Below, piece after piece: positions 1 to 32,657 of a stretch of 32,657 nucleotides of DNA. The stretch comes from a virus. Under the pieces are notes generated by a model, which worked only from the letters and a program-made list of their open reading frames with translations, was not told the DNA's origin and searched no databases. How positions within the stretch are numbered: position 1 is the first letter of the stretch; every line of letters begins with the position of its first letter. A program made the translations under genes and the position numbers. The stretch lies in IMG/VR virus record IMGVR_UViG_3300046787_000027, positions 1 to 32,657 of that record. One strand, given 5' to 3'.

Positions 1-127
1 TAGCAACCAAGTCACTACGAGTCAACATCTGACGATGTGCTACGAATGGGCTGTCAGCAATAGTGCGAGCCTTCTTGCTAATCAAGAACTCCTCTGGAGG
101 AACATTCTCAATCGTTACTTTGCCTGA
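1..127. repeat. Terminal direct repeat, left copy
   Basis: Bases 1-127 are identical to 32531-32657. Both copies lie inside the portal reading frame, and the frame continues correctly when they are merged. The simplest reading is a circular or circularly permuted genome of 32,530 bp whose assembly ends overlap by 127 bases. A length of exactly 127 is a common assembly k-mer size, so this is probably an assembly overlap and not a biological end such as a packaging repeat. Confidence 0.97.
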
Positions 128-730
128 CTTCTTACGCTTTTGGACTACGACATTGTGCGTAGAACCCATAGCTGGCATACCAGTTGGGTCAATGACTGGC
201 TGTCCCATTGGGTCATAGATTGGAAACTCTGTCGTATCTTGCTCGACAATTTCCATGCTCTCATCACTCATCAGCATTGCTAACTCGTCATCAGACAAGT
301 CATAGTAACGCTCTTTTGTAATGTCTTCTTTGTTTTCCCAATATGCCTTAATGATGCCGTTCTTCTGCATCAAAGCATCTTTGAACCAGTCATGCAGAAT
401 GGCTACGCCTTCGTTGTCACGCAAGAACACCCAATTGCAATAATCAGTAGCTTGCTTTGCAGACGCTTCGTCTTGTGGGCCTTGTGGCTCAAAGATAACA
501 ATATTATCTGAGCCTGTGAAAATACGAACTAAGCTAGGTAACGCACCATCAATCGCTTCTGCTACTTCTCCAGTAACAATCTGAGATTTACCCTCAACCT
601 CATTACCATATGGCTGTCGTAGATATGCTTCCAGAGCCTGTTTGCGCTGGTCAACAGTTTCTGTTTCAATGTAGCCAATAGCATCATCAATCTCCGATTG
701 CAGGATTGACTTCAGTTCGTTCTGTTGCAT
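1..730 (-). CDS. Portal protein, N-terminal part (continues at the right end)
   Basis: This is the 5' part of the portal gene. It starts at an ATG at 730 (MQQNELKSILQSE...) and stays open to base 1, giving about 243 residues. Joined across the 127-bp overlap to 31128-32530 it makes 2,133 nt, a 710-residue protein, in the size range of P22-type portals (about 725). The portal dodecamer sits at one capsid vertex, admits DNA driven by the terminase and anchors the short tail. This part is mixed alpha/beta and rich in acidic residues, as in the clip and wing regions of that family. The gene starts 44 nt inside the upstream 63-codon ORF and follows the terminase genes, a standard order. The family is assigned from size, context and sequence character; individual motifs are not diagnostic. 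Confidence 0.88.
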   Translation of the reverse strand, partial: MQQNELKSILQSEIDDAIGYIETETVDQRKQALEAYLRQPYGNEVEGKSQIVTGEVAEAIDGALPSLVRIFTGSDNIVIFEPQGPQDEASAKQATDYCNWVFLRDNEGVAILHDWFKDALMQKNGIIKAYWENKEDITKERYYDLSDDELAMLMSDESMEIVEQDTTEFPIYDPMGQPVIDPTGMPAMGSTHNVVVQKRKKSGKVTIENVPPEEFLISKKARTIADSPFVAHRQMLTRSDLVA

Positions 731-878
731 TTTTGTCCTTTGGAGGGCGACCCATTCGGGGTTTGTCCGATTTTAACTCCTTAATGACATTTTCCAACAT
801 TTCGATTCTTAATTCAAGTTCTTTTACTTTTGGGGCTAAATTTATACCCTGACGCTCTACATACATTAGACAATCCAT
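687..878 (-). CDS. Small coiled-coil protein between terminase and portal
   Basis: The product has 63 residues. Residues about 12-37 form a heptad-like helix with alternating Leu/Val/Ile and charged residues, followed by a basic GRPPKDK segment (about 43-49) like an AT-hook or nucleic-acid-binding tail. The ATG overlaps the end of the large terminase gene by 13 nt, and the stop lies 44 nt inside the portal gene. Without it, 135 nt between terminase and portal would be empty. Function unknown; a head-assembly or packaging accessory is possible from position alone. Confidence 0.6.
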   Translation of the reverse strand: MDCLMYVERQGINLAPKVKELELRIEMLENVIKELKSDKPRMGRPPKDKNATERTEVNPAIGD

Positions 879-2128
879 TTCGGTGTTTGGTTGATAGGCT
901 TACCCCAAGTTGAATGACCTTCATCCAATCCAAGGGCTAAGTAGCGGAATGAGTCAGAGCCATGACTTGACCAGTCATGCAATGGACGCTCATAGAAAAT
1001 CTTACGCTTCTCATCGTAATCTCTGCGATAGTTTCTCAGGCAGTTCAGCCCTGTCTGGACTTTAGGAACATTGAACCAGCACCTTGGAAGCAACCTTCTG
1101 ACAGCTTGAATACCATCATCTAAGCCCATTCTAGGTGCTATCTTTATCTCTAGTCCTGCTTCCTCAAGCATCTCTAGTCGGCTTTTGCCAGAACCTAACT
1201 CTCTGACCCTAACGTCATGGGGCAGGATATGCTCTGCTTTTGCATAGTCATTGTCCCTAATCCACTTCACATAGTGGTCTAGTCCAACACCATGATTCTC
1301 GTAGTAGTCAATCAGACGCACCTCAGTACCTACTAACTGAGCCACCCAGATAGAAGTAGAGTCACCCATACCCAAGTCCCAAGCAGTAAAAGTACGGCTC
1401 AGTTCCTCTCTGGGAATGTCTTGCATATGGTGCTTGTCTTCCAGTTCATTGAGGATTTGCCCATAGTAAGAGCCTTCTACAGCAGCGTCAAAGCTACATT
1501 CAAACTCTTGGCGGTACTTATCCTCACCCATCTCATTACGAGCAGCCTTGAGTTCTGTATCGTCAACCACCCCTGTCTCGGAGGCTTTGAACTCTAGCAA
1601 ACCCCATCCATCCTCAGTTTCTGCCCTGTCTCGCAGTTCTTTGAAGTGGTTATGACCTTTGGGTGTACCAATGAACATACACCAGCCTTTTCTGTCAGCT
1701 AATGCAGGTCTGATAATGTCTGTCCAAATCTTAGGATTCTGGTCACCAATCTCATCTAGGATTACCCCATCAAAGTATTGACCACGCAAGGCTTCTGGAT
1801 TGTCTGAGCCATAAAGCTGGATACGCCTTCCCCAGAAGTCAACTCGCAACTCAGAGATATTGCTACTTCCTCCTAGTGGGTCAGCATACTTAACGAGATA
1901 GTCCCAAGCCACTCGTTTAGCTTGTCCATAGGTAGGTGCAATGTATGCGTATCTAGGTGCTTCCTTCTGGTTAAGGATAGCGTCCTTGATTAGATGGTTA
2001 ATTGCAGAGACAGTCTTGCCCATGCGCCTATGAGCAACAACAACACCAAAACGCTTACTGTCCATCAGTTCATGGATAGCAAGCTGTTGTTCTCTAGGTT
2101 TGTAAGGAATCTCGATTACTTCGCCCAT
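866..2128 (-). CDS. terL: Terminase large subunit (ATPase and nuclease)
   Basis: The 420-residue packaging motor pumps DNA through the portal and cuts it. The N-terminal ATPase has a Walker A HRRMGKT at 33-39, a Walker B GVILDEIGD at 121-129 (D125, E126) and a coupling GTP at 154-156. The C-terminal RNase H-like nuclease shows acidic residues at D251 (AWDLG), D274 (LIDYYE) and D392, within an HDW..HGSDSFRY segment at 384-396. The length is usual for a complete protein of this family. The ATG at 2128 overlaps the small-terminase-like gene by 13 nt, implying translational coupling. Packaging type (headful or site-specific) cannot be read from the sequence; a circular assembly favours headful packaging, but this is inference. 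Confidence 0.97.
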   Translation of the reverse strand: MGEVIEIPYKPREQQLAIHELMDSKRFGVVVAHRRMGKTVSAINHLIKDAILNQKEAPRYAYIAPTYGQAKRVAWDYLVKYADPLGGSSNISELRVDFWGRRIQLYGSDNPEALRGQYFDGVILDEIGDQNPKIWTDIIRPALADRKGWCMFIGTPKGHNHFKELRDRAETEDGWGLLEFKASETGVVDDTELKAARNEMGEDKYRQEFECSFDAAVEGSYYGQILNELEDKHHMQDIPREELSRTFTAWDLGMGDSTSIWVAQLVGTEVRLIDYYENHGVGLDHYVKWIRDNDYAKAEHILPHDVRVRELGSGKSRLEMLEEAGLEIKIAPRMGLDDGIQAVRRLLPRCWFNVPKVQTGLNCLRNYRRDYDEKRKIFYERPLHDWSSHGSDSFRYLALGLDEGHSTWGKPINQTPKWIV

Positions 2129-2352
2129 GTAACTATGTGCTGAAGTGGTTGGTCAGAGTCTCCGCTTACTGTTACAGATGCCATATCAGGCATAGACTTA
2201 CGCAATAGTATTTCAATTGCCTTCATCCTTGTAGGACTTAAGTCTTCACTTACACCAAGTGCATGATTTTGCAAAACATTTAGTAATTGACTTACTTGTA
2301 TTTTTTTGCGTACATCTTCCTGATGTAATTTATTTATCGGTCTTCCAGCCAT
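2116..2352 (-). CDS. Probable terminase small subunit
   Basis: The 78-residue basic protein begins MAGRPINKL and contains a helical region (about 18-55) ending in an ILLRKSMPD segment, as in short phage proteins lying directly upstream of large terminases. The small subunit recognises viral DNA and hands it to the large subunit. A strong Shine-Dalgarno (AGAGGAG) lies 6 nt upstream of the ATG, and the gene overlaps terL by 13 nt. It is much shorter than many small terminases and I see no clear helix-turn-helix. The call rests mainly on position and family resemblance. Confidence 0.65.
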   Translation of the reverse strand: MAGRPINKLHQEDVRKKIQVSQLLNVLQNHALGVSEDLSPTRMKAIEILLRKSMPDMASVTVSGDSDQPLQHIVTWAK

Positions 2353-2384
2353 GTTTGACTCCTCTAGGGTTGGTCAATGTTAGT

Positions 2385-2405
2385 ATCTACTCACAACGAG
2401 TAGAT
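2385..2405 (-). promoter_or_regulatory. 8-bp stem-loop ahead of the terminase genes
   Basis: ATCTACTC and GAGTAGAT form a perfect 8-bp stem around a 5-nt loop, in the 61-nt gap between the DUF6496-like gene and the small-terminase gene. There is no T-run on either side, so a simple terminator is unlikely. It could be an operator, an mRNA-processing site or a cleavage or packaging signal. On the - strand a TGATATACT sequence (extended -10 form) lies just upstream, but it has no good -35. Confidence 0.45.
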
Positions 2406-2413
2406 TAAGTATA

Positions 2414-2590
2414 TCACTTCATCCTGCCCATCTTTTTAGCAGCTTCAGCCATAGCAATGGCAATCGCTTGGTCACGGCTCTTTACAACCTTGCCACCTTT
2501 GCCAGAATGGAGAGTACCTTCTTTGTACTCACCCATTACCTTGCCAACTTTCTTCTGACCAGCTTTTGTCATTTTCATGTTGTTCACCAT
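2414..2590 (-). CDS. Small basic protein, DUF6496-like
   Basis: The 58-residue lysine-rich protein has the VMGEYKEGTLHSG and KSRDQAIAIAMAEA segments seen in the DUF6496 family of short phage and bacterial proteins (recalled similarity). I chose the ATG at 2590, which overlaps the previous stop as ATGGTGA, over an upstream start at 2608 that would overlap more. Function unknown. The strong positive charge suggests DNA or RNA contact. It belongs to a run of four tiny basic genes just upstream of the terminase. Confidence 0.75.
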   Translation of the reverse strand: MVNNMKMTKAGQKKVGKVMGEYKEGTLHSGKGGKVVKSRDQAIAIAMAEAAKKMGRMK

Positions 2591-2856
2591 TTTTCCTTGG
2601 CAGCCCAAAAAGCCGCACTCATTTTGCCTTTTGCAATGTTTTTGGCATGACGAGCCATAAAACTTTCTCTACGATTCTTGTCAGCCTCAGATTCACCAGC
2701 TTTCTTAGGTGAGCCTTTTACGCCTTGTTGACCAAAGCGAATAAGTTTCACATCCTCACCACTCTTTGCCAGAACAGCATGAGATTTAGTGGGGTGATTA
2801 GGAGTCTTCTTAGGCTTGTTATAGCCAGAAAACTGCTCTGTGCCTCGTTTAATCAT
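2584..2856 (-). CDS. Conserved small basic phage protein
   Basis: The 90-residue protein is rich in Lys/Arg, with FSGYNKPKKTPNHPTKSH near the N-terminus (about 9-26), IRFGQQGV in the middle and MARHAKNIAKGKMSAAFWA near the end (about 67-85). These blocks are familiar from uncharacterised proteins of many environmental podoviruses and siphoviruses. The ATG overlaps the previous gene's TGA by 4 nt (ATGA). Function unknown; positive charge and terminase-adjacent position suggest a role on DNA or in the head. Confidence 0.82.
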   Translation of the reverse strand: MIKRGTEQFSGYNKPKKTPNHPTKSHAVLAKSGEDVKLIRFGQQGVKGSPKKAGESEADKNRRESFMARHAKNIAKGKMSAAFWAAKEKW

Positions 2857-3011
2857 TTCTTTTTAGCAGTCTTAGCTGCTTGCTTAAACGCAGACGCAGT
2901 AGGCGCACCCTTCGAGCCAACTTTACGCATACGCTCTGGAGTTTTACCAGCAGCCTTTTGCGCTTCAATTCGCTTTTGTTTAGCATGAATGTTAGCGTAC
3001 AAGCCGTTCAT
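2853..3011 (-). CDS. Small basic conserved phage protein (52 aa)
   Basis: The 52-residue protein begins MNGLYANIHAKQKR and carries MRKVGSKGAPTA at about 28-39, with a KKK C-terminus. This pattern is typical of a widespread but unstudied family of tiny phage proteins near the terminase. Start and stop both overlap the neighbouring genes in ATGA arrangements (3008-3011 and 2853-2856). No function is known. Confidence 0.82.
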   Translation of the reverse strand: MNGLYANIHAKQKRIEAQKAAGKTPERMRKVGSKGAPTASAFKQAAKTAKKK

Positions 3012-3130
3012 TTTTTAGGCTTCTTTGCTTTGTTCTTTGCAGTACGCTCACCACGCACAGGCATGGGTTTGGCTTTTTTCTGCATAAGTTTTTGCATCAT
3101 TTCTAATGCTTGCTGATTTGTAGTGCCCAA
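3008..3130 (-). CDS. Tiny Lys-rich protein with a TTG start (40 aa)
   Basis: A 40-codon frame starts at TTG 3130 and ends at TGA 3008-3010, overlapping the next ATG. GAAGGAG lies about 7 nt upstream of the TTG, which decides the start; no in-frame ATG occurs before codon 11. The second half is strongly basic (KKAKPMPVRGERTAKNKAKKPKK is residues 18-40). It fits exactly between the Cys-rich gene and the next small gene with no gap. Function unknown. Confidence 0.65.
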   Translation of the reverse strand: MGTTNQQALEMMQKLMQKKAKPMPVRGERTAKNKAKKPKK

Positions 3131-3132
3131 GA

Positions 3133-3612
3133 TTATTCTCCTTCAGACATATCGTCTTCTTTAGCCATTTCTGAGTCTTCAGTAATTGGCCCACCACTAA
3201 TCCATGCTTCGCAGGTACGCTTAGAAGCACACTTAAAGTCAAACATCTCGCAATAACCTAAGTCACCAGCGTCAATGACTTCCCATGCGTCCATCTCTGC
3301 ATCGCCCATCTCCAGACCAGATTCGATGCAAGACAGCATCTTAGGTGTCTGGATAAAGGCAGCGCAGTTACCGCAACGAGACTTCTTGGCTTGTGCAGGG
3401 GCAATACGCCAAGCACGAGAGATTTCACGCCAGTAATCCATGTTGGATTCGTTGGGATTCATTGGGCCGTAGTTAGCCTTTTCAATCGCCTTCTCACGAT
3501 TCTCAAGATTGACAGCTACATCACCTGTCGCAACTGGACAGGCTTCACCCTTCTTCTCTTGGTTTTGTATCTCAATCTCGATTTTTACAGATGGCTCAAG
3601 TAATCCAGACAT
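3133..3612 (-). CDS. Cys-rich protein with HiPIP-like cysteine pattern
   Basis: The 159-residue protein from ATG 3612 is chosen because AGGA lies 6 nt upstream; starts at 3624 and 3648 are possible. Residues 1-75 are polar and end with a NYGPMNPNE segment (47-55). The C-terminal half has C80-x2-C83, C95, C121, C128 and C134, with CEAW at 134-137. The C-x2-C...GYC...C-x-A-W arrangement resembles high-potential iron-sulfur proteins, in which four Cys hold a 4Fe-4S cluster; this is inference. It is first in the late gene block, directly after the terminator at 3647-3672. The acidic tail and small-gene context do not reveal a role. A structural zinc site is the main alternative. Confidence 0.72.
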   Translation of the reverse strand: MSGLLEPSVKIEIEIQNQEKKGEACPVATGDVAVNLENREKAIEKANYGPMNPNESNMDYWREISRAWRIAPAQAKKSRCGNCAAFIQTPKMLSCIESGLEMGDAEMDAWEVIDAGDLGYCEMFDFKCASKRTCEAWISGGPITEDSEMAKEDDMSEGE

Positions 3613-3646
3613 GGTTGTCCTCATGGAGTTTGCTACATTTTCGCAC

Positions 3647-3672
3647 AAAAAAAGAGGGAACTCAATCCCTCT
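3647..3672 (-). terminator. Rho-independent terminator closing the leftward early operon
   Basis: On the - strand AGAGGGA, a 6-nt loop and TCCCTCT form a perfect 7-bp stem followed by seven T. It lies between the HNH/Ref-like gene (ends 3709) and the start of the late block (3612). A second, weaker inverted repeat lies just upstream at about 3674-3700. Confidence 0.88.
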
Positions 3673-3708
3673 AAGTACTCAATGGCAACTGAGTAGCACC
3701 ATTGTGCC

Positions 3709-3966
3709 TTATCCAATTAGTTTTGCAAGGGTTTCGTTTAGCACAGACATTTCATCATGTTTCATAACTGACCAAATCCTAGCTTGTCCATGAATTCCGT
3801 TGTGTGGCCCTTGATGGCAGTCCCTACAAAGCGGAATACACAGGTACTGGTGATGCTGCTTAATGTGGTGAGCATCGCTTGGCCCTGCCTGACCACATAC
3901 CCCACAAGGCATCTCTTTAATTCTTGCTAGGTGCAGTCTTTCCCTCTTTGTAAAACTGTTATTCAA
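3709..3966 (-). CDS. Small HNH / Ref-like nuclease
   Basis: An 85-residue protein. Reading from the TTG at 3966, CGVCG is at 21-25, followed by DAHHIKQHH and then CRDCHQGPHNGIHG. The Cys pairs and His residues form a compact treble-clef HNH site like the RecA-dependent Ref nucleases and related small phage HNH proteins. Such enzymes cut DNA during recombination or packaging. The TTG at 3966 has AAGGTGG 6 nt upstream and overlaps the previous gene by 8 nt; a GTG at 3984 is the alternative (91 aa). Last gene of the leftward early operon, before the terminator. Confidence 0.75.
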   Translation of the reverse strand: MNNSFTKRERLHLARIKEMPCGVCGQAGPSDAHHIKQHHQYLCIPLCRDCHQGPHNGIHGQARIWSVMKHDEMSVLNETLAKLIG

Positions 3967-4417
3967 TTTCAACCACCTTATCACCTCGTGACTTTATGTA
4001 GTCTTTTGTTTTCTGAATGTATCTCTCAAACTCACTTCGAGGAATACTGGACTGTTGCAAGTCTGCGAATTCAATCAAATCACGACAGGCTTGGATACCC
4101 TCTGCATCTAAAATGACACGCATAGTCTTTTGATAGTATCCAGATGCTTTGTGGAGGCTTGCTTGTGCCTTCTCGCAGATTGGTAGCACTTCTGGGCCTA
4201 CCCCTGCTCTACCCATCGTTTCTGATAGGTTTAGTACATCCACAAGAGTGCGCCAGTCATGGATAGTTCCTCTGCCCTTGGTAATCGCCTCAAGTGCGGA
4301 ATACTCCATCATTCTGAGTTTGTCCAACTTCTCTCTGTGGGTTATTGACGCACCCACTATTGCATGAGTTATTGGGTCTATCAGATTCCAATGTTTTCGT
4401 TTCGTTTTTTTTCTCAT
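3959..4417 (-). CDS. Conserved phage protein of unknown function
   Basis: The 152-residue protein from ATG 4417 (MRKKTKRKHWNL) contains ITHREKLDKLRMMEYSALEAI, DWRTLVDVLNL and RSEFERYI...T blocks, and is largely helical. I recall similar proteins of unknown function in betaproteobacterial phages, always next to the short SKGS..PRPF protein encoded just upstream here. An in-frame start at 4462 exists but would overlap the upstream gene even more. Even from 4417 the two genes overlap by 128 nt. Confidence 0.75.
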   Translation of the reverse strand: MRKKTKRKHWNLIDPITHAIVGASITHREKLDKLRMMEYSALEAITKGRGTIHDWRTLVDVLNLSETMGRAGVGPEVLPICEKAQASLHKASGYYQKTMRVILDAEGIQACRDLIEFADLQQSSIPRSEFERYIQKTKDYIKSRGDKVVEIE

Positions 4418-4505
4418 TGTCTCTACCAAAAATAGCATCCCACCGATTAGAGTATTCTTCATTGCTTACCTTAAAAGGTCTTGGACTTGAGCCTTTACTC
4501 ATCAT
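4290..4505 (-). CDS. Short SKGSSPRPF-type phage protein
   Basis: The protein of 70-71 residues starts at ATG 4505 or ATG 4502. The N-terminal block MSKGSSPRPF...EEYSNRWDAIFGRD is the conserved part of a widespread family of short phage proteins of unknown function. The rest (from about residue 33) is low-complexity, polar and runs antiphase through the first 128 nt of the next gene. In most relatives I remember, the protein stops soon after the IFG block, so the long tail may be unconstrained. An A8 run lies at the overlap (4406-4413), where a sequence error would matter. Confidence 0.7.
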   Translation of the reverse strand: MMSKGSSPRPFKVSNEEYSNRWDAIFGRDNEKKNETKTLESDRPNNSCNSGCVNNPQREVGQTQNDGVFRT

Positions 4506-4656
4506 CGTCCTCCCTGCTCTCCTCAATAAGTTGTAACTTTACAAACTCCAAAGCACCAATGACTGTTGCCATGTATAAAGAATCATCGTATTTGTGAATG
4601 GTGTGCATCAGTTCATCAATCAAACCATCAACAAGTTTTCCTTGATTAAAGTTCAT
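4495..4656 (-). CDS. Small acidic helical protein (53 aa)
   Basis: ATG at 4656 overlaps the upstream TGA (ATGA); TAA at 4495-4497 lies 11 nt inside the next gene. The 53 residues are predicted helical, with LIDELMHTIHKY and VIGALEFVKLQLIEE segments and an EDDDE C-terminus. There is no recognisable family. It fills an otherwise empty 148-nt gap in a tightly packed operon. Confidence 0.72.
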   Translation of the reverse strand: MNFNQGKLVDGLIDELMHTIHKYDDSLYMATVIGALEFVKLQLIEESREDDDE

Positions 4657-5387
4657 GTGTTCTTCTCCTTGAGTTTGGCTTCAATGGCTCTGGCAACCAA
4701 TATGAAATCATCAATCTTGCACATATCGCAATCTTCAAGCCCATTCTCTGATGCCCACCATTTTCTAATTTCCTCATCCGTCAGCGGCTTGCGCTGTGTC
4801 AACTTCTTGTCCAACTCATCGCATCGCTCACACATCTGTTGCCACAATGCTTTGTAGTCAGGCTCATCCTCCTCTTTTGGCTCAATCCAAAAAAGTTCTC
4901 CAATCTGCTCTGCTGTGTAATTGCCAAAATCGTTGTCTTTCCATTTGACTAGCGTCTTTCCAGATGTGGAAGTAGCCCATACAGTACAAAGTTCGTCAGA
5001 CTCATTGCACCGCAAGATGTCTCCTCTGCGCAGTTTTACAGGCTCATCCTTTGCTTCTTGCTGTGGTGGGGTGGTGTAGTACCGCTTTAGCATCCACTCC
5101 ATTACATCAAGCGACACAAATTGCCGTGTGTTTTCGTAAATTTCTTGCTCAAGGCTGTCTATCGTCGCCACAGGCTCATCCTTCGCTTCTAGTGGCTCAT
5201 AATCCAAGCCCAACTCTCTAGCGTTCTCGGCTTTTCTTTCTAATGCGACACTGGCTTGAATTTGCTTAATTTCATCCTCTGTCAATTCAAATTTACGGCA
5301 TGAGATACATTCACCAAACAACACAATGCAGGCGGTTTGGTCGCATGGTGGTTCCCATTGAAGACCGCATTTTGGGCATTTACTCAT
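4653..5387 (-). CDS. Hypothetical protein with N-terminal zinc ribbon and EAKDEP repeats
   Basis: The 244-residue protein. CPKC at 4-7 plus C15, C20, C27 and C30 form a probable zinc ribbon. Short EAKDEP linkers occur at about 68-73 and 111-116, and a third variant (EEDEP) near 171. Between them lie a KLRRGDILRCNESDELCTVW domain resembling small SH3-like folds and a C-terminal KPLTDEEIRKWW...FILVARAIEAKLKE block. That last block is common in accessory proteins of Burkholderiales phages. It looks like a mosaic of interchangeable modules. Function unknown. The start overlaps the upstream TGA by 4 nt. Confidence 0.7.
   Translation of the reverse strand: MSKCPKCGLQWEPPCDQTACIVLFGECISCRKFELTEDEIKQIQASVALERKAENARELGLDYEPLEAKDEPVATIDSLEQEIYENTRQFVSLDVMEWMLKRYYTTPPQQEAKDEPVKLRRGDILRCNESDELCTVWATSTSGKTLVKWKDNDFGNYTAEQIGELFWIEPKEEDEPDYKALWQQMCERCDELDKKLTQRKPLTDEEIRKWWASENGLEDCDMCKIDDFILVARAIEAKLKEKNT
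5173..5194. repeat. 22-nt direct repeat (EAKDEP linker), copy 1
   Basis: Exact 22-nt repeat shared with 5595-5616 in the neighbouring gene. Read on the - strand it encodes the LEAKDEP linker. A diverged third copy lies near 5042-5060. Confidence 0.85.
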
Positions 5388-5746
5388 CTGTCTTCTCCAT
5401 CAAAGTTTTCAATGTGTTCTTGCAGTTCAACGATGCGTGCTGTTTGGCGTTCCAACATTGCGTCTTGCGTCTGTAGTTCTTTTAACGCTTTCTCTAGTTC
5501 GTCTGCCGCTTGCAAAATGACTTCTTTAGGGCAAAACTCATGATTTACACGCAAGTCTTCTATTAAATCTTTAAGTTTATTAGGCTTAATTGATGGCTCA
5601 TCCTTCGCTTCTAGTGCGGCTTTAATGGCGGTGATGGCTTCGTCATACAGTTCTATGGCCTCGTCGGTTGGCGCAAAAGTACCAACGTGATACCAAGTCA
5701 CTCTCAACGCCCTCAATGCAAGGCGTAATGCAGTATCCTTGTTCAT
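5384..5746 (-). CDS. Hypothetical coiled-coil protein with EAKDEP linker
   Basis: The 120-residue protein from ATG 5746 (overlapping the previous TGA as ATGA; an in-frame start 18 nt upstream is less likely). Residues 1-50 (ALRLALRALR...EAITAIKAALEAKDEP) match a repeat-like helical unit frequent in betaproteobacterial phage accessory proteins. Residues 75-118 form a coiled coil. The LEAKDEP linker is identical at DNA level to one in the next gene. Unknown function. Confidence 0.72.
   Translation of the reverse strand: MNKDTALRLALRALRVTWYHVGTFAPTDEAIELYDEAITAIKAALEAKDEPSIKPNKLKDLIEDLRVNHEFCPKEVILQAADELEKALKELQTQDAMLERQTARIVELQEHIENFDGEDR
5595..5616. repeat. 22-nt direct repeat (EAKDEP linker), copy 2
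   Basis: Second exact copy of the 22-nt sequence at 5173-5194, in the same frame and orientation but in a different gene. Confidence 0.85.
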
Positions 5747-6027
5747 TTGTTCCTCGCAGGGCAATCTCTGCCTTGGTTACATCTTCCATTACAGGGTGGA
5801 CACATCTTCTTTAAAGCAGCCTGTAACCCTGCCAAACCACCTACTCTTTGGTCACCAATGAATATCTGTGGCATTTGTTTAGCATCTGGATAGTTCGCAA
5901 CAAAGTTGGCAAACCTATCACCAGTTTCAATGTCTATCTCTTTGTACTCAAGATTCAAAGACTGAAGTAGATTCTTAGCTGTCACGCAATTAGGGCAGCC
6001 AGATTTTGTGTAGATAGTGATGTTCAT
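5743..6027 (-). CDS. Glutaredoxin with Cys-rich tail
   Basis: The 94-residue thioredoxin-fold protein has the dithiol site CPNC at 11-14, the cis-Pro of QMPQIF at 51-56 and the GG pair at 63-64, all as in class I glutaredoxins. These reduce disulfides using glutathione; in phages they often supply electrons to ribonucleotide reductase, but no reductase is encoded here, so it would serve a host enzyme or a phage thiol protein. After the fold, residues 76-89 add four Cys (76, 79, 83, 89), an unusual metal-binding-like tail. The ATG shares one base with the upstream TAA. Confidence 0.9.
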   Translation of the reverse strand: MNITIYTKSGCPNCVTAKNLLQSLNLEYKEIDIETGDRFANFVANYPDAKQMPQIFIGDQRVGGLAGLQAALKKMCPPCNGRCNQGRDCPARNK

Positions 6028-6131
6028 TATTCAGCCTTTAAAAATGCACAACAAATACAAAACAAACCAAAGCCTTGTTCTCCGCCAATAAACCAACAGC
6101 CAATGCTAATTAACAAGAAATTTAAAATCAT
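6027..6131 (-). CDS. Tiny membrane peptide (34 aa)
   Basis: ATG at 6131 overlaps the upstream TGA (ATGA), and TAA overlaps the glutaredoxin ATG by one base. The peptide is almost entirely hydrophobic (MILNFLLISIGCWFIGG... then FGLFCICCAF), giving one or two short membrane segments and four Cys. No family recognised. The perfect fit between two genes supports it being translated. Confidence 0.6.
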   Translation of the reverse strand: MILNFLLISIGCWFIGGEQGFGLFCICCAFLKAE

Positions 6132-6430
6132 GCTTGTCCCCTTGCTCGGATGGCATCAGCAATGTTTACAGCAGTCATGCTATTCAATCTTTGTGCGTAA
6201 TCAGACGCAATACTTGAACACGCCTCACGCTCAAGAGCTATTGCTGTATCAATTCCTTTCTCAGCCGCTTTCATTGCGGCATCAGTTAATCGCTCACGCT
6301 CATGCTGTGCTACTAGCTTGGCAAATGCTTCTATTTCTTCATCACACATAGCAAACTCCCAAGTTAGATGCTTCCCTGACCAATCAAACCCTGCCTGTAT
6401 AGCCATCTCAATGATTTCATCTCTAGTCAT
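6128..6430 (-). CDS. Hypothetical protein (100 aa)
   Basis: The 100-residue helical, acidic protein begins MTRDEIIEMAIQAGF and has an FAKLVAQHERERLTDAAMKAAEKG...EREACSSIA block. This pattern occurs in short accessory proteins of many phages of Gram-negative bacteria. No catalytic motif is visible. Start at ATG 6430 within the end of the preceding 30-codon gene. Confidence 0.75.
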   Translation of the reverse strand: MTRDEIIEMAIQAGFDWSGKHLTWEFAMCDEEIEAFAKLVAQHERERLTDAAMKAAEKGIDTAIALEREACSSIASDYAQRLNSMTAVNIADAIRARGQA

Positions 6431-6515
6431 AAAAAGACCTTATGAAGTAAACCACCAGCGACCAAAAAGTCGCTAGCGAAATAACAATGATTCGCCAAAC
6501 GGCTTGCTTAGACAT
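6423..6515 (-). CDS. Tiny single-span membrane peptide (30 aa)
   Basis: A 30-codon frame from ATG 6515 to TAG 6423-6425 bridges two genes and overlaps each by 8 nt. Residues about 7-25 (WRIIVISLATFWSLVVYFI) form a clear transmembrane segment with a basic N-terminal flank. The tight overlap on both sides is the main support. Function unknown. Confidence 0.5.
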   Translation of the reverse strand: MSKQAVWRIIVISLATFWSLVVYFIRSFYD

Positions 6516-6765
6516 CTCTCATATCGTATTCAACAGAACGAGAATGGTCTGCCTCATCCAAGATGTGTTTAGAAAGACGCATACAGCCTTCTATCTCAAG
6601 TTCTTTGTATTGTTCAGCAGAGAACAGACCAAGCACACTTACCTTCTCGTAAATAATGTCTTCAATGCTCTCACCATAGATTCCTTCTGAATCTGTTTCA
6701 TATTCCATGACAACAGTAACTACTACAGAGCCTTCACCAACAGTTGTGTCAAATTCGTATTTCAT
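6508..6765 (-). CDS. Hypothetical acidic protein (85 aa)
   Basis: The 85-residue acidic protein opens with a beta-rich stretch (VVVTVVMEYE) and continues with a helical, Glu-rich remainder. No recognised family. It is first after a promoter-like element at 6811-6829 and has a TAAGGAT sequence ahead of its ATG, so it may head a sub-operon running down to 3709. Confidence 0.7.
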   Translation of the reverse strand: MKYEFDTTVGEGSVVVTVVMEYETDSEGIYGESIEDIIYEKVSVLGLFSAEQYKELEIEGCMRLSKHILDEADHSRSVEYDMRDV

Positions 6766-6810
6766 TGCTTAATCCTTAAAAGTACCCTTGCGAACTGCTT
6801 GGGCTGATGC

Positions 6811-6829
6811 AAGTATAGCAAACTAAACA
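6811..6829 (-). promoter_or_regulatory. Leftward promoter element sharing 19 bp with the rightward early promoter
   Basis: On the - strand TGTTTAGTTTGCTATACTT is identical to 9453-9471 of the rightward promoter. It holds an extended -10 (TGCTATACT), but the bases at the -35 position (ACTATA or CTATAT) are poor. It lies in the 90-nt gap upstream of the 85-residue gene and may need an activator or serve as an operator. Confidence 0.6.
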
Positions 6830-6855
6830 CAATATATAGTAGGTACTTTCCCTAA

Positions 6856-7257
6856 TCACAGATTTATTCCATTATTTGCTGCCCAAGAGTAGAGCCACTC
6901 TACAAACTCGTTTGCTTGTTCCTTGGTGAACTTTCTTGTTTGAAATCCTAGTTGGACAATCCCAGAGCCATCTAAATTCGGAACAATCTTGCTTTGAATG
7001 TCATCTGTTTCACGCATGTATTGGTCAACCAGTAAACGCTTCCAATCCTCGGAAGACCACTTAGCACCAAGATGCTGTGCTTGCTTGGCAATGTCGTTAA
7101 TCATTGCATGGTACTTTTCTTCTTGCTCACGGCTTTTATTTGCCAGCTTAATCTCCATTGTGAGATGTTTGCCAGAGTCCAAAGCTTTTTTAATCTTGTC
7201 CCAATTTAAACGAATACTAGTTTTCGCCTGTTCTGTGCTTGTCAAATGTAATATCAC
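6856..7257 (-). CDS. ninB: NinB-family recombination protein
   Basis: The 133-residue protein has the NinB/Orf pattern: an EIKLANKSREQEEKYHAMINDIAKQA block (about 36-61), GAKWSSEDWKRLLVDQYMRE (64-83) and a C-terminal QTRKFTKEQANEFVEWLYSWAA. NinB of lambda (Orf) binds single-stranded DNA and SSB and helps load recombinases in place of RecFOR. The likely start is GTG 7257, overlapping the VRR-NUC stop as GTGA. It lies apart from the ERF annealing gene but probably serves the same replication-recombination pathway. Confidence 0.88.
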   Translation of the reverse strand: MILHLTSTEQAKTSIRLNWDKIKKALDSGKHLTMEIKLANKSREQEEKYHAMINDIAKQAQHLGAKWSSEDWKRLLVDQYMRETDDIQSKIVPNLDGSGIVQLGFQTRKFTKEQANEFVEWLYSWAANNGINL

Positions 7258-7520
7258 TTGACTACCCCAATCATTCGTAGAGCCGCTTCTGGGCTATCAA
7301 TTCGTGCCAAGGTACTTCCAGACCAATTCTCGAAAAAGTCGGCTTGTAGCTTCGTTAAACGCTTTTTAGAGTCCGTTTTAATCTCCACCAGAAAGGTGTG
7401 ACCCTTGTAGCCAACCAAAAGGTCAACTGGTAGACCAATAATCCAGACATAAGCACCTGCTGCTCGCAATGCAGAAACTATCTGCTCTTGGTTCGCATCA
7501 ACTCTCGCTGCGTATCTCAT
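7254..7520 (-). CDS. VRR-NUC domain nuclease
   Basis: The 88-residue PD-(D/E)XK-fold enzyme. The site is D33 in PVDLLVGYKG, then E46-I-K48 in FLVEIKTD, with Q59 in TKLQADFF downstream. This is the minimal VRR-NUC domain found alone in many phages, where it likely acts as a Holliday-junction or flap endonuclease. Overlaps both neighbours by 4 nt (ATGA upstream; GTGA with ninB downstream), so expression is probably coupled to ninB. Confidence 0.92.
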   Translation of the reverse strand: MRYAARVDANQEQIVSALRAAGAYVWIIGLPVDLLVGYKGHTFLVEIKTDSKKRLTKLQADFFENWSGSTLARIDSPEAALRMIGVVK

Positions 7521-7729
7521 TCAAGTGTTCCTTCTCGCATCTGAGCCATATAAAAGCGAATTCTGTCTCTAGCACCAGTCCCATAAATCCGTTCTGCTCT
7601 TTCAAGTCTTGCACGAATCAGGTCACGATTCTTTGACCATTCCCAATTACGATAGAGTTCCCGAGCCTCTGCTTGCTCAAGAATTACCCTATCGCTTGGG
7701 CCTTGAATATTTCTTCTACTCCAAGTCAC
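7517..7729 (-). CDS. Hypothetical basic protein (70 aa)
   Basis: The 70-residue, Arg-rich, mostly helical protein (ARELYRNWEWSKNRDLIRARLERAERIYG) has no recognised family. The start is GTG 7729, 14 nt inside the preceding gene; no nearby in-frame ATG exists. Its position just upstream of two nucleases suggests a nucleic-acid role, but nothing in the sequence proves it. Confidence 0.65.
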   Translation of the reverse strand: MTWSRRNIQGPSDRVILEQAEARELYRNWEWSKNRDLIRARLERAERIYGTGARDRIRFYMAQMREGTLE

Positions 7730-7823
7730 CAGTCAATTCCAATGCTTTGTTTATCAGGTGTAAAGGATAAGGTACGCCTTCACGCACCTTGTCCAGTAGT
7801 TTCATAGCTTCATAGTGGCTCAT
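7716..7823 (-). CDS. Tiny protein (35 aa)
   Basis: ATG at 7823 overlaps the previous TGA (ATGA); TAG at 7716-7718. The 35 residues (MSHYEAMKLLDKVREGVPYPLHLINKALELTGDLE) consist of two short helices. No known family. It is supported by the overlap chain and by filling a gap. Confidence 0.6.
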   Translation of the reverse strand: MSHYEAMKLLDKVREGVPYPLHLINKALELTGDLE

Positions 7824-7987
7824 TCTTTCCTCATTCCATCCATATCAAGCAAATGACTAAATTGTTTTAATTCGCTTAATATTTCAATTTGTTTTTCAAG
7901 ATGTTTAATGCGTTTTTCTTGGTCATCAAATCTGTCTTTAAGAATTTCCAATAGTTCAGTAAAAACTTTCCAACCTTCATCAGTCAT
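7820..7987 (-). CDS. Small coiled-coil protein (55 aa)
   Basis: ATG at 7987 overlaps the initiator gene's TGA by 4 nt; TGA at 7820-7822 overlaps the next ATG. Residues about 8-48 form a continuous amphipathic helix (ELLEILKDRF...QEKRIKHLEKQIEILSEL), probably a dimerising coiled coil. It could be a partner of the initiator upstream, but this is inferred only from position. Confidence 0.7.
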   Translation of the reverse strand: MTDEGWKVFTELLEILKDRFDDQEKRIKHLEKQIEILSELKQFSHLLDMDGMRKE

Positions 7988-8757
7988 GCTTTTCTCCTGT
8001 AAGCATTGAGAATTGCTCGTTCTTCAGGTGTTGGAGGACGAGTTACTTTTTCATCCTGCTTAATTTTTAGCAATGCAGGGTCAGGCTCATTTGACGCTGG
8101 AACTGTGAGCCTCACTATGTCAGTAGGATTTTGTTTAGGTGCATTGGTGTTGCGTACCCAATTACGCCATGTAGCAAACCAGTCCAGCTTCACTCCTTTC
8201 TGACCTGCTTGGGCTATCCAGTAGTCCTTGAATTTATCGAATGTTTGAGTAGGGTGAAGTTCTTTCCGCTCTTGAACACAGAAATCCCTCCATTCAACTG
8301 GTAAACAAAAATCTGGAGAGAGGCGTGAGCCTCGCTTGTTTTTATCTATTGGTTTATGGTTATTGGTTATTGGTTTATGGTTAGGGTTATCTTTGGAAAC
8401 CATTTGGGTTTCTTGTGGGATAGCATCTGGGTTTAATTTAGGTCTTCCACCTAGCTTACCAACAGCACGATTACGCTCTGCTTTGGCTTGATAAGCTGAA
8501 ATAGTCTCATCGCATCTTTTGTGAAACCAGCAATCATTAGCAATGTCAAACATGAAGAATTCTTCAAGAACTGTTTGAACAGCATCAGAATGACCAGACA
8601 TTCTTATCCGTCTGGAAACCTCTTGGGTTTTGTTTGGGATAGGTTTTTCACTTGTGTAGTACAAGTCTAGCAATCGCCTAAATGCCAAGTCTTCATAGAT
8701 TGACAAATGAGCCGTGTCGTGAATGTAGTCACTCACATGAAAAGAATAGTAGTGCAT
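7984..8757 (-). CDS. DUF1376 replication initiator-like protein
   Basis: The 257-residue protein. The N-terminal DUF1376 domain (about 1-95) begins MHYYSFHVSDYIHDTAHLS and includes EDLAFRRLLDLYYTSEKP. A disordered linker follows (about 95-145, with KAERNRAVGKLGGRPK and NHKPI repeats). The C-terminal domain (about 145-205) carries the PDFCLP...FKDYWIAQ...DWFATWRNWV pattern of phage initiator/helicase-recruiting tails. By analogy with lambda O, it would bind the origin and recruit the host helicase; no phage helicase is present. Direct repeats inside its linker region (8348-8383) are candidate origin iterons. RBS AGGCGG precedes the ATG. Confidence 0.85.
   Translation of the reverse strand: MHYYSFHVSDYIHDTAHLSIYEDLAFRRLLDLYYTSEKPIPNKTQEVSRRIRMSGHSDAVQTVLEEFFMFDIANDCWFHKRCDETISAYQAKAERNRAVGKLGGRPKLNPDAIPQETQMVSKDNPNHKPITNNHKPIDKNKRGSRLSPDFCLPVEWRDFCVQERKELHPTQTFDKFKDYWIAQAGQKGVKLDWFATWRNWVRNTNAPKQNPTDIVRLTVPASNEPDPALLKIKQDEKVTRPPTPEERAILNAYRRKA
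8348..8383. repeat. Direct repeats inside the initiator gene (candidate origin iterons)
   Basis: ATTGGTTTATGGTTA occurs at 8348-8362 and again at 8369-8383, a spacing of 21 bp (two helical turns). Further GGTTA units lie at 8365 and 8385. The repeats encode NHKPI twice in the flexible linker. Lambda carries its origin iterons in the same place, within gene O. Confidence 0.55.
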
Positions 8758-8860
8758 ATCCGCCTTTTAAACACCCCTGAAAAGAAACTGCGGCAGGAGA
8801 GGGGATAACTCTTTTCGGTTGGGTAATTAGTCCAACCTAGCCGTGTTTCAAAACATTGTA

Positions 8861-9232
8861 TCAAATACTTTGATGGTTAGAAATACCTTTTGATAAATCT
8901 TTGCCAAACAATCGAGTTGCCTGTTGTTTCATCACAGCATACTCAGATTTCGTAAATATGCCTTTAGCGTTTCGCAAGTCAAAAGGATTCAGCTTGCAAC
9001 GAGTTTCCTCATCTGGCAGCACAGGCTTATTTTCAATCAAGTCATCGTGCAATGTGTACTGTGCTACGTTATAGCGTCCAACCTTGACAATCTTTGTGGT
9101 CAGCTTACCTTGGCTACGCAGTTTCTTGGCTGTTGACAGGACTGTAGCTTGTGGCATACCAGTCAGGTTAGCAACTTCATGTGAAGTCAATGGGCCATTT
9201 TGCAGGGCTTTGATTACTCGTTCTTGTGTCAT
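8861..9232 (-). CDS. Winged helix-turn-helix regulator
   Basis: The 123-residue protein from ATG 9232 (overlapping the previous TGA as ATGA). The N-terminal winged helix (about 4-58): ERVIKALQNGPLTSHEVANLTGMPQATVLSTAKKLRSQGKL, followed by a wing strand (TKIVKVGRYNVAQYTL). The C-terminal half is polar and unrecognised, possibly for dimerisation. It probably controls early promoters with the Cro-like protein, or assists origin binding since the initiator gene follows it. Confidence 0.82.
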   Translation of the reverse strand: MTQERVIKALQNGPLTSHEVANLTGMPQATVLSTAKKLRSQGKLTTKIVKVGRYNVAQYTLHDDLIENKPVLPDEETRCKLNPFDLRNAKGIFTKSEYAVMKQQATRLFGKDLSKGISNHQSI

Positions 9233-9381
9233 TTGAACCACTCTGGTTTAAGTTCTTTTAGTTGATAGATGCGTAACTGTGGGATTTTCTGCCAATGATT
9301 GACAGCAGCCCGAGTTATGCCAAGGATTCTAGCAAGCTCACTCTGTGAGCCAGCAAGTGTGATAGCAGTTTGTTTGTCCAT
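9229..9381 (-). CDS. Cro-like repressor (50 aa)
   Basis: The 50-residue DNA-binding protein has a helix-turn-helix at about 12-32 (SQSELARILGITRAAVNHWQK), followed by a short IPQLRIYQLKELKPEW C-terminus as in Cro/YdaS-type proteins. It is the first gene of the leftward operon, next to two divergent promoters, the expected place for a Cro. The -10 at 9388-9393 ends 6 nt before the ATG and no Shine-Dalgarno is present, so the mRNA is probably leaderless. It would repress one or both divergent promoters. No larger CI-like repressor was found. Confidence 0.85.
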   Translation of the reverse strand: MDKQTAITLAGSQSELARILGITRAAVNHWQKIPQLRIYQLKELKPEWFK

Positions 9382-9387
9382 GTTTTG

Positions 9388-9393
9388 AGTATA
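9388..9393 (-). promoter_or_regulatory. Leftward early promoter -10, leaderless start
   Basis: TATACT on the - strand, with GCTATACT shared with the other two promoter elements. The -35 region is weak (GTGTTG at 17-nt spacing). A start 6-7 nt downstream falls on the A of the Cro-like ATG at 9381. Confidence 0.6.
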
Positions 9394-9442
9394 GCTTAGT
9401 TAACAAAATACAACACTAGGGAAAATACTTAGAAAATAATTG

Positions 9443-9470
9443 TTGACCTGTCTGTTTAGTTTGCTATACT
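9443..9470 (+). promoter_or_regulatory. Rightward early promoter
   Basis: TTGACC (9443-9448), a 16-nt spacer and TATACT (9465-9470) with an extended TGC before the -10: a strong sigma70-type promoter. An 8-bp inverted repeat, AATTGTTG at 9438-9445 and CAACAATT at 9483-9490, flanks it and may be operator half-sites. Confidence 0.85.
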
Positions 9471-9478
9471 TCACTCAA

Positions 9479-9500
9479 CCCGCAACAATTCGTAAGCGGG
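9479..9500 (+). promoter_or_regulatory. Leader hairpin upstream of the first rightward gene
   Basis: CCCGC pairs with GCGGG around a 12-nt loop that contains CAACAATT. It is followed directly by CAATTAAGGA and the ATG at 9518. The same hairpin-plus-RBS arrangement recurs at 9687-9722. Confidence 0.5.
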
Positions 9501-9517
9501 CAATTAAGGAAAAGCAA

Positions 9518-9679
9518 ATGACACGCACAGTAATCAAAACATCTACAGGCTTCGTAGTTTATGGCGCATTTACTTCAATGATGCGTTTAGATACAAACGG
9601 CAATGTGGTGTACAGCAACATGAACGCTGACTCCAAAGAATACAAAGCAATGTTCCAAACATTCAAAAAATCAATCTAA
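9518..9679 (+). CDS. First rightward early protein (53 aa)
   Basis: The 53-residue protein begins MTRTVIKTSTGFVVYGAFTSMMRL. I chose the ATG at 9518, preceded by AAGGAAAAG and lying downstream of the promoter; in-frame upstream codons overlap the promoter itself. It appears beta-rich and ends in a basic helix (AMFQTFKKSI). Unknown function. As the first gene after the strongest promoter it should be expressed earliest, a typical place for host-takeover or anti-defence proteins, though that is inference. Confidence 0.78.
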   Translation: MTRTVIKTSTGFVVYGAFTSMMRLDTNGNVVYSNMNADSKEYKAMFQTFKKSI

Positions 9680-9686
9680 ATCAACA

Positions 9687-9702
9687 GGGGGCTTAGTCCC
9701 CC
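9687..9702 (+). promoter_or_regulatory. GC hairpin ahead of the second rightward gene
   Basis: GGGGG and CCCCC form a 5-bp stem around CTTAGT, with no T-run. It is followed by AATTAAGGAGAACCAAATG, nearly identical to the leader of the first gene. Confidence 0.5.
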
Positions 9703-9718
9703 AATTAAGGAGAACCAA

Positions 9719-9799
9719 ATGAAAGAGAAGTTAATTGAATGGACGCTTGCTGTCATCATCTTTGGCGGTATCGGTGTAATGTTGGCATGGAAAGGCTAA
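9719..9799 (+). CDS. Tiny membrane peptide (26 aa)
   Basis: ATG at 9719 has AAGGAG 6 nt upstream, one of the best ribosome sites in the window. The peptide MKEKLIEWTLAVIIFGGIGVMLAWKG has one transmembrane segment (about 8-23) with charged ends. Function unknown; very short early membrane peptides of phages can inhibit host membrane enzymes or block superinfection. Confidence 0.65.
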   Translation: MKEKLIEWTLAVIIFGGIGVMLAWKG

Positions 9800-9801
9800 T
9801 C

Positions 9802-9999
9802 ATGAACGAACCAGCATTTCCAACACCAACGCACAACTTGCAAAACGATGGCATGACCTTGCGTGACTACTTTGCGGCTAAGGCTATGTTAGGTATTTTG
9901 TTTGAGGGCTTAAATGAAGCTGAAACAGCCGAAAATGCTTATGCAATTGCAGACGCAATGCTAAGTGCTAGAAGCACGGAGAAAGCGAGGGAAGCATGA
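9802..9999 (+). CDS. Conserved early phage protein (65 aa)
   Basis: The 65-residue protein from ATG 9802 begins MNEPAFPTPTHN and contains GMTLRDYFAAKAMLGIL, a block found in many short proteins of Gram-negative phages and prophages with unknown role. The C-terminal half is helical and Ala/Glu-rich. The stop overlaps the next ATG (ATGA). Confidence 0.82.
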   Translation: MNEPAFPTPTHNLQNDGMTLRDYFAAKAMLGILFEGLNEAETAENAYAIADAMLSARSTEKAREA

Positions 10000-10154
10000 A
10001 CACAGAACAATTAAGACGCAAGGCTCGTCAACTGTACAACAACAGTTTAGTGCCTCAAGAAGTCAATCAATACAACCAACGTAAATGGGTAAGAGCAGTT
10101 CTTAAACTTGGTGACAAGTGGTTAGTTGCTAAACAGATTGGCAGAATCCAATGA
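9996..10154 (+). CDS. Small basic protein (52 aa)
   Basis: ATG at 9996 overlaps the previous TGA (ATGA) and the stop overlaps the next ATG. The 52 residues are basic (about 10 Arg/Lys) with helical MNTEQLRRKARQLYNN and WVRAVLKLGDKW segments, suggesting nucleic-acid binding. No family recognised. Confidence 0.75.
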   Translation: MNTEQLRRKARQLYNNSLVPQEVNQYNQRKWVRAVLKLGDKWLVAKQIGRIQ

Positions 10155-10321
10155 CCAGAGAAGACGCAATCAAGGACTTATCACATGGCTTGTATTGTGT
10201 TTACTGTACTGAACCTAAGACCTATGGCTCTTGCTGTTCAGAAAACCACTTCGTAGAGTTTGAAGACCTCTACGATGAAGACAAAGAAGCAATGATTAAA
10301 GAATATTTAAAGGAAGAATGA
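10151..10321 (+). CDS. Small acidic Cys-containing protein (56 aa)
   Basis: The 56-residue protein has C16-x2-C19 and C28-C29, a possible zinc-binding knuckle, followed by an acidic helical tail (EFEDLYDEDKEAMIKEYLKEE). Start overlaps the previous stop by 4 nt. No family recognised; the tail could mimic DNA, but that is speculation. Confidence 0.75.
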   Translation: MTREDAIKDLSHGLYCVYCTEPKTYGSCCSENHFVEFEDLYDEDKEAMIKEYLKEE

Positions 10322-10322
10322 A

Positions 10323-10937
10323 ATGGTACATAAGAAGTTAATGAACGCTCGTATGATTTTGCAATCTATGCAGCTAAAGAAGTCAGGACACAATAAGTTT
10401 GCTGGCTACCAATATTTTGAACTGGGCGATTTTCTGCCTCAAATCAATGAGATTTTTCATGGTCATGGATTATGTGGAGTTATCTCATATGACACAGACT
10501 ATGCAAGTCTTACAATCACAGACGTTGACGATGGTACTAATATTGTCATTACATCACCAATGGTAGAAGCCAATTTAAAAGGCGCACACGCTATCCAAAA
10601 CCTTGGTGCAGTAGAGACATACCAGCGCAGGTATCTCTGGATGACAGCAATGGAAATCGTTGAGCATGATGCTCTCGATTCATCTGCGCCATTAAAAGAA
10701 GAAAAAAAATCTCCAGTAATTTCTCCTCGGGGTGGAATTGGTGAAGACTTACCTCAAGAAATTAAAGAGTTCTTGCAAGAGTTTGCAATCTCTATATCAG
10801 AGTTAGTCAAAAATGGCAAGGCAACAGAAGCCTTGTTGATGATTGACGAACAACAGTTGGAGGCAGACCAAAAGGTTTATTTGTCAAACCAACTTGAATC
10901 AAGTGTACGTTCAGCAATTAAGAAAGCGAAAGGTTAA
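10323..10937 (+). CDS. erf: ERF-family single-strand annealing protein
   Basis: The 204-residue protein. The N-terminal ERF domain (about 5-125) shows the KKSGHNKFAGYQYFELGDFLPQINEIF pattern, a central beta region and GAHAIQNLGAVETYQRRYLWMTAMEI, the hallmark ERF block. ERF proteins, as in P22, form rings on single-stranded DNA and anneal complementary strands, circularising the genome and driving RecA-independent recombination. The C-terminal region (130-204) is a separate helical domain, perhaps for partner binding. The SSB-like gene follows by 2 nt, supporting a joint annealing function. Confidence 0.93.
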   Translation: MVHKKLMNARMILQSMQLKKSGHNKFAGYQYFELGDFLPQINEIFHGHGLCGVISYDTDYASLTITDVDDGTNIVITSPMVEANLKGAHAIQNLGAVETYQRRYLWMTAMEIVEHDALDSSAPLKEEKKSPVISPRGGIGEDLPQEIKEFLQEFAISISELVKNGKATEALLMIDEQQLEADQKVYLSNQLESSVRSAIKKAKG

Positions 10938-10939
10938 TA

Positions 10940-11182
10940 ATGGAATACGACAACACTAATCGAGGCTCACTCTTTAAGAATGACCGAAAAGACGATGCTA
11001 AATTTCCTGATTACAAAGGAAGCATTAACGTAGATGGAACAGACTACTGGCTGTCTGCTTGGATTAAGGTTAGCAAAGATGGTGCTAAGTTCATGTCTTT
11101 GTCTGTCAAGAATAAGAACGCAGATGTGCAGCCTAAGAAAAAGGTAAAGCAAGAAGAATTTGATGATGACGCGCCATTTTAA
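10940..11182 (+). CDS. SSB-like / DUF736-type protein
   Basis: The 80-residue protein. Residues about 1-58 (GSLFKND...FPDYKGSINVDGTDYWLSAWIKV...GAKFMSLSVK) match small OB-like DUF736-type folds. The tail EEFDDDAPF resembles the acidic DDDIPF tip by which SSB binds partner proteins. Most likely it binds single-stranded DNA or acts as an SSB mimic alongside ERF. It is shorter than cellular SSB. Confidence 0.78.
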   Translation: MEYDNTNRGSLFKNDRKDDAKFPDYKGSINVDGTDYWLSAWIKVSKDGAKFMSLSVKNKNADVQPKKKVKQEEFDDDAPF

Positions 11183-11191
11183 GGAGATAAC

Positions 11192-11398
11192 ATGAACTAT
11201 TTACCTGAAGAAACCAAAATGAAAGGCACTTTAATAAGTGCTCAAAGAATTGACCACAATCCAACTGTTGAGGAAAATATTGATGAGCGAATTCGTTATC
11301 TTGAATCTGAATTGCAACGACTAAAAGAGTCAAAAGAAAGTCTTGCACCACTTTTAAAGATGCGGATTCGAGACATTCGACAAGCAATGGATTATTAA
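11192..11398 (+). CDS. Small coiled-coil early protein (68 aa)
   Basis: The 68-residue protein has AAGGAG upstream of ATG 11192. The N-terminus is extended (MNYLPEETKMKGTLISAQRI); residues about 27-65 form a coiled coil (NIDERIRYLESELQRLKESKESLAPL...MRIRDIRQAM). No recognised family. Confidence 0.75.
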   Translation: MNYLPEETKMKGTLISAQRIDHNPTVEENIDERIRYLESELQRLKESKESLAPLLKMRIRDIRQAMDY

Positions 11399-11402
11399 GT
11401 TT

Positions 11403-11534
11403 ATGAAGCCAAAAGCGGATGCTGTGCGGGTGTCAGGTCGCGGTGCAACTCCGTCCCGTTTTGCAATCACAGACGCAGCGAGTAGGCTTCACCATTTATG
11501 GGCGAAAGTGGCTAGAAATAGCGGACGAACATGA
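11403..11534 (+). CDS. Small basic protein (43 aa)
   Basis: The frame from ATG 11403 ends at TGA 11532-11534, overlapping the next ATG by 4 nt. The product is Arg-rich (VRVSGRGATPSRFAITDAASRLHHLWAKVARNSGRT). Its first half is visibly more GC-rich than its surroundings, hinting at a different origin. No family recognised; no clear ribosome site. Confidence 0.58.
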   Translation: MKPKADAVRVSGRGATPSRFAITDAASRLHHLWAKVARNSGRT

Positions 11535-11917
11535 GTAGCCCGCCTAATCAAATGCGGAACTCTCTGGCTAGTCATACTGACTTCCGAGATTTCCGAGGCT
11601 TGATTCCCGAAAACTCGCATTTCTTGCCTAGCAACATAGACATGATATGTGAGAGGAGAGGACACTTCTTAATTGGCGAATGGAAAAAGCCAAACGAGAA
11701 AATGGCAAAAGGTCAAGAGTTGCTATTAAGGGCTTTTGCTCAAGTGCCTAAATTTACTGTGATTATCATTGTTGGTGACACAGATACGCAGTACACAACT
11801 GTCGGTAATGTTTTCCAAGTTCCGACATTTGGTAACTGTAAAAAGATTGGTGAGGGTCTTGATTTCTTGAAAGACTTTTATGTGATGTGGTACGAATTTG
11901 CAAACTCAAAAGGATAG
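11531..11917 (+). CDS. Possible PD-(D/E)XK nuclease
   Basis: The 128-residue protein. NIDMI (D37) followed by FLIGEWK (E50-x-K52), a helix (KMAKGQELLLRAFAQ) and a beta strand (FTVIIIVGD) fit the core order of restriction-endonuclease-like nucleases. It sits with ERF, SSB and MazG genes, where a recombination exonuclease would be expected. The family is not certain: the fold is inferred from motif spacing only. It may also be a non-catalytic relative. Confidence 0.6.
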   Translation: MSSPPNQMRNSLASHTDFRDFRGLIPENSHFLPSNIDMICERRGHFLIGEWKKPNEKMAKGQELLLRAFAQVPKFTVIIIVGDTDTQYTTVGNVFQVPTFGNCKKIGEGLDFLKDFYVMWYEFANSKG

Positions 11918-11919
11918 AT

Positions 11920-12228
11920 ATGTCATACGCAAATGTTGAAATGCGAATAATTCAATGGGCAGAGGCTCGCAAGATTATTCCTAATAGCACTCCAGATGTG
12001 CAGCTTCTTAAAGCAATGTCAGAACTAGGCGAACTAGCTGATGCAACCATCAAAAAAGACAGAGAAGCAATCATCGATGCTGTTGGTGACGTAATGGTTT
12101 GTTTGGTAAATTACTGCGCCCTACAAGACATAAATCTGATAGACTGTATGGAAGTTGCATACGACCAGATAAAGAATCGTAGGGGTACGCTTTTGCCTAA
12201 CGGAGTCTTTGTAAAAGATATTACTTAG
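11920..12228 (+). CDS. MazG-like nucleotide pyrophosphohydrolase
   Basis: The 102-residue protein from ATG 11920 (AAGGA upstream). It has the MazG-like metal site E35-x2-E38 in SELGELAD and D53-x3-D57 in DAVGDVMV, with a C-terminal YDQIKNRRG helix. Enzymes of this all-alpha NTP pyrophosphatase class cleave nucleoside triphosphates, and phage versions are proposed to lower ppGpp-type alarm signals or clean nucleotide pools. Last gene of the + strand operon; its stop overlaps the convergent - strand gene by 8 nt. Confidence 0.88.
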   Translation: MSYANVEMRIIQWAEARKIIPNSTPDVQLLKAMSELGELADATIKKDREAIIDAVGDVMVCLVNYCALQDINLIDCMEVAYDQIKNRRGTLLPNGVFVKDIT

Positions 12229-12364
12229 CAAGTAAGTACAAACCTACGTTGCTAAACGCATAACCTGCATAGACTATCGCCATGTGTGGGTTATCTTTGA
12301 ATAGCTGCTCACCAGCTATGTAGGCATAAATTGCCCCTGTGAGAATGATGAGCCAAGAACTCAT
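12221..12364 (-). CDS. Small two-span membrane protein (47 aa)
   Basis: ATG at 12364 overlaps the phosphoesterase stop (ATGA); TAA at 12221-12223 lies within the end of the MazG-like gene on the other strand. Residues about 4-17 (WLIILTGAIYAYIA) and 28-45 (MAIVYAGYAFSNVGLYLL) are hydrophobic with a charged turn between. Last gene of the late transcript. Unknown function; a holin-like or superinfection role is possible. Confidence 0.72.
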   Translation of the reverse strand: MSSWLIILTGAIYAYIAGEQLFKDNPHMAIVYAGYAFSNVGLYLLAK

Positions 12365-13347
12365 AGCGCACTCACATCAATCACTTCACCGCGAAACTCA
12401 ATAAGTCCATCATCAAACTTGTGTACGAGTTCAGGCCACAATAGTTGACCATTAAAGAAGTTCAGCACAGCAAAGCCTGAACGATGGTTACTAGGATTTA
12501 GTTCACCATAAGTAAACTGCGGGCCATCTGGCTCTGCTAGTGTTCCAGTATCAACACCATATCTTGTGCCGTTGTAGTCGCTAAATGGCATGACTTTAAG
12601 GCTATGCAAGTGACCAGTTACGATTGACACGCCAGCATTAACTGTATTGTTGTGAGTAGCGTGAATACCACCTTTGTATCTGTGCTTGATAATCACGTTC
12701 TCACTAGGCCAACAAGTCCAGCAGAATTCCCATTTTGTAATGTGGTCTGTCAGCTTGAACCCATCAACATCTTTAAACTGTGGTGCGTGTTGCGCTAGTC
12801 GATTTCCAAACCGAATGTCGTGATTACCCCATGTAAAGATTAGCTTTACATTGTGTCTAGCGTCTTTGGCTGTTTCCTCAATCTCATCTAGTGCAGCCTG
12901 ACAAGCCTTTAGTTCTTGAATGACTGAAGTCTGTGGTTGGTCAGTTACATCGTGACGAGAAATAGAAGCACCATCAAACGCATCACCATTACAAATGATG
13001 GCCTTAGGCTTGAACTCCTGAATAGCCCATAGAAGCCCTTTAAATGCCGTAGAACGCTGATTAGGAATGAAGTGAGCATCAGAGAACACTAAGACTGTGC
13101 CGTTCTCTATGCCAAGGTTTATTTGCTTGAGTGGCGAATGAGACTTAGGACGCTTCTTGTCGTAAGCAGCACCACGAAAATCATTAGCACCTAACTTGAT
13201 TTGATAGTGGTCTTCAATCCAACGTCTGCGTAAAAAAGCATTTCTAGTTGCTATTTTCAAACGCTCGGCTACTTTTGATGCAGAACCTAACTCACCCCAA
13301 AGTTTAATAAATTCAACATCGGAACAAGCCTCATTATGTGCGCCCAT
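12361..13347 (-). CDS. HTH-containing calcineurin-like metallophosphoesterase
   Basis: The 328-residue protein. The N-terminus (about 8-45: DVEFIKLWGELGSASKVAERLKIATRNAFLRRRW) resembles a helix-turn-helix. A complete phosphoesterase core follows: D90-x-H92 (SDAHF), GDxxD at 121-125, GNHD at 174-177, H229 (GGIH) and GHLH at 245-248. These bind two metals and hydrolyse phosphomono- or diesters. A DNA-binding head with a phosphatase suggests action on DNA ends or on nucleotides near DNA, but the substrate is unknown. It overlaps the HExxH gene by 14 nt at the end of the lysis cassette. Confidence 0.92.
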   Translation of the reverse strand: MGAHNEACSDVEFIKLWGELGSASKVAERLKIATRNAFLRRRWIEDHYQIKLGANDFRGAAYDKKRPKSHSPLKQINLGIENGTVLVFSDAHFIPNQRSTAFKGLLWAIQEFKPKAIICNGDAFDGASISRHDVTDQPQTSVIQELKACQAALDEIEETAKDARHNVKLIFTWGNHDIRFGNRLAQHAPQFKDVDGFKLTDHITKWEFCWTCWPSENVIIKHRYKGGIHATHNNTVNAGVSIVTGHLHSLKVMPFSDYNGTRYGVDTGTLAEPDGPQFTYGELNPSNHRSGFAVLNFFNGQLLWPELVHKFDDGLIEFRGEVIDVSAL

Positions 13348-13708
13348 TGGAATCCTTAGTTAATAAGTTTTCTAGCAAGTTAATAACCCTATGCTCTTGC
13401 ATCTCAATATCCTCATCTGAGGACTTTGGGTCTGTGGCTACACACATTAAGTCATGCAAAAAGATATGCAGTAACTCGTGAAGTGCAGTCTTATCAAGTG
13501 ATTCAGGTGTTATCTTCTCTGCACCAAAATCACCTAACCGATAAACAGCTAATCTAGCGTTATCAGTAAATTCAACAGATGCCATTGCACCTTTAGCTGG
13601 CTTTATGCCTTTCTCAATTCTCCAATCACCAAGAGACAGCACCTGTTGCCATTTTTTTACGCTTTGTGCGAACAGTTCTGCATCTTGTTGAGTTGGTATG
13701 TTAGCCAT
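13334..13708 (-). CDS. HExxH putative metalloprotein
   Basis: The 124-residue protein. TALHELLHIFLHD places H77-E78-x2-H81 in a helix, the zincin metalloprotease signature, with H85 and an E105-H106 pair as possible further ligands. The N-terminal part has KKWQQVLSLGDWRIE, reminiscent of small SprT/ImmA-like zinc peptidases. It could cleave a protein during lysis or entry. It overlaps the endolysin by 8 nt and the phosphoesterase by 14 nt, so the three are probably co-translated. Confidence 0.8.
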   Translation of the reverse strand: MANIPTQQDAELFAQSVKKWQQVLSLGDWRIEKGIKPAKGAMASVEFTDNARLAVYRLGDFGAEKITPESLDKTALHELLHIFLHDLMCVATDPKSSDEDIEMQEHRVINLLENLLTKDSNGRT

Positions 13709-14315
13709 TTAATATGTCCAAGGCATGATTGATGTGTTTGATTCTGTCATCCAGACCAATGATGCCTCCATTTATCTTTTTAGTCATCATCACAAAATCA
13801 CGGCTATCAGCATACTGATTTAGCTTGTGTGTCTGCCAGAACCATCCTGCTGTCATAGCAGCGTATTTAGGTGTTCTGACTAACTCTGGTTGCATAACAA
13901 AGTCTTCACCCAAGGCTTGACCTGCGTGATAGAAGTTGCTGTGTCCAGTCAACTGGAGGAATCCAGAGCCACGAAAACGATACCCATCCCCAGACGCTTC
14001 ATCCCTGTTTCCCATACGATTGCCATAGATTCTGTTGGCTATCTTTTGTGGTTGCTTCTCGTATGCAGCAGCTTCCTCTGGCGTAAAACCCCATGCTCTT
14101 TTTGGAGTTCTAGGAAATAGCTTTAACAGCGTAGCAGCACGATAGTTTAGGTTTTCCTCAAGAATCTTAAAGTTCCCACACTCATGCCCACATTGACCAA
14201 TCCAGCTTGCTTGTTGAACAGGGCTATTGATTCCGAATCTCTGGAATGTCTCGTTGAACGCATCTGCTAGAGATGGGTCTATGTGCATCTTTTTTAGTTG
14301 GTCAGGACTTACCAT
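13701..14315 (-). CDS. Endolysin, glycoside hydrolase family 19-like
   Basis: The 204-residue peptidoglycan hydrolase. QASWIGQCGHECGNFKILEENLNYRAATLLKLFP (35-68) holds the catalytic Glu (E45) of the HE-x-G/S motif; NRIYGNRMGNRDEASGDGYRFRGSGFLQLTG (93-123) is the second GH19 signature, followed by NF and AGWFW blocks. GH19-like lysozymes cut the MurNAc-GlcNAc glycan. There is no signal peptide, so it needs a holin for export. The gene overlaps Rz by 14 nt. Confidence 0.94.
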   Translation of the reverse strand: MVSPDQLKKMHIDPSLADAFNETFQRFGINSPVQQASWIGQCGHECGNFKILEENLNYRAATLLKLFPRTPKRAWGFTPEEAAAYEKQPQKIANRIYGNRMGNRDEASGDGYRFRGSGFLQLTGHSNFYHAGQALGEDFVMQPELVRTPKYAAMTAGWFWQTHKLNQYADSRDFVMMTKKINGGIIGLDDRIKHINHALDILNG

Positions 14316-14802
14316 TTAACAAATCTCTCATTGAGTTATACGAGTCAACACAAGCATTGAGTGCAGCAGTATTCTTGTCACCTTGGGCGACTATTTCTGC
14401 GATGGCATCGATGGTTGCTATTTCGGCATCAGAAGCTGTGTCAGTCTGTCTGTCAGGTTGACTGGTTGCTTTTGTATCTGCGCTGGTAGTGGAGGGACTT
14501 GTGGAGGCTTGTACGTTACTTGTGGGGCAGAGGCGCAACTTACCAGCACGATTGGCGACAGCAAGAGCAGTAGTTTTTTGGTTAATAGCATTATTAGCCT
14601 CCTGTAATTTTGCAGATTGTTGGTTAAGTTTCTCAGTCATGTTTTGCTCTATCTGACGAGCCTCATCATTCTTCTTGGCAATGGCTATTTTCATGTCGTT
14701 ATCACGCTCTAGCCAGCCATAGTGATGCCCTACTCGGTATGTACCAAAGAGAGATACCAAAACACCAACAATCAACCAAGGTAGTGGGATGGGTAACATC
14801 AT
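14302..14802 (-). CDS. Inner-membrane spanin (Rz-like)
   Basis: The 166-residue protein has one N-terminal membrane anchor (about 5-24, LPWLIVGVLVSLFGTYRVG), then a long periplasmic coiled coil (30-85) and a Cys-containing C-terminal part. That is the i-spanin layout: it links inner membrane to the outer-membrane lipoprotein Rz1 and fuses the two at lysis. Rz1 is encoded inside this gene in the +1 frame (14418-14591). Length is near lambda Rz (153). Start is ATG 14802 or the adjacent in-frame ATG-rich site; the previous stop overlaps. Confidence 0.85.
   Translation of the reverse strand: MMLPIPLPWLIVGVLVSLFGTYRVGHHYGWLERDNDMKIAIAKKNDEARQIEQNMTEKLNQQSAKLQEANNAINQKTTALAVANRAGKLRLCPTSNVQASTSPSTTSADTKATSQPDRQTDTASDAEIATIDAIAEIVAQGDKNTAALNACVDSYNSMRDLLNGKS
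14418..14591 (-). CDS. Outer-membrane spanin lipoprotein (Rz1-like), embedded in Rz
   Basis: The 57-residue frame lies entirely within the Rz gene in the +1 frame. AGGAGG sits 6 nt upstream of ATG 14591. The product has a Lys-Lys start, a hydrophobic signal (KKLLLLLSPIVL) and lipobox LVSC with C19, then a Pro-rich region (KPPQVPPLPAQ), precisely the Rz1 pattern. It would be lipidated, moved to the outer membrane and pair with Rz. Overlap in a second frame matches lambda-type nested spanins. Confidence 0.9.
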   Translation of the reverse strand: MLLTKKLLLLLSPIVLVSCASAPQVTYKPPQVPPLPAQIQKQPVNLTDRLTQLLMPK

Positions 14803-15338
14803 TCAACCTCTTTTCTTGCTTGTGCAATTTCCTCACGCTCACCATCATCCTCAAGATGCTCTGGAGGCGTAGTCGGAGGAGGGGGAGGAGTCCATGATTC
14901 ATCTAGTTCTGGATTCTTCCAAACTGGCATAGCACCAAATGGTTGGCTAGGCAGACCATAAGACGATTGTGGAGGCGCATAGGACGAGCCATAAGACGAG
15001 CCATATGAGCCTTGCATTGGTTGACACATAGGTTGCATAGGAGGAGTTGGATTCAACCTCTCTGCGAACGATTTAGCCCCTTTGTTGATGGCAAACATAC
15101 CAATCAATGTACTAATACTTCCAACCAACAAAAGCACAACGTCGTTCAAGAGCTTGGTAAAAGCTTGGTCAATCGGGGCCATTGATTTGACTGGTTGTGC
15201 CACAAAAATTACAGAATAAAGCATTGCAAAAACTGTCAAGCCAAACACCAACATCACAATCACAACAGCGAACAACCAACCATAAACCTTTAAAAGTTCG
15301 ATTGTTTCTTCTGTTGTTTTAACTTCAGAAATTTTCAT
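14799..15338 (-). CDS. Two-span membrane protein with Pro/Gly/Ser tail (179 aa)
   Basis: The 179-residue protein has two membrane segments (about 19-48 and 65-86) with a short periplasmic or cytoplasmic link, then a low-complexity tail: NPTPP..PM, SYGSSYGSSYAPP repeats (about 111-122), PPPPPTTPP and a charged end. A holin with an unusual tail is possible, as it lies next to Rz and the endolysin. Alternatively it is a membrane scaffold. It overlaps both neighbours by 4 nt. Confidence 0.8.
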   Translation of the reverse strand: MKISEVKTTEETIELLKVYGWLFAVVIVMLVFGLTVFAMLYSVIFVAQPVKSMAPIDQAFTKLLNDVVLLLVGSISTLIGMFAINKGAKSFAERLNPTPPMQPMCQPMQGSYGSSYGSSYAPPQSSYGLPSQPFGAMPVWKNPELDESWTPPPPPTTPPEHLEDDGEREEIAQARKEVE

Positions 15339-15550
15339 TTTGGTGCTTCCTGTGGTGTTGGTTGTACATCGCCTACTTTTTTCTCAAGAATTGGCGCAAC
15401 CAAGTATTCTGGACACATTTGGGTAAACAAACATTTAGGTTTTTGACATTCTTCAGCATAGAAGAAATCAGGATTCTGACATTTATATCTGTACCTGTCC
15501 TCTAGGCAACCAGCTAGAAGTAGTACCGATAACAGAAGTAAATATCTCAT
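15335..15550 (-). CDS. Small Cys-rich lipoprotein (71 aa)
   Basis: The 71-residue protein has a signal MRYLLLLSVLLLAGC with lipobox LAGC at 12-15 (C15). Four further Cys (24, 35, 40, 46) probably form disulfides in the periplasm. C-terminal part is Pro/Gln-rich. It is a second lipoprotein besides Rz1. Superinfection exclusion or a lysis helper are possible roles, by analogy to other phage lipoproteins. ATGA overlaps at both ends. Confidence 0.85.
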   Translation of the reverse strand: MRYLLLLSVLLLAGCLEDRYRYKCQNPDFFYAEECQKPKCLFTQMCPEYLVAPILEKKVGDVQPTPQEAPK

Positions 15551-15723
15551 GCCATCACATCCACAGAATTAGCCTTAACCCATTGAGTCTTTACTTCATA
15601 GGCTTTGGTTTGTTGTTCAGCTTGACGATTTAACTCAGCAAGTCTTTGCATATTTTGTTGGTGTATCACCCTATGAGCCTCCCACAACATCCTTGCATTG
15701 GCTTGATAAGTAGTGATTTTCAT
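15547..15723 (-). CDS. Small helical protein (58 aa)
   Basis: ATG at 15723 and TGA at 15547-15549, each overlapping its neighbour as ATGA. The 58 residues form one long helix (TYQANARMLWEAHRVIHQQNMQRLAELNRQAEQQTKAYEVKTQWV), rich in Gln. No membrane segment and no recognised family. The unbroken overlap chain is strong support for translation. Confidence 0.75.
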   Translation of the reverse strand: MKITTYQANARMLWEAHRVIHQQNMQRLAELNRQAEQQTKAYEVKTQWVKANSVDVMA

Positions 15724-15872
15724 CCTAGTCCTATGTAAGCGAGAAACTTGGAAACTATCTTGTCAGACAAACTATCAGGAAGAAAGCGGAGAAAACCAAC
15801 CACATACCATGCGACACACATTCGCACGAATATTTTGAGGAACAGGTCAAATTGTTTCTGGTACTCATTCAT
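15720..15872 (-). CDS. Small membrane-associated protein (50 aa)
   Basis: ATG at 15872, TGA at 15720-15722, with ATGA overlaps at both ends. Residues about 9-31 (DLFLKIFVRMCVAWYVVGFLRFL) are hydrophobic with interspersed Arg/Lys, suggesting a membrane-embedded or surface-lying helix. Function unknown. Confidence 0.72.
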   Translation of the reverse strand: MNEYQKQFDLFLKIFVRMCVAWYVVGFLRFLPDSLSDKIVSKFLAYIGLG

Positions 15873-16366
15873 CGCCCACAGCGTTTAGTTGTTTGGCAGA
15901 AATCAAATAACTCATTTATGCCGATACCAACGAGAAGGAGAACGAAAGCAATTCCTCCAATAAGCATTGCCATCTCCAACTGTTCTTGTTCCTCTTGCTT
16001 CTGTTTTTTTTCCAATGCTTTTAGTGAGGCTATCTCTTTGGCATCATCCCTGTCCATCTCTGCCTGACGAGCCTTAATCTTGTTCCAAACGTCAATCTTG
16101 CCTGTCTGCATAAACAGCATCTTGAGTTCTTCTTCAAATGACCTTGCTTGCTCTAACGCCATCTCAATCTGGAGAGCAGTCCCCATGTTTGAGCCTTTTT
16201 TCTCACGCTTGGCTTCAAGCATAGCCTTCGTAGCTTGGCTCTTGGCATCAAACATCTTGCCAATCATCGGGGCAAGACCGCCTATGTCATTGGCTACTTT
16301 ACTAGCCTTCTTGACCATCGAAATGGCACTCTGAAGACCATTTAATGCGCTTATTGGGTCAATCAT
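15869..16366 (-). CDS. Hypothetical protein with coiled coil and C-terminal membrane anchor (165 aa)
   Basis: The 165-residue protein begins MIDPISALNGLQSAISMVKKASKVANDIGGLAPMIGKMFD, a pattern I recall from uncharacterised proteins of environmental phages. A long charged helix follows (about 40-130), with one membrane segment at about 133-152 (MLIGGIAFVLLLVGIGI). It is likely inserted in the inner membrane with a large cytoplasmic domain; it may be a lysis regulator or an ejection-related protein. Confidence 0.82.
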   Translation of the reverse strand: MIDPISALNGLQSAISMVKKASKVANDIGGLAPMIGKMFDAKSQATKAMLEAKREKKGSNMGTALQIEMALEQARSFEEELKMLFMQTGKIDVWNKIKARQAEMDRDDAKEIASLKALEKKQKQEEQEQLEMAMLIGGIAFVLLLVGIGINELFDFCQTTKRCGR

Positions 16367-16488
16367 TTTCTATCTACCTTTTTCCATTCAATACAGTAGA
16401 CTTTCCTGTTGTACACATCGCCAACCCAAGCCCACTTTATACATCTGTATTCAATAGATACAGCTAGAAAAAACTCTACAAGTACCAT
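16363..16488 (-). CDS. Small protein with hydrophobic N-terminus (41 aa)
   Basis: ATG at 16488, TGA at 16363-16365 overlapping the next ATG. The sequence MVLVEFFLAVSIEYRCIKWAWVGDVYNRKVYCIEWKK combines a short hydrophobic start with a CIKW...DVYNRKVYC..W block. I recall such small proteins in phages of this type, unnamed. The two Cys (16, 32) could pair if exported. Confidence 0.7.
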   Translation of the reverse strand: MVLVEFFLAVSIEYRCIKWAWVGDVYNRKVYCIEWKKVDRK

Positions 16489-16571
16489 GTCCACACAATG
16501 ATGTAGACACACCAAACAATCGTTGAACAAAGAAGGGCTGCTGCAATAAATGCCTCAGCCCACTCTTTCAT
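16476..16571 (-). CDS. Tiny single-span membrane peptide (31 aa)
   Basis: ATG at 16571 overlaps the upstream TGA (ATGA); TAG at 16476-16478 lies 13 nt inside the next gene. Residues 7-30 form one hydrophobic span rich in Trp, Ile and Val. Possible pinholin-like or holin-modulating peptide next to a holin candidate; this is inference only. Confidence 0.62.
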   Translation of the reverse strand: MKEWAEAFIAAALLCSTIVWCVYIIVWTWYL

Positions 16572-16795
16572 TTTTTTATCCAAGTCTGCCAGATAGCACC
16601 AGCAGCTACGATTAGCCCACCTATCCATAAGACAGGTTGAGCAATAGAAGCAATCCAGTTAAGAACCTTTACAGTACCCTTGGCAGCATTGATAGCATCC
16701 ACAAGGTCTTTTGTGTTCTTATCTATGTCATCTACTTTAGCTTCTACTGCTAGAAGTCTGTTGTAGATATGCTCATGAGTGACTTCCTCAGCCAT
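16568..16795 (-). CDS. Holin candidate: coiled coil with one C-terminal membrane segment (75 aa)
   Basis: The 75-residue protein begins with an amphipathic helix (EHIYNRLLAVEAKVDDIDKNTKDLVDAI, about 8-35) and ends with one hydrophobic segment (about 47-68, WIASIAQPVLWIGGLIVAAGAIW) and a basic KK end. This is the layout of T4-independent short holins and of hypothetical membrane proteins in lysis cassettes of related phages. It is first of the membrane-protein group after the fibre genes. Holin identity is plausible but unproven. Confidence 0.72.
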   Translation of the reverse strand: MAEEVTHEHIYNRLLAVEAKVDDIDKNTKDLVDAINAAKGTVKVLNWIASIAQPVLWIGGLIVAAGAIWQTWIKK

Positions 16796-16800
16796 GATGA

Positions 16801-17061
16801 TTAAGCGTTACGAGCCGCTTCAGCAGCAGCTTGTGCCGCCTGATAAGCCGCCACTACCTCTGTTGTCCAAGCCGCATTGCAGATAGCAACGACATTAGCG
16901 GGAACGCCTGTCAAGTCTTGTGCGGGTGTGAGGCTATTTCGATGATAAGTTTTGCTGATTTCGTTACCATCTTCCATGATGCGTGTTGCTTCACGATAGA
17001 GAATGATTCCATTCTCTTGAACTGTAATTTGGTCAACAGTTGTGGTTTTAGTTAAAGACAT
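16801..17061 (-). CDS. Small protein downstream of the fibre (86 aa)
   Basis: The 86-residue protein from ATG 17061 has CTAAAGGAA upstream. A beta-rich N-terminal half (VDQITVQENGIILYREATRIMEDGNEISKTYHRNSLTP) is followed by an Ala-rich helix. I recall similar short proteins after fibres in environmental phages; the position suggests a tail-fibre assembly or capping role. No motif confirms it. Confidence 0.8.
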   Translation of the reverse strand: MSLTKTTTVDQITVQENGIILYREATRIMEDGNEISKTYHRNSLTPAQDLTGVPANVVAICNAAWTTEVVAAYQAAQAAAEAARNA

Positions 17062-17087
17062 TTTTATTTCCTTTAGGTTAGTGTCCG

Positions 17088-17108
17088 ACTACGCTAATCT
17101 GGCGTAGT
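17088..17108 (-). promoter_or_regulatory. 7-bp stem-loop after the fibre gene
   Basis: ACTACGC and GCGTAGT form a perfect 7-bp stem with a 7-nt loop, in the 50-nt gap between the fibre stop and the next gene. There is no T-run on the - strand, so it is not a clear terminator; it may protect mRNA ends or slow polymerase. Confidence 0.5.
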
Positions 17109-17111
17109 TAA

Positions 17112-19880
17112 TTAAACAAAATATGTAACAGAAAACCACAATCTTGTGGCGGTTGATGAAATAGTATTGCCTGCGTAGACATTAGTGCTTGATGCCATAC
17201 AAGTTCCCAATCCACCACCATTGTTATCTGATGCACCACCTGCTGAAAACTGATACCCAGCTATTCCAGTAAATGGCAGATTGCTTGTAAGAATTCCCGA
17301 TGCCCCACAGGAAATGGTTGTACCTGTAAGTACACCTACCACGCAAACTTGTCTGCCAATTTTTGTATAACGGCCTTCTGAACCGAATGACCCTGTTACT
17401 GTCACACCACCACCTTGATTTGGTGTCCAAGTCCCTTCCTCATAGTCATCTAGCGTATTAGCGTTTGATGATGCTGATTGAGTTGCGGGGAATGTGATGC
17501 CAGCACCGCTTGTGGATGGGGTTGCATCGCCCACGCCAATTGTGTTTAATGCTTTCAGTCCACCAGTTGAAGTGTTGAAATTAAAACTGTAATTGCCTAA
17601 TGGATTGCAATAAAAACCAAACTCATTAGTGTTGGTCTGAACTAATCTTAAATAATCACTTGAAGAGCCATACTGGAAACCACCTGATGCAATATGTAGT
17701 TTTACATCAGGAGAAGTGGTAGCAATACCAATATTACCTGCACCAGTAATTCGCATCCTTTCAGTATTGTTAGTTACTAAAGCTAAAAATGCGTTAGATG
17801 TTGTACCAAACTGAACTTCAGAACTTTGATAATTTTGAAGTTGTACAACCTCAGTTCCGTTGTATTGCAATTTAATGCTAGACGTATTGCCTGTGCCATT
17901 AACAATGATTCGCTGTGTTGCGTCTGTTGTGCCGTTTATTTGAAGTCTTGCACTAGGTGAACTTGTCCCAATACCAACATTGCCTGTGTTGTAGTAAATA
18001 TCAGAACCGCTAGTAGTCCATTGGCTTGAGCCAGAAGCAGTTGACCAAGACAAAGTGCCAGAGCCATTTGTTGACAATACTTGGTTGCTTGTTCCATCAG
18101 CACTTGGGAGTGTCCAAGTCACATTGGCAGCAATAGTGTCTGGTGCTTTAAATGACACATAGTTTGTGCCGTTGTCTGTATCTTCGTACAGCTTGATGTT
18201 AGAACCCGCAGTAGAAGTACCTGCAACATCCACAGAGCCTGTGAAAGTAGCACCACCAGTATCACTCAATGTTGCACCAGTAGAGTTCTGAATCAACTTA
18301 CCTGTAGTGCCATCAAAACGAGCAAAGGCATTATCAGTAGAAGATGCAGGGCCAACAACATCGCCTGATGTCGTAAACGCTGCATTAGTCCATGTTGAAC
18401 CTGTCCACACAAACAAATTGTTAGTTGCTGTATTCCAGTACAAAGCACCAGTCAACAAAGCATTGCCATCATTGTCAACAGATGGTGCAGTTGACTTAGC
18501 ACCTAAATAGCGGTCATCAAACGAGTCGTATGAGGCAGCAGCACTCGTAGCACTAGCAGCAGCAGCCGTTGCGCTTGTAGAGGCATTTCCTGCGCTTGTA
18601 GAGGCATTTGTAGCACTCGTTGAAGCGTTAGATGCTGAAGTCGCAGCAGCAGCAGCACTTGTCGCAGCAGATTCTGTTGAGCCAAACAGCGTATCAATCT
18701 GGGCAGATGTGTAAGTATCTGTAATACCAAAACCACTCAGAGTAGTTGGATTAGTACCTGCTGTAATTCGTCCATAAGCGTCAGCAGTTACAGACTTATA
18801 TGTTCCTGCTGTTACACCAGAAGCTGCCAAGTCGATATTGTCTGAGTTAACAACAATACGGCTAGAAGACGCTGTGCCAACATCAATAGTGTTACCACTC
18901 TTTGTCAAACCTGCGCCAGCAGTAATCTGACCTGCACCAGAGAATTGGGCAAAGGTAACTGCTGTAGTGCCTAAAGTACCGCCAGCAGTAATCGTTGAGA
19001 TGTAACCATTGTTGGCTTGTGTTGTACCCTTTTCAATAAAGGTAAAGGCAGCAACCAACTCATCCCATGTGTTTGCATCTGTTGTTCTAGTCCATGTACT
19101 AGAGGCGCACAGATAGATACCATTCTGTGAAGCGGTAGATTGGTCTTTAACCAGAACTCGGTCACCAACAGATACCGCAATGCCATCAATAGTTTGTATA
19201 CCAGACAATGTAATGTTAGCTGTTGTAGCCACAACACAAGAGGCTTTAGCATCAATACCTTGGGCTAGTGCGTCAACATAACCCTTGTTGGCAGCGTCAG
19301 AATCGTTTACAGGGTTTGCCAAGCCAGTAATGGTTGCCGATGTACCTGCATCCATATCCAATGAACCAGAGATGGTCACATTGTTGAATGTTGAAGTACC
19401 AGAAGCAGCAGTTACATTACCTGTGACATTGCCTGTGACATTACCAGTCACATTGCCTGTTACAGCACCTGTATGTGTTCCTGTTGTGTTACCAGTTACA
19501 TTACCAGTCAATGCGCCAGTAAAGCCAACAGTAGCTGTTACATTCGTTCCTGTGATTGCTTGGGCAGATGAACCACCGATAACAGCACCATTGATAGTAC
19601 CGCCAGTAATCGTTGCAGAAGACGATGTGATATTTCCATTAACACCACCAGAAGCAGTAATCGCACCTGTCATGGTAGATGTGCCAGTCACATACAAGTT
19701 ACCACCAACAGTTACATTGTCGCCAGCAGAACCATCTTGAAAGTTCTTCAACTGAGCCATCAATTGACGAATGGCATTGTTGACCAAACTCGGGGCCATA
19801 CCCTCCGCTAGGTTAATACTGTTAATGTCAGTATTGTTCCCTGCGGTACTGCTGTATTCTGAAATCTTGGTCTTTGCCAT
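17112..19880 (-). CDS. Long tail fibre / receptor-binding protein
   Basis: The 922-residue protein. N-terminal region (about 1-60, SEYSSTAGNNTDINSINLAEGMAPSLVNNAIRQLMAQLKN) is the virion-attachment part common in environmental podoviruses. TGNV repeats (121-157), a phage-fibre block (IDAKASCVVATTANI...DGIAVSVGDRVLVKDQ), an Ala/Ser-rich stretch (about 405-450) and GIGTSSPSARLQI follow. The C-terminus has DDYEEGTWTP...GRYTKIGRQV, a common fibre tip. No S74-type chaperone is present despite the GIGT motif that usually precedes it. It forms trimeric fibres that bind the host surface. Confidence 0.92.
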   Translation of the reverse strand: MAKTKISEYSSTAGNNTDINSINLAEGMAPSLVNNAIRQLMAQLKNFQDGSAGDNVTVGGNLYVTGTSTMTGAITASGGVNGNITSSSATITGGTINGAVIGGSSAQAITGTNVTATVGFTGALTGNVTGNTTGTHTGAVTGNVTGNVTGNVTGNVTAASGTSTFNNVTISGSLDMDAGTSATITGLANPVNDSDAANKGYVDALAQGIDAKASCVVATTANITLSGIQTIDGIAVSVGDRVLVKDQSTASQNGIYLCASSTWTRTTDANTWDELVAAFTFIEKGTTQANNGYISTITAGGTLGTTAVTFAQFSGAGQITAGAGLTKSGNTIDVGTASSSRIVVNSDNIDLAASGVTAGTYKSVTADAYGRITAGTNPTTLSGFGITDTYTSAQIDTLFGSTESAATSAAAAATSASNASTSATNASTSAGNASTSATAAAASATSAAASYDSFDDRYLGAKSTAPSVDNDGNALLTGALYWNTATNNLFVWTGSTWTNAAFTTSGDVVGPASSTDNAFARFDGTTGKLIQNSTGATLSDTGGATFTGSVDVAGTSTAGSNIKLYEDTDNGTNYVSFKAPDTIAANVTWTLPSADGTSNQVLSTNGSGTLSWSTASGSSQWTTSGSDIYYNTGNVGIGTSSPSARLQINGTTDATQRIIVNGTGNTSSIKLQYNGTEVVQLQNYQSSEVQFGTTSNAFLALVTNNTERMRITGAGNIGIATTSPDVKLHIASGGFQYGSSSDYLRLVQTNTNEFGFYCNPLGNYSFNFNTSTGGLKALNTIGVGDATPSTSGAGITFPATQSASSNANTLDDYEEGTWTPNQGGGVTVTGSFGSEGRYTKIGRQVCVVGVLTGTTISCGASGILTSNLPFTGIAGYQFSAGGASDNNGGGLGTCMASSTNVYAGNTISSTATRLWFSVTYFV
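18520..18670. repeat. Ala/Ser-rich repeats in the fibre gene
   Basis: The fibre gene here encodes an AAAASATSASNASTSATNAST-like run (about residues 404-453) built from imperfect 21-nt units, best seen at 18570-18625. Such repeats usually form a trimeric stalk and expand or contract by recombination. Confidence 0.7.
19410..19520. repeat. TGNV tandem repeats in the fibre gene
   Basis: Imperfect 12-nt units encode TGNV, with TGNT, TGTH and TGAV variants, nine in a row (residues 121-157). Codon usage differs between units, so the protein pattern is conserved and not just recently duplicated DNA. Likely beta-stalk. Confidence 0.8.
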
Positions 19881-19883
19881 TTT

Positions 19884-21395
19884 TTAATCCTTTGGCTGAT
19901 TTGCCTGATATAACAAATTAAACATTGTTGGATAGTCTATGTTTGGCATTTTGTTTTGCACATCCAAAAGACCTTTAGCAACACGACCTGCACCATAAGC
20001 AGCTTCACCAGCCAAACGAGGAGATGAAACAGCACCATAAGCCAATGTTAGAGGCAAACCACCAAGACTAAAAGCACCTAAACTTGTTGGAATACTTGTA
20101 GCACCTTGAATACCACGAGGTACAAGTTGATTTAGTGATTGACCTGCCAATGATGGCATTAACTGGCGACCACCAGCAGCTTCTAACTCTTGAGCCAACT
20201 TCAAACGTTGACCATAGTTTGTATTGACATTGTTACGCATCAAAGACTGCAACTTACGCATTGCTGTATCTACAGATGCTTTCTTGCCTAAAGACAATGC
20301 TTTCTCAATCTCTTTAATCTGCTCACTAGCATCAGCATAAGCCTTCATCGTCTTGGCATATGTTGGTGCTTGCTTGTTAATTTCATTTTTAACAGCGTTG
20401 TACACCTCGCCAACAACAAGTCGTTGCTGAGTAGATTCAAATGGAATACTCTCTAAAGTCTCGCCAATGCTTTGTTTTAAAGCATCTAAGCCTTCAGGAG
20501 TGTGGAAGTCAGCAGGGTCTAAAGATTTCCAGTCTGCAACTTTAGCCTCAACTTCAGCTAACTTTTGTGCAGCAGCCTCATTCTTAATTTTGCCTTTAAA
20601 GACAACTTTAGATTGAGCATCAGTAACAGCTTTATCAATTCCTGTGAAATCAAGAACAGATTTATCGCCTTTGATGTTTTGCATATTTGCACGATAGGCT
20701 TGCTGACGCTGGCGACCTAACTCTGCAAGATTCTGTTTGGCAGCATCAAGAACAGCAGTCTGCTCTACATTGCCACGCATATTTGCTTTAAGTGCTTCAG
20801 CAGCTTCACCACCAGCCAAACCTGCTTTATAGGCTTGACCAATAGATTCACCACCCACACCTGTAGTCAAACCAAGTGCTTGTTTAACACCTTGACCACC
20901 AATGTCAGCCGTTTTAGCCAAGCCTTTAGCAGACAATAATAGCGGGTCAACAGCACGAGCAGCAGTAGATAATGATGGTGCTAAACGAGTTGGCAATGTA
21001 GCACCAGCAGTTAGCACAGTAGATAAGTCTGCCATTACGCCAGCAGGGTCTGTAGCCAATGCTTTCTTAGCACCTTCTACACTTCCATAGCGTTCTACAT
21101 AATGCTGACCAACTTTAGATGCTAAATCACGGCTTGCTTTGTCTTCGCCTACAGCCTGAACAAGTCGCTCTGGCAATGCGTTTTGCAAGATGCCAGCACC
21201 AAGGTCTAAAACAGCTTTTGTTGTTTGCACAGGGCTTGTAACAGCTTGGTAAATATCACCAACCATGTTAGCAACAGATGGGCCAAAACTCTTTACAGCT
21301 TCAAGCGGAACATCTGACCATGCAATAGGTTTAGCAGATGAAGACTTCTCCATCTCGTATCTGCGTCTGAACTCAAATTCTTCTTGTTCATCCAT
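19884..21395 (-). CDS. Large ejection (internal virion) protein candidate
   Basis: The 503-residue protein starts MDEQEEFEFRRRYEMEK, 3 nt after the previous stop. It is mostly helical with amphipathic segments (LVQAVGEDKASRDLASKVGQHYVERYG, AKKALATDPAGVMADLS) and Ala/Gly-rich stretches near the end (GAFSLGGLPLTLAYGAVSSP). Three consecutive proteins of this type between nozzle and fibre match podoviral ejection proteins that leave the capsid first and form a trans-envelope channel. The assignment is from position and composition; no enzymatic motif is seen. Confidence 0.75.
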   Translation of the reverse strand: MDEQEEFEFRRRYEMEKSSSAKPIAWSDVPLEAVKSFGPSVANMVGDIYQAVTSPVQTTKAVLDLGAGILQNALPERLVQAVGEDKASRDLASKVGQHYVERYGSVEGAKKALATDPAGVMADLSTVLTAGATLPTRLAPSLSTAARAVDPLLLSAKGLAKTADIGGQGVKQALGLTTGVGGESIGQAYKAGLAGGEAAEALKANMRGNVEQTAVLDAAKQNLAELGRQRQQAYRANMQNIKGDKSVLDFTGIDKAVTDAQSKVVFKGKIKNEAAAQKLAEVEAKVADWKSLDPADFHTPEGLDALKQSIGETLESIPFESTQQRLVVGEVYNAVKNEINKQAPTYAKTMKAYADASEQIKEIEKALSLGKKASVDTAMRKLQSLMRNNVNTNYGQRLKLAQELEAAGGRQLMPSLAGQSLNQLVPRGIQGATSIPTSLGAFSLGGLPLTLAYGAVSSPRLAGEAAYGAGRVAKGLLDVQNKMPNIDYPTMFNLLYQANQPKD

Positions 21396-21398
21396 GAT

Positions 21399-22715
21399 TT
21401 AACTACCTTGCTTTTTAAGCCATTGCTGATAGCGGTCTTCTTTTGCAGGAGAAAACTTAAATGGAGTTGCAGTTTCAGGTGCAGGTTTGCTAGAACCTTC
21501 TGGAACTTTTGCATAACGCTCTTGAATCTCACGAATTGTCTGAAGTGCAGCCTTGCGAGTTTCATTAGGCAATGTTGAGTCACCAACTTGACCAGCCATT
21601 TCACGATAAAGCAAAACATCCTTATCAGACTGTGGGCCTGACATCTTAGGCATCTTAGCAACCAAAGCACCTTGAATTGCTTTAAGTTTAGATGACGCTT
21701 GTGCGCCTTGTGTTGACTTGCCTAATGCGCCAGCAACAACATCAACAGCAGTACCAGTTAATGAACCAGTAGCTGTATCCAGTAACTTTTCAGCTTGGTC
21801 AATCAACTTAAGTGATTCTTTAGCTTCAGCAACAGGCTTCTGACGTTCTTCAGCTTTAGCCTCTGCTTCAGCAGTACGAATAGCCAAATTACCTTTAGCA
21901 ATCTCACCTTGTAATGCACGAGCCTCAGCAGATTGAGCTAAACCTTGTCTGCGTAACTCAGTCATTTGGTCTTGTTGAGCCTTTAGATTAGCTTGTGCTG
22001 TCTCTTTGTCTTGCGCCCTTTGAGCCATTACAGACAATTCAGAAACACGTTTATCAGCAACATCAGGGTCTAAACGACCAGATGACCAACTCTTAGCATA
22101 TTGGTCTGCCAATGTTTTGATATTCTTAGGAATTGTCTCGTCTTGAGTAAATACCAAGAAAGGATTGTCTTCAGCTTTTTGCTCAACACCAATTCCAGCC
22201 TTACGAATTTTAGGCATCAAATCAGCCAACTGAGTCAAAGCAGCCTGACCTTGTTGTGAGCCAATCAACTGATTAACAACATCTTGTGTCAATCCAGCAC
22301 CTTTTGCTTGTGGTTGATTAGGGCCAGCAACCTCTTGTCCAAAGATGTTAGTCAATGGAGTTTCTGCAAATGTTTCTGGACGAACAGCTTTTTGAACAAT
22401 TCCTTGAACACGCTGTTGTTCAGCCAATGCTTGTTGCTCTTGCTGACGCTTACGAATCATGTCTTGCAACTGGACATTCTGCAATTGGTTTTGCAATGTT
22501 TCTTGCATACCGCCTTTGTAGGCTTTCTGACCAGCTTGCAAACCTTCAGCAATAGATTGACCTGTGTTACCACCTTGGAACAAACGTCCTGCTAGTGCAT
22601 ACAAGGCTTGTGCTTGTGCATCATCACGATTACGAGCAATGTCAGCTTGTGACATACCCAACAGACCCATTGTGTCTGCACCGCTAGTACCGAAAATGTC
22701 TAATAGTCCAGCCAT
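21399..22715 (-). CDS. Ejection protein candidate, Gln/Ala-rich
   Basis: The 438-residue protein from ATG 22715 (an in-frame GTG at 22727 is the alternative). It begins MAGLLDIFGTSGADTMGLLGMSQADIARNRDDAQAQALY, then runs as long Gln/Ala/Lys-rich coiled-coil segments (about 70-110, 230-300). This composition fits an internal virion protein able to unfold for passage through the tail. No family assigned. Confidence 0.75.
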   Translation of the reverse strand: MAGLLDIFGTSGADTMGLLGMSQADIARNRDDAQAQALYALAGRLFQGGNTGQSIAEGLQAGQKAYKGGMQETLQNQLQNVQLQDMIRKRQQEQQALAEQQRVQGIVQKAVRPETFAETPLTNIFGQEVAGPNQPQAKGAGLTQDVVNQLIGSQQGQAALTQLADLMPKIRKAGIGVEQKAEDNPFLVFTQDETIPKNIKTLADQYAKSWSSGRLDPDVADKRVSELSVMAQRAQDKETAQANLKAQQDQMTELRRQGLAQSAEARALQGEIAKGNLAIRTAEAEAKAEERQKPVAEAKESLKLIDQAEKLLDTATGSLTGTAVDVVAGALGKSTQGAQASSKLKAIQGALVAKMPKMSGPQSDKDVLLYREMAGQVGDSTLPNETRKAALQTIREIQERYAKVPEGSSKPAPETATPFKFSPAKEDRYQQWLKKQGS

Positions 22716-22717
22716 GT

Positions 22718-23611
22718 TTAATCCCACCAGTTAGAGCCAAGTGCAGGTGCATTAGCGTCAATAGTACCCATCCAATTGGTGTTTGCTGTTGGCGTAGAAC
22801 CAAAAGGATTTAACCAACTCATGTTTGGTGAACCAAGATTCTTGTAAACACCAGCAGCAGTAGCAGCAGTACCTAATACCTTCTGCAATGTAGAAGTGTC
22901 AGCAGCACCAGAGGCTGTAGTTTGCCCTACTCGTCCTAATGGGTTGCCATATACCAATGACATATAGTTCTGCAAATTCTGTTGTGGTTGGTTTTGCAAG
23001 AAGTTGAAACGCTGAATGTCAGCACCCAACTGTTGACCTTGATAGCCTTCACGCAACTGACCAGCTTGCAACAACTGCTGAATGTCTTGGTAATCAGTAG
23101 CAGCCAACTGAGGCGCAGCACCGATAGCTTGCTGTTGTCTTGCTCGTTCTTGCTCGTAGTTCTGGTAAGCCAACTGACCTGCTGTGTTAGTCAATGCTTG
23201 TGCATATTGACCAGCAGCACGATTCTGCAAGTTACCCATAGCACCAGAGCCATAACGCCCTGCGAGGCTTGCTTTAGAGCCAATGTCGCCTAGTGTGCTT
23301 TGGAACTGTTGTTGAGCAGCTTGTGCAGCAGGGGCAAATGCACCTTGGAAGAATGGATTGCCACCCAAGTAAGCACCGCCTAAAGTACCCTGCAATTGCT
23401 GTTGAGCAAGACCAGTTAAAGGATTACCTGCTAACGCACGAGTCTCCAAAGCCTGAAGACCTGCTTGTGTTGTCTGGGAGGGTGCTACGAATGTCTCACC
23501 TGTGTAGTATTGTGGGCCACCACCTTGATAAAGGTTAGTAGCCTGTTGCAGACCATATGTCAGATATGGTGATATTTCTGGTGCAACTGTTGATGTGGTA
23601 GTAGTAGCCAT
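22718..23611 (-). CDS. Ejection protein candidate, Gln/Gly-rich (297 aa)
   Basis: The 297-residue protein begins MATTTTSTVAPEISPYLTYGLQQATNLYQGG. Gln, Ala and Gly dominate (YTGETFVAPSQTTQAGLQAL..., GSKASLAGRYGSGAMGNL). Similar proteins in environmental podoviruses lie between tail and fibre genes and are ejection or tail-needle components. A candidate promoter precedes it at 23661-23689, so it may be expressed separately from the head genes. Confidence 0.75.
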   Translation of the reverse strand: MATTTTSTVAPEISPYLTYGLQQATNLYQGGGPQYYTGETFVAPSQTTQAGLQALETRALAGNPLTGLAQQQLQGTLGGAYLGGNPFFQGAFAPAAQAAQQQFQSTLGDIGSKASLAGRYGSGAMGNLQNRAAGQYAQALTNTAGQLAYQNYEQERARQQQAIGAAPQLAATDYQDIQQLLQAGQLREGYQGQQLGADIQRFNFLQNQPQQNLQNYMSLVYGNPLGRVGQTTASGAADTSTLQKVLGTAATAAGVYKNLGSPNMSWLNPFGSTPTANTNWMGTIDANAPALGSNWWD

Positions 23612-23660
23612 CTTTTACTCCTAAAAGTTCGGATTCCAAGATGGGTCATCCACGGAATCC

Positions 23661-23689
23661 ATTATACATAAATTATTAAAATCAACCAA
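23661..23689 (-). promoter_or_regulatory. Candidate promoter ahead of the ejection genes
   Basis: On the - strand TTGGTT (23684-23689), 17 nt and a perfect TATAAT (23661-23666). The -35 matches only TTG. In the leader downstream GGATTCC and GGAATCC form a 7-bp inverted repeat. The 70-nt gap is one of few in the structural block. Confidence 0.5.
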
Positions 23690-24461
23690 TAATTGCATAT
23701 CTATACGTCTTATTTGCCGTTGAATTTGCAAAGTGGTTAATTGTTGCCGTACCTTGTCCTTGAGAACTTGTATAGATGTTTGTCAATGAATTTGGTGTGA
23801 TGAAATTCAATGTAGTAATCAAAGACGCTGTAGATGGTCTTGTTGGGCTTGTCTGGGTAGGCAAATGCTCTAAGGAAATGGTTGTGCTAGTAGATGACCA
23901 CCACAATTCAATGTAATCATTAGTAGCCAACTCTAGAAAGTAGTTCCATCCAACAATTGAATGTCCATCAACGCCACCATGAGAGTTAGGGACAGAAATA
24001 ACACCTGTAGAACCAGTTACATCTGTACCATTCTTACGCAACCAAACGCTCACATCATGGATTTGCGTATCAGTATTATTAAACTGACCAGACCATTGGA
24101 AGTTATAAACACCAGAGTTTTTGACATTCATCCTAGAACTGTTGCTCAGAGTTACCCCATTGGAGTAGTCTGTAGTGTCTAGTGTCATTGCATAGGCAGT
24201 ATTCGCTGTAGCAATTGCTTGGTCAACCAAACTCTGAAAAGCACCATAAGGCATTACTTCGGAATATGCAGCAGCAGAAGCTGGCGCAAATAGGATTACG
24301 CTGTCTGGGCCTATCCTTCGGTCTGTCAAAGTGGTAGTAGTTGCGCCACCAGTAGCCAGAGTAATCGTGCCTGTGTTATTGGTCTTGCCATCCATGATGC
24401 CACGGACAACCTCTGCCACGGCTCGTTGGTCACCACCGAAAGCAGGTAGGCTTCTAAACAT
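23682..24461 (-). CDS. Tail protein with C1q/TNF-like jelly-roll domain
   Basis: The 259-residue protein starts at ATG 24461, overlapping the previous TGA (TGATG). Residues about 1-80 form a helical attachment part. From about 100 to 205 it shows the C1q-like pattern: SGVYNFQWSGQFNN, HDVSVWLRKNGTDV, GWNYFLELATNDYIELWWSS and STTISLEHLPTQ, typical of trimeric jelly-roll heads in phage tail and capsid surface proteins. It could be a tail spike, capsid fibre or receptor-binding knob. Confidence 0.78.
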   Translation of the reverse strand: MFRSLPAFGGDQRAVAEVVRGIMDGKTNNTGTITLATGGATTTTLTDRRIGPDSVILFAPASAAAYSEVMPYGAFQSLVDQAIATANTAYAMTLDTTDYSNGVTLSNSSRMNVKNSGVYNFQWSGQFNNTDTQIHDVSVWLRKNGTDVTGSTGVISVPNSHGGVDGHSIVGWNYFLELATNDYIELWWSSTSTTISLEHLPTQTSPTRPSTASLITTLNFITPNSLTNIYTSSQGQGTATINHFANSTANKTYRYAIIG

Positions 24462-25900
24462 CAACGAACCCCTTGACCAACAACATCCACATCCACGGCT
24501 ACAGCGTTTTTCCAGTCAGCACCAGTTGGCACTAACTGAAGTCTGTGGTATCTACCAGCACTACGCAAAGAAACCCTGTTCTCTGAGTCTGCTGCTACTG
24601 CTGTTCCATAGTTAACACTTTGGTTTAACAATGTACGAGAAGCTACAGCAACAGTCGCAGAACCATTGTCAACTTGTGGACGAGCCAATGTCACTACAGA
24701 AACACCACCTAAGTCAATGTCTCCAGTAGAAATTTGACCTGTAAGATTTGCACCTGTATATGTATAAACCTTGTTTCCTAGCGTACCACCAAGGAAGTAC
24801 TTACCACCAATGTACAAACGAGAGTCAAGGCTTGTTGTCAATGCGTCAATAGAAGTGTTAATGCTGTCCAACTGCTCAAGAGTTACAGACGCTGTAGAGG
24901 CTTCAGACAGGTAGTCAGTACCTGCATCTGCATATGTCCACTTCTTTGTTGCAAAATTGTAAATAATTAGTTTACGATTTCCATCGATAGCAACATAGTT
25001 CCAGATAACCAACTTGCGAACAGGGTCAACAGCAGCAGACATAGAACCATAATCAGATTCTGAAGCGTCCTCAATAAAGAATCGGTCAACCTTCTCACTT
25101 CCAATTGGTTGAATCGTTTGACCATCGCATAAATAGAAACCATCGTCAGATAAGAAGAATGTGATGCCTTGGTACTGAGCAATTGAGCCAGCAACCATAC
25201 ATCCCTTGTTACGAGAGATATTGTCAAACTGGAAAATGAATGGCGTACCAACATAGGTCATTCGGCTAATGGCTCTTTCTAAGAAGACCAAGCCAAACTC
25301 ACCACCACGAATACCTACAATTTGACCACCATCAGGAATATCTTGATAGTCAGACTGAGTATTTACATCCTCTGTCCAGTCTGTTTCATCATTGATTGCA
25401 GGCCAGCGAACACGATATTGCTGCTGTGCGCCACTCTCATAAGTGTTAGCCACAACTACAAAGTCACGCACAACAGTTATGTATTTAGCAATAGGCGCAG
25501 TAGCACTCAAATCAGCAAACGATGTAGATGTTCCTAACGTCCATGCTTGCAACTTATCAGCATTGTTTGTTGTGATGACAACCTTGCCAAACTGAGTAAA
25601 ACGAACCTTGTCAGTAATACCAGTAGTCATTCCTGACTTAACCAAAGTCAATGCACCAACACCATCAACTGTATAAATTTTGGTGTTACCAGATGTAAAC
25701 AATTGAGTTGTTGAGTCTGGATTTTTAGCAGCATATAAAGAAACCAAGTCTTCGGCAGCAGTACCAGAAAAAGCCACAGCACTAGGGAAAGGGCCGTACC
25801 CGATAGCCTGAGAAACGACATTCTTAGCGTCTGTCAATGCGCCAGAAATACCTGACTGGTCAGGCATCCACTCACCAAGTTGTATTCTTTGTGTAGGCAT
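24461..25900 (-). CDS. Tail nozzle-like protein
   Basis: The 479-residue protein from ATG 25900, 1 nt after the adaptor stop; in-frame start codons upstream (25957) overlap the adaptor gene and are unlikely. It begins MPTQRIQLGEWMPDQSGISGALTDAKNVVSQAIGYGPFPS, a conserved opening of tail-nozzle proteins in podoviruses. The rest is beta-propeller-like repeats (VRDFVVVANTYESG, GQTIQPIGSEKVDRFF, KLVIWNYVAID). It forms the hexameric nozzle under the adaptor ring. Confidence 0.87.
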   Translation of the reverse strand: MPTQRIQLGEWMPDQSGISGALTDAKNVVSQAIGYGPFPSAVAFSGTAAEDLVSLYAAKNPDSTTQLFTSGNTKIYTVDGVGALTLVKSGMTTGITDKVRFTQFGKVVITTNNADKLQAWTLGTSTSFADLSATAPIAKYITVVRDFVVVANTYESGAQQQYRVRWPAINDETDWTEDVNTQSDYQDIPDGGQIVGIRGGEFGLVFLERAISRMTYVGTPFIFQFDNISRNKGCMVAGSIAQYQGITFFLSDDGFYLCDGQTIQPIGSEKVDRFFIEDASESDYGSMSAAVDPVRKLVIWNYVAIDGNRKLIIYNFATKKWTYADAGTDYLSEASTASVTLEQLDSINTSIDALTTSLDSRLYIGGKYFLGGTLGNKVYTYTGANLTGQISTGDIDLGGVSVVTLARPQVDNGSATVAVASRTLLNQSVNYGTAVAADSENRVSLRSAGRYHRLQLVPTGADWKNAVAVDVDVVGQGVR

Positions 25901-25901
25901 A

Positions 25902-26522
25902 TCAGATATATGTTGTTTGCATTGCCAAAGGAACGCCAGAGAATTGACCCTTCTCATCAGAACGAGTCAACGAATTCATAGCCCTGTCAAACATAGTTCC
26001 CCATGTATTGATTCGAGCATCATTCATCAGGTAAGGCTCTGCTTCTAGCAAAGACGCATACAAAAGCAAATCAGGACAAACAGTCAAGAATGTGTTACTT
26101 GTATTTGAGTCACTCAGGAAAGCTGGCGCAGCAGAATAAACCAAATTTAGCGTATATGCCGTATCAGGTACTGGTGCTAACTTAAATGTAGAAGCTAGTA
26201 CTGTGTAATCCAATGGCTTACCAACATCTGTTGTTCGTGAGTTACGAGAGAACAAAGATGGTGATTGGTAGTTCAATGGCATCACAGGATTGACATTGAC
26301 AACAAAATCCTTGACTTCCAAGAAGTCAGTAGGGATAGTAACTGTCGCTGTTCCTGATGTGCAGGTAAGCGTTGCAGTAGATAACATCTGGCGAATACGC
26401 AAGTCTCTACGCAAGCGTACTTCTGCCAAACGAATAAAGTCTGGGATTTGAGTTGTTAAATCTGAACGAGCCAAATATCCTGCGATAGTTGTCTGTAGTT
26501 CAGCATAAGTGGTAATACTCAT
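25902..26522 (-). CDS. Head-tail adaptor protein (SU10-type)
   Basis: The 206-residue protein begins MSITTYAELQTTIAGYLARSDLTTQIPDFIRLAEVRLRRDLRIRQM, the typical opening of adaptor/gatekeeper proteins of SU10/phiEco32-like and related phages. It continues as beta strands and ends with a helical, acidic segment (LEAEPYLMNDARINTWGTMFDRAM). It joins the portal ring to the nozzle. It overlaps its upstream neighbour by 4 nt. Confidence 0.88.
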   Translation of the reverse strand: MSITTYAELQTTIAGYLARSDLTTQIPDFIRLAEVRLRRDLRIRQMLSTATLTCTSGTATVTIPTDFLEVKDFVVNVNPVMPLNYQSPSLFSRNSRTTDVGKPLDYTVLASTFKLAPVPDTAYTLNLVYSAAPAFLSDSNTSNTFLTVCPDLLLYASLLEAEPYLMNDARINTWGTMFDRAMNSLTRSDEKGQFSGVPLAMQTTYI

Positions 26523-26824
26523 ACAACTCCTGTTCTAGTGCGCCATGCACGATTCATTGGGTCATTTAGAAAAGCAGCAAAACGCTTCTCATCAAGCACA
26601 GCATAACCACGCATGATGCCCTGTTTATTAAGGTCATCAATAACAGTTAATGGGATAGATGCAACCTTGTTGCCAAACAAATTGTCAGACCATCTTGCTC
26701 TCTCATCAAAGGAGTTATATTCCTTTTTATTCTGCTCAACAATGGCAGAAACATCCTGACGAGTTTGAATGATGATGCCACCTTCACCATCGGCATGAAC
26801 AGCAGTTTCTCTAATCTTTTCCAT
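26519..26824 (-). CDS. Conserved head-region protein (101 aa)
   Basis: The 101-residue protein contains AVHADGEGGIIIQTRQDVSAI, NSFDERARWSDNLFGNKVASIPLTVIDDLNKQGIMRGY and a C-terminal AFLNDPMNRAWRTRTG. I recall this family between capsid and adaptor genes in environmental podoviruses; its role is unknown, perhaps head completion. It follows a terminator-like hairpin. Confidence 0.85.
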   Translation of the reverse strand: MEKIRETAVHADGEGGIIIQTRQDVSAIVEQNKKEYNSFDERARWSDNLFGNKVASIPLTVIDDLNKQGIMRGYAVLDEKRFAAFLNDPMNRAWRTRTGVV

Positions 26825-26854
26825 GTACTAATTCTATCAGTTTGAGTAGAAAAG

Positions 26855-26888
26855 AAAATGCCCCAGAGGGTTAAGTCTGAGGCATTTT
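26855..26888 (-). terminator. Terminator-like hairpin after the major capsid gene
   Basis: AAAATGCC pairs with GGCATTTT (8 bp), plus a further 4-bp CAGA/TCTG extension after one mismatch; on the - strand it ends in TTTTCTTTTC. It lies in the 80-nt gap after the capsid gene. Partial termination here would keep capsid transcripts more abundant than tail transcripts. Confidence 0.8.
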
Positions 26889-26904
26889 TCGGGGTTACCT
26901 TAGA

Positions 26905-27855
26905 TTAAGGTGTCAAGTCAGCAATAATGCCGTGAGCAGCTTGGTTTTTAACTTCCAAGGTGTACTCAGCCAACAACTGTGTAGACTCATTGTCGCCAGT
27001 CACAGCCAATTCATTGGTCTGGAAAGGACGCAGATAAGCAACAGCAGCCATGTCGGGGTCAAGCACAAATGCTGTCTCATCGCATGAGTTGGTAGAAGTC
27101 ATGAAGCGGTTAGGAACAACAGAAATTGTACCGAAATCGCTCATGTACACATCAGCAGCAGCCACGATTGTGGTTGGGCTGTTAGATGGGGCCATGAAAC
27201 GCTGAGCAGCGATACCAGCAAAAGCTGAAACAACTTGCTTGTGTGCAGGGTTGACCATCAACACTTTGGGGTTGCCACCAGAAGCGTAAACGCTCTTAAC
27301 AACAGATTGCAACAGGGCTTCTGTGAAAGTGCGGTTTGTGCCGTTTACACGAGCAGTTGTACCCAAAGAACCAGCAACACCATCAGTACCACCAGAGTAG
27401 TTGCTGTTCAACCATGCTTGCAGACCGCCCAATTTACGAGCAGTAGTAGAGTCACCATTGGCAGCAATCTGGTTGCTCAACAATGATGTTTCCATGTCAC
27501 GCTTGATTTCAGCAGAGGCTTTAGCCAACTGATAAGCCTTTTCAGACTTACGACCAGCTTTGTCAACTGACTGCAAAGTGCCAGAAATCTTGACAGTTTT
27601 CTGAGCGATTTGAGTGCGGTTGCCAACACGAGTTGTTGGAGACATAGTAGCGTCAGATGCTGTTGCACCCTCAACTGCAAAGTTTGACAAAGTAGCAGCA
27701 GCCAAGCTGTCAGTCTGCCACTCGTGCAGAACAGCAGTAGCCTTTGTCTTGCCAATAGAAGACATGAAAGGTGTATCTGTGGGGCTGATGTTATAGATTA
27801 CATCAGAGAGGTCTTCGCGCATACCGATGGCGGTATATGTTTGATATGTAGCCAT
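26905..27855 (-). CDS. Major capsid protein (SU10/DUF5309-type)
   Basis: The 316-residue HK97-fold capsid protein opens MATYQTYTAIGMREDLSDVIYNISPTDTPFMSSIGKTKA and has VEGATASDATMSPTTRVGNRTQI, NPKVLMVNPAHKQVVSAF, SDFGTISVVPNRFM and EYTLEVKNQAAHGIIADLTP blocks. These are typical of the DUF5309/SU10 capsid family. It assembles around the scaffold gene product encoded just upstream. RBS GGAG precedes ATG 27855; a terminator follows. Confidence 0.95.
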   Translation of the reverse strand: MATYQTYTAIGMREDLSDVIYNISPTDTPFMSSIGKTKATAVLHEWQTDSLAAATLSNFAVEGATASDATMSPTTRVGNRTQIAQKTVKISGTLQSVDKAGRKSEKAYQLAKASAEIKRDMETSLLSNQIAANGDSTTARKLGGLQAWLNSNYSGGTDGVAGSLGTTARVNGTNRTFTEALLQSVVKSVYASGGNPKVLMVNPAHKQVVSAFAGIAAQRFMAPSNSPTTIVAAADVYMSDFGTISVVPNRFMTSTNSCDETAFVLDPDMAAVAYLRPFQTNELAVTGDNESTQLLAEYTLEVKNQAAHGIIADLTP

Positions 27856-27870
27856 TTTAAAACTCCAAAT

Positions 27871-28803
27871 TTAAAAGAATCGTTCAAATGCTTTAGCAGC
27901 GTCTTGGACTTTGCCAGTTTCACGCAACCTTTGCATTACCTGTTTGTCTTGTGACGATTTTGTAGGAGGCGCAGAAGTCCCAGAACGCATCATCTTAGGG
28001 GCAGCTTGAAGTTTCTTGGTTACTTCAGGCTTGCTCTTTTGAAGTTGCTCATACTTCATTGCTTTATACAAACTCACCACAGCACGAGAGTCATAAACGG
28101 AACTGAGTTCTTGGTCAGACCATCCAACAGACTTCGCATAATCACGGATTTGTTTCCGAATCGCATCACCCTGTGGCGTAGCTAACTCAGGAATCAGACT
28201 AACTAGCTTCTCAGATTCTTGACGGAGATGGTTTTGCAAAGAGGCTTGTTGCTCGGCTTGTTGCTGTTGTGCAATGCGTTGCTGTTCTTGCCTTACTACT
28301 GCTAACTGCTTCTCACGCTGATTCTGTTCAGCTACCGCTACCGCATAACCGATAGGGTCTGTTTCCTTTAGAACATCTAAGTCCACACCCTGATTTTGCT
28401 GCGTAAGGAAGCTATCCAACGCTTGCAATTTCTGGGCATATGCCTGTCGCTCTTGTTTCACCTGCTCTAAATGAATACGCTCGGCTTCAACAGCCTTACG
28501 TTGTTCAGCTAAAGCCTGAGACTTTTTAGTGTAATCAGTACCTTGTTGATAACCTTTGATAAGTTCGTCAAGTTCTACCTCAACTTCCTCACCAGATGCC
28601 TTTACTTTATATCGAGGCTTTGGCTGTTCTTCTTCGGATTCCTCCTCAGAATACTCAACTTCATCAGACGCTTGTAGTTCCTCTGGCTGTTCTTCGGTTT
28701 GGCCTTGTTCGGCTTCCTCAGAGTCACCCATTAGCCCCATAAACGCTGAAGCGGCTTGGTTTACATCTAGGCTTTCACTCCCTTGTGGGTTGGTGTTTTC
28801 CAT
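27871..28803 (-). CDS. Scaffolding protein
   Basis: The 310-residue protein directly precedes the capsid gene. N-terminal third is very acidic (EEAEQGQTEEQPEEL, EYSEEESEEEQ), followed by a YKVKASGEEVEVELDELIKGYQQGTDYTKK motif seen in podoviral scaffolds, a Gln/Glu coiled coil (about 95-205) and a basic C-terminus (KPEVTKKLQAAPKM, KAFERFF) that may contact the capsid. Guides prohead assembly and leaves before packaging. Confidence 0.9.
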   Translation of the reverse strand: MENTNPQGSESLDVNQAASAFMGLMGDSEEAEQGQTEEQPEELQASDEVEYSEEESEEEQPKPRYKVKASGEEVEVELDELIKGYQQGTDYTKKSQALAEQRKAVEAERIHLEQVKQERQAYAQKLQALDSFLTQQNQGVDLDVLKETDPIGYAVAVAEQNQREKQLAVVRQEQQRIAQQQQAEQQASLQNHLRQESEKLVSLIPELATPQGDAIRKQIRDYAKSVGWSDQELSSVYDSRAVVSLYKAMKYEQLQKSKPEVTKKLQAAPKMMRSGTSAPPTKSSQDKQVMQRLRETGKVQDAAKAFERFF

Positions 28804-28813
28804 TTGTCATCTC

Positions 28814-28859
28814 AAAAATAGCCAGAAACCTTCTGGACGGAGGGTAAGGTTTCCCTTAC
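28814..28859 (-). promoter_or_regulatory. Paired hairpins upstream of the scaffold gene
   Basis: Two consecutive stem-loops on the - strand: GTAAGG/CCTTAC with a GAAA loop (28844-28859), then CCAGAA/TTCTGG with a 3-nt loop (28822-28836) followed by ATTTTTG. The second resembles a weak terminator only 11 nt ahead of the scaffold ATG. They may act as attenuator, processing site or mRNA stabiliser for the scaffold-capsid transcript. Confidence 0.5.
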
Positions 28860-29104
28860 AGAATTTTCCATTTCTTCTCTCTAATTACAGTTTCCGAGGC
28901 TAAACCTTCAAGGTGTCCTGTAATTAGTTCTAAAGTCTTAATGTGCCTGTAAGCGTCTTCACGCCTATCAGATTCTTCTGCACTTGTGTTAATTATTACA
29001 CTAATTTGTTCTTTTTTCAAATTATCTAATACTTCTTTGAAAAAGTCATCATTCAGTAAGTTTTTAGCCCATTGAGCCAAAACTGATTTGTCATTAGAAT
29101 TCAA
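28856..29104 (-). CDS. Hypothetical helical protein (82 aa)
   Basis: The 82-residue acidic/basic helical protein: LAQWAKNLLNDDFFKEVLDNLKKEQISVI then DRREDAYRHIKTLELITGHLEGLASE. Similar short proteins lie next to scaffold genes in some podoviruses and are uncharacterised. Starts 11 nt inside the end of the preceding gene. Confidence 0.78.
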   Translation of the reverse strand: MNSNDKSVLAQWAKNLLNDDFFKEVLDNLKKEQISVIINTSAEESDRREDAYRHIKTLELITGHLEGLASETVIREKKWKIL

Positions 29105-30146
29105 GGATAGTCCTATTCAAGTCTATGTTAGCTTTACCGCCACCCCCGCCAGCAACAGGTGTAAACAAGTTAAAGTAACTGTTACCTCTGGCAGTACCTA
29201 AGTCAGCAATCGGGTTGTAGGTTGAACCACCACTACCAGCCATAGCCAATAATGTTGATTTAGCTTCTTGGTCACCGAGTTCAGCTAGAACTCGTAAGTC
29301 ATTGACAGCCAAATTATCATAAGCAACACCAGCAGCCTTTCGGCTTGCGTCATCAGTTCTTGCTATGTTAGCAGCACCTAACAAACCATATTGGTCAACA
29401 GTACCCTCTGGAGTGTTTAGCAAACCATTAACAACATCACCAAAGCTGTAACCTGTAAGAGCATTAGAAATCGTATTCAATGCAGACAGTTGTGGGCTAG
29501 TCAAAGACAACAGACTGTTAGCCAACAAAGATGTGTTATCAGTCAATCCACCTACTACGCTACCAACAGTACCAGCGTTACCACTTAATCCAATTGCTAC
29601 ATTGCCAAGAGTATTTAATACATCCTCTGCGCTACCAGCGTTAAGCAGTTGACCAGCAATGTTTGTTAATCCACCAACTTTAGCTAAATCTGAGTTACCT
29701 GCCAATATACCTAGACCACTCATCACAGCACCAGTAGCAGCTACATTGCTACCACCACCTGCAACTCCTGACAAACCACCTGTTCCAGTATTTGTAAAGT
29801 CGTTGTTATAGATAAGCGTACCAGACAAATCTCTACCGCCACCTAAACCTGTGTTTGCTGTCTCTGCGCCTGTCTTGATAACACCAGAGTCAACACTAGC
29901 CATACCATCAGGTGCTACCGCCTTCATAGGTGTAGGTAATGTTCTAGGTTGTGCTTGTAGCAACGAGCCATAAGCAATTCTTGGTTGGTCAGGAACTAAC
30001 GCACCAATGGAATCTAGCAATGACCTTGATGGTGCAAACTGCGTTTGTGGTGTGTACTGACTTTGAACAGCAGAAATAATGTCTTGATAAGACGCACTCT
30101 GTGGATTATCTCCACCAACAATCCCACGCAGTTGTTCGTAGTTCAT
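29094..30146 (-). CDS. Low-complexity Gly/Leu-rich virion protein candidate (350 aa)
   Basis: The 350-residue protein begins MNYEQLRGIVGGDNPQSASYQDIISAVQSQY, then a region rich in Gly, Ala, Leu, Ser and Asn (about 95-260), e.g. GLGGGRDLSGTLIY and LTSPQLSALNTISNALTGYS. The C-terminus has a GGGGG tract. Its composition resembles ejected or membrane-interacting virion proteins. It lies between portal and scaffold genes. Function not identified. Confidence 0.72.
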   Translation of the reverse strand: MNYEQLRGIVGGDNPQSASYQDIISAVQSQYTPQTQFAPSRSLLDSIGALVPDQPRIAYGSLLQAQPRTLPTPMKAVAPDGMASVDSGVIKTGAETANTGLGGGRDLSGTLIYNNDFTNTGTGGLSGVAGGGSNVAATGAVMSGLGILAGNSDLAKVGGLTNIAGQLLNAGSAEDVLNTLGNVAIGLSGNAGTVGSVVGGLTDNTSLLANSLLSLTSPQLSALNTISNALTGYSFGDVVNGLLNTPEGTVDQYGLLGAANIARTDDASRKAAGVAYDNLAVNDLRVLAELGDQEAKSTLLAMAGSGGSTYNPIADLGTARGNSYFNLFTPVAGGGGGKANIDLNRTILEF

Positions 30147-30153
30147 GGTTTTA

Positions 30154-31125
30154 TCACTTAGAAATCATGCTCAACACATTGTTCAACGATGGCGCAGCAG
30201 TTGTCGTATTTTGTAATGAAGACGCAATTTCTGGTCTGCTCATAATGTATTGCATATCAGCATTAGACAAACCATAGGTGCTTTGCAAAGTACCCATTGG
30301 CACACCTTTAATCATGCTTGCTACATCACCATAGTTGCCTGATTTTTCAGCATTTTGCCAAGCAGAAATAAGGTTAGGGTTTTGTGGTTTAGCAATCATA
30401 TTTACTACTTGCTCAGTAGTAGGTCTGTTTGCAACCATCTGACCTGCCAAACGCTTTGATTCTTCAAACGATGGGAACAACTCACGGAATTGACCAACAG
30501 TTGCTGTTTGTGTTGGAGGAGTACCAGTAATAGGAGTAGTACCAGTTTGCTTGATAGGCATACCAGTCCAATTAGCTGGTAACTTACCTGCAATACCACC
30601 ACGAGAAGCAATGTAGTCAATATCGCTTTGACCTAAGTTATAGGTTGATTTGAGTTGGTCAGCAGTAATGCCATTTAGCAAACCTGCAATTCCTGTGTAA
30701 TCGCCAGTTTTCTCTGCGTTAATCCATGCTGTTGACAATGGGTCTGTGACAGTAGGACGAGAATAGATGTAGCTAATATCTTGGTTTGTCAGACCATACT
30801 TAGACAGCAATGTAGGCGCAGGAATATCTTTAATTAAATTAGCAACATCACCATAATCACCAGTCTGCTCTGCTCTACCCCATGCTTGTGCAACAGGGTC
30901 TGTAGAGTTAATAGCATTATTGATGTTTGTTGTCTGAGCCTGAGTGTATTCAGGAACAGCAGTCCTATCGTTACCTGCTGGCAATGTGCCAAAAGTAGCT
31001 TGAACTTGCTCTGGCGTAATTCCATAAGTAGAGGCTGCTTTAACAATATCGTTGTAAGCAGCGTTGGGGTCAGTCTTTAGCAGGTTTACTAAAGCATCTG
31101 TCAGTTGTGCTTGTGTATAAGCCAT
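30154..31125 (-). CDS. Repeat-containing head-region protein (323 aa)
   Basis: The 323-residue protein carries three copies of a roughly 45-residue unit at about 79-124, 132-175 and 254-298, with a consensus AW..AE..G.Y......I......L...Y.L...D..YI.SR; a partial, diverged copy starts near residue 24. Each unit looks like three short helices. The linker is Pro/Thr-rich (about 185-210). It follows the portal gene by 2 nt and precedes the other unknown. The repeats suggest a fibrous or binding role in the head or ejection set. No known family recognised. Confidence 0.78.
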   Translation of the reverse strand: MAYTQAQLTDALVNLLKTDPNAAYNDIVKAASTYGITPEQVQATFGTLPAGNDRTAVPEYTQAQTTNINNAINSTDPVAQAWGRAEQTGDYGDVANLIKDIPAPTLLSKYGLTNQDISYIYSRPTVTDPLSTAWINAEKTGDYTGIAGLLNGITADQLKSTYNLGQSDIDYIASRGGIAGKLPANWTGMPIKQTGTTPITGTPPTQTATVGQFRELFPSFEESKRLAGQMVANRPTTEQVVNMIAKPQNPNLISAWQNAEKSGNYGDVASMIKGVPMGTLQSTYGLSNADMQYIMSRPEIASSLQNTTTAAPSLNNVLSMISK

Positions 31126-31127
31126 GA

Positions 31128-32657
31128 TTAACCCTTAATCTCTACGTTAGATGTAATGCCAGCACCAATCTTCATTGCTTTCAATTGTGCTTCTGCTTCA
31201 AACTCTTGTTGCTTCATAGCAAAGTAAGCCTGTTGTTTCTCACGCTCAAGCATCAACTTAGCAGCCTCTTTCTCACGCATCAATTGCATCTCAAGAGCAG
31301 CCTTCTGTTGTGCCATCTCCATGTCAATCTGTTGTTGCTGCTGCTTCAACTGAATGTCAGCTTGTGCTTTGGCTTGGTTAGCTTGAATCTCAGCCTGAGT
31401 GCGAGCCATGATTGCTTGCACTTCTGGAGGCATTTGCTGTTGCTGTGGAGGAGGATTCGAGAGCATCTGGTCTTGCTCTGGTGTGATTGGCTTATAGAAC
31501 TCACCAGAATCCTTAAAGCCAGCAATCTCAACCATGCGTCCCAAAGTAGCACGATATTGAGCAGGGGAGACATAGGGATTGGCAGGGCCGTACTGAGCAA
31601 TCAACTGTTCTTGTTTAGCCAGAACCATTGACAACATAGCCATCTGCTCTTGGCGGTTACCTGAACCCAAACCTACGTTGATAGCCACATCGTATTGGTT
31701 AGCCCATGTACGAGGGTCAAACTCTACGAATTCGCCACGCATACGAACCATGCGAGCCTTGTCTTGGTATTTGCACAAGAGATGCAAGATGCCTTGGAAC
31801 AAAGACTTAACACCAGTCTCTGCAAAGATTCGAGCCATCAGTTCAATCTTACCTGCGCCAGCTTGTTGCATCGAGGCAACTGCTGCTGCTGTGACATTCT
31901 GCAAGATAGCAGGGTCAAGACCTTGTGAAGCATCAGATACACCAGTACGCTTAGATTGGACTGTATCCAAATACTGAAGCATTGGGAAAGCCTGAGATGC
32001 CACATTCTGCACAACCAGTTGTTGAACAGCATTAGGTGACTTGGCACGAATAACACCACCTGCGGTAGATGTAAGCAAGTCATCAAGATTTACCTGCCCT
32101 TCAACAGCAACCACTCGTGCATTGTTTGTCAGATATAAGTTATCCAACATCTGACGAGTGATAGTAGTCTTAATCAGTTGCAAGTCAGTTGTTCGGTCAG
32201 CAAGTGAGTTACCAAAGAACTTGTGCGGAATTGGGATTGGGCAGATTGAATGGAATGGAACATAGTCCACTTCTTCAACCATTTCCTTACCATTCTCATC
32301 TTGGAGAATCTCGTTTGAAGCGTAGAAAACTTGAGTCAGAGCAGCAATACCTTTGCCATTCATATCAGTTTTGACATAACACTCAAAGACCTCAATCTCT
32401 TGCATTGATGGGTCATCAGTCTGCACTTGGTAAGGTTGCTCACCAGCAGAGTAACGAGCAACACGCTCTGGCGTATAAGCCAAAGCATCATCCATCTGCA
32501 AGCCTTCAATTTGCTTCTTGTTGAAACCCATAGCAACCAAGTCACTACGAGTCAACATCTGACGATGTGCTACGAATGGGCTGTCAGCAATAGTGCGAGC
32601 CTTCTTGCTAATCAAGAACTCCTCTGGAGGAACATTCTCAATCGTTACTTTGCCTGA
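31128..32657 (-). CDS. Portal protein, C-terminal part (begins at the left end)
   Basis: This is the 3' part of the portal gene, open to the window's end; residues continue from the part at 1-730. Seen here are a TDLQLIKTTITRQMLDNLYLTNNAR helix, a crown-like SKRTGVSDASQGLDP region, and a long Gln/Lys/Glu-rich coiled coil near the end (about the last 110 residues, QAEIQANQAKAQADIQLKQQ...), consistent with the barrel helices of P22-type portals. TAA at 31128-31130 lies 2 nt before the next gene. Confidence 0.93.
   Translation of the reverse strand, partial: SGKVTIENVPPEEFLISKKARTIADSPFVAHRQMLTRSDLVAMGFNKKQIEGLQMDDALAYTPERVARYSAGEQPYQVQTDDPSMQEIEVFECYVKTDMNGKGIAALTQVFYASNEILQDENGKEMVEEVDYVPFHSICPIPIPHKFFGNSLADRTTDLQLIKTTITRQMLDNLYLTNNARVVAVEGQVNLDDLLTSTAGGVIRAKSPNAVQQLVVQNVASQAFPMLQYLDTVQSKRTGVSDASQGLDPAILQNVTAAAVASMQQAGAGKIELMARIFAETGVKSLFQGILHLLCKYQDKARMVRMRGEFVEFDPRTWANQYDVAINVGLGSGNRQEQMAMLSMVLAKQEQLIAQYGPANPYVSPAQYRATLGRMVEIAGFKDSGEFYKPITPEQDQMLSNPPPQQQQMPPEVQAIMARTQAEIQANQAKAQADIQLKQQQQQIDMEMAQQKAALEMQLMREKEAAKLMLEREKQQAYFAMKQQEFEAEAQLKAMKIGAGITSNVEIKG
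32531..32657. repeat. Terminal direct repeat, right copy
   Basis: Exact second copy of bases 1-127. It falls in the middle of the portal coding sequence, an unlikely place for a true genome end. Confidence 0.97.

Follow-up and report, generated by a model that had tools for sequence, protein, structure and literature searches.

We found, by comparing related phage sequences, that a 19-bp sequence occurring twice in a phage genome, once on each strand, is the core of a control cassette of approximately 100 bp that stands before two gene blocks in a group of uncultured freshwater phages. The window, meaning the whole stretch of DNA analysed (32,657 nucleotides; IMG/VR virus record IMGVR_UViG_3300046787_000027), has one cassette at each of two predicted early promoters, P_L and P_R (Table 1). 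We consider it probable that the cassette is an early control unit used twice, made up of a Cro operator over the promoter, an activator box upstream, a hairpin leader and an exchangeable first gene. The new point, from sequence comparison, is the box, which is common to unrelated phages and helically phased relative to their predicted start sites.

Table 1. Positions of the cassette elements and of the adjoining genes in the window
Feature	Position	Strand	Remarks
Right 19-mer copy	9453..9471	+	9453-9470 is the dyad TGTTTAG-TTTG-CTATACT over the P_R spacer and -10
Left 19-mer copy	6811..6829	-	6812-6829 is the dyad TGTTTAG-TTTG-CTATACT over the P_L spacer and -10
Third, degenerate copy at P_cro	9388..9405	-	TGTTAACTAAGCTATACT; -10 TATACT 9388-9393, 6 nt from the cro ATG
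P_R	9443..9470	+	-35 TTGACC 9443-9448; -10 TATACT 9465-9470; predicted +1 9477
P_L -10	6812..6817	-	TATACT; extended -10, no -35 listed; predicted +1 6805
Right activator-like box	9417..9431	+	TAGGGAAAATACTTA; centre 9424, at -53 relative to the predicted P_R start and at -43 relative to the cro ATG
Left activator-like box	6840..6854	-	TAGGGAAAGTACCTA; centre 6847, -42 from the predicted P_L start
Right 5'-terminal leader hairpin	9477..9500	+	AACCCGCAACAATTCGTAAGCGGG; Shine-Dalgarno AAGGA 9506-9510
Left 5'-terminal leader hairpin	6785..6805	-	AGCCCAAGCAGTTCGCAAGGG; Shine-Dalgarno AAGGA 6773-6777
First gene behind P_R	9518..9679	+	ATG 9518; 53 aa; KTSTGFVVYGAF family, which other phages have behind P_L
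First gene behind P_L	6508..6765	-	ATG 6765; 85 aa; MKYEFDTT family; no Pfam or PHROG match
cro	9229..9381	-	50 aa; P22_Cro family PF14549

The ends of the window form a 127-bp direct terminal repeat (1-127 = 32531-32657), so the window is probably a closed phage genome of ~32.5 kb. By terminase, the nearest named relatives are MW202481 (64%) and Methylophilales phage Venkman (61.5%); by Cro, they are MW202462 and MW202544 (52%). A search for near relatives of the window among named phages returned only 213 bp at 81%. MW202462.1 and MW202544.1 are each 34,712 bp long with 52 features, give the same matches at different offsets, and may be a single genome that was deposited under two names. In both, cro is not annotated and the opposite strand is annotated instead. 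The Cro of the window matched the PF14549 profile with 39.5 bits (cut-off 30.2) and the P22 Cro structure 1rzs (E 0.005), and its gene adjoins the proposed operator, as in P22-type systems. Neither a CI-type repressor nor an integrase was found among those window proteins scanned. A match to the Rfam int-alpA RNA, below threshold (29.7 bits, gathering cut-off 35.8; E 0.0022), lies at 8774-8847 (-), between the winged-helix gene and the DUF1376 gene.

The 19-mer had been reported in a first-pass annotation as a pair of opposite copies, and both copies are exact. No further copy with up to 3 mismatches is present in the window. Similarity around the two copies reaches a 29-nt inverted repeat (86%). 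A scan of viral_contigs for the exact 19-mer returned 103 stretches, as against 1 for the reversed string. Both orientations were present in 9 of the 103 loci, and box, promoter and leader, judged by eye, at 100; the remaining three (L003, L056 and L081) are one coding sequence and were left out. Conservation in relatives, which the annotation had named as the check to run, is thus far above chance, and we rejected the reading of the 19-mer as a chance repeat (0.02 expected; 103 stretches against 1). We likewise rejected a bacterial promoter common in hosts: in 84,980 bacterial and archaeal genomes the 19-mer was found in one stretch, a Clostridia contig, probably by chance. Near absence from bacterial genomes speaks rather for a virulent phage.

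The shared part is longer than the annotation had noticed. It includes the box, start site, hairpin and Shine-Dalgarno, and a related sequence stands before cro (Table 1). From 5' to 3' the cassette reads: a box, TAGG[GT]-N-C[CT]TA; an A/T-rich part with or without a -35; TGTTTA[G/C]TTTG[C/A]TATACT; six bases; A[G/A]CCC..GGG; a Shine-Dalgarno; and ATG. We avoided selection on the 19-mer itself and so collected relatives by Cro (389 encoding stretches, of which the best 80 were kept) and located the elements by the leader (145 matches; 6 chance coding matches were dropped and 139 kept, 60 left and 79 right). Many loci are close relatives, and independent events are fewer than the counts given here.

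A promoter scan found P_R with TTGACC, a 16-bp spacer, TATACT and TG ahead of the -10 (10/12), and listed no -35/-10 pair at the left copy. The distance from the -10 to the leader is exactly 6 nt in 53 of 55 unique left elements and 66 of 68 unique right elements. It holds too where the -10 is TACAAT, at least 2 bases downstream. This constant distance makes the first A of the leader the probable transcription start on each side. At cro, a -10 lies 5-6 nt before the ATG in all 70 unique regions (55 TATACT; 15 TACAAT, these read by eye). With so short a distance, cro is probably leaderless, in the window and across the group. Leaderless expression is also the case for lambda cI from P_RM.

The position of the box relative to the predicted starts is restricted to two places. 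Left box centres lie at -41 to -45 in 41 of 51 elements and at -52 to -53.5 in 10, with none between. On the right, 46 of 59 elements have the centre at -52 to -54 and 13 have it at -42/-43, again with none between. When the box is at -42, its end occupies the -35 position (TAGTAA, TAGATA, GACAAA and similar); when it is at -53, TTGACC or TTGTTT stands at -35 in 33 of 46 right copies. Class II activator sites sit at these positions, and others one turn further up. From these positions we infer that the box acts in activation and not in repression. The annotation had also suggested that the left copy, with no -35, depends on an activator; this idea survives in a changed form, with an activator-like box at -42 apparently replacing the -35. 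Measured from the cro ATG in 70 unique regions, the box is at -42 to -44 in 63, at -54 in 3 and at -73/-74 in 4. In these last four a degenerate second site is visible near -43. When small HTH genes next to the box were looked for with relaxed criteria, 10 cases were found at 15 to 75 nt from the start codon, partly with wrong starts. Given these mixed distances, we restrict the -42 rule for cro to the group of the window itself. The forms of the box differ in length by 1 bp (N7 or N8), which is odd for a rigid dimer site. In G012, G015 and G002 (L318-L319, L322-L323 and L300-L301) a shorter, more symmetric box, TAGGGTAAACCCTA or TAGGGAAAACCCTA, stands beside the 15-bp form.

The box extends well beyond this group. 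The exact 16-mer TAGGGAAAGTACCTAG was present in at least 120 stretches, as against 4 for its reversal, and a box variant in 87. Among 99 box instances examined, 8 had the cassette leader and 13 a recognised HTH neighbour. We predicted start sites for 60 other, de-duplicated instances. The box was at -41 to -45 in 8, -52 to -56 in 16, -62 to -65 in 27, -72/-73/-83 in 5 and elsewhere in 3, and one had no promoter; 51 of 59 predicted starts thus place it in one of the first three positions. These distances are whole helical turns, as at class I and class II activator sites. With stricter de-duplication (48 sites for the 16-mer, 24 for the variant), the 16-mer gave a Rayleigh R of 0.69 at 10.5 bp (n=35), and the independent variant gave 0.46 (n=14, p 0.05) or, alternatively, 0.68 (n=8, p 0.02). 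The pooled value after 70% de-duplication was 0.61 (n=49, 10.5 bp). The maximum of a jitter null (500) was 0.41, as against 0.68 for the matching 32 sites. Phasing was tested with three periods and three score limits, and the weakest results were not significant.

We compared 17 box-carrying genomes together with Venkman and MW202481, which have no site and no convincing site, respectively. No protein family was common to all 17 box carriers among these 19 genomes; the widest were terminase (13/19) and a DUF1376 primosomal protein (12/19). The lack of a universal family speaks only against a common phage gene as the reader of the box. A host-encoded activator is then the simplest reading and our best guess. 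More tentatively, and with somewhat less than even confidence, we suggest that many unrelated lineages among the uncultured freshwater phages start their early genes through one hitherto unrecognised host activator, from boxes phased at -42, -53, -63 and -73, each lineage adding its own Cro operator on the -10. If so, infection would be tied to whichever host state that activator reports. Among named phages the 16-mer box was found only in MW202462 and MW202544, and the cultured Comamonadaceae phages P26059A/B had no convincing site. A blast search with two box promoters returned nothing informative. Literature queries, made without the box sequence, returned no published description of the box, including in the accessible part of a report on freshwater Comamonadaceae phages (PMC5964084). 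Readings of the motifs as sigma54 or Lrp-like sites fit poorly with what is known of those sites and were rejected.

Within the 19-mer, the dyad TGTnTAG-N4-CTAnACA most likely serves the neighbouring P22-Cro-like protein as its operator. In the group the arms TGTTnAG and CTATAC stay while the centre varies (AAAA, AAAT, TAAA, TTCG, TTTG), in a search that had the N4 spacing preset. The arms shift relative to the start, from -24 to -26, -27 or -29, when the -10 moves. Since the arms are kept and change their distance to the start when the -10 moves, which a promoter does not need, the conservation of the spacer fits an operator. The same dyad was found at both promoters of unrelated phages that have other P22-type Cro proteins. 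In L251, for example, TGTTTAG-GATG-CTATACA precedes a P22-type cro and TGTTTAT-CTGG-CTATACA stands opposite. Of 78 unrelated box regions, 9 had the dyad (at least 10/12), compared to 0.3 in shuffles, and 6 had it on both sides of the box, compared to 0.01. The symmetry is imperfect, as position 18 of the 19-mer is T where A is expected, and the copy at P_cro is a poor dyad. Sequence comparison thus indicates that what lies on the -10 varies with the type of Cro and that the box stays constant.

The annotation had proposed one shared operator or activator site. Both functions can be recognised: the dyad in the 19-mer as a candidate operator and the TAGG box as a likely activator site. They appear as two different sequences and not as one element, since the box is separate and is common to phages with unlike Cro proteins. 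The annotation's alternative regulator, the winged-helix protein, found no support as common regulator and was rejected. None of 20 other records, among them 18 with the box, yielded it, although this is weak evidence given the small domain and a search with no positive control.

The leader is a hairpin at the predicted 5' end of the mRNA with compensatory changes, as expected of a conserved stem-loop. In each of the 29 side-specific variants (27 distinct) both inner pairs are standard, with the register chosen for best pairing. Two 23-nt variants of the 27 were omitted from fixed-length alignments because of their length. In one such alignment (13 sequences), 100% of cells were paired, with 7 double-sided changes, and none of 500 shuffles was as good. 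In another (A1, 12 sequences), 96.4% of cells were paired and the covariation score was matched by 32 of 500 shuffles. In unrelated phages, 5' hairpins were stronger than shuffles (p 4e-6) but did not exceed those of a control window placed 150 nt downstream (p 0.48). Several unrelated box phages (L200, L216, L231, L234, L237, L352 and L353) have closely similar leaders (GCCC..pentaloop..GGGGTCTTTTTAGGAG or alike), and this type of leader may be as widespread as the box. A second hairpin, GGGGG-CTTAGT-CCCCC, lies at 9687-9702 of the window, directly 5' of the Shine-Dalgarno of the next gene in the right operon, and is followed by AATTAAGGAG again.

The genes behind the cassette are exchanged. 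The first genes downstream of 177 distinct cassettes (95 on the left, 82 on the right) fall into 24 families. Eight of these families, with 45 members, occur on both sides; the right first gene of the window resembles the KTSTGYVVNGAF family, also present on both sides. Between families, identity over the last 30 nt before the ATG is 65% on the left and 57% on the right, and over the first 60 nt of the gene it is 33%. By this comparison the cassette stays constant as a joint at which one first gene is replaced by another, and the start codon after the conserved promoter-leader is a concrete swap point of phage early genes. One small first gene, MTDFTFSPSDFNAT..VVANT, moves among unrelated phages and also switches between the left and the right cassette (L200, L187, L017, L075). 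By eye, a possible tiny membrane peptide of ~30 aa starting MSKQAVWRIIVISLATFWSL lies at ~6430-6515 (-), where the first left gene ends. In L140, a compact relative (8645-11182), P_L leads by way of a few small same-strand genes towards those that, in the window, immediately precede terminase. From this layout, P_L may double as a late promoter.

The 19-mer could be only a strong extended -10 sigma70 promoter, its copies kept alike by recombination between phages and between copies. Such a promoter does explain part of the same letters: the 19-mer contains TTTG-C-TATACT, TTTGCTATACT is also present at many P_cro, and gene exchange at the cassette is evident. However, a promoter has no need for identity in the spacer, TGTTTAG stays when the TTTG centre is lost or the -10 moves by 2-5 nt, and in unrelated box regions these arms stand around other centres. 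We regard this reading as unlikely. A still less likely one is that Cro binds the TAGG box, repressing or activating from -42/-53, and that the 19-mer has some other role. The box does stand at -42 to -44 from the cro ATG, and in MW202462/MW202544 it is exact beside the 52%-identity cro where the 19-mer is missing. However, most box instances have no recognised HTH neighbour, and the same box accompanies other kinds of Cro whose mirror repeats differ: L200, with another Cro, has TTCACA..TGTGATATAGTT at the same two places, one on each side of the box (0/200 shuffles; in this comparison the row for L112 is the left element and not a cro region).

The lowest probability goes to antitermination, in which both transcripts would read through terminators by means of the leader hairpin, as an RNA of the nut or put kind, or of the 19-mer, as a Q-type site. 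It would suit two operons that begin with the same RNA, a P_L upstream of a same-strand gene run in L140, and the Q-like antiterminators annotated in Venkman and MW202481. Against it, an Rfam search at the leader gave no family match, no Q-like protein was found among the window proteins scanned, and the hairpin begins at +2/+3 with the Shine-Dalgarno immediately after.

We prefer the repressor-activator cassette. The 18-bp sequence TGTTTAG-N4-CTATAC(A/T) would be the operator, and the phage's own P22-Cro-like repressor the protein most likely to bind it. Cro bound over the spacer and -10 would shut P_L and P_R, and would shut its own leaderless promoter through the weaker copy. The 15-16-bp dyad box TAGG-N7/8-CCTA would bind an activator that contacts RNA polymerase from -42 or -53. 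The transcript would begin at the foot of the 5'-terminal hairpin, which probably protects the 5' end of the mRNA; a U-rich run and a strong Shine-Dalgarno come after it. An isolated repeat would then become a regulatory grammar of abundant uncultured phages, with a repressor site, an activator site, a start site, a protected leader and an exchangeable first gene.

The P22 operator has the form ATTnAAG-N4-CTTnAAT. Like it, the proposed operator has two arms of 7 bp around a centre of 4 bp and lies over early promoters, but the letters of the arms are different. The Cro proteins of N15 and PY54 are close systems too (PMC4488713, PMC4997575). Furthermore, the window differs in its 50-aa protein, in having no recognised CI-type partner and in a cro that is apparently leaderless. 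As in lambda-type early control, two opposite early promoters and the cro promoter would be under common operators. Unlike in lambda, P_L is ~2.6 kb away, behind NinB on the strand of cro and not past a repressor gene, and each promoter has a separate activator-like box.

For the leader, the closest known function, by analogy, would be that of ompA-type 5'-terminal stem-loops, which hinder decay from a hairpin at the 5' end (PMC7509114, in the part accessible). The window hairpin is likewise ~2 nt from the predicted 5' end and ahead of the Shine-Dalgarno. In contrast to the ompA type, leaders of the window group have a recurring 2-bp inner stem, a pentaloop and an A-rich internal loop.

For the box, the nearest parallel is CtrA. 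In phages of alphaproteobacteria, binding sites of this one regulator, a host factor whose binding is known, recur in promoters of unrelated phages (PMC9437464, in the part accessible). The TAGG box likewise recurs as the same site in promoters of unrelated phages. It differs from the CtrA sites described there in being usually single and at a phased distance from the promoter, and its reader is a putative one. If a host protein reads the box, DNA affinity could identify that protein, and a shared dependence of these phages on host state, comparable to that on CtrA, would become testable.
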